Positions 1 through 44,679 of a stretch of DNA of 44,679 nucleotides are shown one piece after another. The position numbers were made by a program, and so were the translations under genes. The notes beneath the pieces are model-generated. The model was given only the letters and a program-made list of their open reading frames with translations. It searched no databases and was not told the DNA's origin. Positions within the stretch are counted from its first letter, which is position 1. Every line of letters begins with the position of its first letter. Origin of the DNA: Dyella sp. ASV24 (GTDB taxonomy: Bacteria > Pseudomonadota > Gammaproteobacteria > Xanthomonadales > Rhodanobacteraceae); assembly GCF_016428905.1 (NCBI RefSeq), contig NZ_JAELTQ010000024.1:1-44679 (forward strand), given 5' to 3'.

Positions 1-122
<122 letters not shown>

Positions 123-134
123 ACCATCCCAGCT

Positions 135-167
135 TCGTCGGCAGCGTCAGATGTGTATAAGAGACAG
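135..167 (+). other. Illumina Nextera read-1 adapter with transposase mosaic end
   Basis: This 33-base stretch matches the Nextera read-1 transposase adapter. It begins TCGTCGGCAGCGTC and ends with the 19-base Tn5 mosaic end AGATGTGTATAAGAGACAG at 149-167. The mosaic end directly abuts genomic sequence, as it would at a tagmentation point. The contig should be trimmed to about position 168. It is not evidence of a native transposon. Confidence 0.97.
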
Positions 168-174
168 CTTCTGA

Positions 175-299
175 AACCGGCCGCACTTGTGCGGCCGGTT
201 TTTTTGTACCTATGAAAAGCCAGCGGCCGCACTTGTGCGGCCGGTTTTTTTTGTGCCTATGAAAAGCCAGCGGCCGCCTTATGCGGCCGATTTTCTTTG
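175..299 (+). terminator. Three tandem intrinsic terminator hairpins
   Basis: Three near-copies of a hairpin unit repeat with a period of about 46-47 bases. Copy 1 has a perfect 12-bp stem (175-186 with 189-200) followed by a T-run. Copy 2 pairs 224-232 with 235-243 and is followed by eight Ts. Copy 3 pairs 271-277 with 283-289 and has a degenerate tail, TTTTCTTT. The linker TATGAAAAGCCAG is shared by copies 2 and 3. They would stop transcription entering from an upstream gene lost beyond the contig end, and would insulate liuB. The tandem triplication probably arose by local duplication. Confidence 0.85.
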
Positions 300-400
300 C
301 CTCGACAAGGCCTTGCCCTCATTCATGCTGCGACGCCGATTTAGCCCTTGAGCACAGGCGGCTATCATCCGGGACTCCCCACGAACGGCAGCTTCCGCTC

Positions 401-2008
401 ATGAGTGTCATCGCGTCGCAGATCGATCCCCGCTCCCCGGACTTCCAGGCCAGCAGCGCACAGCTGAAGGGCCAGGTGGACGACCTGCATCGCGAACTGG
501 CGCGCAGCGCGGAAGGCGGTGGCGAGAAGGCCCGCGATAAGCACACCTCCCGCGGCAAGCTGTTGCCACGTGAGCGCATCCGCGCCCTGCTCGATCCCGG
601 CTCGCCGTTCCTGGAGCTGTCACCGCTGGCCGCGCATGGCATGTACGACGACTCTGCACCGGCTGCCGGCATCATCACCGGCATCGGCCGCGTCAACGGC
701 ATCGAGGTGGTGGTGGTCGCCAACGATGCCACGGTCAAGGGCGGCACCTACTTTCCGATGACGGTGAAGAAGCACCTCCGTGCGCAGGAAGTCGCGCTGG
801 AGAACCGCCTGCCCTGCATCTATCTGGTCGACTCGGGCGGCGCTTTCCTGCCGCTGCAGGACGAGGTGTTCCCGGACAAGGAGCACTTCGGGCGCATTTT
901 CTTCAACCAGGCGCGCATGTCCGGCCTGGGCATTCCTCAGATCGCGGTGGTGATGGGTTCGTGTACGGCCGGTGGCGCTTATGTGCCGGCAATGAGCGAC
1001 GAAACCATCATCGTGCGCGAGCAAGGCACGATCTTCCTCGGCGGCCCGCCGCTGGTGAAGGCGGCCACCGGCGAGGTGGTCGACGCGGAGGCGCTGGGTG
1101 GCGCGGATGTCCATACGTCCGTGTCGGGCGTGGCGGACCATTACGCCGAGAACGACGCGCATGCGCTTTCCATCGCCCGCGATATCGTGGCCAGCCTCAA
1201 CCGCAAGAAAGATATGCCGCTGGCACTGCGTGCGCCGGTGGAGCCCCTGTACGCCGCCGACGAGCTGTACGGCATCATTCCGCAGGACAGCCGCCGCCCG
1301 TTCGACATCCGCGAAGTGATCTCACGCATCGTCGACGGCTCGGAGTTCCACGAGTTCAAGGCACGTTACGGCAAGACCCTGGTCTGCGGTTTCGCGCATA
1401 TCCACGGCTATCCGGTGGGCATCATTGCCAACAACGGCATCCTGTTCTCGGAATCCGCGCTCAAGGGCGCGCACTTCATCGAATTGTGCAACCAGCGCAA
1501 CGTGCCTCTGGTATTCCTGCAGAACATCACCGGCTTCATGGTCGGCAAGAAATACGAGAACGCCGGCATCGCGAAGGACGGCGCCAAGATGGTGACCGCC
1601 GTGGCCTGCTCTCACGTGCCCAAGTTCACCGTGGTGATCGGCGGCAGCTTCGGCGCGGGCAACTACGCCATGTGCGGACGCGCCTATGGCGCACGCTTCC
1701 TGTGGATGTGGCCCAACTCGCGCATCAGCGTGATGGGCGGCGAGCAAGCCGCCTCCGTGCTCGCCACCGTGCGCCGCGATGGCATCGAAGCCAGCGGCAA
1801 GTCCTGGAGCGCGGAGGACGAAGAAGCCTTCAAGGCGCCGATCCGCGACCAGTACGAGCGTCAGGGCCACCCCTACTACGCCAGTGCCCGCCTGTGGGAC
1901 GACGGCATCATCGATCCCGCCGATACACGCCGTGTGCTGGGTTTGGCCATCTCGGCATCGCTGAATGCACCGATCGAGCCCCAGCGCTACGGCGTGTTCC
2001 GCATGTAA
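401..2008 (+). CDS. liuB: Methylcrotonyl-CoA carboxylase, carboxyltransferase (beta) subunit
   Basis: This 535-residue protein is the carboxyltransferase subunit of 3-methylcrotonyl-CoA carboxylase. It moves carboxyl from carboxybiotin to 3-methylcrotonyl-CoA in leucine/isovalerate degradation. The sequence is a full-length crotonase-fold carboxyltransferase, with an N-terminal [10 protein letters not shown] segment, the glycine-rich VDSGGAFLP and [15 protein letters not shown] stretches, and a C-terminal half containing [17 protein letters not shown] and [19 protein letters not shown] 401 was chosen because it gives the usual family length; ATG 281 adds 40 unrelated residues and lies inside the third terminator hairpin. 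No strong ribosome binding site is visible. Its partner liuD lies about 23 kb downstream, and liuA, usually next door, would lie beyond the contig end. Confidence 0.95.
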
Positions 2009-2038
2009 GGCTGCGGACCTTTCCTGCAGATAAAGAAA

Positions 2039-2060
2039 GGCCTCGTCTCACGACGAGGCC
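2039..2060 (-). terminator. Terminator for the minus-strand glycosidase gene
   Basis: A 9-bp stem (2039-2047 with 2052-2060) encloses a 4-base loop. Read on the minus strand it is followed by TTTCTTTA, so it fits termination of the gene ending at 2120. On the plus strand no T-run follows, so it is a weak stop for liuB. Confidence 0.7.
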
Positions 2061-2119
2061 AGGTCCCTGGATACATCAGGACCAAGGGCCAGCGGGGGGA
2101 TGCCGGCCGAAGGGGATGC

Positions 2120-4171
2120 TCAGTGCGATGCGTCGGGTACCAACTCCAGGTTCAACACCTGGAACGGCGCCAGCGTGATCGTGCCCGGCTGGTCCGCGTC
2201 GAAACTCATCGCGGGCTTGCCTGCGTCTTCCTTCCACGGGCTGCGCGCAGTAAAGCGATGCGCCGCACCCGGCGGAAGCTCCAGCTGTCGACCAAGATCG
2301 ATCACCGCCAGCTGTGGTTTGTCACTGGGGTTGCGCAAGGTGAGGATGGCCTTGGTCGGTGTCCACGCCGCCCAACCGTAGACGTCCAAGCGTCCGGGGT
2401 CGCCACCGACCCAATGCACGTCCTTGAGTACGCCCGCGTTGGTACGTGACCAGCGTGCGGCTTCGGCGAGCACGTCCCAGTCCTGCGTGGAGAGCAGATC
2501 CGGCGTGATGTACATCTCCTGCAACTGCGTGCCGGTGCCGAAGTAAGAGCGCACTTCGTTGGCAAAGTCGTGGCCCGGATCGGCGTTGAGTCGGCGGTTT
2601 TCCTTGGCGTAGATGATGCCGTGGAGCATCAGGGAGTTGAGTGGATACAGCGGGCCCTTCTCCACGATGTTGTGGTACGTCTCGCGGTCGCGATAGGTGA
2701 TCCAACGCTCGCGCTTGGTGCCCACGCCGGCCAGGTCGTCGTCTTCGCCGTCACGCCAGATCGAATCGGCATAGCGCAACCAGAATGGCGAGGCCATGGT
2801 TCCCGTGGTGAGGTTGATGTACAGGTCCGGCTTGGCCACGCGCAGGTCGTCGATCAACTGGATCGCTGCATCGAAGTCGCTGCTGAAGCGGCTGCCTGGA
2901 AATACCTTGTCCGCGTTACCCGTGCCGTCAAACTTGAACTGGTTGATGCCGTCGTTCTTCACCAGATCCATCACGGCGTCGTGGAAACGCTGGTAGTACT
3001 TGGGACCGGAAAGCGCCAGACCGCCATCGATGATCTCGTAGCCAGCCGCCTGCCCGTTCTTGACGCGCTCCTCCTTGGGCTTGCCGTAACCGCCCCACGG
3101 GGACAGCCACATGCCCGGTGCTGCACCGTACTTGGCTGCCGCGTCGCGCAACGGCGAGAAGCCATGCGGGAAGTCCTTGCTGAAATGCCAGCTGCCGCTG
3201 CGATCATCCCAACCGTCGTCGAACAGGTAGGAGTCGAGCGTCACGCCGCGCTTGACCTTTAGCTCCTCGCCGAACGCATGGATGCGGTCCAGCGCCTGCG
3301 CCTCGGTATACGGCGTGAAGTACCCAATGTCGTACCACGAGTTGTAATGCAGGAAGGTGCGATACGGATGCGCACGCTCTCGCTCGACATAGGTGAGGAA
3401 ATCACGGCGCAATTGGTTATCGTGCGTGACGCCGACCACGGCGGAGTACGTGATCGACTGCCCCTTGGGTAGCGGCAAGCCACGTTCAATCCACAGCTTT
3501 GCCTGCTTGCCATGTACCTCACTGGACGAGAGCGGATGCTCGAAGCCCAAGTAATCATGCCCTGCGACGATGGGTGAACCCGGCACGACACCGACGACTT
3601 CCGCACTGTCCGCCTGCATCTGCAGCAAGGCCACCTTGCTGATGTTCTCGTCCTGCTTCAGCGCAGTGATGGTGACGACGGCACGAAGATAGTCGGAGCC
3701 TTCGCGCTGCACCCATTGCCAGTCGACGCGGAAACGGCCGTCTGCATCGCCGAAGGTCGCTTGCACCGTCTTGCCGGCGGAGCGCTCTGCAAGACGGGAT
3801 GCCTTGGCATTCGCCTTCAGCGCGCTGACCTTGGGTGCTGAGATCACCTTCAATTGGCCGACACCGAGCTTGCTGCCATCCGCCATGGTCAATTCAATCG
3901 GCGCCGTTACCGGCAACGTCTGATGGTTCGGCTGATCCTCCACCACCATATCGGCCAACGTGCCGTCGGCGATCTTCCACCGGGCGACAATGCTGTCGTT
4001 GCCGAATTGATATGCGTCGCCCTGTTGCGAAAAAGCAGCCATGTGCCCGTCCGCTGCACCGGCCGCGCCGGTCATCCCAGCCAGCAGCATGCATGCCAGC
4101 AGTGTGCGCCCCCATGGTGCGCGCGATGTGCCGATAAGCCGTTGGGTACGGCCAATTCCAATCCCTGCCAT
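2120..4171 (-). CDS. Secreted clan GH-D glycoside hydrolase (alpha-galactosidase / alpha-N-acetylgalactosaminidase-like)
   Basis: This 683-residue protein starts with an Arg-containing n-region and a hydrophobic segment (about residues 21-40, ending GAAGAA), so it is probably exported. An N-terminal beta-rich domain is followed by a TIM barrel from about 270. Landmarks of clan GH-D (GH27/GH36) are DDGW at 318-321, K-F-D with D415 as candidate nucleophile, and W-R-D with D474 as candidate acid/base. A C-terminal beta domain follows from about 590. ATG 4171 was chosen over the in-frame TTG at 4177 because GAGAGG lies 7 bases upstream of it. It sits just downstream of a TonB-dependent receptor in a sugar amine locus, suggesting release of alpha-linked galactose or galactosamine units from a glycan. 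The exact family and substrate are inferred. Confidence 0.75.
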   Translation of the reverse strand: MAGIGIGRTQRLIGTSRAPWGRTLLACMLLAGMTGAAGAADGHMAAFSQQGDAYQFGNDSIVARWKIADGTLADMVVEDQPNHQTLPVTAPIELTMADGSKLGVGQLKVISAPKVSALKANAKASRLAERSAGKTVQATFGDADGRFRVDWQWVQREGSDYLRAVVTITALKQDENISKVALLQMQADSAEVVGVVPGSPIVAGHDYLGFEHPLSSSEVHGKQAKLWIERGLPLPKGQSITYSAVVGVTHDNQLRRDFLTYVERERAHPYRTFLHYNSWYDIGYFTPYTEAQALDRIHAFGEELKVKRGVTLDSYLFDDGWDDRSGSWHFSKDFPHGFSPLRDAAAKYGAAPGMWLSPWGGYGKPKEERVKNGQAAGYEIIDGGLALSGPKYYQRFHDAVMDLVKNDGINQFKFDGTGNADKVFPGSRFSSDFDAAIQLIDDLRVAKPDLYINLTTGTMASPFWLRYADSIWRDGEDDDLAGVGTKRERWITYRDRETYHNIVEKGPLYPLNSLMLHGIIYAKENRRLNADPGHDFANEVRSYFGTGTQLQEMYITPDLLSTQDWDVLAEAARWSRTNAGVLKDVHWVGGDPGRLDVYGWAAWTPTKAILTLRNPSDKPQLAVIDLGRQLELPPGAAHRFTARSPWKEDAGKPAMSFDADQPGTITLAPFQVLNLELVPDASH

Positions 4172-4231
4172 GTTCAAGCCTCTCTTCGTGCCGTAGCCCG
4201 CGCAGCGTTATCGCTCGCGGCCAGCCCGGAT

Positions 4232-4258
4232 CAAAAAGCCGCGGCAGGCGCCGCGGCT
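4232..4258 (-). terminator. Intrinsic terminator between receptor and glycosidase genes
   Basis: An 8-bp stem (4237-4244 with 4251-4258) with a 6-base loop is followed on the minus strand by TTTTT. It lies between the end of the receptor gene (4279) and the start of the glycosidase (4171). It would reduce read-through, so the glycosidase may be expressed at a lower level or from its own promoter. Confidence 0.72.
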
Positions 4259-4278
4259 CGCGCGTGGGTCAAACCCGA

Positions 4279-7200
4279 TCAGAACTTCTGCTGGTAACGC
4301 AGGTAGACATAACGACCAATGTCATACGACGCGTTGTAGTTATACGGCGTATCGCTGCCCGCGTAAGCGCCGTAGATATACGGCCCCTTACGATTGAACA
4401 CGTTGTTGGCGCCCAGCGAAATGGTGGCCTTCCACGGTGCCTTCCAATACACCTGTACGTCATCGAAGGTAACCGAGGCGATCTGCGTCATCGGCTCCGG
4501 ACCCACACCCGGTGCGTAGTAGTTGGGCAAGGTGCAGGGGAATGCGCTACGCGTATTCGGCGGCGGGAAGGCGCATGGTGCCTTCAGCGGCGAGAAGTAG
4601 CGCATGGTCCAGGTGGCGCCAAAGTCGCGCCAGGCCCAATCCACCGAGAAGTTGCCACGCAGGCGCCACACCGACATGGCCGTCTGCGACGACGCGATGC
4701 CTGTGCCGTACACCACCGCCGAACCCACCGTCGGCAGCATGTTGTAGCTGGTGACGTAGGTACCGGAAAGGTTGAGCTTGAAGCGTCCGATCGCGTACTC
4801 GGGCAAGGCGTAAGCGAGATTGAAATCGTAGCCGGAGGTCTTCTCCCAACCGGCATTGGTTTCCAGGTTCATCAGGTTGATGATTTGCCCGGTGCCCGCC
4901 TGCCGCTGGAACTGTGAGCATGCCGACTCAATGCCGTACTGGTAGCAGTTGGCCAGCACCTGATCATTGGTGATGCCGGTGATCAGGTTGCGAATGTTGT
5001 AGCGCCAGTAGTCAACCGAGGCATTGAAGCCCTGCAGCCAGGACGGGCTGTACACAAAGCCGACCTGGCCGTTGTACGAGGTCTCGGGCTGCAGATGCGA
5101 ATTGCCGCCGTTGAAGCTCTCCGTAACGCCAACGGAATCAGCAGCGATCACCGGCTGTCCGGTGTTGTCGAGCTGACGGAAGTTCGCCGGTACACCGGCA
5201 ACCCCGGCAAAACCCGTCTTGCAACGCTGTGCAACCGAGGGACTGTAGCCATACATGGCGGGACCGAATACCGCATCACAGGGATCCGTGAAGCCGCCCG
5301 CGTTGTAGAGGCCCTGATAGAGATCGTTGACGGTGGGTGCGCGGAAACCCGTGCCATAGCTCGCACGGACCAACAGGTCTTCGAACGGCTGCCAGGTCAG
5401 CTTGAACGACGCATTGGTGGTGCTGCCGAAGTTGCTGTAGTCGGAATAGCGAAGCGCCGCATCCAGTGCGAGGCTCTTGGCGCCGGGCAGATCCTTCAGG
5501 AACGGCGCGTTCACCTCGACATACGCCTCGTTCAAGGAATAGCTGCCGTGATTGGGGCCCACCGCGCCATCGGTCGAATTGCCGGCGGCGGCAAAGGCAT
5601 CAGGCTCGTCGTAACCGGACACGCTGCGATGGTCCACACCGGTCGCAAAGGTGAACTGTCCACCCGGCAAGGAGAACAAGTCACCGCCAAAGTCCGCCGA
5701 TGCCGCCTTTTCCTCGCTGCCATAGCGCTCGACGCTGTTGATCATCAGGTAGTCGAGCATTTGCTGGGTGACGTTGCCCAGCGGATTGAGCGGCACGCAG
5801 CCCGCGATCACGTTGCCCGGCGTGCCGCAACGCACGACGCCATCCGAACCGAGGAAGGACGGCCCCAGCGCGTTCGCTGCGTTCGGCAGGTTGAAATAAC
5901 CCGTACGCGTGTTCACGCCGGTGATCTTGCTGTCGTAGTAGTTCACATCCCAGTTGAACGTGTGCTCGCCCAGGCTGAACACGCCATCCAGGCCCGCACT
6001 GTAACGGGTGTTCTTGGGTTTGTTGTAGCTGTTGAACGTATCGCCGGCAATGCGGCGGTAGAAGTTCACATCCTGCGGCGTCTGGCCGGGCTGGTTATAG
6101 GGGTTGTAATAGCTCTGGGCCGAAAGCACCGATGGGAAGTTGTCATGCCCGCCCATGCCGCTGTACAGGGTGGCCGTGCCCGCCGTGGCCGTCTCGCTGT
6201 CCAGGTTGTAGCCCGCGTTGAACCTGGCCGTGATGTTGTCGGTGATCTTGTAATGCGTATCCAGGTACAGGTTCTTGGTGCGGTCAGCCGTGTGCAACAT
6301 GTACTGATGGCCGGCGTCCCTGTTGTACGTGTAATCACCGGGATTGATCACGTCCCCGTTCGGACCGTAAGTCGGTTTGACCACTTGATGGTAGTCATTG
6401 AGATTGGATCCATCCCCGCCCGGGCCGAGCACGATGGAATGCTGGCTGCCATCGGGAAGGGTCGCGTTGGTGATCACGGGCTGGTAACCCACGTACGAGC
6501 GACCGTACAGGGGATGCTGATCCGTCCAAGGGTAGCTGGAGAAACCGCGCGAGCTGGCCCACACAGGTTCCTGGTTCTGGTACGAGGCACTGAACACCAC
6601 GCCCCAACGGTCGGTGGTCTTGCCGAACGTCACGTCGTACTGGCTCTGCTCGCCATCGCCATGCGGCGCGTACATGCCGTTATAGGTATTGAGCTCGACG
6701 CCGTTGAAATCCTTGCGCGTGATGATGTTGATCACGCCGGCAATGGCATCGGAGCCGTACACAGCGGATGCGCCGTTCGCGAGCACGTCGATGTGATCGA
6801 TGATCGCCGTGGGGATCACATTGACGTTGGTATAGCCGCCATGCGCCGCGCCAATGCGCTGACCATCCAGCAGCACCAGCGTGCGTGGCGCGCCCAGGCC
6901 GCGCAGATTGATGAACTGCCCGCCCTGGTTCGGCCCCAGATCGCCGGGTGCCGACATACTCAGGTCAGGTGTCGCGGCGGCGGAAACGTTCTGCAGGATC
7001 TGGCCGACAGTCGCAAAGCCTTGTCGCTCGATATCGGCGCGACTGATAGTGATCACCGGTTGTGCATCCGCCACGTCAACGCTGCGGATGTTGGAGCCGG
7101 TCACGGTCACCTGCTGGAGCTGCTTGGCGTTCTTCTCGGACGCCTGGCCATCATCCTTGCTCTGCGGCTTGGACGGCACGTTGGTCGGCGTGTCGGCCGG

Positions 7201-7350
7201 CGGTGTCGAAGACTGCGCCAGTGCAGCGCCGCCCCAGGCAACGCCGCCGACAGCCCATGCAAGGCGCATGGCGACTACCAAGGCATTGGCCTGCATCACG
7301 CCGTCGCGACGGCCGTTACACCATGAAGAACCACCCTTCCTCGTATTCAT
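4279..7350 (-). CDS. TonB-dependent outer-membrane receptor
   Basis: This 1023-residue protein has a long signal peptide ending ALA-Q at about 45/46 and a Ser/Pro/Lys-rich linker. A plug domain follows, starting around VTVTGSNIR and including LRGLGAPRTLVLLDGQR and a YGSDAIAGVINIITRK segment. A large beta-barrel ends in an aromatic residue (...YQQKF), as expected for BAM-inserted porins. ATG 7350 was chosen because GGGGAGAG precedes it closely; the longer ORF starting at 7389 lacks such a site. It lies 155 bases downstream of two sugar kinase genes and just upstream of a glycosidase, a layout typical of xanthomonad carbohydrate-utilisation loci. It is therefore inferred to import an oligosaccharide, energised by TonB/ExbBD encoded elsewhere. 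The substrate cannot be read from sequence. Confidence 0.93.
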   Translation of the reverse strand: MNTRKGGSSWCNGRRDGVMQANALVVAMRLAWAVGGVAWGGAALAQSSTPPADTPTNVPSKPQSKDDGQASEKNAKQLQQVTVTGSNIRSVDVADAQPVITISRADIERQGFATVGQILQNVSAAATPDLSMSAPGDLGPNQGGQFINLRGLGAPRTLVLLDGQRIGAAHGGYTNVNVIPTAIIDHIDVLANGASAVYGSDAIAGVINIITRKDFNGVELNTYNGMYAPHGDGEQSQYDVTFGKTTDRWGVVFSASYQNQEPVWASSRGFSSYPWTDQHPLYGRSYVGYQPVITNATLPDGSQHSIVLGPGGDGSNLNDYHQVVKPTYGPNGDVINPGDYTYNRDAGHQYMLHTADRTKNLYLDTHYKITDNITARFNAGYNLDSETATAGTATLYSGMGGHDNFPSVLSAQSYYNPYNQPGQTPQDVNFYRRIAGDTFNSYNKPKNTRYSAGLDGVFSLGEHTFNWDVNYYDSKITGVNTRTGYFNLPNAANALGPSFLGSDGVVRCGTPGNVIAGCVPLNPLGNVTQQMLDYLMINSVERYGSEEKAASADFGGDLFSLPGGQFTFATGVDHRSVSGYDEPDAFAAAGNSTDGAVGPNHGSYSLNEAYVEVNAPFLKDLPGAKSLALDAALRYSDYSNFGSTTNASFKLTWQPFEDLLVRASYGTGFRAPTVNDLYQGLYNAGGFTDPCDAVFGPAMYGYSPSVAQRCKTGFAGVAGVPANFRQLDNTGQPVIAADSVGVTESFNGGNSHLQPETSYNGQVGFVYSPSWLQGFNASVDYWRYNIRNLITGITNDQVLANCYQYGIESACSQFQRQAGTGQIINLMNLETNAGWEKTSGYDFNLAYALPEYAIGRFKLNLSGTYVTSYNMLPTVGSAVVYGTGIASSQTAMSVWRLRGNFSVDWAWRDFGATWTMRYFSPLKAPCAFPPPNTRSAFPCTLPNYYAPGVGPEPMTQIASVTFDDVQVYWKAPWKATISLGANNVFNRKGPYIYGAYAGSDTPYNYNASYDIGRYVYLRYQQKF

Positions 7351-7423
7351 GAACACTCTCTCCCCGTGGTCTATGTCGTCGCACCGCATGAACTCCCCGT
7401 TCGTCGCGGTGCTGGATGACTTC

Positions 7424-7444
7424 CCATGGAGTCGGTCTCCATGG
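7424..7444. promoter_or_regulatory. Perfect inverted repeat upstream of the receptor gene
   Basis: Arms CCATGGAG (7424-7431) and CTCCATGG (7437-7444) flank a 5-base spacer. It lies in the 155-base gap between kinase and receptor genes and has no T-run on either side. It is more likely an operator or a leader hairpin than a terminator. The protein that would bind it is unknown. Confidence 0.45.
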
Positions 7445-7505
7445 ATTGGTTGACGCGAACAACTCTCCCTTTCGCCCGCGTGGCCTCAGCGCGCCACGCG
7501 CGCCA

Positions 7506-8453
7506 TCAAACGCTTGCTGTCGATACCGCGATGCGCTGAATTCGCACGTCAGGAAGCAGCGCCTGCACGACGCGCCGCTCCACAAAGCCGGTTTCCTCAC
7601 CCATGGCATTGGCGGCACCGCAGGCCACCGCGAGGCGCAAGGACTCGTCAAAGCTCAGGCCTCGCTCATGCGCAACGGCCAGCCCCGCCAGGAAACAATC
7701 ACCTGAGCCCACCGCATTCGTGCTCTGTTTCAGCGCGAGCCGGGCGTGCCACGTGGTTTCACCGTCAAAGCCAAACGCGCCCTGTTCTCCCAGCGTCACT
7801 ACGGGCCGCAGAACGCCTCTTGCGTAGAGCTGGTGCAACAAAGACGCCACCTGTTCGTGCGTCTCCACCGGATGCCCCATCAATTGCCCCGCCTCGTCCC
7901 GGTTGGGCTTGATCACACTGGGGCGCGCATCGACGACGTGACGCAAGGCTTCGCCGCTGGCATCCACCAGGCACGCCATACCGTTACCGCTGGCCTGACG
8001 CACGATGCGCGCGTAGGTGTCGCTTTCGAAGCCTCGCGGCAAGCTGCCGGTGAGTACCAATGCATCGCTGTTGTCGAGTGCACGCTCCAGCGTTCGGATC
8101 AGTTGATCGCGCGTCGCGGCACTGAGCATGGGGCCCGGATCGAGCACTTCGGTCATACGACCGTCGCGCTCGCGCAGCGCCAGGCACTGGCGCAAGTCCG
8201 CTCCAATTTCCACACCATGGAACAGCACGCCGCGTTCGCTCATCCGTCGCGCCACGAAGTTGCGATGCGTGGCATCGATAAGACCGACCAGTTGCACTGG
8301 TTCGCCCAATGCGGCGATGGTCTGCGCCACATGCACGCCCTTGCCACCGGGATAGCTCTGCACAGCGCTCGCACGCTGCACGGCGCCCGGTTGCAGCGCG
8401 TCGAGGGTCACCAACCGGTCGATCGCCGTATTGAAGCCCCCGACGGTAATCAC
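7506..8453 (-). CDS. PfkB-family kinase, tagatose-6-phosphate / 1-phosphofructokinase type
   Basis: This 315-residue kinase belongs to the LacC/FruK/AgaZ-like branch of the PfkB family, which phosphorylates sugar phosphates. Visible motifs are the substrate-binding PGGKG at 35-39, KPN at 182-184, and the ATP/anion-hole signature NAVGSGDCF at 246-254 with catalytic D252. In this locus the likely reaction is tagatose-6-phosphate to tagatose-1,6-bisphosphate, feeding the aldolase at 10640. It starts with GTG at 8453, which overlaps the TGA of the upstream kinase as GTGA, implying translational coupling. A role as a fructose-1-phosphate kinase is the main alternative, but no fructose transport genes are nearby. 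Confidence 0.85.
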   Translation of the reverse strand: MITVGGFNTAIDRLVTLDALQPGAVQRASAVQSYPGGKGVHVAQTIAALGEPVQLVGLIDATHRNFVARRMSERGVLFHGVEIGADLRQCLALRERDGRMTEVLDPGPMLSAATRDQLIRTLERALDNSDALVLTGSLPRGFESDTYARIVRQASGNGMACLVDASGEALRHVVDARPSVIKPNRDEAGQLMGHPVETHEQVASLLHQLYARGVLRPVVTLGEQGAFGFDGETTWHARLALKQSTNAVGSGDCFLAGLAVAHERGLSFDESLRLAVACGAANAMGEETGFVERRVVQALLPDVRIQRIAVSTASV

Positions 8454-9376
8454 GCGGCTGCCTCCAGCAAGGCGCGAACATCCGCTTCGCTGCCCTGACA
8501 GGCTGTACCGCCAATGCCGCGTGTGGAAAGCGAACCGCAGGCGCTACCCCAACGCAGGCAATCGCGCAGCGGCACCCCGCGACGCCACGCATGCAGGAAA
8601 CCAGCGTCGAACGAATCACCCGCCCCCGTGCTATCGAGCACATCGACGGCGTGTGCCGCCACGGCAAGCAGGGATCCGTCATCCTGCAACGCGATGCAGC
8701 CGTCACCGCCAAGCTTGACGACGGTCAGCGTGTGACCGTTGCGCAAGGCATGCAGCGATGCCTGCGCGGTGGATTCACCGCTGATCGCGCAAGCCTCGCG
8801 TTCGTTTGGCAAGAACACATCGACCAGGGGCAACAGCGCGACCAGTTCCCTGCCCCAACGTTGGTGCGGATCGAAACCGGGATCGAGCGACACGGTGAGG
8901 CCCGCCCCGCGTGCCCGCTCGAACAATTCACGCAGCCCTGGTCGCAACAGATCCTGCAGGTAGTACGACGAGACATGCAGATGGCCGCAGCCAGCCAGAC
9001 GTTCGTCGGTGATCATGTCCTGGCGCAACGCGCCGATGGCACCGGCATAGGTGACCAGTGCGCGATCCTGCTGCGACGACAACGCTACCGTGATGCCGGT
9101 CTGCAGCGAGGCATCACGCCGCACGGCGGACACATCGATGCGCGCCTCGCGCATGGCATCGACGCAGTAGTCACCCCAACCATCGATACCGGTGACGCCG
9201 GCGAAAGCGACTGGATGCCCCAGACGCGCCAAGCCCATCGCACAGATCATCGATGAGCTGCCGGGCCCCTGACGAAACCCGGACGCCAATACTTCGCCGC
9301 CAAACTCAGGCAGGCGCTCGCAACCGGTGAACACCAGGTCGACGTTGATCTCGCCGGCGATCAGCAGCGGCTTCAC
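8450..9376 (-). CDS. PfkB/ribokinase-family sugar kinase
   Basis: This 308-residue ribokinase-type kinase starts with an IAGEINVDLVF segment and ends with the PfkB signature DSTGAGDSF at 248-256, catalytic base D254. The N-terminal sugar-binding region differs from the kinase downstream, so it probably acts on a free sugar. In this context galactosamine or N-acetylgalactosamine are candidates, but this is inference. The longest ORF begins at 9472. The GTG at 9376 is preferred because it starts the conserved KPLLIAGEI region, has GGAGAG just upstream and overlaps the agaS stop as GTGA. This gives agaS, kinase and kinase as one coupled operon. Confidence 0.85.
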   Translation of the reverse strand: MKPLLIAGEINVDLVFTGCERLPEFGGEVLASGFRQGPGSSSMICAMGLARLGHPVAFAGVTGIDGWGDYCVDAMREARIDVSAVRRDASLQTGITVALSSQQDRALVTYAGAIGALRQDMITDERLAGCGHLHVSSYYLQDLLRPGLRELFERARGAGLTVSLDPGFDPHQRWGRELVALLPLVDVFLPNEREACAISGESTAQASLHALRNGHTLTVVKLGGDGCIALQDDGSLLAVAAHAVDVLDSTGAGDSFDAGFLHAWRRGVPLRDCLRWGSACGSLSTRGIGGTACQGSEADVRALLEAAA

Positions 9377-10581
9377 GTGCTGCTCTCCGCGTCGTGGATG
9401 GCGAACGCCTGCACCACGCGCGTCAACACACCCTGCGACGGCGCATCCGGCTGCTGGCCCAATGACAGGCAACGGAACAAGGCGAGTATCTGACCGGCGA
9501 CAACGTGCACCATGGCCTGCTGTGCTTCATCCAGCCCTGACAGCCTGGGCAACTCGACCGCAACATCACCGGGGCCGATCAGATCCCTGGGAATCGCTTC
9601 GCCCACCACGATGCGCACGCCGCCCAGCTTCTTGCGCGTGATTTCACGCAGCAGGTCCAGCTCGTAGGCGCGCACGGCAGGCGCACTGGACAGAAAGGCG
9701 ACGACCGGACACGGACGATCCAGCCAGGACATCGGGCCATGGCGCAAGCCCAGATAGGTTTCGCACATGGCACTGACAGCGCCGCCGGACATCTCCAGCA
9801 TCTTCAGTGCCGCCTCACGCGCGGCACCAAACGCAGCGCCACTGCCGAGGTACAGCGCAGCATCGAAATCCGCAGCCCCCTGCTGTGCAAGCGCATCGCC
9901 ATAGCGATCGAACAGCTGGGCGGTGATGTCGGCAGCAAGATCCGCCAGGCCTGCATCCGCGTTGCCGCCATGGACATGCAGTAAGCCGCTACCACCCAAC
10001 ACCAGGTTGGTGAAGCTGCTCGTCATCACCAGGCTGCGGTCGTTGGTGCGCGGCGACAGCTGCATCACACGTACGCGTGGCTCGTTGCGATAACGCGTGG
10101 CGAGTTGTCCCTGCACATTGCAAGTCACTACCAGGTGCCGGTAGTCCGGTTCCGCTTCCAGCACCTGATCCACCACACTGGCGCTTTCCGGGCTATCGCC
10201 CGAGCGCGCGATCGATACCAACAGGCCACGCCCCTTGGGCAGCGTGCCGCGGCGATGCGTGAGCAAGGTGCCGGCGGCAATCGCCTGGGCGGGAATGCCC
10301 AAGCCCTCCTGCAGCACCGGCGCCAGGCATTCGCCCACGTAGACGGAACTGCCGGAGCCGGTGAGCACGATGTGCTGCGGCTGGGTGGCGAGCAGCTCGC
10401 GCAGCGTCACCTGCGTGGCGGGGTCAGACAGCCGGGAGGCCGTGTCACGCCACGTATCGGGCTGTTGAAGGATCTCGCGCACGGTGTCGGCACAGCCCAG
10501 GCGCGCCTGCTCGGCGGGCGATGCGGCTTTGAGCGATTCCAGCGTCGGAACAGTCACGGAGGGTTTGACAGGCATGGGCAT
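9373..10581 (-). CDS. agaS: SIS-domain sugar-phosphate deaminase/isomerase, AgaS type
   Basis: This protein of about 402 residues carries two SIS (sugar isomerase) domains. The first contains LTGSGSSVYVGECLAP, a phosphosugar-binding SGSS loop, followed by SIARSGDSPES. The second contains LGSGAAFGAAREAALKMLE and MCETYLGLRHGPMSWL, typical of AgaS and related GlmS-type enzymes. AgaS converts galactosamine-6-phosphate to tagatose-6-phosphate and ammonia. Two start codons, ATG 10581 and ATG 10575, lie 6 bases apart; neither has a clear Shine-Dalgarno sequence. The longer ORF to 10716 is rejected because it crosses the divergent promoter. It is the first gene of the minus arm, opposite the aldolase gene. 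A related glucosamine-6-phosphate deaminase function cannot be excluded. Confidence 0.85.
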   Translation of the reverse strand: MPMPVKPSVTVPTLESLKAASPAEQARLGCADTVREILQQPDTWRDTASRLSDPATQVTLRELLATQPQHIVLTGSGSSVYVGECLAPVLQEGLGIPAQAIAAGTLLTHRRGTLPKGRGLLVSIARSGDSPESASVVDQVLEAEPDYRHLVVTCNVQGQLATRYRNEPRVRVMQLSPRTNDRSLVMTSSFTNLVLGGSGLLHVHGGNADAGLADLAADITAQLFDRYGDALAQQGAADFDAALYLGSGAAFGAAREAALKMLEMSGGAVSAMCETYLGLRHGPMSWLDRPCPVVAFLSSAPAVRAYELDLLREITRKKLGGVRIVVGEAIPRDLIGPGDVAVELPRLSGLDEAQQAMVHVVAGQILALFRCLSLGQQPDAPSQGVLTRVVQAFAIHDAESST

Positions 10582-10582
10582 C

Positions 10583-10618
10583 TGATGAAATATGATGTGA
10601 AACGAAACAACACGAAAC
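10583..10618. promoter_or_regulatory. Candidate DeoR-family operator in the divergent promoter
   Basis: The 58-base gap between the divergent starts of agaS and the aldolase gene holds three GAAAC copies at 10599, 10604 and 10614; a fourth, at 10642, overlaps the aldolase start codon. A further GAAA lies at 10587. On the minus strand this reads TTTCG/TTTCA repeats, resembling the TTTCRTTT-type sites of DeoR-family regulators such as AgaR. The regulator at 12904 is the obvious candidate. Binding here would control both arms of the locus. Confidence 0.6.
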
Positions 10619-10639
10619 CTCAAACACAAGGTATTCGAA

Positions 10640-11557
10640 ATGAAACGCAAGTTGCAAGACCCGTCGTTTTCCTCCTCCAAGCTGGCTTCGCTGGCTCTTT
10701 CGCATGGCAAGCGCACCCGCCTGTGGCGCCTGCTCTATGGCAGCGGTCCGCGCAACGGCAGCCTGCTGGTGCTGCCGCTGGACCAGGGTCTGGAACATGG
10801 CCCGACCGATTTCTTTCCCCACCCGCCGGCCGTCGATCCGAGCTATCAGTTCGAGCTCGCCGAGGCCGGCGGCTTTTCTGCCATCGCGCTAGGCATTGGC
10901 CTGGCCGAGAAGTACATGACGGAGTACTGCGGCCGCGTGCCGCTGATCCTGAAGCTCAACGGCAAGACCAATATCCCCAGCGACGCCGAGGCAACCTCGC
11001 CGTTGTTCGCCTCGGTGGAAGATGCCGTGCGCCTGGGTGCCGATGCAGTGGGCTACACCATGTACGTCGGTTCGCCACGCCAGCAGGACGAGTTCCGCCA
11101 GTTCGAGAAGGTGCGCCAGGACTGCGAGCGCTACGGCATGCCGTTGGTGGTGTGGTCATACCCGCGCGGCAGTGCGATCAATGCCAAGGGCGGCACCAAT
11201 ACGCTTTACGCGCAGGACTACGCCGCACGCGTGGCGCTGGAACTGGGCGCGGATATCGTGAAGCTGCACGAGCCCAACGACAGCGTGGCCAACGTGCCCG
11301 CGCCCTACGACAAACTGCAGGAAGATGCCGCAGCGCGCTGCGCACGCGTGGTGCGTTCGGCGGGCCGCACGATGGTGTTGTTCTCGGGTGGCGAAAAGAA
11401 CGACGATGACGCGGCGGTGCTGCGCAAGGTCGAGTTCTACATGCAGAGCGGCGCCAGCGGCGTGATGTTTGGCCGCAACATGTGGTTGCGACCGTTCGAC
11501 CAGGCAGTGGCCCTCACCCGCCAGGTGCACGACATCATGGCGCGCTATCCGGGTTGA
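10640..11557 (+). CDS. Class I aldolase, DhnA/FbaB family
   Basis: This 305-residue protein belongs to the archaeal-type class I fructose-bisphosphate aldolase family. The phosphate-binding and catalytic framework is visible: LPLDQGLEHGP at 46-55, LKLNGKTNIPS at 105-114, VWSYPRGSAI around 171-180, and ADIVKLHEPN at 204-213 with K208 as the likely Schiff-base lysine. It would cleave fructose- or tagatose-1,6-bisphosphate to dihydroxyacetone phosphate and glyceraldehyde-3-phosphate. ATG 10640 has AAGG 8 bases upstream. It heads the plus arm and is followed after 14 bases by an amidohydrolase. Next to AgaS and a tagatose-6-phosphate kinase-like gene, a tagatose-bisphosphate role is favoured, though this class cannot be assigned by motif alone. 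Confidence 0.87.
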   Translation: MKRKLQDPSFSSSKLASLALSHGKRTRLWRLLYGSGPRNGSLLVLPLDQGLEHGPTDFFPHPPAVDPSYQFELAEAGGFSAIALGIGLAEKYMTEYCGRVPLILKLNGKTNIPSDAEATSPLFASVEDAVRLGADAVGYTMYVGSPRQQDEFRQFEKVRQDCERYGMPLVVWSYPRGSAINAKGGTNTLYAQDYAARVALELGADIVKLHEPNDSVANVPAPYDKLQEDAAARCARVVRSAGRTMVLFSGGEKNDDDAAVLRKVEFYMQSGASGVMFGRNMWLRPFDQAVALTRQVHDIMARYPG

Positions 11558-11571
11558 TCGGGACATACACG

Positions 11572-12828
11572 ATGCATCACGCGAACCCTCGCGCCCGGCG
11601 GCGATTCGATCTGGATCGCCGCCACCTGCTCACCGCCACACGCGCCGGGTGCGGCTGCTGCGCGCCACCGATGCTGGGTGGCGGCAGCGGCAAGAACCCG
11701 CTGCAAACCGCAGCGAAGCAGGACGGCGAGAATCTCCGCCTCACCGACTTCAAACCGCGCAGCATGCTGCACGTGCCGGTGACCCGCGTGGAAAAACCGG
11801 CCTTCCCGGTGATCGACGTGCATACGCACTTGAGCTGGATGAGCGAAACGCGCAACGGCGTATCGCTCGGCGAGGCCATGACCTACTTCGCCGATCCCGC
11901 CGAACTGGTAGCACTGATGGATCGCAAGGGCATCCGCGCCATGGTCAACCTGACCGGCGGCACCGGCAAAGGGCTGGCGGAATCCATCGCGCGTTTCGAC
12001 GCGGTAGCACCCGGACGGTTCCGCACCATGACGGAGCCGTCGTTCGCATTGTTTGCCGAACCCGATTACCCGCGCCTGCAGGCCGAAGCGATTGAACAGG
12101 CGCACAGCATCGGTGCGGCGGGCCTGAAGCTGTTGAAGACGCTGGGCCTGTACCTGCGTGAAGGCATCGACCAGGGGGAACTGGTCAGCGTGGACGATGC
12201 GCGCTTCGATCCCATGTGGGAAACCTGCGCAGCGCGAAAGATGCCGGTGTTCATCCACACCTCCGACCCGGAAGCCTTCTTCCTGCCGGGCGACAGCGCC
12301 AACGAGCGCTACGAGGAACTGGCCAAGCATCCGGACTGGTCATTCTACGGCCCGGAGTATCCCAGCCATCGCGACCTGTTGGCCGCGCGCGACCGCGTGA
12401 TCGCGCGGCATCCCAACACGACGTTCGTGCTGATGCACGTAGGCAATCAGGCCGAGGATCTGGCGGCCATCGCTGCGTGCATGGATCGCCACCCCAACGT
12501 GCACGTGGATATCAGCGCGCGCATCAGCGAGCTGGGGCGTCAGCCGCGCATGGCGCGACGCTTCTTCGAGCGTTACCAGGACCGCATCCTGTTTGGCACC
12601 GACGCCGTGCCGCCCCCTTACGGCAACGATGTGCCGCAGCAGTTGCTAGGCGACGAGCTTTACGAGATCTACTACCGTTTTCTGGAGACAGAGGACGAGT
12701 ATTTCGATTACGCTCCTTCCGCTGTACCGCCGCAGGGGCGCTGGTCCATCTACGGCGTGGGACTGCCGCAGGACATCCTGCGCAAGCTTTACCACGACAA
12801 CGCGGCGCGACTGCTGGGCATGCCCTGA
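11572..12828 (+). CDS. Amidohydrolase-2 family metal-dependent hydrolase with degenerate export signal
   Basis: This 418-residue TIM-barrel hydrolase shows the metal ligands D-x-H-T-H at 82-86, a central IHTSDP, LMHVGN, and FGTDAVPP near the C-terminus, all expected for the amidohydrolase-2 family. The N-terminus has an Arg-rich stretch with RRHLL at 16-20, like a Tat signal. However, the following segment, TATRAGCGCCAPP, is short, weakly hydrophobic and unusually Cys-rich, so export is doubtful. A past frameshift compensated nearby could explain it. Starts further upstream would overlap the aldolase gene. Its role in the locus could be amide or lactone hydrolysis; it is not of the NagA type, so calling it the GalNAc-6-phosphate deacetylase would be speculative. 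Confidence 0.8.
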   Translation: MHHANPRARRRFDLDRRHLLTATRAGCGCCAPPMLGGGSGKNPLQTAAKQDGENLRLTDFKPRSMLHVPVTRVEKPAFPVIDVHTHLSWMSETRNGVSLGEAMTYFADPAELVALMDRKGIRAMVNLTGGTGKGLAESIARFDAVAPGRFRTMTEPSFALFAEPDYPRLQAEAIEQAHSIGAAGLKLLKTLGLYLREGIDQGELVSVDDARFDPMWETCAARKMPVFIHTSDPEAFFLPGDSANERYEELAKHPDWSFYGPEYPSHRDLLAARDRVIARHPNTTFVLMHVGNQAEDLAAIAACMDRHPNVHVDISARISELGRQPRMARRFFERYQDRILFGTDAVPPPYGNDVPQQLLGDELYEIYYRFLETEDEYFDYAPSAVPPQGRWSIYGVGLPQDILRKLYHDNAARLLGMP

Positions 12829-12903
12829 TTCACCACGGTGGCAGGATACCGGCAGCGCTTGCGCAACGATGCCGGACCGGGCCAGCCCACCAGGAAAGGA
12901 ACC

Positions 12904-13710
12904 ATGACGACACGACGCAAGGCTGCCCCGCCCCCGCCGAAGCTGCTGGTGGAAGAACGCCGGCGACGCATCGTCGAGCGGGTCAATGAGCAGGGGCGCG
13001 CGACCGTCGACGAGCTGGTTGCCCTGTTCGATATCTCAGCGGTCACTATCCGTGCAGATCTGGAAGCGCTCGATCGCACCGGTGCGATCAACCGTTCCCA
13101 CGGTGGCGCCCTGCCCGCCTCAACGACGCAACTGGATACGCCGCTCACCATCAAGGAAACCCGCCACCATGCGCAAAAACTGCGCATCGGCCAGGCTGCC
13201 GCACGACTGATCGAGGATGGCGACACCGTGATCCTCGACTCCGGCTCTACCACGGTGGAAATCGCGCGGCAGATCCGTCAGCGCAAATGGACCTCGCTGA
13301 CTGTCATCACCAATGCACTCAATATCGCGATGGAGCTGTCAGCCACGCCGGCTGTGCGGGTGATGATGCTGGGTGGTCTGCTGCGCCAGACCTCGTACTC
13401 GCTCGCCGGCCCCGATGCCGAGCAAGCTCTGTCGAGGCTTTCCGCCGACCGCCTGTTCCTGGGTGTGGACGGTTTGGACCCGGCGGTAGGCGTGACCACG
13501 CCCGACCCGCTGGAAGCCTCGCTCAACGCGCTGATGATCCGCGTGTCGCGCCAGACCATCGCCGTGCTGGATGCCAGCAAGTTCGGTCAGCGCAGCTTGT
13601 CGGTCATCGCGCCGGTGAACGAGCTGGACATGGTCATCAGCGACGACGCAGCACCGGCGGAATACGTCGAGGCGCTGGAAAGCAAAGGCGTGAAAACGCT
13701 GCTTGTGTAG
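12904..13710 (+). CDS. DeoR/GlpR-family transcriptional regulator
   Basis: This 268-residue regulator has an N-terminal winged helix (about residues 15-75), with the DeoR signature VNEQGRATVDELVALF, VTIRADLEAL and a turn RSHGGAL. The C-terminal sugar-phosphate-sensing domain shows DSGSTTVEIAR, VITNALNIA and a late DASKFGQRSL. Such regulators are typically repressors released by a phosphosugar of the pathway. ATG 12904 has AGGAAAGGA just upstream. A longer in-frame start at 12838 is less likely. It lies 75 bases after the amidohydrolase and probably controls the GAAAC-repeat operator at about 10599. By context it may be AgaR-like. Confidence 0.93.
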   Translation: MTTRRKAAPPPPKLLVEERRRRIVERVNEQGRATVDELVALFDISAVTIRADLEALDRTGAINRSHGGALPASTTQLDTPLTIKETRHHAQKLRIGQAAARLIEDGDTVILDSGSTTVEIARQIRQRKWTSLTVITNALNIAMELSATPAVRVMMLGGLLRQTSYSLAGPDAEQALSRLSADRLFLGVDGLDPAVGVTTPDPLEASLNALMIRVSRQTIAVLDASKFGQRSLSVIAPVNELDMVISDDAAPAEYVEALESKGVKTLLV

Positions 13711-13731
13711 ACGCGGCCAGTAGGGCCCTCG

Positions 13732-13914
13732 TCAGCGCGGTACTCGCAACTGCGAATTGCGCAAGGCTTCGTCGTGCTCGACTTCGTCGTGACCGGCAAT
13801 GTCCAACGTGTCCTGCACGCCATGGCCAGCAGGGTGATGCATGGTGGGCGGCACGGTGATCTCAGCGGTGTCGCCTTCCGGCACGGCGGTATCCATCGGG
13901 GGAATATGCTGCAT
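13732..13914 (-). CDS. Small His- and acid-rich protein of unknown function
   Basis: This 60-residue ORF has a good ribosome binding site, CAGGAG, ending 6 bases before ATG 13914. It has no signal peptide or membrane segment. Composition is unusual for a shadow ORF: about seven His, many Asp/Glu and few hydrophobic runs, with HEVEHDEA-like content in the second half. It lies convergent with the DeoR gene, with 21 bases between the stops. No family was recognised. It may be a small metal-binding or stress protein, but that is a guess from composition. Confidence 0.5.
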   Translation of the reverse strand: MQHIPPMDTAVPEGDTAEITVPPTMHHPAGHGVQDTLDIAGHDEVEHDEALRNSQLRVPR

Positions 13915-14277
13915 GGGATGCTCCTGAGAGATCGGCGGATTCTACCCGGCCGGCGTCTCAGAGGCGTACCCGCTGCCAGCCGAACCCATGACGCCGGACA
14001 CCGCGACGGGCTCATACCTGCCGACGTACCAAGTCCCACCAGCGCCTAGACGTCATCCGCGACTAGCCAACGCAGCAGTATAAAGACGGCCTTTCTTGCA
14101 AAAGCCCGTGATCGCGACCTGCGGCATCGTCAAGCTGGCCCTGATCGTTGTTCGGCTGTCACTGCGCCAGCTTTGTCACCCTCACGCCTGAGATCGCCGA
14201 GGAGATCGGCCATGGTCGCGGACGCTGCGCTTTCGAACCCAATCCCTCGCTCGCGGGTTGACCCTTAGGCCAATCAT
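13915..14277. other. Intergenic region without a recognised gene
   Basis: This 363-base gap separates the divergent small ORF and the arsR-type gene. No ORF on either strand looks coding. A small hairpin GCCGA-GGAGA-TCGGC lies near 14190-14205. Otherwise only the upstream signals of the two flanking genes are expected here. Confidence 0.6.
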
Positions 14278-14335
14278 TCAACCAAATGGTTGACATTCGT
14301 TGGCGACAAGCAGATATTCAACTCCATGGTTGAAT
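14278..14335 (+). promoter_or_regulatory. ArsR promoter with two matching operators 40 bp apart
   Basis: Operator 1 is TCAACCAAATGGTTGA at 14278-14293, a 7-bp inverted repeat. Operator 2 at 14318-14333 agrees with it at 13 of 16 positions and extends to arms ATTCAAC/GTTGAAT at 14316-14335. Their centres are 40 bp apart. A candidate promoter is TTGACA at 14290-14295 with GATATT at 14313-14318, 17 bases apart. Operator 1 covers the -35 and operator 2 the -10 and start site. The predicted transcription start falls at or next to ATG 14326, so the mRNA may be leaderless. Confidence 0.72.
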
Positions 14336-14694
14336 TAAATACCCCCGCGCTGGACACCGTTTTCCAGGCCCTTACCGACGCCACCCGCCGCGCCATGTTG
14401 CGGAGCCTGGCCGAAGGCGACCGCAATATCGGCGAGCTTGCCGCCCCCTTCGACATGTCGCTGGCGGCGGCCTCCAAGCACATCAAGGTGCTGGAGCGTG
14501 CGGGCCTGGTGCGCCGAATGGTCAAAGGGCGCACCCATGTCTGTCGGCTGGAGCCCGCACCGCTGGCTGCCGCCGACGAGTGGCTGCGCTTCTATGAGCA
14601 GTTCTGGAATCTCCGGCTCGACGCCCTCGACGCTTTGCTCAAGGCGGAAGACGCGGCTTCGGGCAAGCCCAAACCCAAAGGGACACCACGATGA
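14326..14694 (+). CDS. ArsR-family winged-helix regulator
   Basis: This 122-residue protein has the ArsR fold: VFQALTDATRRAMLRSLAEG, a recognition helix region MSLAAASKHIKVLERAGLV, and a beta-wing VKGRTHVCRLE. It lacks the CxC metal site of ArsR/SmtB metal sensors, placing it with the non-metal group often paired with AHSA1/SRPBCC genes. ATG 14326 lies inside the second inverted repeat, so its first codons (Met-Val-Glu) are part of the operator. No Shine-Dalgarno sequence precedes it. It overlaps the next gene by ATGA. It is most likely an autorepressor controlling the pair. Confidence 0.92.
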   Translation: MVELNTPALDTVFQALTDATRRAMLRSLAEGDRNIGELAAPFDMSLAAASKHIKVLERAGLVRRMVKGRTHVCRLEPAPLAAADEWLRFYEQFWNLRLDALDALLKAEDAASGKPKPKGTPR

Positions 14695-15650
14695 ACACCA
14701 TTGCCCTACGCACACTGTGTATCACCCGCCATTTCGATGCCTGTCCCGAGCGCGTGTTCGACGCGTGGCTCGATCCCGCCACAGCTGGACGCTGGCTGTT
14801 CTCCGCACCCAACGGCGAGATGGTGAAGGTGGATATCGATGCACGCATCGGCGGCCATTTCTGCTTTCGCGACCGACGCGACGGTGAGGACGTGGACCAT
14901 GTGGGCGAGTACGTTGAGATTGACCGGCCACGCCGACTCGTCTTTACCTTTGGCGTGCCCAAGTACTCGGATGCCATGACGCGCGTCAGCATCGATATCG
15001 TGCCCGTGGGTTCCGGTTGCGAGCTGACCCTGTTGCATGAGGACGTGCTGCCGGAGTGGGCAGATGCAACGACACAGGGCTGGACCGATATCCTCGGCCA
15101 CCTACAACAGAATCTGCATCGCCGACCCTCGCGCCAGCGTCTGGCTAAGGACACCATTCGCTTCGAGCGCGTGCTGCCCGGTCCCATCGAACGTGTGTGG
15201 TCGTACCTCACCGAGTCGGACAAGCGCGGCCAATGGCTCGCCACCGGCGCGATGGAACAGCGCGTAGGCAGCGAGTTCGAGATGCGCTTCCATCACGTCG
15301 ATCTGTCGCAAACGCCGATACCGCCACCGGAACGTTTCAAGGTCTACGCGGACGGCGTGTCGTCCCACCACCGCGTACTTGCCTGCGAACCGCCGCACCT
15401 GCTCGCCATGACATGGGGCGGGTTCGATAACCCGTCGGAAGTCACCTTCGAACTCACGCCCGAGCACGGGCAGGTACGCCTGACGGTGACGCACCGCAAG
15501 CTCAAGCCAGCAGACCTCATCAGTACCAGCGGTGGCTGGCACACCCATCTGGACGTGTTGGCCGATCGTCTGGACGGCCATTTGCCGCAGCCGTTCTGGC
15601 CCATCTTCGAGCACTTGGTGGCGCGCTACGAGCAACTTTCGTCCGACTGA
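14691..15650 (+). CDS. Double AHSA1/SRPBCC-domain protein
   Basis: This 319-residue protein contains two consecutive AHSA1-type (Aha1 C-terminal-like, SRPBCC fold) domains. Domain 1 spans about 5-142, with FDACPERVFDAWLDP and the WTDILGHLQQ end helix. Domain 2 spans about 155-315, beginning FERVLPGPIERVWSYLTE and ending GGWHTHLDVLADRL. The fold makes a hydrophobic ligand pocket, and members are often linked to stress or small-molecule binding. Single-domain versions of about 150 residues are common, so this is a tandem fusion. It is translationally coupled to the ArsR gene by ATGA. The ligand is unknown. Confidence 0.88.
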   Translation: MNTIALRTLCITRHFDACPERVFDAWLDPATAGRWLFSAPNGEMVKVDIDARIGGHFCFRDRRDGEDVDHVGEYVEIDRPRRLVFTFGVPKYSDAMTRVSIDIVPVGSGCELTLLHEDVLPEWADATTQGWTDILGHLQQNLHRRPSRQRLAKDTIRFERVLPGPIERVWSYLTESDKRGQWLATGAMEQRVGSEFEMRFHHVDLSQTPIPPPERFKVYADGVSSHHRVLACEPPHLLAMTWGGFDNPSEVTFELTPEHGQVRLTVTHRKLKPADLISTSGGWHTHLDVLADRLDGHLPQPFWPIFEHLVARYEQLSSD

Positions 15651-15735
15651 CGCCGCCGTGCGCACAATTGCGGAGCGCCGGACACGGGAGTAAGTTCGGC
15701 GCACCGTTCGCACACGCACCCCGGGAAGGATTGCC

Positions 15736-16653
15736 ATGGCCGTGCAGAAGCGCTCCTCGTCTTTCCTCCTGTGGCTTGCCGCGCTGGTGCTGGAAACGTC
15801 TGCCGCGTTTGCCGGCGATGATCTCTCGCAAAGGAAGATACCGATCGACGACAAGCCGGTGGCGATCTCTCCGGCCGCCGCCGCGGCGAACGACACGGAG
15901 GAAGACAACACGCGCTCGTTCAACACGCCGACCGACGATGGCCGACCGGGCGAGTACTACTTCGCCCTGGGCGTGCAGGCCGTGAAGAAAGGCGATTACG
16001 CGCACGCCATGGCGATGTACAAGGTCGCCGCGTCATGGGCGTACAAGCCGGCCGAGTACAACCTGGGCGTGATGTATCTGAGCGGACAAGGCACCGCGGT
16101 GGACCTGCCGAGCGCACTCGCGTGGATGGCGCTGGCTGCGGAGCGCAACGACCCGCAGTACCTCCGCGCACGCCAACTGATATACACCAACATCACGCAC
16201 GAGCAGTACGAGCAAGCCAATGTGATCTGGCGTGAACTACTCCCCACCTATGGCGACGAGACGGCACTACCGCGTGCCAAGGCGCGCTGGCGCGAGGCGA
16301 TGCAGAACTCGACCGGTTCCCGAGTAGGCTCGTCTGCAGGTCACGTCATCGTGGGGGGCGCCGATGGCACACCCAATCACATGCGCTCCGCCAACTACGA
16401 CGTTCATGACGGTGGTCACACCAGCACCAATCCCGCAGAGGTCGCCGGTGTGCACCAGGGTGATGGCGCCATGGCCTATCAAGCCTTGCGCTCGACCGAC
16501 AATCCCTACGATCCCAAGCTGAATCCGGTCACTGGACAGGCCACCGTGGGGCCACTGTCCCAGGTGGACAAGAAGGACGGCGACGCCACCAAGAACCAGG
16601 ACAGCAGCACAAAGGATGGCGGCACGAAGACGGGCGACGACGGCCACCCGTAA
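15736..16653 (+). CDS. Exported Sel1-repeat protein, copy A
   Basis: This 305-residue protein has a signal peptide (hydrophobic LLWLAALVLETSAAFA, cleavage near 27). Sel1-like helical repeats lie around 70-150, including KGDYAHAMAMYKVAASWAYK, AEYNLGVMYLSGQGTAVDL and ALAWMALAAERND. A C-terminal module from about 190 has GSRVGS, VGG, NYDV, AEVAGVHQ and NPYDPK and matches no family I recognise. The last 35 residues are Lys/Asp/Gly-rich and low complexity. ATG 15736 is preceded by GGAAGGA. It is a tandem paralogue of the next gene. Sel1 repeats mediate protein contacts, so a periplasmic scaffold role is possible. Confidence 0.85.
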   Translation: MAVQKRSSSFLLWLAALVLETSAAFAGDDLSQRKIPIDDKPVAISPAAAAANDTEEDNTRSFNTPTDDGRPGEYYFALGVQAVKKGDYAHAMAMYKVAASWAYKPAEYNLGVMYLSGQGTAVDLPSALAWMALAAERNDPQYLRARQLIYTNITHEQYEQANVIWRELLPTYGDETALPRAKARWREAMQNSTGSRVGSSAGHVIVGGADGTPNHMRSANYDVHDGGHTSTNPAEVAGVHQGDGAMAYQALRSTDNPYDPKLNPVTGQATVGPLSQVDKKDGDATKNQDSSTKDGGTKTGDDGHP

Positions 16654-16783
16654 CCATGGCATGGCGAACCTGCGGCCTTGATTCGCCATGCGGTTTTCCA
16701 CGGGGGCGACGGCAATTGCCCGGTGCCACCGATGGGAGTAGCGTCAAAACGCTGCCATCTCCAGGCACACGCGAGGTGTCGCC

Positions 16784-17692
16784 ATGACCGTGCGCAATCC
16801 ACCGAAGCCGCATTCCTTACGCGCCATCGCCCTTGCAGGGCTGCTGCTCTGCCCTGCCCTGCGCGCTGCGGACGAGGCCTTGCCAACCATCCCCATCGAC
16901 ACGCAGTCGCCGCCACCGAAGGTGGTGAGCTACAACGCGACGCCGGACGTCCCCAGCAGTCGCACCGATCCGTTCAATCGTCCAGAGGACGATGGTCGCC
17001 CCGGCGAATACTTTTTCTACCTGGGCGCGCTGGCCAACCAGAAGGGTGACTACGCGCACGCCATCGCCATGTTCCAGGTGTCGGCATCCTGGGCGTACAA
17101 ACCGGCCGAGTACAACCTCGGCGTGTTGTATCTCAACGGCCATGGCTCGCCGGTGGATCTGCCACGCGCCATGGCGTGGTTCGCGCTGGCCGCGGAACGT
17201 AACGAACCGCAGTACGTGTATGCCAAGCAGTTGCTCTACGCACACCTGACACCGGATCAGTTTGATCAAGCCAACGTCATCTGGCGCGAACTGCTACCGA
17301 CGTACGGTGACGCGACGGCACTGCCGCGCGCCAAGGCGCGCTGGCACGAAGTGCTCATTTCCGCCACCGGCTCACGCGTGGGATCGGCAGCGGCTCACCT
17401 GATGGTGGGCGGTATGTCGGGAAGAAATGGCCATGAGTCGTTCTCCAACTACGATGTTGGCAATGGCGGCATTCACCCCAACGCGCCGGGCGAAGTCACG
17501 GGCGTACATCAAACGGACGGCGTCATCGCTTACGAGCAGCTGCGCGCCAGCACCGATCCCTACGACCCGAAGTTCACTTCGTACCTGCGATCGGGCACGG
17601 TCACCGTTGGCATTCTCCGCCCTGTGAAACCGGATGATCCGGCGCTGCGCAAGATGAATCCGCCAATGGACGCATCGCCCACCGATCACTAG
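16784..17692 (+). CDS. Exported Sel1-repeat protein, copy B
   Basis: This 302-residue protein is a close paralogue of the gene 130 bases upstream. Shared blocks include DDGRPGEY, KGDYAHA, SWAYKPAEYNLGV, ANVIWRELLPTYGD and ALPRAKARW, then a C-terminal module GSRVGSAAAH, NYDV, GEVTGVHQTDG and DPYDPK. The signal peptide ends near ALRAA (about residue 27). Unlike copy A it lacks the Lys/Asp-rich tail. Conservation of both Sel1 repeats and C-terminal module suggests both copies are functional. No catalytic motif is seen. The pair probably arose by tandem duplication. Confidence 0.85.
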   Translation: MTVRNPPKPHSLRAIALAGLLLCPALRAADEALPTIPIDTQSPPPKVVSYNATPDVPSSRTDPFNRPEDDGRPGEYFFYLGALANQKGDYAHAIAMFQVSASWAYKPAEYNLGVLYLNGHGSPVDLPRAMAWFALAAERNEPQYVYAKQLLYAHLTPDQFDQANVIWRELLPTYGDATALPRAKARWHEVLISATGSRVGSAAAHLMVGGMSGRNGHESFSNYDVGNGGIHPNAPGEVTGVHQTDGVIAYEQLRASTDPYDPKFTSYLRSGTVTVGILRPVKPDDPALRKMNPPMDASPTDH

Positions 17693-18076
17693 TAATCGTT
17701 ACTGACCACGCGCTGCGATACGCATCGACGTGCTCGATGCGTTGATAGCGTGCGCGCGCTGTCGCACGAAATACGCGCAACAACGCGTCGATATTTTTCA
17801 CATCATCTCCACCGTCGCAATGGCAGCGCACCCTGTTTTGGTGAACTGCATCACGCGCAAACAGCACTAGCTGCATCCTGCGTGACCGCATGAACTTGCC
17901 ATGCGTCGACGAAGGCTTCCTGTCATCTGAGCGCAGTGTCATGCGCACTGCCGCCGCATACGGATCATCCCCGGCGGGCGCGTTTCACCACGTTGCCGTG
18001 GCAACGCATGGGGCGGCAAAAGGCGCGGTGATCACGCTGCGCTCCAACCAACGTCACATCACGAAGGGAGCTCGTC
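17693..18076. other. Intergenic region before the phospholipase D-like gene
   Basis: This 384-base gap has no convincing ORF. It contains a hairpin CGCATCGA/TCGATGCG (17721-17728 with 17734-17741) without a T-run, a possible weak stop for the Sel1 gene. A second inverted repeat CGTTGCC/GGCAACG lies at 17991-18006, 70 bases before the next start codon, and may be an operator. GAAGGGAG at 18063-18070 is a good ribosome binding site for the gene at 18077. Confidence 0.6.
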
Positions 18077-19096
18077 ATGAAGTCTCGTTGCAATCTGTTC
18101 GCGCTCTGCGCACCCGTCGTCACCGCTACCCTGCTGTATGCGGGCCTCGCCACGGTAGCCACGCCGGCACTAGCGGCCTCGCCGTCGGCCAGCACGATCA
18201 CCCGGACCTTGGTGATCGAGCCAGACCAGGGCCTCACCCCGATCTACAACTTGATCCAGTCGGCCACCAGCAGCATCGACATGACCATGTACGAACTGGT
18301 GGATACGCAGGCGCAATCCCTGCTTTGCCAAGCGGCCGCCAACGGCGTAGCGGTGCGCGTGATCCTCGATCAGAACCTCGAATACAACAACAACCTCAGC
18401 GCCTATAACCAGCTCAACAGCTGCGGTGCGACGGCGGTCTGGGCCTGGACCAAGTACGACGCCACGCACGAGAAGGCTATCGTTGTCGATGGCACCACCG
18501 CAGCCATCATGACGCTCAACCTGACCAGCCGTTACTACAGCACCAGCCGCGACTTTGCTGTGATCGAGAACGATGCCGCCGACGTCGCGGCGATCGAAAG
18601 CACTTTCAGTGCGGACTTCGCTTCCCAGACCATCACGCCGCCGGCGGGTGATGACCTGGTATGGAGCCCGACGAACTCGAAGACGCAGTTGCTCAATGTG
18701 ATCAACAGCGCGCAGTCCACCCTGCAGGTGGAAAACGAGGAAATGAGCTACAGCACCATCGTCACCGCGCTGGAGAATGCGGCCAAGCGTGGCGTGGCCG
18801 TCACCGTGTGCATGACCAATGACGCGAACGACTATGCCACTGAGTTCAACGCACTGAAGAAGGCCGGCGTGCACATCACCACCTACGCCGAGACGGCTCC
18901 GCTGTACATCCACGCCAAGGCCATCGTGGCCGACTACGGCACGACTAACGCACGTGCGTTCGTGGGTTCGGAGAACTTCTCTTCGGCCTCGCTCAACTAC
19001 AACCGCGAGTTGGGTCTGGTCACCACCGATGCCACGGTGCTGAGCCAGCTGAACACCACGCTGTCCAGCGACTATGCCGGCGGTACCACCTGGTAA
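18077..19096 (+). CDS. Secreted phospholipase D-like protein
   Basis: This 339-residue protein has a signal peptide ending near PALAA (about residue 34) and two PLD-fold halves. The first HKD motif is H131-x-K133-x4-D138, followed by TLN at 146-148 where GSxN is usual. The second is complete: H279-x-K281-x4-D286 with GSEN at 297-300. PLD-family enzymes use one histidine from each half to cut a phosphodiester bond in phospholipid or nucleic acid. The N-terminal half has DQGLTPIYNLIQSA, typical of Nuc/PLD-like secreted proteins. It is monocistronic and followed by a hairpin. Lipid or DNA as substrate cannot be decided from sequence. Confidence 0.9.
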   Translation: MKSRCNLFALCAPVVTATLLYAGLATVATPALAASPSASTITRTLVIEPDQGLTPIYNLIQSATSSIDMTMYELVDTQAQSLLCQAAANGVAVRVILDQNLEYNNNLSAYNQLNSCGATAVWAWTKYDATHEKAIVVDGTTAAIMTLNLTSRYYSTSRDFAVIENDAADVAAIESTFSADFASQTITPPAGDDLVWSPTNSKTQLLNVINSAQSTLQVENEEMSYSTIVTALENAAKRGVAVTVCMTNDANDYATEFNALKKAGVHITTYAETAPLYIHAKAIVADYGTTNARAFVGSENFSSASLNYNRELGLVTTDATVLSQLNTTLSSDYAGGTTW

Positions 19097-19105
19097 GCGA
19101 CACAA

Positions 19106-19134
19106 CGACCGGGACGCCATGCGCGTCCCGGTCG
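19106..19134. terminator. Strong hairpin between convergent genes
   Basis: A perfect 12-bp stem (19106-19117 with 19123-19134) with a 5-base loop lies between the stop codons of the PLD-like gene and the convergent Cys-rich small gene. It lacks a T-run on either side, so it may act as a bidirectional mRNA-end stabiliser or a weak terminator. Confidence 0.5.
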
Positions 19135-19154
19135 ATCGTCCTGGTTGCCTGGCC

Positions 19155-19454
19155 TTACTTGCTGCGCGGACGGAACTCCAGCGGATGCACGTCGCGCGCT
19201 GCCGCAGGTGGCTTGGGGCCACAGGAGCCGCAGGTATCGCAACCGTCACTGCAGTTGCCCGTGGATTGCTTCGGTTGCAGGCGACGCGCAAACGCGCGCT
19301 GCCATGCGGCACTGTCCGGGCGATCAAGACGAAGCGCCAGCGCTGCCAGCCAGCGACTGGTCAGTCGCGGCGCCAGCTTGCGAAGCGTAATCCACGCGCC
19401 GAACAGCGCGACGATGCCAACGATCACGTACTGCACGAGCAGGCCGGTACTCAT
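19155..19454 (-). CDS. Small Cys-rich membrane protein downstream of feoB
   Basis: This 99-residue protein has one N-terminal transmembrane segment (about 7-25, VQYVIVGIVALFGAWITL), a basic middle part and a Cys cluster, CSDGCDTCGSC, around 68-78. It ends with a Pro/Ala/Arg-rich tail. It starts with ATG 19454, overlapping the feoB stop by ATGA; the longer ORF to 19607 lies inside feoB and is rejected. Its position suggests a role in ferrous iron uptake, perhaps analogous to FeoC or FeoD-like accessory proteins. It resembles the small DUF6587-type proteins found next to feoB in xanthomonads; I assign this from memory without a search. Confidence 0.8.
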   Translation of the reverse strand: MSTGLLVQYVIVGIVALFGAWITLRKLAPRLTSRWLAALALRLDRPDSAAWQRAFARRLQPKQSTGNCSDGCDTCGSCGPKPPAAARDVHPLEFRPRSK

Positions 19455-21295
19455 GTCAACCAGCTCGCGATCTGATACGTGAGGAACGAGGCCACGTAGG
19501 CCACCACAAACATGTAGCCGAACGAGATGCCCACGTTGCGCCATGAGTTGGTCTCGCGACGAATCACCGCGAGCGTGGACATGCACTGCGGCGCGAACGC
19601 GAACCACACCAGCAGCGACAGCGCGCTGGGCAGCGAGAAATTGGCCGCCAGCGCCTGCGCAAGACCTGCGCCATCGGCGCCATCACCACCCACCGCATAC
19701 ACCGTGGCCAGCGCAGCCACCGCGGTTTCGCGTGCGGCGAAAGCCGGAATCAGCGACACACTGATCTGCCAGTTGAAACCCAGCGGCGCAAAGATGTACT
19801 GCAAGCCGCGGCCGATGTAACCGGCAAAACTGTAATCAATCGCCGGCCCCGTGGCCCCGGCTGGCGCCGCAGGGAAGCTCGACAGCACCCACATCAGGAT
19901 CGTCAGGCCAAGGATCACACCCGTGAGGCGCTTGAGGAAGATCATGCCGCGCTCCCACAAGCCGATGGCTACGTCGCGCACCTTCGGCAGACGGTACGAG
20001 GGCAGCTCCATCAGCAGCGCGTGTTCGCTGCGATCGCGTCGCAGCTTCTTCATCACCCAGCCCACCACCATGGCGCCGACAATGCCCGCCGCGTACAACG
20101 CGAACAGCACCAGCCCCTGCATGTTGAAGATGCCCAGCACGCGGCGCGTGGGAATGAACGCCCCGATCAGCAACGCATACACCGGCAAGCGCGCCGAGCA
20201 GGTCATCAATGGCGCGACAAGAATGGTCGACAGGCGATCGCGCGGATCGGTGATGCTGCGCGTGCCCATGATGCCGGGGATGGCGCAGGCAAAGCTGGAA
20301 AGCAACGGAATGAACGAACGCCCCGTCAAACCGACCGACACCATCAGGCGATCGAGCAGGAACGCCGCGCGCGGCAGGTAGCCGGATTCCTCCAGCACAA
20401 GGATGAAGAAGAACAGCACCAGGATGACGGGCAGGAAGCCGATCACCGTGCCCAAGCCACCGAACACGCCGTCGACAACCAGGCTTTGCAGCGGCCCCGC
20501 GGGCATCCACGTGGTGACATGCTCACCGAGCCAGCTGAAACCATCGCCGATCAGGTCCGACATGGGCTTGCCAGCGGCATACACCGCCTGGAACACCAGG
20601 AACATCACGACCGTGAGAATCGCCAGGCCAAATATCGGATGCAGCGCCCAGTGATCCAGCGCGTCATCGATCTTCGCGGTGGCCCGCGGCATGGTGACAG
20701 TGGCCGCCATCAGTTCACGCACCTGACCGTGGAGGTCAGCGCGGCTGGCCGCGTCATCGGGCTGCACGGGCGCAGCCTGCGGGATTTCGCCGTCGACCTG
20801 GGCAATCAGCGCCTTCACGCCATCACGCTTCACGGCGATGGTTTCCACCACGGGAATGCCAAGGCGGCGCGACAACTCGGCTACATCAACCACGATGCCG
20901 CGACGGCGCGCGGCATCCATCATGTTGAGTGCCAGCACCACGGGAAGCCCGAGTCGCTTCACTTCCAGCACAAAGCGCAGGTGCAGACGCAGGTTGGTGG
21001 CATCGGCCACGCAGACAACCAGATCTGGTACGGACTCGCCCGGGTAGTTGCCTTCCAGCACGTCGCGGGTGATCTGCTCGTCGGGGCTGGTGGCGTCGAA
21101 GCTGTATGTGCCCGGCAAGTCCAACACCTGCAGCACGCGGCCGGAAGGTGCAGTGAAACGACCTTCCTTGCGCTCCACCGTCACGCCGGCGTAATTCGCT
21201 ACTTTCTGGCGGCCACCGGTGAGCTGGTTGAACAACGCCGTCTTGCCGCAGTTGGGATTTCCGACCAGGGCAATGCGCAGTGTGCTGGCACTCAT
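19451..21295 (-). CDS. feoB: Ferrous iron transporter FeoB
   Basis: This 614-residue inner-membrane protein moves Fe2+ into the cytoplasm. It has an N-terminal GTPase domain (G1 GNPNCGKT at 12-19, DLPGTYS as G3 region), a helical guanine-dissociation-inhibitor-like region, and a membrane part with two Gate domains, including a pore motif SSFACAIPGIMGTR. The length is well below the E. coli protein (about 770) but usual for the shorter xanthomonad type. ATG 21295 overlaps the feoA stop by ATGA; the ORF extension to 21733 covers feoA in another frame and is rejected. The last gene of the operon is the Cys-rich protein at 19155. Confidence 0.96.
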   Translation of the reverse strand: MSASTLRIALVGNPNCGKTALFNQLTGGRQKVANYAGVTVERKEGRFTAPSGRVLQVLDLPGTYSFDATSPDEQITRDVLEGNYPGESVPDLVVCVADATNLRLHLRFVLEVKRLGLPVVLALNMMDAARRRGIVVDVAELSRRLGIPVVETIAVKRDGVKALIAQVDGEIPQAAPVQPDDAASRADLHGQVRELMAATVTMPRATAKIDDALDHWALHPIFGLAILTVVMFLVFQAVYAAGKPMSDLIGDGFSWLGEHVTTWMPAGPLQSLVVDGVFGGLGTVIGFLPVILVLFFFILVLEESGYLPRAAFLLDRLMVSVGLTGRSFIPLLSSFACAIPGIMGTRSITDPRDRLSTILVAPLMTCSARLPVYALLIGAFIPTRRVLGIFNMQGLVLFALYAAGIVGAMVVGWVMKKLRRDRSEHALLMELPSYRLPKVRDVAIGLWERGMIFLKRLTGVILGLTILMWVLSSFPAAPAGATGPAIDYSFAGYIGRGLQYIFAPLGFNWQISVSLIPAFAARETAVAALATVYAVGGDGADGAGLAQALAANFSLPSALSLLVWFAFAPQCMSTLAVIRRETNSWRNVGISFGYMFVVAYVASFLTYQIASWLT

Positions 21296-21537
21296 GCCGC
21301 GCTCTCCGTGTTCACTTGCACGCGCTCGGCTTCCTTGCGGCGCAGGGCGAAGCGGGTGGAACCAATCTGGATCAGCAACGGATCCGCGCCGAGCGGCCCC
21401 TGCGCCACCATGCGAACCGGCTCGCCCGCTACAAAGCCGAGGTCGCGCAGTCGCTGCGCGATCACGTCGGAAGCATGAGCATCGTCCACTCGGTCCACCA
21501 CGGCAGTAGCCCCTTTCGGAAGATCGGACAGGCGCAC
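21292..21537 (-). CDS. feoA: Ferrous iron transport accessory protein FeoA
   Basis: This 81-residue SH3-like cytosolic protein partners FeoB. The typical FeoA pattern is visible: LSDLPKGATAVVDRV at the N-terminus, RLRDLGFVAGEPVRMVAQGPLGADPLLIQIG in the middle, and FALRRKEAERVQV near the end. It starts with GTG at 21537, 14 bases from a Fur-like site, and overlaps feoB by ATGA. Confidence 0.93.
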   Translation of the reverse strand: MRLSDLPKGATAVVDRVDDAHASDVIAQRLRDLGFVAGEPVRMVAQGPLGADPLLIQIGSTRFALRRKEAERVQVNTESAA

Positions 21538-21551
21538 TGGTCACCAACTCA

Positions 21552-21570
21552 AATAAGAATGGTTCGCATT
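21552..21570 (-). promoter_or_regulatory. Fur-like box upstream of feoA
   Basis: AATAAGAATGGTTCGCATT is an imperfect inverted repeat: AATGCGAA and TTCTTATT on the minus strand match at 6 of 8 positions across a 2-3 base centre. It resembles the GAATGATTC-type Fur sites of xanthomonads, but matches the classical 19-bp Fur consensus at only about 9 positions. Its position, just before the feoA start, makes iron control by Fur plausible. Confidence 0.5.
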
Positions 21571-21783
21571 GTACATTAGTCCCCTGCGGACTGCAGCGCG
21601 GCGCATGGCCGCTCTGGCCGCCCCGCAAGAACATGAAGGCTGAACCGCCGCCCTTGGCGCGCACTTGGAACTGGATGTGGATGCCCCGATAGCCATTGGG
21701 CAGGGCGTCGCGACGACATGGCGCCGCCACCATCCCGACGACGTGCCAACACGCCGCCGGGTCACATCGATGCCGAGGTCTCC

Positions 21784-22875
21784 ATGGCTCTGTTCAACCG
21801 ACATGCGGGCGGATTACGCCTGGAACGCATGCAAGCCTCGCCGCAGTACGGCGGCGAAAGCTTTATCAACACCTATCGTTCCAGCGCGCCGCGCGTCGAG
21901 GACGACAAGCCGTCGCTGGTCGACTTCATCTTCCGTGGCGAAGGCCGTACACCGTCGAAGCCCTTGCCCTCGCTGGATCCCCGCCAGCCATGGACGCGTC
22001 CGGTGGAAACCGGCCTGCGCACCACCTGGCTGGGCCACTCCACCGTGTTGCTGGAGATCGACGGCGTACGCGTGCTCACCGACCCGGTCTGGGGCGAGCG
22101 CGCATCGCCCTTCTCTTTCATGGGGCCCAAGCGCTTCCAGCCGGTGCCGGTCGACATCACCGCGTTGCCGCCGCTGGATGCCGTGCTGATCTCGCACGAC
22201 CACTACGATCATCTCGACTACACAAGCATTCGCGCACTGGCAAAGCTGCAGGTGCCGTTCATCACCTCGCTGGGTGTAGGCGTGCATCTGGAAGCGTGGG
22301 GCGTGCCCGCCGAACGCATCATCGAACTGGACTGGTGGGAAAGCACCACGCTACCACGCGGCTTGACGCTCACCGCCGCTCCATCGCACCACTTTTCCGG
22401 TCGCAGCCTGCGCGACCGCAATGCCACGTTGTGGTCTTCCTTCGTGCTGCGCGGTGAACGGCACTCGGTGTTCTTCAGCGGTGATACGGGCCTGTCGCCG
22501 CACTTCGCAGAGATCGGCCAACGGCTCGGGCCGTTCGATCTGGTGATGATCGAGGTGGGCGCGTTCCATCCCTCCTGGGGCAGCGTGCACCTGGGGCCAG
22601 ACAACGCCGTTACCGCATGGCGTCAGCTTGGCAGCGGACGCTTCCTGCCGGTGCACTGGGGCACCTTCAACCTCGCCATGCACCCATGGGCTGAACCCGC
22701 GGAAGTGCTATTGGCCAAGGTGCCGGAAGGGCTGGTGATGCCGCGACTGGGCGAAGCCGTGGAGCCCGCGCACGTCGAGACAGTGCAACCGTGGTGGCGC
22801 GACGTTTCTTCCGGCCACTGGCAGGGATCGGCGCTGGAAGCTGCGGAATTCCTGGTGCTTCCAGCCAAGGACTGA
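21784..22875 (+). CDS. Metallo-beta-lactamase-fold hydrolase, RomA/NAPE-PLD-like
   Basis: This 363-residue protein belongs to the MBL-fold group that includes N-acyl-phosphatidylethanolamine phospholipase D and RomA. The metal site is clear: SHDHYDHLD (HxHxDH), TAAPSHHFSGR, FFSGDTGLSPHF for the bridging Asp, and PVHWGTF near the C-terminus. FGPKRF-type residues (GPKRFQPVP) are also typical. ATG 21784 follows GAGG at a 6-base spacing; the ORF extension to 21718 is rejected. It faces away from feoA. Its substrate is unknown, and phosphodiester hydrolysis of a lipid is a family-based guess. Confidence 0.88.
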   Translation: MALFNRHAGGLRLERMQASPQYGGESFINTYRSSAPRVEDDKPSLVDFIFRGEGRTPSKPLPSLDPRQPWTRPVETGLRTTWLGHSTVLLEIDGVRVLTDPVWGERASPFSFMGPKRFQPVPVDITALPPLDAVLISHDHYDHLDYTSIRALAKLQVPFITSLGVGVHLEAWGVPAERIIELDWWESTTLPRGLTLTAAPSHHFSGRSLRDRNATLWSSFVLRGERHSVFFSGDTGLSPHFAEIGQRLGPFDLVMIEVGAFHPSWGSVHLGPDNAVTAWRQLGSGRFLPVHWGTFNLAMHPWAEPAEVLLAKVPEGLVMPRLGEAVEPAHVETVQPWWRDVSSGHWQGSALEAAEFLVLPAKD

Positions 22876-22949
22876 GGTACCTCTCGCCGGTGAAAGACAT
22901 CGTCGGGAGGGGTTCGGTTTACGATGTCGCTCCCCAGCAGGAGCGAGTC

Positions 22950-23744
22950 ATGAGCCAAAGCATCCAGATCGCCGATCACGGCGGCGTCCGCCGCATCACC
23001 CTGAATCGTCCCCAGGTACACAACGCCTTTGACGATGGCTTGATCGCCGAACTCACCGCGGCGCTGGAGCACGCAGGCGAAGACAGCAGTGTGCGTGCGG
23101 TCGTGCTCACCGGCGAAGGCGCCAGCTTCTCCGCTGGCGCGGACCTGAACTGGATGCGCGGCATGGTGGGTGCGAGCGAAGCGGAGAACCGCGACGACTC
23201 CCTGCGCCTCGCCACGCTGATGCGCACCCTGCAATACCTGCCCAAGCCCACCATCGCCCGCGTGAACGGCGCCGCCTATGGCGGCGGCGTGGGGCTGGTG
23301 GCCTGCTGCGATATCGCCATTGGCGTGAACACCGCGCGCTTCGGTCTCACCGAGGTGAAGCTCGGTCTGGTGCCGGCGGTGATCTCGCCCTACGTTATCC
23401 ACGCCATTGGACTGCGCCAGGCGCGCCGCCTTTTCGTTACCGGTGAACTGTTCGATGCGGACACGGCTCTGCAAATCGGCCTGCTCCATCAGTGCGTTCC
23501 GGCAGAGCAATTGGACGACGCTGTCAACGAGACGCTCGCCCTGCTCGCCAAGGCCGGCCCAGTGGCGCAGGCCGAAGCCAAGCAACTTGCCTTGCGTATG
23601 GCTGGCGCCGACGAAAGCCACGCCGCGCAGATCGATCGCGAGAACGCCGCGCTCATCGCACGCCTGCGCGTCTCCGCTGAAGGCCAGGAAGGATTGGGCG
23701 CGTTCCTCGCCAAGCGCGCCGCGGCGTGGTGCACGCAAGGCTGA
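22950..23744 (+). CDS. liuC: Methylglutaconyl-CoA hydratase-type enoyl-CoA hydratase
   Basis: This 264-residue crotonase-family enzyme has the oxyanion-hole segments SAGADLNWMR (61-70) and NGAAYGGGVGLVACCDIAI (106-124), and FGLTEVKLGLVPAVISPYV (131-149) with the catalytic Glu region. It would hydrate 3-methylglutaconyl-CoA to HMG-CoA, the step between methylcrotonyl-CoA carboxylase and HMG-CoA lyase. ATG 22950 has AGGAG at a good distance; the ORF extension to 22791 overlaps the upstream gene. It begins the second liu segment, with VOC, cupin and liuD genes following in the same direction. Confidence 0.9.
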   Translation: MSQSIQIADHGGVRRITLNRPQVHNAFDDGLIAELTAALEHAGEDSSVRAVVLTGEGASFSAGADLNWMRGMVGASEAENRDDSLRLATLMRTLQYLPKPTIARVNGAAYGGGVGLVACCDIAIGVNTARFGLTEVKLGLVPAVISPYVIHAIGLRQARRLFVTGELFDADTALQIGLLHQCVPAEQLDDAVNETLALLAKAGPVAQAEAKQLALRMAGADESHAAQIDRENAALIARLRVSAEGQEGLGAFLAKRAAAWCTQG

Positions 23745-23792
23745 CGCGTTCTATCGCATACTCGCCGCTCCATTGCGCAAAGGAACGACGCC

Positions 23793-24188
23793 ATGATTGA
23801 CCACGTAGGGTTGCAGGTTTCCGGTTACGAGCGAAGCCGCGAGTTCTATCGCAAGGTGCTCGCGCCATTGGGTGGCGAGCTGGTCATGGAAGTCACTGCG
23901 GAACAGACCGGTGATGGCGCACACGCCGGCTTCGGCATGAACGGCCGCCCCACGTTCTGGATCGGCACATCGCAGCAAGCCAATCACCCTACAGGCGCTG
24001 TGCACGTCGCATTCACCGCACCCAACCGCAGTGCGGTGATGGCTTTCCACCGCGCCGCGATCGAGGCGGGCGCCAAGGACAACGGTGCACCGGGACTTCG
24101 TCCGCATTACCACGCGCATTACTACGGCGCCTTTGTGCTCGATCCCGATGGGCACAACATCGAAGCCGTCTGCCATTCGCCGGAATGA
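23793..24188 (+). CDS. VOC (glyoxalase/dioxygenase superfamily) protein
   Basis: This 131-residue protein has the paired beta-alpha-beta-beta-beta modules of the vicinal oxygen chelate superfamily. It starts IDHVGLQVSGYERSREFYRKVL and ends YYGAFVLDPDGHNIEAVCH, where the first His and last Glu are usual metal ligands. AAAGGA lies upstream of ATG 23793. It is in the liu operon between liuC and the cupin gene. Members can be lyases, isomerases or binding proteins, so its role beside leucine degradation is unknown. Confidence 0.88.
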   Translation: MIDHVGLQVSGYERSREFYRKVLAPLGGELVMEVTAEQTGDGAHAGFGMNGRPTFWIGTSQQANHPTGAVHVAFTAPNRSAVMAFHRAAIEAGAKDNGAPGLRPHYHAHYYGAFVLDPDGHNIEAVCHSPE

Positions 24189-24210
24189 TTCCACCCACGG
24201 GCCTCACGCC

Positions 24211-24729
24211 ATGACGCACCCCATCATCAATATCGCCGACGTCGAACTGCAGCCCTTCCCGCCCGGCATGGGCCCCACCGGGGACACCGCCGAGCGGTTC
24301 GAAGCACGCATGGGCCGCTTCTCCATGCAGATTGGCGCGCAGAAGCTGGGCTACAACATCACCGCCGTGCCTCCTGGAAAGCGCGGCTTTCCGCTGCACA
24401 ACCATCGCTTCAACGAGGAGATGTTCTTCATCCTCGAAGGCAGCGGCGAGGTGCGCATCGGCGATCAGCGTTACCCGATCCGCGCGGGCGACGTGATTGC
24501 CTGCCCGCCGGGCGGCCCTGAGAAGGCGCACCAGATCATCAACACCGGCACGACGGAAATGCGCTATCTCGCCGTGAGCACGAAAGAAACGCCCGAGATC
24601 TGCGATTACCCGGATACCGGCAAGGTTGGCATCCTCGCCGAATACCCGCCCGCCGCCGATGGTTCACCCCAAGGTTTCAGGCTGGTGACGCGCGCGGACA
24701 TGCAGGTCGGCTACTGGGAAGGCGAGTAA
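24211..24729 (+). CDS. Cupin-domain protein
   Basis: This 172-residue protein has a single cupin barrel with the metal-binding first motif G(X)5HXH...E at H63, H65 and E70 (PLHNHRFNEEMFFILEG) and the second motif GDVIACPPGGPEKAHQIIN. Cupins of this size are often metal-dependent dioxygenases, isomerases or sensors. ATG 24211 lies 22 bases after the VOC gene stop; the ORF extension to 24085 overlaps that gene. Its role in the liu operon is not evident. Confidence 0.9.
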   Translation: MTHPIINIADVELQPFPPGMGPTGDTAERFEARMGRFSMQIGAQKLGYNITAVPPGKRGFPLHNHRFNEEMFFILEGSGEVRIGDQRYPIRAGDVIACPPGGPEKAHQIINTGTTEMRYLAVSTKETPEICDYPDTGKVGILAEYPPAADGSPQGFRLVTRADMQVGYWEGE

Positions 24730-24827
24730 CGCCAACCGGCTCCAGCGCGTCTCATGCTGCGCTGCGCATCGGCGGCAGCGCGGCAATCTGCTAGTTTTGT
24801 CAGCTTCGCACCGTCCCCGGAAGCCGC

Positions 24828-26816
24828 ATGTTCGAGCGCGTACTCATTGCCAACCGCGGCGAGATCGCCTGCCGCGTCATTCGCACCTGCCGCCGCCTCG
24901 GCATCCACACCATCGCGGTGTATTCGGAGGCCGACGCCCATGCGCAGCATGTGCGGCTGGCCGATGAGGCATGGCCGATCGGCGGCCCACGCCCGACGGA
25001 GTCCTACCTGCGCGGCGACGTGATCCTGGATGTGGCGCGCAAAAGCGGCGCGCAGGCGATTCACCCCGGGTATGGCTTCCTGTCCGAGAACACCGCCTTT
25101 GCACGCGCTTGTACCGAGGCCGGCATCGTGTTTATCGGCCCGCGTCCGGAAAGCATCGACGCCATGGGTTCCAAGGCGGCGGCCAAAGCGCTGATGGAAA
25201 AGCACGACGTGCCGCTGGTGCCCGGCTACCACGGCGCGGACCAGTCCGACGAGGTGCTCGCCGAACAAGCGCGCCGCACGGGTTTCCCGTTGATGATCAA
25301 GGCCGCGTCCGGTGGCGGCGGCAAGGGTATGCGCATTGTGCGCAGCGAGGCGGAATTCGCCGCTGCGCTCGCCTCCGCGCAACGCGAAGCGGCCAGTTCG
25401 TTTGGTGACACGCGAGTCATCCTCGAACGCTACGTCGAACATCCGCGCCACATCGAGTTCCAGGTGTTTGGCGACACCCAAGGCAACGTTATCCATCTCA
25501 ATGAGCGCGAATGCTCCGCGCAGCGCCGTTATCAGAAGGTGCTGGAGGAAACGCCCTCACCCTTCCTGGACGACGCGCGTCGCGCGGCGATGGGCGCCGC
25601 CGCCGTGGCCGCTGCGAAGGCAGTGAACTACGTCGGCGCAGGCACGGTGGAATTCATCGTTGGCCAGAACGGCGAATTCTTCTTCATGGAGATGAACACG
25701 CGCCTGCAAGTGGAGCACCCGGTCACCGAGGAAACACTCGGGCTGGACCTGGTGGAGTGGCAGCTGCACGTAGCCGCCGGCCACCCCCTGCCGCTCGCAC
25801 AGGAACAGATCAAGGCACACGGCCACGCTATCGAAGTGCGCCTGTACGCCGAAGACCCGGATCAGAATTTCCTGCCCGGCTCGGGCAAGCTGATCAAGTT
25901 GCGTCTGCCCTCGCCTTCACGCCATGTGCGCCTGGACGGCGGCGTGATCGAAGGCGACACCGTCACGATCTTCTACGACCCGATGATCGCCAAGCTCATC
26001 GCTTGGGACGTGGATCGCCCGCAGGCGCTGCAACGCTTGCGCGATGCACTGATGGCGAGCGAGATCGTCGGGCCGAAATCCAATATTGCGTTCCTTGAAC
26101 GCTTGTCGCGCCATCCCGTAGTGGTCGAGGGCCGCATCGATACCGGCTACCTCGATCGCCATCTGGACCAATTCCTAGCGGGCGACGCGGCGCCGCAGGC
26201 ACGCAACCTTTTTGCGGCCGCCATCGCTGCGCTGATCCACGACGAACGCAACGTCAAGGCGAACGCCACGGATCCGCACTCACCATGGGCCCGTGCAGAT
26301 GCGTGGCGCGTGGGCCATGCCGGCAAGCGCATCGTGGCGCTGTCGCTGCATGGTCAACGCCACGAAGTCGAAGCGTATGGTCATGACGGTAATTACCTGC
26401 TCCGTCATGGCGACACCACCTGCGAGATACAGGGTGCGCGGCTTGGCGACGACGCACTCAGCGCGCGCTTCGACGGTGAATCCCTCCGCATACCGGTGCT
26501 TACCGACACCTCGCGCGTGACCGTTCATGACGCGCAGGGTTATCGCCACGTGTTCGAACGCGCGGCCGCGTTTGCGTGGGAATCGAAGGATGCCGCAGGC
26601 GGCAACCAGATCATTGCGCCCATGCCCGGCCGTATCGTGTTGGTGAAGGCAAGCGCAGGCGACACGGTAGAAGAAGGCCAGGAACTGTTGGTGATGGAAG
26701 CCATGAAGATGGAGCTGGCGCTGAAGGCGCCCCGCGCCGGCAGCATCGCGAGCATCCATGCGGCGCAGGGTGACTTCGTGGAAGCCGATACCGTGCTTCT
26801 ACGTTTCGCCGACTGA
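24828..26816 (+). CDS. liuD: Methylcrotonyl-CoA carboxylase, biotin-containing (alpha) subunit
   Basis: This 662-residue subunit carries biotin carboxylase and biotin carrier functions. The N-terminal domain starts FERVLIANRGEIACRVIRT. The ATP-grasp domain shows SGGGGKGM at 161-168 and EMNTRLQVEHPVTE. The C-terminal biotinyl domain has EAMKMEL with K627 as biotinylation site. The middle region fits the BT domain that links alpha and beta subunits. It works with LiuB to carboxylate 3-methylcrotonyl-CoA. It belongs to the liuC-VOC-cupin-liuD group, with a 98-base gap from the cupin gene. Confidence 0.96.
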   Translation: MFERVLIANRGEIACRVIRTCRRLGIHTIAVYSEADAHAQHVRLADEAWPIGGPRPTESYLRGDVILDVARKSGAQAIHPGYGFLSENTAFARACTEAGIVFIGPRPESIDAMGSKAAAKALMEKHDVPLVPGYHGADQSDEVLAEQARRTGFPLMIKAASGGGGKGMRIVRSEAEFAAALASAQREAASSFGDTRVILERYVEHPRHIEFQVFGDTQGNVIHLNERECSAQRRYQKVLEETPSPFLDDARRAAMGAAAVAAAKAVNYVGAGTVEFIVGQNGEFFFMEMNTRLQVEHPVTEETLGLDLVEWQLHVAAGHPLPLAQEQIKAHGHAIEVRLYAEDPDQNFLPGSGKLIKLRLPSPSRHVRLDGGVIEGDTVTIFYDPMIAKLIAWDVDRPQALQRLRDALMASEIVGPKSNIAFLERLSRHPVVVEGRIDTGYLDRHLDQFLAGDAAPQARNLFAAAIAALIHDERNVKANATDPHSPWARADAWRVGHAGKRIVALSLHGQRHEVEAYGHDGNYLLRHGDTTCEIQGARLGDDALSARFDGESLRIPVLTDTSRVTVHDAQGYRHVFERAAAFAWESKDAAGGNQIIAPMPGRIVLVKASAGDTVEEGQELLVMEAMKMELALKAPRAGSIASIHAAQGDFVEADTVLLRFAD

Positions 26817-26917
26817 CGCGCACCATCCCCGCGGCGCAACGGATGCCGCCTGCGGGGAATCACCTCGGCACATCAAGGCCACTCAAAACCTCATCGTCCT
26901 AAAGGGAGTTTCGACGA

Positions 26918-27877
26918 ATGTTCAACAAGAGAGTCCGCGCGGTTGGCCTGTGGATACCGGTTCTGGCGTTGGGCATGGCGGCATCCGCGCATGCGGATGA
27001 CAAACCGGCCCTGCCGACCATCGCCAGCACCACCCTGACCGATCGCCAGCAAAGCGCGACGACAGTGATCACGATCGTCGAGGGCGCCAAGGTCGATGGC
27101 AAGCGCGCCATCCGCTATCACGTGGTGTACGACTCAGCATCGAGCTGCCACGCCGTTCTCGATGGCACGGCGACATTCTTCTCGGAAACCGACGAATCGG
27201 GCGACACCTCCGAGGCTCTGCCCAATGGCGAATGGGCGACAACGCATCAATTCCATGACAACGGGGTCAATGGCTTGGTGAAGCTGGGCGTGGACGTCGA
27301 TGCGGCGCATCCGCGATTCGTCGACTTCGCGCTGGAGCATCCGTCCACCGCGCTGCCCAAGTGCATCGGACCGGCGGGGCTGGTCTTCAACGTGTTCGCT
27401 GAGCGGTCGGACCCTACCAGCCCGCTGTACAAGATCCGGGGTAAAACCGCAGCCACTTATCACAACGTCGTCTACGACTACATGGTGGATTATCCCGACG
27501 AACTTCTGGTTCCGGGCACCGAATCAGCATCGGGTGATGGGCTGGATTTCGCACCGAAATCCGGCAAGGCGGACATCGCTGCATGGGGCAAGTACGCCTC
27601 GCCAGATGACACGCGGGCCAGCCTGCTGCACGACGATGAAACGGATTGCGCGCCCGGCAAGGTGTCGTATGAGGTGAACAAACCCACCTTCATCGCTTTC
27701 TCCTGCCTGACGCCGAAGGGTCGCATCGTGTACGAGAAAATGGCGATCCACAACGACGTATATGCAGCGCTGCGATTCGAGTATGACGCTGCGGATCAGG
27801 CCACGTGGGGACCGGTGATCAAGCAGATGGCAGATTCGCTGCGCATCGGACCCGACCCCCAGCCAGCAAAAGACTGA
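26918..27877 (+). CDS. Exported protein of unknown function
   Basis: This 319-residue protein has a signal peptide (VGLWIPVLALGMAASAHA, cleavage near residue 26). The mature part has about four Cys (one near YDSASSCHAV, one near LPKCIGP, two in the last third), which could form periplasmic disulphides. No family, membrane segment or catalytic motif was recognised. AAAGGGAG lies upstream of ATG 26918. It is the first of three exported proteins between liuD and liuE. Its link to leucine metabolism is only positional. Confidence 0.8.
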   Translation: MFNKRVRAVGLWIPVLALGMAASAHADDKPALPTIASTTLTDRQQSATTVITIVEGAKVDGKRAIRYHVVYDSASSCHAVLDGTATFFSETDESGDTSEALPNGEWATTHQFHDNGVNGLVKLGVDVDAAHPRFVDFALEHPSTALPKCIGPAGLVFNVFAERSDPTSPLYKIRGKTAATYHNVVYDYMVDYPDELLVPGTESASGDGLDFAPKSGKADIAAWGKYASPDDTRASLLHDDETDCAPGKVSYEVNKPTFIAFSCLTPKGRIVYEKMAIHNDVYAALRFEYDAADQATWGPVIKQMADSLRIGPDPQPAKD

Positions 27878-27989
27878 AGCGCCGCACATTCGTGCGGTCG
27901 GGTCAGCCCGCAGTCACACATACGAAGAATCTTGCGAGTACAAATGGCGCGCTGCCCACGAGGCAGCCCCACTTCAAGGACGACTCACG

Positions 27990-28934
27990 ATGTCACGCAC
28001 GACCCTACTGCTCGGCCTGCTGTTCGCCACCACTACCTTTGCCACCCACGCTGAAGACGTAACCGGCAGCAAAGACCATCCCTTGCTGAGTCGCTTCACC
28101 GGCGCCGAGATCAAAAGCTACAAGCAGTCCGATTACGACGAAGCCGAGCTGCCCAACGCCCCCATCGCGGCAAAGGACAGCAAGATGATGACAATCGAAG
28201 GCCGCGTCACGCGCATCGGCTATCGCATCGATGGCAGTCATTCGCTGCTGGAAATCAGCCGCAACTACGAACAAGCTCTCGCTGCTGGCAAATTCCAGAC
28301 CGTGTACAGCTGCAAGGGCCAGGCGTGCGGCGCGGAGTTCAGTAACGTCATTGTGATTTCGGGCCGCGTCATGCCGGTGGCGTTTCCGTCCTCGTTCAAC
28401 GACAAGCAACGGGCCGTGTTGGCCAAGCGCAGCGGTCCCGATGGCGACACGTGGGCCTTCATCTACCTGATGGACGACACCGATTCCAACAAGGCCAACT
28501 ACGTCTACGAGGAAATCGTCGAGCCCAAGCCCATGGCAACGGGTCAGGTAAAGGTGCTCGATGCCAAGAGCATGCAGAACGCCCTGAACAGCGACGGCAA
28601 GGTCGCGCTCTATGGCATCTACTTCGACACCGACAAGGCCGAGGTCAAACCCGAATCGAAGCCCGAGCTGACGGAGATGGCGAAGCTGCTCAACGACAAT
28701 CCCAAGCTCAAGGTGTACATCGTGGGCCACACGGATAACCAAGGGCAGTTCCCGCACAATCTTGATCTGGCCCAGCATCGCGCCGACGCAGTGGCCAAGG
28801 CACTGGCCGCCGACTACAAGGTGCCCGCCGCACGCATGGCAGCCAAGAGCGTGGCCTCACTGACACCCGTCGCCAGCAATGCCGACGATGCAGGTCGCGC
28901 CAAAAACCGTCGCGTGGAGCTGGTCGTCCAGTAA
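27990..28934 (+). CDS. OmpA-family outer-membrane-associated protein with DUF4892-like N-terminus
   Basis: This 314-residue protein has a signal peptide (ending near ATHAE, residue 22). The N-terminal part opens GSKDHPLLSRFTGAEIKSY, like DUF4892 proteins. The C-terminal OmpA peptidoglycan-binding domain (about 198-314) has IYFDTDKAEVKPESKPELTEM, VGHTDNQG and RAKNRRVELVVQ. Two Cys (YSCKGQAC) lie near residue 110. The OmpA domain would anchor it to peptidoglycan. It has no large barrel, so it is probably periplasmic or lipid-free. It is second of the exported trio between liuD and liuE. Confidence 0.88.
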   Translation: MSRTTLLLGLLFATTTFATHAEDVTGSKDHPLLSRFTGAEIKSYKQSDYDEAELPNAPIAAKDSKMMTIEGRVTRIGYRIDGSHSLLEISRNYEQALAAGKFQTVYSCKGQACGAEFSNVIVISGRVMPVAFPSSFNDKQRAVLAKRSGPDGDTWAFIYLMDDTDSNKANYVYEEIVEPKPMATGQVKVLDAKSMQNALNSDGKVALYGIYFDTDKAEVKPESKPELTEMAKLLNDNPKLKVYIVGHTDNQGQFPHNLDLAQHRADAVAKALAADYKVPAARMAAKSVASLTPVASNADDAGRAKNRRVELVVQ

Positions 28935-28945
28935 TGCCCGCCTAA

Positions 28946-28966
28946 CGCCGCGCGAAATCCGCGGCG
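28946..28966 (+). terminator. Weak hairpin after the OmpA-family gene
   Basis: A 7-bp GC stem (28946-28952 with 28960-28966) with a 7-base loop is followed by CTCTTTC. The tail is too poor in T for a strong terminator. It may give partial termination before the lipoprotein gene. Confidence 0.4.
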
Positions 28967-28993
28967 CTCTTTCAGCTCAGCAAGGAATGCACC

Positions 28994-29725
28994 ATGCGTA
29001 AGACACTCAGCTCGCCGTTGTTGCGGCGGCTTCCGGTGCTATTTGCCGTCACCCTGCTGCTTGCCGCGTGCGGTGAGCCGACGAATGACCACGCCGCGGC
29101 GGCCGGCGCACCGGCGGACAACACTCAGGAATCGGCCGATACCGCAAACGCCAAGGAGCTCGCCGAATCCACAGCCAAATGCGAAAGCAATACGCTAACC
29201 AAGGCGATGCCACCCAAGTCCGCTGTCGGCGGACTGCCCTTCTGGTATTGGAATTGCTCGTTCAACACGCTTGGCGCCGTTTACGGTACGGATGGCGGCC
29301 AGCAGATGGAAATCACACTCACCGACACACGCTCGCCCGAGCTCGACAAACAACCGGCGATCATGGTGGAGACGATCAAGCAAGCGTCCGACGGAACGCG
29401 CTCCTTGACACAACTCAGCGTGCAGAATTACGTAGAAACCCGCAAATTGATGGAACAGCAACCGTCAACGCTGGAAGTCATTGGCGGCCCGGACTATATG
29501 CCGATCATTGAAACCGGTCCTGCGGGCGAACCGATCGTCATCCACGTCGGCGCCAAGATCAGTCCCAGTGAAGATGGCGTGTCGGCGCTGCTCAAGGACC
29601 GTTACGTCCTCGTGGTGCAGGCCAGGGACAAGGACGGCAGCCCGGTCATGGGAATGACCGCCCCTCAGGCGCAAGCGCTGTACGATCCTTACCTCAAGCA
29701 GATGCACCTGGACCTGCTTCAGTAA
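28994..29725 (+). CDS. Lipoprotein of unknown function
   Basis: This 243-residue protein has a lipoprotein signal peptide, with hydrophobic core VLFAVTLLLAAC and lipobox LAAC (Cys at about residue 26). The following stretch is Ala/Asp/Glu-rich and disordered. The folded part starts around 65 and contains two Cys and a WYWNC motif. No family was recognised. Residue +2 after the Cys is Gly, so retention in the inner membrane by Asp is not indicated and an outer-membrane location is likely. It closes the exported trio before liuE. Confidence 0.82.
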   Translation: MRKTLSSPLLRRLPVLFAVTLLLAACGEPTNDHAAAAGAPADNTQESADTANAKELAESTAKCESNTLTKAMPPKSAVGGLPFWYWNCSFNTLGAVYGTDGGQQMEITLTDTRSPELDKQPAIMVETIKQASDGTRSLTQLSVQNYVETRKLMEQQPSTLEVIGGPDYMPIIETGPAGEPIVIHVGAKISPSEDGVSALLKDRYVLVVQARDKDGSPVMGMTAPQAQALYDPYLKQMHLDLLQ

Positions 29726-29733
29726 CAGCGCGG

Positions 29734-29755
29734 AGGCGGGCCGTTGCGCCCGCCT
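29734..29755 (+). terminator. Weak hairpin between lipoprotein gene and liuE
   Basis: An 8-bp stem (29734-29741 with 29748-29755) has a 6-base loop and the tail TCTGCG. There is no T-run, so efficiency is doubtful, and liuE may share the transcript. Confidence 0.35.
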
Positions 29756-29786
29756 TCTGCGACACGAACGCGCTATGCTCGCGGGC

Positions 29787-30686
29787 ATGAATACCAGCAA
29801 CCATGTCCGCATCGTCGAAGTCGGTGCACGCGACGGCCTGCAGAACGAGAAGACCCTGCTGCCCGCCGACGTGAAAATCGCGTTGATCGACCGTCTTTCC
29901 AGCACGGGTCTGAAAACCATCGAAGCCACCAGCTTCGTCAGCCCCAAATGGGTACCACAGCTGGCCGACGCCGCCGAGGTCTTTCAAGGTATCCGCAAGG
30001 TGCCCGGCGTGAGCTACCCCGTGCTGGTCCCCAACGAGCAAGGCTATGACCGTGCGCGCGCCGTCGGTGTCACCGAGATCGCCGTGTTCACCGCGGCATC
30101 GGAAGCCTTCAATCAAAAGAATATCAACGCGTCGATCGACGAGTCGATCGAACGCTTCCTCCCGGTGATGAAGCGCGCGCAGGAAGACGGTGTGAAGGTG
30201 CGTGGCTATGTCTCCACCGTGCTGGGTTGCCCGTACCAGGGCGAAGTGGCGGTAAGCGACGTGGTACGCGTGGCCCGCCGCCTGCACGAAGTCGGCTGCT
30301 ACGAGGTGTCGCTCGGTGACACCATCGGCGTCGGCACACCCGCCAAGGCGCGCGCCATGCTCAAGGCCGTGTCCGCGGAAGTGCCCATGTCCGCGCTGGC
30401 TGTACATTTCCACGATACCTACGGGCAGGCGCTGGCCAATATCCTCGCCTGCCTTGAGGAAGGCGTGCGCGTGGTCGACAGTGCCGTCTCCGGTACGGGC
30501 GGTTGTCCTTACGCCAAGGGCGCCACCGGCAACGTGGCCAGCGAAGACGTGGTCTATATGCTGCATGGGCTTGGCATGGAAACGGGCATCGACCTGGATA
30601 TCCTTGTTGCCACCGGTGCGTGGCTGGCTGGCCAGTTGCACAAGGAAACGGCCAGCCGGGTGACTCGCGCGCTTACGGCCGCCTGA
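29787..30686 (+). CDS. liuE: Hydroxymethylglutaryl-CoA lyase
   Basis: This 299-residue TIM-barrel lyase splits HMG-CoA to acetyl-CoA and acetoacetate, the last step of the leucine branch. Diagnostic parts are VEVGARDGLQNEK (metal and substrate site), LGDTIGVGTP, HFHDTYGQALAN and the Cys loop TGGCPYAKGATGN with the catalytic Cys. ATG 29787 was preferred over ATG 29775 because it matches the usual short N-terminus; neither has a clear ribosome binding site. It ends the liu segment and is followed by a strong terminator. Confidence 0.95.
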   Translation: MNTSNHVRIVEVGARDGLQNEKTLLPADVKIALIDRLSSTGLKTIEATSFVSPKWVPQLADAAEVFQGIRKVPGVSYPVLVPNEQGYDRARAVGVTEIAVFTAASEAFNQKNINASIDESIERFLPVMKRAQEDGVKVRGYVSTVLGCPYQGEVAVSDVVRVARRLHEVGCYEVSLGDTIGVGTPAKARAMLKAVSAEVPMSALAVHFHDTYGQALANILACLEEGVRVVDSAVSGTGGCPYAKGATGNVASEDVVYMLHGLGMETGIDLDILVATGAWLAGQLHKETASRVTRALTAA

Positions 30687-30733
30687 TCCGCCCGGCGCTG
30701 GCATCCCAGCGCCCTCCCCTGTCCGTATTCACT

Positions 30734-30770
30734 CCCGCCCGGGGCCGCTTCGTCGCCCCGGGCGGGTTTT
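30734..30770 (+). terminator. Strong intrinsic terminator after liuE
   Basis: An 11-bp GC stem (30734-30744 with 30756-30766) with an 11-base loop is followed by TTTT. It lies 48 bases after the liuE stop and marks the end of the liu transcript. Confidence 0.87.
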
Positions 30771-30848
30771 CGTCGAAAAGCGCGGGCGGGCGCCGAACGG
30801 GCTGGTTATTCTTCGGCGCATCCCATCCAAACCAAGGGTGCTGTCGCA

Positions 30849-32108
30849 ATGAAGAGCTTTATGTTCGTGGCACGCCTCGTCGTGTTCTGGTTCTTCGTGC
30901 TGCTGTTCGCGGCATTGCTGCTCGGCAACAGCCCGATGTTCCGTTACCGCGACACGGCGCCCATGTTCGTCCTGGTGATATTCATCGCGCTGCTCATGGT
31001 GGTGACCAGTGCAGTGACGCACCTGCGCCGCGTGCGGCTGATCGCCGGCCATCTCGACGACAGCACGATGGGCAATCGTCAGCGCCGCCAGATTGAGATT
31101 CCCTTCGAAGCAGGCGAAGCTTTCGATCTGCTCGATGCCGCCATCCGTGAACTGCCGCGCACGGAAGACGTGGAAAGCGCTCGCGATAGCCTGCAGGTTC
31201 GGGCCAAGGTGCAGCGCCCCAAGCCCTATGGCGCGCAGAACCCGTTTGGACGGCTTGATCCGTCCCGGTGGTTCGGCCACTTGCGTAACCAGATCTTCGC
31301 CACAGTCACGCCCGGCGACGGTATTGGCAGCGTCACCCTGATCTGCGAACCCGAGGCCGGCGCATGGAGCGACTGGTTCCGGGTGGATGACGGCACCAAC
31401 CTGGAGAATGCCGAAGGCATCACCCGCGCCATCACGCGCCGCATTGCCGAAAAACGCCGCAACGAGCAGATGCGCGCCCGCCAGACGGAGAACGAGAAAG
31501 AGCGCACCGTCGCGCGCCTCAACCTTCTTCACGCACAGGTGGAACCACACTTTCTCTACAACACGCTGGCCAGCGCGCAGTACCTGACGCGCACCGATCC
31601 GCAGCAGGCGGACCACATGCTGGGCCACCTGATCCACTACCTGCGCCACTCCCTGCCCCAACGCGACGACGCCTTGTCCACGCTCGGCGACGAACTGGAA
31701 CGCACGCGCGCGTACCTTGAAATCATGCGTCTGCGCATGGGTCCACGCCTTTCGCTGCAGATCGACGTGCCGGACACCCTGCGTGCCATCGCCATTCCGC
31801 CGATGATGCTGCAGACGCTGGTGGAGAACGCGATCAAGCATGGCCTGGAACCCAAACCCGGCGGCGGTTCCGTATGGATCCTGGCGCGCCGCGACGACGA
31901 TGCCATCGCGATCACCGTGGCGGACGACGGCCGCGGCTTCAACGAGGCGGGTGGTGGCACCGGCATCGGCCTGAAGAACGTGCGCGAACGGCTCCGCCTG
32001 ATCTACGGCGCGGATGCATCGCTCTCCGTCGTGAGCAACGCACCTGAAGGCGTCGCCGCCACCATCACCGTGCCCCTGCGCACCGACACCCCGGACGCTG
32101 CGTCGTGA
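30849..32108 (+). CDS. LytS/YehU-type sensor histidine kinase
   Basis: This 419-residue kinase has two N-terminal transmembrane helices (about 7-26 and 39-56) with little periplasmic loop. A cytosolic part and coiled-coil-like helix (about 195-225) lead to the His_kinase motif HAQVEPHFLYNTL, with H234 as the phosphate acceptor. The HATPase domain follows, with LVENAIKHGL (N box), DDGRGF and GIGLKNVRERL (G boxes). The lack of an extracellular domain suggests sensing within the membrane or by other partners. It overlaps the response regulator gene by GTGA. Confidence 0.92.
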   Translation: MKSFMFVARLVVFWFFVLLFAALLLGNSPMFRYRDTAPMFVLVIFIALLMVVTSAVTHLRRVRLIAGHLDDSTMGNRQRRQIEIPFEAGEAFDLLDAAIRELPRTEDVESARDSLQVRAKVQRPKPYGAQNPFGRLDPSRWFGHLRNQIFATVTPGDGIGSVTLICEPEAGAWSDWFRVDDGTNLENAEGITRAITRRIAEKRRNEQMRARQTENEKERTVARLNLLHAQVEPHFLYNTLASAQYLTRTDPQQADHMLGHLIHYLRHSLPQRDDALSTLGDELERTRAYLEIMRLRMGPRLSLQIDVPDTLRAIAIPPMMLQTLVENAIKHGLEPKPGGGSVWILARRDDDAIAITVADDGRGFNEAGGGTGIGLKNVRERLRLIYGADASLSVVSNAPEGVAATITVPLRTDTPDAAS

Positions 32109-32869
32109 CCACTGCCATCCTTGCCGAAGACGAAGCCCTGCTGCGCACGGCCCTGCGTGACCTGCTGGCCCGTGTCTGGCCGGAGCTGCAGATTGTCGCT
32201 GAGTGCGAAGACGGTGCGAGTGCACTGGAAGCCATCGACGCACAGCGCCCTGACATCGCCTTCCTCGACATCCGCATGCCCGGGCTCAGTGGATTGGAAG
32301 TCGCTGCCGCGGCAGCGGAAGCCAGCCCGCACACGCAAGTCGTATTCACCACCGCCTACGATCAATACGCCATCGATGCCTTCGAGCGCGGCGCGGTGGA
32401 TTACCTGCTCAAGCCCATCACCGAAGCGCGGTTGACCGCCACCATGCAGCGCTTGCAGTCACGCGCTGCGCCGAAGGCCGCCGAGGCGGCACAGCTCTCT
32501 CAATTGCTGCGTGACGTGATGCTGCATTCCGGCACACGCTCCGAACCGCTCACCTGGATCACCGCCAGCAATGGCCGGGAAACACGCCTGATCATGGTGG
32601 ACGACGTGGCGTATTTCCGCGCCGACAACAAGTACACCGTCGCCATGACGGCCGAGGGCGAAGCGCTGCTGCGCAAGCCCATCCGTGAACTGGCCGCCAT
32701 GCTCGATCCCTCAGTGTTCAAGCAGATCCACCGCTCCACCATCGTCAACTTGCGTGCGGTCGCTTCCGTCGTACGCGACGACACGGGCAAAGGCACGCTG
32801 CGCCTGAAACAGCGGCCCGAGACGCTGGTGGTAAGCCAACCCTTCATGACGTTGTTCCGAAACATGTAG
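32105..32869 (+). CDS. LytTR-family response regulator
   Basis: This 254-residue regulator has a receiver domain with the acidic pair ED at 9-10, phosphoacceptor D55 (IAFLDIRMPG), T-loop FTTAYDQYA and DYLLKP lysine. A LytTR DNA-binding domain follows from about 150, with YFRADNKYTVAM and IHRSTIVNLRAVASV. Start is GTG 32105, overlapping the kinase stop. LytTR proteins bind direct repeats; no clear repeat was seen upstream of nearby genes. The kinase and regulator form a complete two-component system. Confidence 0.94.
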   Translation: MTTAILAEDEALLRTALRDLLARVWPELQIVAECEDGASALEAIDAQRPDIAFLDIRMPGLSGLEVAAAAAEASPHTQVVFTTAYDQYAIDAFERGAVDYLLKPITEARLTATMQRLQSRAAPKAAEAAQLSQLLRDVMLHSGTRSEPLTWITASNGRETRLIMVDDVAYFRADNKYTVAMTAEGEALLRKPIRELAAMLDPSVFKQIHRSTIVNLRAVASVVRDDTGKGTLRLKQRPETLVVSQPFMTLFRNM

Positions 32870-32905
32870 GCGGGCAAACGCCGCCGAGAATCGCGAGAGG
32901 TCGCC

Positions 32906-33280
32906 ATGGAAAAGCTGATTCTTCTGTTCTACCTGTTGTTGTCGCTTACCGGCTGCGAGCCGACTCGCAACGTCGACACGCATGAGGTCGTCAACGGCAT
33001 CGATCTGATCTACAGCAAGATCCAGATCACCGGCGAACTGGCTACGTTCCGCTGTGTGCGCAGCGAGAGCGGCGAATGCCACTACACGGTACTGCCTGGC
33101 TCGTGCGGCACCCGCCAGGTGAACTGCAAGCTACCCATCACCGTCTTCTCCATGCGCCAGGGCGATACGCTGTTGCTTACGCGCTTGCCCGAAGACTTTG
33201 CCAGTTGCGTCACCACCACGCCGGTCAACCCCAATGCCTGCGCCCGCCAGCTCGCCAGTGCGGCTCCCGCCACGCCGTGA
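32906..33280 (+). CDS. Small lipoprotein of unknown function
   Basis: This 124-residue protein has a lipoprotein signal peptide, LILLFYLLLSLTGC, with Cys at residue 17. The mature part has about seven further Cys, including CVRSESGECHYTVLPGSC, suggesting a disulphide-rich periplasmic fold. No family was recognised. It lies 36 bases after the response regulator gene, so it may share its transcript or be its target. Confidence 0.78.
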   Translation: MEKLILLFYLLLSLTGCEPTRNVDTHEVVNGIDLIYSKIQITGELATFRCVRSESGECHYTVLPGSCGTRQVNCKLPITVFSMRQGDTLLLTRLPEDFASCVTTTPVNPNACARQLASAAPATP

Positions 33281-33322
33281 ACTCGCCTTAGAATCAGGCG
33301 CATCGACGACGGGGAGTAGGCG

Positions 33323-34642
33323 ATGCGCTGGACACGAGGCAAGGCCTGGGCAGGACTGCTGGCAGCACTGATCATCACCAGCGCCAGCGCGGCAACCGCC
33401 GTACCGCCCAAGGGTGACATCCTGCTGGTACCTGACCGAGTCTGGACAGCCGACGGCGACGCCGCACACACGGGATGGGGCGTGCTGGTGCATGACGGCG
33501 CGATCACCGCCGTGGGCCCCGTCGATACGCTCAATACGCCCACCGGAGCGCAACGGATCGCTCTACCCGGCGCCACGCTCACGCCGGGCTTGATCGACCT
33601 GCATTCGCACGTGTTCCTGCACCCGTACAACGAGACGCTGTGGAACGATCAGGTACTGAAGGAGCCGCAGGACTACCGCACGCTGGAGGCTGCGGCGCAT
33701 GCCCGTGCCACCCTGCTCGCTGGCTTCACTGCGCTGCGGGATCTCGGCACCGAAGGCGCAGGCTTCGCCGACGTATCGGTCAAGCGCGCCATCGACGAAG
33801 GCATGATTCCCGGGCCGCGCATGTTTGTCGCCACCCGAGCCATCGTGGCGACAGCCAGCTACGGCCCTGGACCACGCGGATTCCGTCCTGACATTGATCT
33901 ACCCAGTGGCGCGCAGGAAATCAGCGGTGTGGATGAGGCCATTCGCGCCACGCGCGAACAGGCCGGTCACGGTGCGGACTGGATCAAGTTGTACGCCGAT
34001 TATCGCGTCGGCGTGGACGGCAGTACGCAACCCACATTGTCGCTGGCGGAAATGAAAGCCATCGTCGACACAGCGCATCTCTCCGGCCGCCCAGTGGCGG
34101 CCCATGCTTCCAGTGATGAAGGCGTGCGTCTCGCGGTGGAAGCTGGCGTAGACACCATCGAACACGGCTATGGTGCGACCGAGGCGACCTTCCGCCTGCT
34201 CAAGCAGCACGGCACGGCTTACGAGCCCACGCTGACGGCTGTGGAATCCACCGCCCAGTATTTCGAGCACTATGTGCCCGGCCAGAGTGAACCCACCGCG
34301 CGCATGAAGGACGCCGAGCGCGCCTTCCGCACTGCGCTAAAACTGGGTGTCACCATCGGCAATGGCAGCGACGTGGGCGTATTCATCCACGGCGATAACT
34401 GGCGCGAGCCTGTCAACATGGTGCGTGATGGCATGACGCCGCCGCAGGCATTGCATGCCGCCACCAATGTCGCTGCGCGCATCCTTCGCCAGCAGAACAC
34501 GTTTGGCCGCATCGCTCCCGGCCTGCGCGCCGATCTTGTCGCATTCACTGGCGATCCCAGCGCACACATCGACGATCTCCAGCATCCCGTCTTTGTGATG
34601 AAAGACGGCGCCATCTACCGCACACCGCGGGCCACGCCATGA
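33323..34642 (+). CDS. Exported amidohydrolase, imidazolonepropionase/Xaa-Pro dipeptidase-like
   Basis: This 439-residue protein has a signal peptide (LLAALIITSASAATA) and a two-domain amidohydrolase layout: a composite beta domain and a TIM barrel. Metal ligands are H94 and H96 (DLHSH), the carbamylated-Lys candidate in WIKLYADYR, AAHASSDEG, TIEHGYG and GNGSDVG (final Asp). The family includes secreted peptidases and imidazolonepropionase-like hydrolases of unknown substrate in xanthomonads. GGGGAG lies upstream of ATG 33323. It overlaps the next gene by ATGA. Confidence 0.9.
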   Translation: MRWTRGKAWAGLLAALIITSASAATAVPPKGDILLVPDRVWTADGDAAHTGWGVLVHDGAITAVGPVDTLNTPTGAQRIALPGATLTPGLIDLHSHVFLHPYNETLWNDQVLKEPQDYRTLEAAAHARATLLAGFTALRDLGTEGAGFADVSVKRAIDEGMIPGPRMFVATRAIVATASYGPGPRGFRPDIDLPSGAQEISGVDEAIRATREQAGHGADWIKLYADYRVGVDGSTQPTLSLAEMKAIVDTAHLSGRPVAAHASSDEGVRLAVEAGVDTIEHGYGATEATFRLLKQHGTAYEPTLTAVESTAQYFEHYVPGQSEPTARMKDAERAFRTALKLGVTIGNGSDVGVFIHGDNWREPVNMVRDGMTPPQALHAATNVAARILRQQNTFGRIAPGLRADLVAFTGDPSAHIDDLQHPVFVMKDGAIYRTPRATP

Positions 34643-35124
34643 CTGACGTCCACATCCGCCCCATCGAAGCGCGCGACAACACGGCGGTGGCCGGCATCAT
34701 CCGCACCGTCATGCCGGAGTTCGGCGCCGACGGCCCCGGCTTCGCCATCCACGACGCAGAGGTGGACGGCATGTACGAAGCCTATGCACGCCCACGCAGC
34801 GCGTACTTCGTGGTGGAGCGAAACGGTCAGGTGATCGGCGGTGGCGGCGTTGCGCCGCTGGAGGGTGGCGAACCTGACGTATGCGAGTTGCGCAAGATGT
34901 ACTTTCTTCCCGAAGCGCGAGGCATCGGTGCAGGTAGCGCCATGATGTTGCGTTGCCTGGACGCAGCGCGCGCGCATGGTTTCCGTCGCTGCTATCTGGA
35001 AACGCTCACCGGCATGGATGCAGCCCGCGCGCTCTATCTCCGCCATGGTTTTCGCGTGATCGATGCACCGATGGGTGGCACAGGACACTTCAGCTGCGAT
35101 CGTTTTTTTCTCCGCGAGATTTAG
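34639..35124 (+). CDS. GNAT-family N-acetyltransferase, copy 1
   Basis: This 161-residue protein has a GNAT fold: beta strands around YFVVERNGQVIGGGGVAPL, the acetyl-CoA-binding loop ARGIGAGSAMM in motif A, and ALYLRHGF in the C-terminal part. It is translationally coupled to the upstream amidohydrolase by ATGA. Acceptor substrate is unknown. Hairpin CCCTTC/GAAGGG follows about 20 bases after the stop, without a T-run. Confidence 0.88.
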   Translation: MTDVHIRPIEARDNTAVAGIIRTVMPEFGADGPGFAIHDAEVDGMYEAYARPRSAYFVVERNGQVIGGGGVAPLEGGEPDVCELRKMYFLPEARGIGAGSAMMLRCLDAARAHGFRRCYLETLTGMDAARALYLRHGFRVIDAPMGGTGHFSCDRFFLREI

Positions 35125-35375
35125 GAATGCTCTGATCCCTTCGCGGAAGGGTGGAATCCACCTCCACAAGCTCGTAGGGTGTGAGGTCTGGCGCCGCGCG
35201 AGCGGACTGTTTGGGCGTGTCGCGCATCGCGGCATAGAGAATCACGGATCTCCAAGACGAGACGTTTCCGCCCGAACGGAATACATGTTCCGCAGTCGCC
35301 GGTGAAACACCCATCGGGGCCCATGGAATAGCGCCCCCTTCAATGAAGCGATCAGAGTAATCCCAGGAAATCACC

Positions 35376-35963
35376 ATGGCCCGTGATCACCGCGTTGGCA
35401 CTTACATCAAGGAAGCAGAGCCGTTCGCCCAACCTATCCTCGAACATCTGCGCGACCTCGTGCACGAGGTATGTCCCGAGGTACAGGAGGACGTCAAATG
35501 GAGCATGCCCTTCTTCAACTACAAGGGTGCGCCTATCTGTTCGATGGCAGCGTTCAAGCGACACTGCTCTTTCGGCTTCTGGCGTTATAAGGACCTCGTC
35601 CGCCGCAAGCGCGAAAATAGCTTGGATCACTTCGGCAAGCTGACATCGCTTAAGGATCTGCCACCCAGCGAAACCTTGGTGGCGTACATCCATAAAGCCA
35701 TGGCGCTCAACGAGGCGGGCATGAAAGCCAAACGTGCACGAGCCGCAATCAGGCCCCCGCCGCCGCTCCCGGAAGACGTAGCCGCCCTGCTCGCGGAGGA
35801 AGCACACAGCGCTGCCCGCAAGACTTACGAAGCCTTTCCATCCAGTGCACAACGCGAATACCTGGAATGGATCAACGAGGCGAGGACCAACACTACGCGC
35901 AAGAAACGCATCGCGACTACACTGGAGTGGCTGGCCGCTGGCAAACGGCGCAACTGGAAATAA
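35376..35963 (+). CDS. YdeI/DUF1801-domain protein
   Basis: This 195-residue protein combines a DUF1801-like fold (VHEVCPEVQEDVKWSMPFFNYKGAPICSMAAFKRHCSFGFW at about 29-69 carries the pattern) with the C-terminal YdeI/OmpD-associated segment, FPSSAQREYLEWINEARTNTTRKKRI. It is soluble and basic. Function of the family is poorly known. It is followed after 5 bases by a GNAT gene, so they are probably co-transcribed. Confidence 0.85.
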   Translation: MARDHRVGTYIKEAEPFAQPILEHLRDLVHEVCPEVQEDVKWSMPFFNYKGAPICSMAAFKRHCSFGFWRYKDLVRRKRENSLDHFGKLTSLKDLPPSETLVAYIHKAMALNEAGMKAKRARAAIRPPPPLPEDVAALLAEEAHSAARKTYEAFPSSAQREYLEWINEARTNTTRKKRIATTLEWLAAGKRRNWK

Positions 35964-35968
35964 GAGCA

Positions 35969-36436
35969 ATGCTGAAAGCACCCCAGCTTCACTTCGGAAT
36001 CGACGATCCAGACGCACCTGACGTCTCGCCGCTGATCCGTGAGCTGGACGGCTATCTGGCCGAGCTTTACCCCACCGGAAACATACGACCGGTGACGGCC
36101 GAAGAGCTGAAGGAACCCAGCGTTACCTTCCTGACTGCTCGCGTTGACGGTGCGCCCGTCGCCTGTGGCGCGTTCGTGCGGCACGACGATTACGTGGAAG
36201 TGAAGCGCATGTATGTGCTTCCAGCTTGTCGTGGCCTGGGGCTGGGCAAGCAGTTACTGGAGGCGCTGGAAGCGGAGATCGCCCGTACCCGCGGCGGACC
36301 GGTTCGCCTGGAAACGGGCACCGCGCAAGCGGAGGCGCTGGAACTCTATGAACGCGCTGGGTATCGTCGCTGTCCACCGTTCGGTGAACACCGTGCCAAC
36401 CCCCGCAGCATTTGCATGGAGAAGATCCTCGCATGA
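35969..36436 (+). CDS. GNAT-family N-acetyltransferase, copy 2
   Basis: This 155-residue protein shows GNAT motif A, VKRMYVLPACRGLGLGKQLLEALE, and the late motif ALELYERAGYRRCPPFG. The N-terminus (LIRELDGYLAELYPTGN) is typical of a large GNAT group of this size. ATG 35969 is just after the YdeI-like gene; the ORF extension to 35867 overlaps it and is rejected. It overlaps the next gene by ATGA. Confidence 0.9.
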   Translation: MLKAPQLHFGIDDPDAPDVSPLIRELDGYLAELYPTGNIRPVTAEELKEPSVTFLTARVDGAPVACGAFVRHDDYVEVKRMYVLPACRGLGLGKQLLEALEAEIARTRGGPVRLETGTAQAEALELYERAGYRRCPPFGEHRANPRSICMEKILA

Positions 36437-37005
36437 TCCGCATTGCCCATGGCGACGACGCCGCAGCCATCCACGACATCTACACGCCGTCGGTACTGCA
36501 CGGCGTGGAAACGTTCGAAACAGAGTTGCCCGGCGTCGACGTCATGCGTGAGCGCATCCTCACCCGCCTACGTCATTATCCGTGGATTGTCTGGGAGGAA
36601 GACGGCCGTGTACTGGCCTACGCCTACGCTAGCCGCTTCCGGGAACGGGCCGCCTACGACTGGATTGCCGAGACCTCCATCTACGTCCATGCCGATGCCC
36701 GACGCCGCGGCATCGCACGCCGCCTGTATGGAGCACTACTGGATGCGATGCGCCTCCAAGGCATCAACCAAGCCGTCGGCGTGATCACATTACCCGGCCA
36801 AAGCAGCGTATCCATGCATGAATCGATGGGCTTTGCACCCGCGGGTGTGTGGCGCAGCTCCGGTTACAAGCTGGGCCAATGGTGGGATGTGGGAGTGTGG
36901 CAACTGGAACTGCAGACGCCAGAGCATCCGCCCCGTTCCGTGATGCCTTTCGCTCAATGGCGCGAAACACGGGACTGTGCCGATTTTCTGCGCGCGTACC
37001 GTTGA
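36433..37005 (+). CDS. GNAT-family acetyltransferase, phosphinothricin acetyltransferase-like
   Basis: This 190-residue protein resembles phosphinothricin/methionine sulfoximine acetyltransferases. Visible features are DAAAIHDIYTPSVL and TFETELP at the N-terminus, WIVWEEDGRVLAYAYAS, the acetyl-CoA loop ARRRGIARRLYGAL and ESMGFAPAGVWRSSGYKLGQWWDVGVWQ near the end. Such enzymes often act on small amino-acid analogues; the true substrate here is not known. It is the last of the YdeI-GNAT-GNAT group. Confidence 0.9.
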   Translation: MIRIAHGDDAAAIHDIYTPSVLHGVETFETELPGVDVMRERILTRLRHYPWIVWEEDGRVLAYAYASRFRERAAYDWIAETSIYVHADARRRGIARRLYGALLDAMRLQGINQAVGVITLPGQSSVSMHESMGFAPAGVWRSSGYKLGQWWDVGVWQLELQTPEHPPRSVMPFAQWRETRDCADFLRAYR

Positions 37006-37049
37006 TCGCATTTCCGAGTATCGCCGGACAGAACGAACGGAACGAAAAT

Positions 37050-37063
37050 TCGAACTAGTTCGA
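37050..37063. promoter_or_regulatory. Perfect 14-bp palindrome, candidate operator
   Basis: TCGAACTAGTTCGA is a perfect palindrome 45 bases after the last GNAT stop and 37 bases before the first stem-loop of the RNA candidate. It resembles operators of dimeric regulators. TAGTTCGAT recurs at 37253-37261. The binder is unknown. Confidence 0.45.
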
Positions 37064-37100
37064 TTGTTCCCCACCTGTTTCTGTTGCCAAATACACCCGT

Positions 37101-37199
37101 CACGAGGCCCATCCCCCCGAGTCTCGTGGCTTGAGTAGCATTCTCCTGGGTAGTAGCAAGTGTTTAAGGCCCATCCCATCTTGGGATGGGCCTTTTTAT
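37101..37199 (+). ncRNA. Candidate structured RNA ending in a strong terminator
   Basis: No ORF covers this stretch. Three stem-loops are visible: CACGAG/CTCGTG (37101-37106 with 37123-37128), CTTG/CAAG (37130-37133 with 37157-37160), and a 12-bp terminator stem (37167-37178 with 37182-37193) with a 3-base loop and TTTTT. The 11-mer AGGCCCATCCC occurs at 37105-37115 and again as the terminator's 5' arm, so the first copy could compete for the 3' arm. It may be a small RNA, or a leader for the receptor gene at 37544. The terminator itself is solid (about 0.9); the RNA is inferred. Confidence 0.45.
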
Positions 37200-37543
37200 T
37201 GCCCGCAGACGGCGGCAACGTAGCCCTGAAGCGATGGTGTTTTTTTTAGTAATAGTTCGATAGGCACCGTGCTTTCCACTTACTAGGATCTAACTCGCTG
37301 TTACCTGCTTTATTGGGTATCGGCGGGGAGGGAGGGTCTCCGTTGACCCTCGTCGAAATGCATTTATCCGACTCCGGATGCCCATACGCACTGGAGAGCT
37401 TGTCGTATCCAACCATGGACGAACGCGTCGCATCGGGCCTCAACACCGGCCCGACGGGCAGTGCTGCGCCATCGAAGCATGTGCGCAGCTACATGGACTA
37501 AGCGAACCGGATAAGTGCCAATCATTCATTGAGGGGCACAAAA
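37200..37543. other. Non-coding region before the second receptor gene
   Basis: This 344-base stretch is lower in GC than its neighbours and includes a run of eight Ts at 37240-37247. ORFs of 60-66 codons on both strands lack ribosome binding sites and recognisable features, so none is called. GAGGGG at 37531-37536 is the ribosome binding site of the receptor gene. It may hold that gene's promoter. Confidence 0.6.
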
Positions 37544-40492
37544 GTGTTCAATCAGAAGAGCAATCGGCTCACCGCTTCTATTCGTTTGGGGCTCGCCATC
37601 ACCGGTCTACTGACATCTGCGGCCGGCAGTACGGCTTTTGCGCAGGACACTCAGTCCAGCACGCCGCCAGCTGATCAGTCCAAGAGCAAGACGCTCGAAA
37701 CGGTCACGGTGACCGGCTCACTGATCCGTCGTGTCGACGTCGAGACGGCCAGTCCCGTCGTGACCATTGACCGCGCAGCGATCCAGGCAACCGGCAAGCA
37801 AACGCTGGGTGACCTGGTGCAGCAACTGCCGGCCATGACGGGCGGTAATGTCAACCCTCAAACCAACAACGGTGGTGGTGACGGCAGCTCGTCCATCAAC
37901 CTGCGCGGCCTGGGCGGAAATCGCACACTGATCCTCATCGACGGCCAGCGCCTACTGAGTGCTGACCCGAATGCCATTCCAGCGGACGCCATCGAACGCA
38001 TTGAAGTGCTACCGAATGGCGCATCAGCCACTTATGGCTCTGATGCCATCGGCGGCGTGGTGAACTTCATCACGCGGAAGAACTACCAGGGCGCCACCTT
38101 CACCGCGAACGTCGGTCAGTCCGATCGCAATGACGGTGACCAGAGCGGTTATACGTTCACGTTCGGCCAGACGTCCGACAAGGGCAGCATCATGGCCGGC
38201 ATCAACTACAACAAGCAGGATGGCGTCGAGGCGGCCAACCGCGCGTTCTCGAAGAACGCACTGAGCCTTTCCGGCACGAAGGTGAGCATCGGCGGATCTT
38301 CCAATACCCCGGTGGGTCGTATCCAGCTGGGCCCCTCGCAAGCCGCATCGCTGGGCTGCGCTTATGCCTCGTTGAGCCCGGGCGGAAACCCGACGGTATT
38401 CAGTCGGGCGAACTATCACTGCTACGGCAATGCCGACAAGTACAACTACGCTGCTGTCAACCTGATCATGACTCCACAGGAACGCACCGGTGGCTTCTTG
38501 AACGGCGAATACCATCTGAGTGATCACGTCACCGCTTACGTTGATGCGGTCTACAGCAAAACTTCCTCCAACTTCCAATTGGCTCCCGCCATTTACGGCA
38601 CGTCCGCGTCCGGGGCGTCGGTCGATGCGGGCAATGCATTCAACATCTTCAATCCGGGCGTGGGCCCGAGCCATAGCTACGCTCCACGCCAAGGCTTGGG
38701 ATTCGGCCAGCGCCTGACGGCCAATGGCGTGCGTGAAGGTTTCTATGGCCGTACCGATGCCCAGATCAACTCAGGCTTCAAGGGTGACTTCACTGTCTTT
38801 GACAAAAACTGGAACTGGGATGTCGGCTTCAACTACGGCCACGGGAGCAGCACCAAGACGAACACCGGCCTACCCGATCAAACAGAGCTCTATACTGGCC
38901 CATCGACACTCGTCAACGGCGTGGCTACAGGCGTTGGCTGTCCGAGCGCCGCGGCCTGCCAGTTCAACCCTTTCGAGCCAAACTCGAGCGCGGCCAGCAT
39001 CGCGGCTGCCAAGGCCGCCAGTGTCACGGCGCCATCGAACACCTACATCATCGAGAAGACTTGGCACGCTGGCCTGAGCGGCGAGCTGTTCAGCCTGCCG
39101 GCGGGTGCCGTGCAGTTGGCTGGTGGTTTCGAGTGGCGCAATGACTACACGCACTCCGTACCTGCTTCGCAGCTCGAGATCGATCCGGCCACAGGCAGCT
39201 GCACACTGGGCAGCCAGTGCTTGAGCGCCGTCCAGGGTGGTTACACCACTAAGGATCTCTATGCTGAAGCGTTTATCCCGATCCTTGCCGGCCTGCCAGG
39301 CGCCCAGTCGCTGAACCTGACGATTGGTGATCGCTACTCGAAGATCGGCTCTTTCGGCACCACAAACAACTTCAAGTTCGCGCTGGAGTGGAAGCCGTTC
39401 GACGACTTGCTGCTTCGCGGCACCATGGAAGACGTCTTCCGTGCGCCCACGCTGACAGAGCTCTACGCCTCAGGCAAGGACGCTCCGCTGATCCACACCG
39501 ACCCGTGTACCAACTACAAGGGTGCCCCAGCCGGTTCGCCGCTTGCGCTGGCCTGCCAGAACGTGCCAACCAACGGCACTTTCCAGAACAACGCCGTCGT
39601 GACGCAGACGCAGGCCTCTGCACTAGCCGAAGGCGCAAGCGTGGCCGGCTTCCCGGTGAAGCCGGAGCACGGCAAGTCGTACGACTTCGGCATGGTATAC
39701 AGCCCGTCGTACGTGCAGGGCCTATCAACTTCGATCGACTTCTGGCGCGTGAATCTCAATGACACCATCACTACGGTGGGTCTACAGAGTCTGCTGAATC
39801 TCTGCGCGGCCGGCTCGACTCAGTATTGCCAGTACATCGACCGCCAGGCGACGGGTACCAACGCAGGCCAGCTGCTGGCGTCGACAGTCGAGCCGACGGG
39901 TAACCTGGGTGCGCTGAATACGGCAGGTATTGATTGGTCCGCCAACTACAAGCTGCCGCAGTTTTCTTTCGGCCAGTTCAACATTGGCCTGAACGCGACC
40001 TACCTGCAGTACTACGACCAAGTCACTGCACCGGGCGTGGCTGGCAGCATCACTTACAAGGATGCGGGCCATCTGCTGCCCAATGGCTCCGCCGCGGCGT
40101 CGGCCTGCCCCGACGCCGTTGGCGTCTGCTTGTTCCCTCGCTGGCGCGGCCAGGGTTTCGTGGATTGGCAAGCGGGTAACTGGAGTGCCCAGTGGCGCAT
40201 GCGCTACATCGGTCGTTTCCAGAACGGTGGCCCCACTGGTTCGCCGCAAGACAGCAGGCCGAACGGCGAATCCGGCACGATCCTCAAATACGGTGCGACG
40301 GTCTACAACGACGTATCGGTTGGCTACAACCTCGCCATCATCAACACCCGCCTCGACGTCGGCGTAAACAACCTGTTCGACAAGCAGCCGCCCATGCTCT
40401 ACGCGAACAACACGCTCAACGCCAACACCGATCCGAGCGACTTCGACCTGATGGGGCGCTACTGGTGGGCTCGCGTGACGGTCAAGTTCTGA
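37544..40492 (+). CDS. TonB-dependent outer-membrane receptor, second copy
   Basis: This 982-residue receptor has a signal peptide ending AFA-Q near residue 33, a short linker, and a plug domain starting ETVTVTGSLIRR with LRGLGGNRTLILIDGQR and YGSDAIGGVVNFITRK. The beta-barrel ends GRYWWARVTVKF, with a final aromatic residue. GTG 37544 was chosen because GAGGGG lies 7 bases upstream; the ORF start at 37529 is a TTG before that site. It is not flanked by sugar genes, so the substrate is open. Its GC looks slightly lower than neighbours. It is monocistronic, with its own terminator. Confidence 0.94.
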   Translation: MFNQKSNRLTASIRLGLAITGLLTSAAGSTAFAQDTQSSTPPADQSKSKTLETVTVTGSLIRRVDVETASPVVTIDRAAIQATGKQTLGDLVQQLPAMTGGNVNPQTNNGGGDGSSSINLRGLGGNRTLILIDGQRLLSADPNAIPADAIERIEVLPNGASATYGSDAIGGVVNFITRKNYQGATFTANVGQSDRNDGDQSGYTFTFGQTSDKGSIMAGINYNKQDGVEAANRAFSKNALSLSGTKVSIGGSSNTPVGRIQLGPSQAASLGCAYASLSPGGNPTVFSRANYHCYGNADKYNYAAVNLIMTPQERTGGFLNGEYHLSDHVTAYVDAVYSKTSSNFQLAPAIYGTSASGASVDAGNAFNIFNPGVGPSHSYAPRQGLGFGQRLTANGVREGFYGRTDAQINSGFKGDFTVFDKNWNWDVGFNYGHGSSTKTNTGLPDQTELYTGPSTLVNGVATGVGCPSAAACQFNPFEPNSSAASIAAAKAASVTAPSNTYIIEKTWHAGLSGELFSLPAGAVQLAGGFEWRNDYTHSVPASQLEIDPATGSCTLGSQCLSAVQGGYTTKDLYAEAFIPILAGLPGAQSLNLTIGDRYSKIGSFGTTNNFKFALEWKPFDDLLLRGTMEDVFRAPTLTELYASGKDAPLIHTDPCTNYKGAPAGSPLALACQNVPTNGTFQNNAVVTQTQASALAEGASVAGFPVKPEHGKSYDFGMVYSPSYVQGLSTSIDFWRVNLNDTITTVGLQSLLNLCAAGSTQYCQYIDRQATGTNAGQLLASTVEPTGNLGALNTAGIDWSANYKLPQFSFGQFNIGLNATYLQYYDQVTAPGVAGSITYKDAGHLLPNGSAAASACPDAVGVCLFPRWRGQGFVDWQAGNWSAQWRMRYIGRFQNGGPTGSPQDSRPNGESGTILKYGATVYNDVSVGYNLAIINTRLDVGVNNLFDKQPPMLYANNTLNANTDPSDFDLMGRYWWARVTVKF

Positions 40493-40515
40493 TCCAAAAG
40501 CAAGCGGCCTGCCCT

Positions 40516-40550
40516 GAAAGACCGCGTAGATGTCTGCGCGGTCTTTCTTC
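40516..40550 (+). terminator. Intrinsic terminator after the second receptor gene
   Basis: A perfect 11-bp stem (40516-40526 with 40537-40547) with a 10-base loop is followed by TTC. The tail TTTCTTC includes the stem end. It lies 23 bases after the receptor stop. Confidence 0.8.
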
Positions 40551-40649
40551 GTCCGCAGCACTCGTCTCGTCCGAGCCGAGATTTCCCAGCCGCACAAGCC
40601 AGCATGACCTCGGCTACCATTGGCTTTTTGGCATGTCCGAGGACGCTCC

Positions 40650-41411
40650 ATGCAGCTCAATCAGGTCAAGGCGATCATTACCGGCGGCGCCTCCGGTCTC
40701 GGCCACGCAGTGGCCCAATACCTCGTCGCCAACGGCGGCAAGGTGGCCCTGTTCGACGTGAACGAAGAGAAGGGCCAGGACGCCGCCAAGGCGCTGAACG
40801 GCCACTTCTTCCGCACGGATGTCACCTCCGAGGAAGGTGTCTCGGCGAACGTCGCCGCCGCCAGCGCGGCCATGGGCGGCCTGAACGTGGTGGTGAATTG
40901 CGCCGGCATCCTCGGCGCGGGCCGCATGCTGGGCAAGGAAGGCCCGATGCCGCTCAACACGTTCGCCACCACCGTGATGGTGAACCTGGTCGGCAGCTTC
41001 AACGTCGCCAAGGCCGGCGCCGCCCTGATGCAGAACAACGAAGCCGGTGAAGACGGCGAGCGTGGCGTGATCATCAATACCGCCTCTGTGGCCGCGTTCG
41101 AAGGCCAGATCGGTCAGGCCGCCTACTCCGCATCCAAGGGCGGCGTGGTCGGCATGACGCTGCCGATGGCGCGTGAGCTGTCGCGCTTCGGTATCCGCGT
41201 GGTGACCATCGCCCCGGGCATCTTCTGGACCCCGATGGTGGATGGCATGCCGCCGCAGGTGCAGGAATCGCTGTCCGCCTCCATCCCGTTCCCGTCGCGC
41301 CTGGGCAAGCCGGATGAGTACGCAACGACGGTGGGCTTCATCCTTGGCAACCGCTACATCAACGGTGAGACCATCCGCCTCGATGGCGCAGTGCGTCTGC
41401 AGCCGAAGTAA
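40650..41411 (+). CDS. SDR-family 3-hydroxyacyl-CoA dehydrogenase (type II-like)
   Basis: This 253-residue enzyme resembles 3-hydroxyacyl-CoA/3-hydroxy-2-methylbutyryl-CoA dehydrogenase of the short-chain family. The NAD-binding motif TGGASGLG is at 11-18, with NCAG at 83-86. Catalytic residues are S146, Y159 and K163 (YSASK). The C-terminal INGETIRLDGAVRLQPK is characteristic. It would act in isoleucine or fatty acid oxidation. ATG 40650 was chosen because it starts the conserved N-terminus; ORF extension to 40620 has no support. Confidence 0.9.
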   Translation: MQLNQVKAIITGGASGLGHAVAQYLVANGGKVALFDVNEEKGQDAAKALNGHFFRTDVTSEEGVSANVAAASAAMGGLNVVVNCAGILGAGRMLGKEGPMPLNTFATTVMVNLVGSFNVAKAGAALMQNNEAGEDGERGVIINTASVAAFEGQIGQAAYSASKGGVVGMTLPMARELSRFGIRVVTIAPGIFWTPMVDGMPPQVQESLSASIPFPSRLGKPDEYATTVGFILGNRYINGETIRLDGAVRLQPK

Positions 41412-41415
41412 CGCC

Positions 41416-41512
41416 GGGAATCAGGAGTCGCGAAAGGGAAATAGCAAAAGCTAAACCCATCCGACTCCCACACCGTGCTTTTACTATTCTCTATTCCCAA
41501 CTCCCTATTCTC
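41416..41512. repeat. Imperfect long inverted repeat, REP-like element
   Basis: Left arm 41416-41451 and right arm 41477-41512 match at 26 of 36 positions as an inverted repeat, around a 25-base centre. The right arm reads as repeats of AATAG/GGGAAT on the minus strand, a pattern found in dispersed intergenic elements of xanthomonads as I recall. It fills most of the gap between the SDR gene and efpL. Confidence 0.5.
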
Positions 41513-41523
41513 AGTCCAAAGAC

Positions 41524-42087
41524 ATGAAAGCTTCCGACGTCAAGAAAGGTAACGTGGTTGAACACGACGGCACCGTGTACCAGGTGCGCGACATCGAACG
41601 CAGTTCGCCGACGGCGCGTGGCGGCAACGTCACCTTCCGCTTCACCATGTATTCGATCCCCGGCGGTCGCAAGTTCGACCTGAGCCTGCGCGCCGACGAC
41701 GATCTCAAGGAAATGGATCTGGTCCGCCGCGAGGCGAACTTTTCGTACATGGACGGCGAAGTCTTCGTGTTCATGGATAAAGAGGATTACACCCAGTACC
41801 TGCTCTCGCCGGAATTGGTCGGCGACAACTCGGGCTACATCGTCGAGGATGTCGAGGGCTACTACGTGCAGCTCATCGACGATGCGCCGGTGGGCCTCCA
41901 GGTGCCGACCAGCGTGACGCTGACCGTGGTCGATACCGCCCCCGAACTGAAGGGCGCTAGCGCCACCAAGCGCACCAAGCCGGCCAAGCTCAATACCGGT
42001 ATCGAGATCCAGGTGCCCGAATACATCACCAACGATGAAAAAGTGTGGGTGAACACGTTGACGGGCGAGTTCGCCGGGCGCGCCTGA
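41524..42087 (+). CDS. efpL: Elongation factor P-like protein EfpL (YeiP)
   Basis: This 187-residue, three-domain protein is the EF-P paralogue that relieves ribosome stalling, mainly at polyproline and related motifs. It has the EfpL-type loop tip SPTARGG with R32 where EF-P carries the modified lysine. The middle domain has [11 protein letters not shown], and the C-terminal one has [24 protein letters not shown] and IQVPEYI. ATG 41524 fits the family start. It is monocistronic, with a strong terminator after it. Confidence 0.95.
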
Positions 42088-42110
42088 TCGCCGCCACCGA
42101 AACAACAAGC

Positions 42111-42139
42111 AAAGCGCCGGGGAAACCCGGCGCTTTTTT
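42111..42139 (+). terminator. Intrinsic terminator after efpL
   Basis: A perfect 11-bp stem (42111-42121 with 42126-42136) closes on a GAAA tetraloop, with six Ts (42134-42139) partly in the stem. It lies 24 bases after the efpL stop. Confidence 0.9.
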
Positions 42140-42202
42140 GTCGGCTTGACGACATGGCCCAGCTGGGGCACGTTCGCCTCTTCCCTTCCAGGATGGAATG
42201 CC

Positions 42203-43015
42203 GTGTCGCGCCCCCACGCCCTGCATGCCCGCCGCTTCGCTGTGCATCGTTGGCTGATGCCCCTGTGCCTCGCAACGGTGCTTTCCGCCTGCGCCCCGAC
42301 GCCGGTACGCAACCCCATCGCACAGTGGGTGCCCTCACCCAACTACGATGCGCGACGCCCGGTGCTCATCGTGATCCATTTCACCAACGAGCATTCCGCA
42401 TCGCAGGCGTTGCATACCTTGCGCACCGCCAACAGCGGCGGCCCGGTGAGCGCGCACTACCTGGTCGGCGATGACGGCCACATTTACCAACTGGTCGCCG
42501 ACAGCGAGCGCGCCTGGCACGCCGGCGCGGGCCATTGGGGCACCATCACCGACGTGAACTCAGCCTCCATCGGCATTGAGCTGGATAACGACGGCGACTC
42601 GCCTTTTACCCAAGTGCAGATAGACAGCCTGCTGCATCTTCTCGCCGACCTTACCGACCGCCTGCGCATCCCACGCACACAGATCATTGGTCACGAAGAC
42701 CTCGCGCCCGGCCGCAAGGACGATCCTGGCCCGCGCTTCCCCTGGCAACAGCTGGCGCAGGCCGGCTTCGGCCTATGGCCGCAGGGGCCGCTGGTCGACC
42801 CTCCTCCAGGGTTCGACCCGTGGGCGGCACTCGGCCTGATCGGCTACCCCTTGGATAACCGCACCGCCACGGTGCATTCGTTCCACCACCACTTCCGCGG
42901 CATGGACGCGGGCATCAACGGCGACGCGCTCGACGGCCAGGACCTGCGCATCCTGTATGCGCTGTCCCGGCAGTTGGGTGCCGGTGGCGGCATCACAGGC
43001 GTGCCGGCCGGCTGA
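42203..43015 (+). CDS. N-acetylmuramoyl-L-alanine amidase, AmiD-like lipoprotein
   Basis: This 270-residue zinc amidase cleaves the bond between MurNAc and L-Ala in peptidoglycan fragments, probably for recycling at the outer membrane. It has a lipobox LSAC with Cys at residue 30 after a long n-region. Zinc-site parts of the amidase-2 domain are VIHF (H59), the SAHYLV region, AWHAGAGHWG and IIGHEDLAPGRKDDPGP. A C-terminal peptidoglycan-binding-like part follows. GTG 42203 with AGGATGGA upstream was chosen; ATG 42257 would leave a normal short signal peptide and is the alternative. Confidence 0.87.
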   Translation: MSRPHALHARRFAVHRWLMPLCLATVLSACAPTPVRNPIAQWVPSPNYDARRPVLIVIHFTNEHSASQALHTLRTANSGGPVSAHYLVGDDGHIYQLVADSERAWHAGAGHWGTITDVNSASIGIELDNDGDSPFTQVQIDSLLHLLADLTDRLRIPRTQIIGHEDLAPGRKDDPGPRFPWQQLAQAGFGLWPQGPLVDPPPGFDPWAALGLIGYPLDNRTATVHSFHHHFRGMDAGINGDALDGQDLRILYALSRQLGAGGGITGVPAG

Positions 43016-43091
43016 GAGCCATCGATTCGTCGCGTTTGCTTCAGGCTGGCTGAGGCAAAATCTTTGTGTCACCAAGGAGTTTTGCCGCGCC

Positions 43092-44679
43092 ATGTCTTCG
43101 ACGGGTTATTCGCTGCGCGCCACAGTCGTCGACAGCCTGCTCACCACCAAGCGGCCGGATGTGCCCGTGCGCGTGGTCGTGCGCAACACCGCTGCGGTCA
43201 TCCTGCCGCTGGCGATCGGCATCATGGCGGGCCATCCAGGCATCGGCCTTGGTATTGGCGCGGGTGCGCTGGACACCATGTTCTCCGACCAGCCGGGCCC
43301 CTATCGCCAACGCATGGCGCGCCTGCTGCTCGCCTCGCTCGCTGCCGGTCTGGCCTCGCTGATCGGTTTTCTGATCGGGGATCAGCTGATTCCTATCCTG
43401 GTGGCCACGGCGGCCTTCGGCTTCTTCGGCGGCATGCTGGTGGTGTTCGGCGCCGACATGGCGCGCGTGGGCATGACCAGCATGATCCTGTTGGTGGTCA
43501 CCGCCGCTACGCCACGACCATGGGGCGAAGCCCTGGGCGCGTCCGCGCTGATCTTCGCCGGTGGATTGTTGCTTACGCTGTTTTCGGTGGCGGCATGGCC
43601 GCTGCAACGCTATCGCCCTGAGCGCCACGCACTGGCGGCGGTGTATCGCGGCCTGTCGTCGCTCGCGCGGCAGCAAGAGCATGACGATGCCGACGTGCCC
43701 GCACTGACCGACGCCATGACCACGCTGCAACACACGCTATTGGGACGCCACCATGCGCGCGGCCGCGCCATGGAGGCCTTCGGCGTGCTGTTGGAACTGG
43801 CCGAACGCATTCGCCTCGAACTGGTTGCCATGGCGGAGCTGCGTGCCAACCCAACCATCCATGCGATGTTCCGCGGGGACGCTGCGCGCGTGCTTGCCGC
43901 AATCGCAGATGCGCTGGAAGTAGCCGAGTCGCCACGACAGGCTGAGCACGCCTTGCAGACGTTGCAAGCCAGCGAGAACGCCCTGCTCGGCAATGGCGGC
44001 AATGCGGATGGCCTGGCCACGCATATCCACGCCTTGTCGGGTCAGCTTGCCGCCGCCGTGCGTAATGCCAACTGGGCCGGCAGCCGCGGTGAATTGCGCG
44101 CCGCCGCCGCAGAAACGCCGCTACCCGCCGCACTGCGCAGCAGTTCGGCGCGTGCGACCTTGCGCGCCAACCTGACGCCGCACTCGGTGGCTTTTCGCCA
44201 CGCCATACGCACCGCCATCACGCTCTCGGCCACCCTGCTCGTCTCGCGTGAACTCGGCCTGCCGCATGGTTACTGGTTGCCGATGACTGCAGCCATCGTG
44301 CTGCGTCCGGACTTCGCCGCCACCTTCAACTTTGGCCTGTTACGCGTGGTTGGCACCGTGCTCGGCCTGGTACTCACCACCGCGCTGCTGCACTTCACGC
44401 CGCATGACCCGTGGGCGCACCTCGCACTCATGGCGGTGCTGTGCATGGGTTTCCGCTATCTCGCTACGGCGCACTACGGCGTGGCGGTCGCAGCGCTCAC
44501 CGGCACGGTCGTCATTCTGTTGTCCTTCGAGGGCGTGAACTCCAGCGACGCCGTACTGGACCGCGTAATCAATACCGCGCTGGGCAGTGGCATGGCGTTG
44601 CTGGCCTATGTGCTTTGGCCCACCTGGGAGCGCGCACGCGCGCGTGCAGCCCTCTCGGACATGCTCGATGCCTATGCCG
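43092..44679 (+). CDS. FUSC-family inner-membrane transporter, truncated by the window end
   Basis: The reading frame starts at ATG 43092 and stays open to the window end (about 529 codons), so the gene is partial at its 3' end. Two blocks of hydrophobic helices are visible, at about 32-170 and 385-505. Between them lies a soluble helical region (175-375) rich in Ala, Leu, Arg and Glu. This is the FUSC layout of YccS and AaeB-type efflux proteins for aromatic acids. AAGGAG lies upstream at a long spacing of 12 bases. The motif GYWLPMTAAIVLRPD (about 396-410) is typical of the second FUSC block. Confidence 0.9.
   Translation, partial: MSSTGYSLRATVVDSLLTTKRPDVPVRVVVRNTAAVILPLAIGIMAGHPGIGLGIGAGALDTMFSDQPGPYRQRMARLLLASLAAGLASLIGFLIGDQLIPILVATAAFGFFGGMLVVFGADMARVGMTSMILLVVTAATPRPWGEALGASALIFAGGLLLTLFSVAAWPLQRYRPERHALAAVYRGLSSLARQQEHDDADVPALTDAMTTLQHTLLGRHHARGRAMEAFGVLLELAERIRLELVAMAELRANPTIHAMFRGDAARVLAAIADALEVAESPRQAEHALQTLQASENALLGNGGNADGLATHIHALSGQLAAAVRNANWAGSRGELRAAAAETPLPAALRSSSARATLRANLTPHSVAFRHAIRTAITLSATLLVSRELGLPHGYWLPMTAAIVLRPDFAATFNFGLLRVVGTVLGLVLTTALLHFTPHDPWAHLALMAVLCMGFRYLATAHYGVAVAALTGTVVILLSFEGVNSSDAVLDRVINTALGSGMALLAYVLWPTWERARARAALSDMLDAYA

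Follow-up and report, generated by a model that had tools for sequence, protein, structure and literature searches.

A predicted AgaR-controlled, PTS-independent galactosaminide utilization locus in Dyella sp. ASV24

Three described systems bear on the locus reported here. In E. coli, AgaS acts as a galactosamine-6-phosphate deaminase/isomerase, NagA can substitute for the deacetylase AgaA, and AgaR binds promoters of the agaR/agaZ and agaS kind (PMC3668189). The aga pathway of Shewanella combines the outer-membrane transporter omp-Aga with AgaP and AgaK (PMC2996990; PMC12118421), and the notion in a preliminary description of our locus that such a transporter would be new for aga pathways is therefore withdrawn. 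In Flavonifractor plautii, the galactosaminidase FpGalNase acts jointly with a GalNAc deacetylase, and enzymes able to cleave off alpha-GalN or alpha-GalNAc are wanted for blood-group conversion (PMC11762096). We analyzed a window of 44,679 nucleotides from Dyella sp. ASV24 in which all eight genes listed in the preliminary description are present at their stated positions (2120-13710), all but the glycosidase with families assigned by Pfam. As a whole, the locus is best explained, with good confidence, as an AgaR-controlled, PTS-independent system for galactosaminide utilization. No prior description of it was found in the literature searched, whose coverage stopped short of the Leyn 2012 regulon paper.

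The cluster is widespread in the host's family, the Rhodanobacteraceae. The preliminary description had called for a search for the gene set in relatives, and its core does recur: among 20 family loci, chosen for carrying the amidohydrolase gene (AMH), AgaS and PfkB2 were present in all 20, the DeoR regulator in 19, PfkB1 and the aldolase in 18 each, and the glycosidase (GHD) in 15. This recurrence indicates that the gene set is not a chance grouping.

The regulator (12838..13710, plus strand) is an AgaR-type DeoR-family repressor with HTH_DeoR and DeoRC domains in Pfam. It scores 273.2 bits against the NCBIfam AgaR model NF040755, above the cut-off of 260, and aligns with Klebsiella AgaR at 40% identity over 253 residues. 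Promoters were searched for TTTCRTTTY, which we take from E. coli work to be an AgaR-type motif and which was afterwards located in the Klebsiella aga promoters, where 8 of the 9 sites in 25.6 kb fall at agaR/agaZ and agaS. In Dyella, two putative operators were found on the minus strand, TTTCGTTTC at 10599..10607 and TTTCATTTC at 10637..10645, the latter overlapping the aldolase start; judged by motif match, an AgaR-type operator would thus sit at the presumed target promoter of the regulator. The 31 divergent agaS/aldolase promoters (220 bp each) contained 46 sites, with the motif present in 29 of them, compared with 1 site for the reversed pattern and a mean of 1.1 (maximum 4) for dinucleotide shuffles. 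The whole 654 kb of these loci held 60 sites, including those 46. Two acidobacterial loci also carry the motif at the agaS/aldolase promoter, while it was not found in the promoters of L040 and L049 and likewise not for L057 and L086. A wider AgaR regulon was rejected, since the genome-wide count of TTTCGTTTY (52) was at the control level (49); the lone cluster of such sites, on contig C635, resembles a terminator hairpin.

The AgaS-like protein (9373..10581, minus strand; open reading frame open to 10716, with the real start placed by eye at 10581) carries a SIS domain and is a predicted galactosamine-6-phosphate deaminase/isomerase. Its score of 253 bits is far below the cut-off of 529 for TIGR02815 (agaS_fam), and we therefore term it AgaS-like and do not file it as a member of that family. 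It is the sole agaS_fam match in this genome, shares 33% identity across 373 residues with a Klebsiella AgaS, which marks it as a homolog, and matches the solved 'putative tagatose-6-phosphate ketose/aldose isomerases' 3c3j (E 3e-50), 3i0z and 3odp.

The PfkB domain was assigned twice in the window by Pfam. PfkB1 (7506..8453, minus strand) is a sugar-phosphate kinase that exceeds the cut-off of the hexose-kinase subfamily TIGR03168 (270 versus 216 bits) and falls under that of the LacC model (161 bits). PfkB2 (8450..9376, minus strand; PF00294; reading frame open to 9472, start placed by eye at 9376) is a ribokinase-like sugar kinase and the predicted GalN/GalNAc kinase; the related loci L056 and L057 carry a BadF-type kinase and L107 a ROK-type one. 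The DhnA/LacD-type class I aldolase (10640..11557, plus strand; PF01791) scores 225 against a cut-off of 277 for its best NCBIfam model and matches the class I fructose-bisphosphate aldolase 1ojx (E 8e-50). In two of the 20 family loci, L039 and L042, PfkB1 and the aldolase are both absent and GatZ/KbaZ is present. This exchange points to tagatose bisphosphate as the intermediate and supports the predicted roles of PfkB1 as tagatose-6-phosphate kinase and of the aldolase as tagatose-1,6-bisphosphate aldolase.

The TonB-dependent outer-membrane receptor (4279..7389, minus strand) has both receptor and plug domains (PF00593 and PF07715). A receptor of this type occurs in 6 of the 20 family loci; the receptors found on inspection of three further loci belong to a different type. 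No permease is encoded in the locus, and to that extent alone the earlier statement that a permease is missing stands. An EamA permease in trans was rejected as a candidate, as no homolog was found in the genome by a search run without a positive control.

From these assignments we infer the following order of steps. An exported GHD would free GalN or GalNAc from terminal alpha linkages; uptake of the sugar or oligosaccharide through the outer membrane would fall to the TonB receptor, and an inner-membrane permease encoded elsewhere would bring the sugar into the cytosol. There PfkB2 would phosphorylate the incoming sugar, AgaS would convert galactosamine-6-phosphate to tagatose-6-phosphate and ammonia, and PfkB1 would produce tagatose-1,6-bisphosphate, which the class I aldolase would cleave to triose phosphates. 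Alongside NagA, AMH would most likely deacylate GalNAc or a GalNAc derivative.

AMH (11482..12828, plus strand; start likely near 11572, by eye) is an Amidohydro_2 metal-dependent hydrolase and candidate deacetylase. It matched PF04909 only, with no NCBIfam match at E 0.001, which leaves it outside the NagA family. Invariant columns among 47 sequences include H84, H86, H229, H289 and D344 (numbering from the 11572 start), which we assign as putative metal ligands. The structural model has a pLDDT of 82, with ACMSD, IDCase and pyrone-dicarboxylate hydrolase as the nearest folds. The preliminary description held that a NagA-type deacetylase is missing. For the locus this is correct, as Pfam and NCBIfam detected no AgaA/NagA-type deacetylase among its genes, but for the genome it is not: a NagA gene scoring above the cut-off lies on contig C62. 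With NagA available in trans, AMH need not be a deacetylase.

The proposal that AMH takes the place of the deacetylase is nevertheless plausible, and deacetylation is our best guess for its reaction, if a tentative one. We give somewhat better than even chances to the alternative that the pathway is right and AMH is a lactonase, a decarboxylase or another side-substrate hydrolase, with NagA deacetylating in trans; such an alternative touches only AMH and can stand together with the pathway above. It is favored by the nearest folds, which are decarboxylases and lactone hydrolases, by the presence of NagA in all 33 AMH-bearing genomes searched, and by the replacement of AgaA by NagA in E. coli (PMC3668189). 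The acidobacterial copies, which are frequent, also favor it, as their contexts are varied. Counting against the galactosaminide reading as a whole, an AgaS-like match was nearby in only 15 of 62 acidobacterial AMH loci, many of them on short contigs, and some of these 15 matches are SIS proteins of lesser length whose identity as AgaS is doubtful. Against the alternative for AMH, AgaS and PfkB2 accompany AMH in every family locus fetched, and FpGalNase-like genes are found close to AMH, or to its distant relative, in L055-L057, L086, L109, L110 and L126, FpGalNase being the partner of a GalNAc deacetylase (PMC11762096). L056 and L057 combine AMH, AgaS, GatZ and DeoR with a nearly full-length FpGalNase homolog (E 3e-72 and 7e-72). 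In distant AMH loci, an apparently exported AMH relative (signal recognized by eye) is paired with an FpGalNase homolog.

GHD (2120..4177, minus strand) is a predicted exo-alpha-galactosaminidase or alpha-N-acetylgalactosaminidase, and its signal-like N-terminus, judged by eye, suggests export. Pfam gave no match for it with the threshold relaxed to E=10, and NCBIfam gave none either; lacking a PF02065 match, it falls outside the GH36/FpGalNase sequence family, and it did not match FpGalNase by phmmer at E 0.1 or by profile at E 1. Profile-profile comparison (hhalign) did align it with an FpGalNase-like alignment, A4 (probability 84, E 8e-6), and its DDGW and FKFD regions align with FpGalNase-like sequences at probabilities of 84 and 77 in weak profile alignments. 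FpGalNase also gave the best Foldseek matches, obtained with a low-confidence model (pLDDT 60, TM about 0.3). The DDGW region, the profile-profile match and the Foldseek result on this weak model are the basis for tentatively placing GHD in clan GH-D. Owing to its low confidence the model was set aside for active-site claims, and the profile alignments with FpGalNase were too weak for comparing the active sites.

The distribution of GHD relatives links the family to galactosamine catabolism. Full-length relatives numbered 12 in 149 enterobacterial genomes; 9 lie directly after agaY, a position also seen in Klebsiella, 2 are separated from agaY-agaS by no more than about 3-5 kb, and the remaining one is preceded by motif sites at distances of 97 and 142 bp. 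An AgaA match is absent from 4 of the 11 enterobacterial aga loci with GHD. A GHD-family DNA match occurs in 551 of 5,426 complete E. coli genomes, in 495 of them with a query coverage of 80% or more, and these relatives are annotated as 'enterotoxin', 'alpha-galactosidase' or hypothetical. A literature search combining the 'Ast/enterotoxin' label with glycosidase terms gave nothing relevant among the matches listed. Galactosaminogalactan or Pel polymer was rejected as a substrate; GH114 alone was looked for, and none was found in the genome.

A broader joint claim, which we consider doubtful, is that AMH represents a new Amidohydro_2-fold class of amino-sugar deacetylases unrelated to NagA, Tat-exported in Acidobacteriota and exported in a few other bacteria, where it would work with GalN-specific glycosidases in a deacetylate-then-cleave manner resembling the F. 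plautii system, and located in the cytosol in Rhodanobacteraceae, and that GHD represents a second, Pfam-less GH-D-like alpha-galactosaminidase family common to Rhodanobacteraceae and enterobacterial aga operons.

The annotation of certain E. coli relatives as alpha-galactosidase raises the question of whether this is an alpha-galactoside locus, in which GHD would be an ordinary alpha-galactosidase, galactose would receive its phosphate at C6, and conversion of galactose-6-phosphate to tagatose-6-phosphate would fall to the SIS protein. The lower pathway would be identical, and the one Paraburkholderia GHD locus that was read adjoins an apparent GH35 beta-galactosidase and has no aga genes (tblastn) and no motif near GHD. 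We regard this reading as improbable: E. coli AgaS is a galactosamine-6-phosphate deaminase/isomerase (PMC3668189), and the AgaR-type regulator and operator, the linkage of GHD relatives to aga operons and the galactosaminidase (FpGalNase) homologs in distant AMH loci also speak against it. These last three lines, with the displacement by GatZ/KbaZ, leave the galactosaminide reading, with its presumably exported glycosidase, well supported, as first proposed. Even less probable is an Amadori-product (fructosamine) locus using a kinase and a SIS deglycase as in fructoselysine use: in two acidobacterial AMH loci an amino-acid permease does stand with a PfkB kinase and a SIS protein of 360-380 aa, accompanied in L130 by a phosphofructokinase and in L099 by GatZ, but the Dyella locus has no amino-acid permease and has an AgaR-type regulator, GatZ-exchangeable tagatose-type lower steps and an apparently exported GH-D-like enzyme. 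A sulfoglycolysis-type locus, prompted by the set of isomerase, PfkB and LacD-type proteins, is argued against by the AgaR operator, and a literature search for it gave nothing.

On the galactosaminide reading, galactosamine catabolism under AgaR control would reach into Rhodanobacteraceae and, judging from the motif, into two or more acidobacterial loci, where different enzymes carry out the same steps. AMH and GHD, both unstudied, deserve most attention, and a testable function can now be offered for each family. Compared with the enterobacterial aga/gam operon (agaR, agaZ, PTS, agaA, agaS, agaY), the Dyella locus shares the AgaR-type regulator and motif, AgaS, a predicted tagatose-bisphosphate lower pathway and GHD, a relative of which comes after agaY both in Klebsiella and in 9 of the 12 enterobacterial genomes with the gene. 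It differs in having neither PTS nor AgaA, in carrying a TonB receptor and AMH, and in its PfkB kinases and class I aldolase, which occupy the place of AgaZ/AgaY. As described, the Shewanella Aga pathway (AgaK, AgaP, AgaA-II, AgaS, AgaO and omp-Aga) is likewise PTS-free and unites an outer-membrane transporter, a kinase and AgaS (PMC2996990). The Dyella locus, in contrast, lacks a permease and a NagA-type deacetylase, has PfkB2 as candidate amino-sugar kinase, and adds AMH and GHD. The likeness to the GalNAc deacetylase and GH36 galactosaminidase of F. plautii lies in the distant AMH loci, where an AMH relative accompanies an FpGalNase homolog, whereas the Dyella glycosidase is of a different family. 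AMH is an Amidohydro_2 protein, and the F. plautii deacetylase has another fold.

The preliminary description had placed a cluster of eight ORFs at 2120-13710; the positions held and the gene classes were backed by Pfam and NCBIfam models, except that of the exported, clan GH-D-like glycosidase (GHD), which no model matched. AgaS, two kinases (PfkB2 and PfkB1), a TonB-dependent receptor and GHD run leftward, and the aldolase, an Amidohydro_2 protein (AMH) and a DeoR-family regulator rightward, with a divergent promoter common to both arms. AgaS was judged by eye to start at 10581, PfkB2 at 9376. The nearest AMH locus among the matches listed, from which the window's own record may be absent, was that of Dyella sp. 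AtDHG13 (94%), and on this ground the host is regarded as one of the Rhodanobacteraceae resembling Dyella.

A search for the same gene set in relatives bore out the grouping. AMH was matched at E <= 0.001 in 35 of 119 relatives (own genome, 30 strong and 4 weak or distant). Among 20 of the 30 strong-match loci, which were fetched on the presence of AMH and some of which stop before GHD could show, AgaS, PfkB2 and AMH were found in all 20, DeoR in 19, PfkB1 and the aldolase in 18, GHD in 15 and a window-type receptor in 6, one 27% match being excluded from that count. A scan of genome contigs confirmed 523 AMH relatives, and the best 80 comprised 62 acidobacterial and 18 Rhodanobacteraceae/Lysobacter loci. 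The latter, a set overlapping the 20, contained AgaS, PfkB2, the aldolase and DeoR in every case, PfkB1 in 17, GHD in 14 and the receptor in 6. In Dyella flagellata (L094) approximately 8 kb separate the aldolase from AgaS and PfkB2, and in a genome of the same genus as the window AMH is broken into two overlapping reading frames (G002:C1:1901224-1902566).

The lower pathway was informed by two fetched loci of the same genus (L039 and L042), the only ones of the 20 without PfkB1 and the aldolase, where GatZ/KbaZ adjoins PfkB2 and AgaS. According to a review, KbaZ/GatZ is a subunit of tagatose-bisphosphate aldolase, and AgaZ is a proposed tagatose-6-P kinase (PMC12118421). Exchange of PfkB1 and the aldolase for GatZ/KbaZ supports tagatose-6-P as the predicted product of AgaS, and hence galactosamine-6-P as its substrate.

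The regulator scores above the NCBIfam AgaR cut-off and shows 40% identity with the AgaR of Klebsiella. The pattern TTTCRTTTY, presumably the AgaR-type operator known from E. coli work, was first spotted in the window promoter and counted afterwards. Removal of identical promoters reduced 38 loci to 31, L094 having been excluded earlier because its AgaS does not adjoin the aldolase. The 31 divergent 220-bp promoters held 46 sites, which are not independent because the loci are related, versus 60 across the entire 654 kb; sites were present in 29 promoters and absent from those of L040 and L049. On the same promoters the reversed pattern gave 1 site, and 300 dinucleotide shuffles a mean of 1.1 and a maximum of 4. 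For the window promoter alone, two sites were reached by 1 of 2000 shuffles. Matches with one mismatch showed no excess over chance across the whole window (6 versus 5.2 expected), with three of the six in the divergent promoter, and genome-wide the pattern was at background level. In 25.6 kb of Klebsiella sequence, eight of nine sites belong to the agaR/agaZ and agaS promoters, a type of promoter that AgaR binds in E. coli (PMC3668189), and acidobacterial AgaS/aldolase promoters carry both sites of L112 and the single one of L107. The lone site of L056 is upstream of GatZ, and two of the four in L055 are upstream of GatZ and the glycosidase. Evidence against comes from the genome-wide background level, from L057 and L086, which have no site, and from L126, whose one site is distant from AgaS.

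GHD has a signal-like N-terminus and gave no phmmer match to PDB sequences. A profile search picked up an alpha-galactosidase at its DDGW region (E 0.006), ranked above three irrelevant matches. Profile comparison with sequences like Flavonifractor plautii alpha-galactosaminidase gave a probability score of 84 (E 8e-6) when GHD was represented by 15 Rhodanobacteraceae sequences, and of 77 (E 2e-5) when it was represented by seven of greater diversity. The fold model was poor (pLDDT 60); the F. plautii enzyme led its Foldseek matches at 11-12% identity and a TM of about 0.3, a likeness that is only suggestive. Gene linkage is stronger evidence than model or profile. In Klebsiella aerogenes a GHD relative lies 3' of agaY in a canonical aga operon. 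Among 149 genomes taken for Enterobacteriaceae GHD was matched in 14, in 12 at full length, and 9 of these 12 relatives directly follow agaY. Two more of the 12 (L163 and L216) are situated some 3 and 5 kb past agaY-agaS. The relative in L219 is preceded by two motif sites, at distances of 97 and 142 bp, with no aga gene matched within the 17 kb examined. AgaA was not matched in four GHD-bearing enterobacterial loci (L217, L220, L221 and L223).

GHD relatives were also found by tblastn in 13 plasmid records (Paraburkholderia 8, E. coli 3, Klebsiella 1 and Spirosoma 1, the last a partial match at 26%), and at the DNA level 551 of the 5426 complete E. coli genomes gave a match, 495 of them covering at least 80% of the query. 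Two chromosomal E. coli loci were read, those of Nissle 1917 and strain 3090; there the GHD relative has remnants of aldolase genes in its vicinity, together with agaR or what is left of a DeoR-family gene. No aga gene is among the listed genes of the incompletely annotated STEC639 plasmid locus, and none was matched in the one Paraburkholderia locus read (L159), where the GHD relative adjoins a gene judged GH35 by eye and the one motif site is distant from it. The E. coli relatives (L161:9935-11824, L165:13001-14890 and L166:12001-13890) are labelled 'enterotoxin', 'alpha-galactosidase' or hypothetical, and one from Paraburkholderia 'thermostable cytotonic enterotoxin Ast'. Sequence and context of these relatives fit a glycosidase.

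The invariant residues of AMH (alignment of 47; numbering from the 11572 start) include H84, H86, H229, H289 and D344, and its model (pLDDT 82) is nearest to ACMSD, IDCase and pyrone-dicarboxylate hydrolase. Of the best 80 of 523 relatives, 33 have an AgaS-like match in the neighbourhood of AMH, namely all 18 Rhodanobacteraceae/Lysobacter loci and 15 of 62 acidobacterial ones; several of these 15 matches are SIS proteins of smaller size and perhaps not AgaS. By a simple rule, 58 of 63 acidobacterial AMH ORFs have a twin-basic motif and hydrophobic segment, two further ORFs having no anchor motif; one of four Rhodanobacteraceae ORFs passed, an over-long one. In place of this Tat-like signal of the acidobacterial relatives, a CxCC motif is conserved in 35 of 39 family loci, a set with some redundancy, within the N-terminal part of AMH (about 11572-11800 in the window). 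This replacement, with no signal peptide seen by eye, suggests that Rhodanobacteraceae AMH is cytosolic. Each of the 33 AMH-bearing genomes searched also has NagA, so AMH fills no gap left by NagA absence. Deacetylase is the leading candidate role for AMH, though somewhat less likely than not. In the window's own genome (L198, contig C62) NagA accompanies MFS permease-like and TonB-receptor-like ORFs; by eye these form a GlcNAc-type cluster of their own, and GalNAc might be a further substrate of its permease.

Other acidobacterial AMH loci possibly encode amino-sugar or fructosamine pathways: L099 and L130 have a SIS protein, amino-acid permease and PfkB kinase (L099 also GatZ), and phosphofructokinase-type genes occur in L130 (Pfam) and L124 (by eye, with a SIS protein). 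Recurrent neighbours in L083, L093, L136 and similar loci are a BNR-repeat protein, an alpha/beta hydrolase and a DUF4832 protein. Paired 525-575 aa proteins in L102, L109, L110 and L113 are Tat-like by eye where read (L102 and L110), and the one member scanned had no Pfam match.

Three distant loci (L055, L056 and L057) combine AMH relatives (28-29%; N-termini Sec-like by eye) with DeoR, a melibiase-type glycosidase, an EamA permease, GatZ and a large ORF that is receptor-sized or annotated as a TonB receptor; L056 and L057 add an AgaS-like protein (34%) and a BadF-type kinase. The L056 and L057 glycosidases align with F. plautii galactosaminidase over ~600 residues (E 3e-72 and 7e-72). Relatives 33-52% identical to the L057 protein occur in L055, L086, L110 and L126, and L109 has a match. 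The F. plautii enzyme acts in synergy with a GalNAc deacetylase, according to the available text of one paper (PMC11762096). Among the part of the L055-L057 genes that is annotated, the AMH relative is the only candidate partner of the galactosaminidase.

The pathway type of the window locus is already known. Outer-membrane uptake is likewise known from the Shewanella aga system (PMC2996990, PMC12118421). What appears new, as far as the literature searched shows (no earlier description was found; Leyn et al. 2012 may cover part), is the present combination of enzymes, together with AMH and the association of the GHD family with aga genes.
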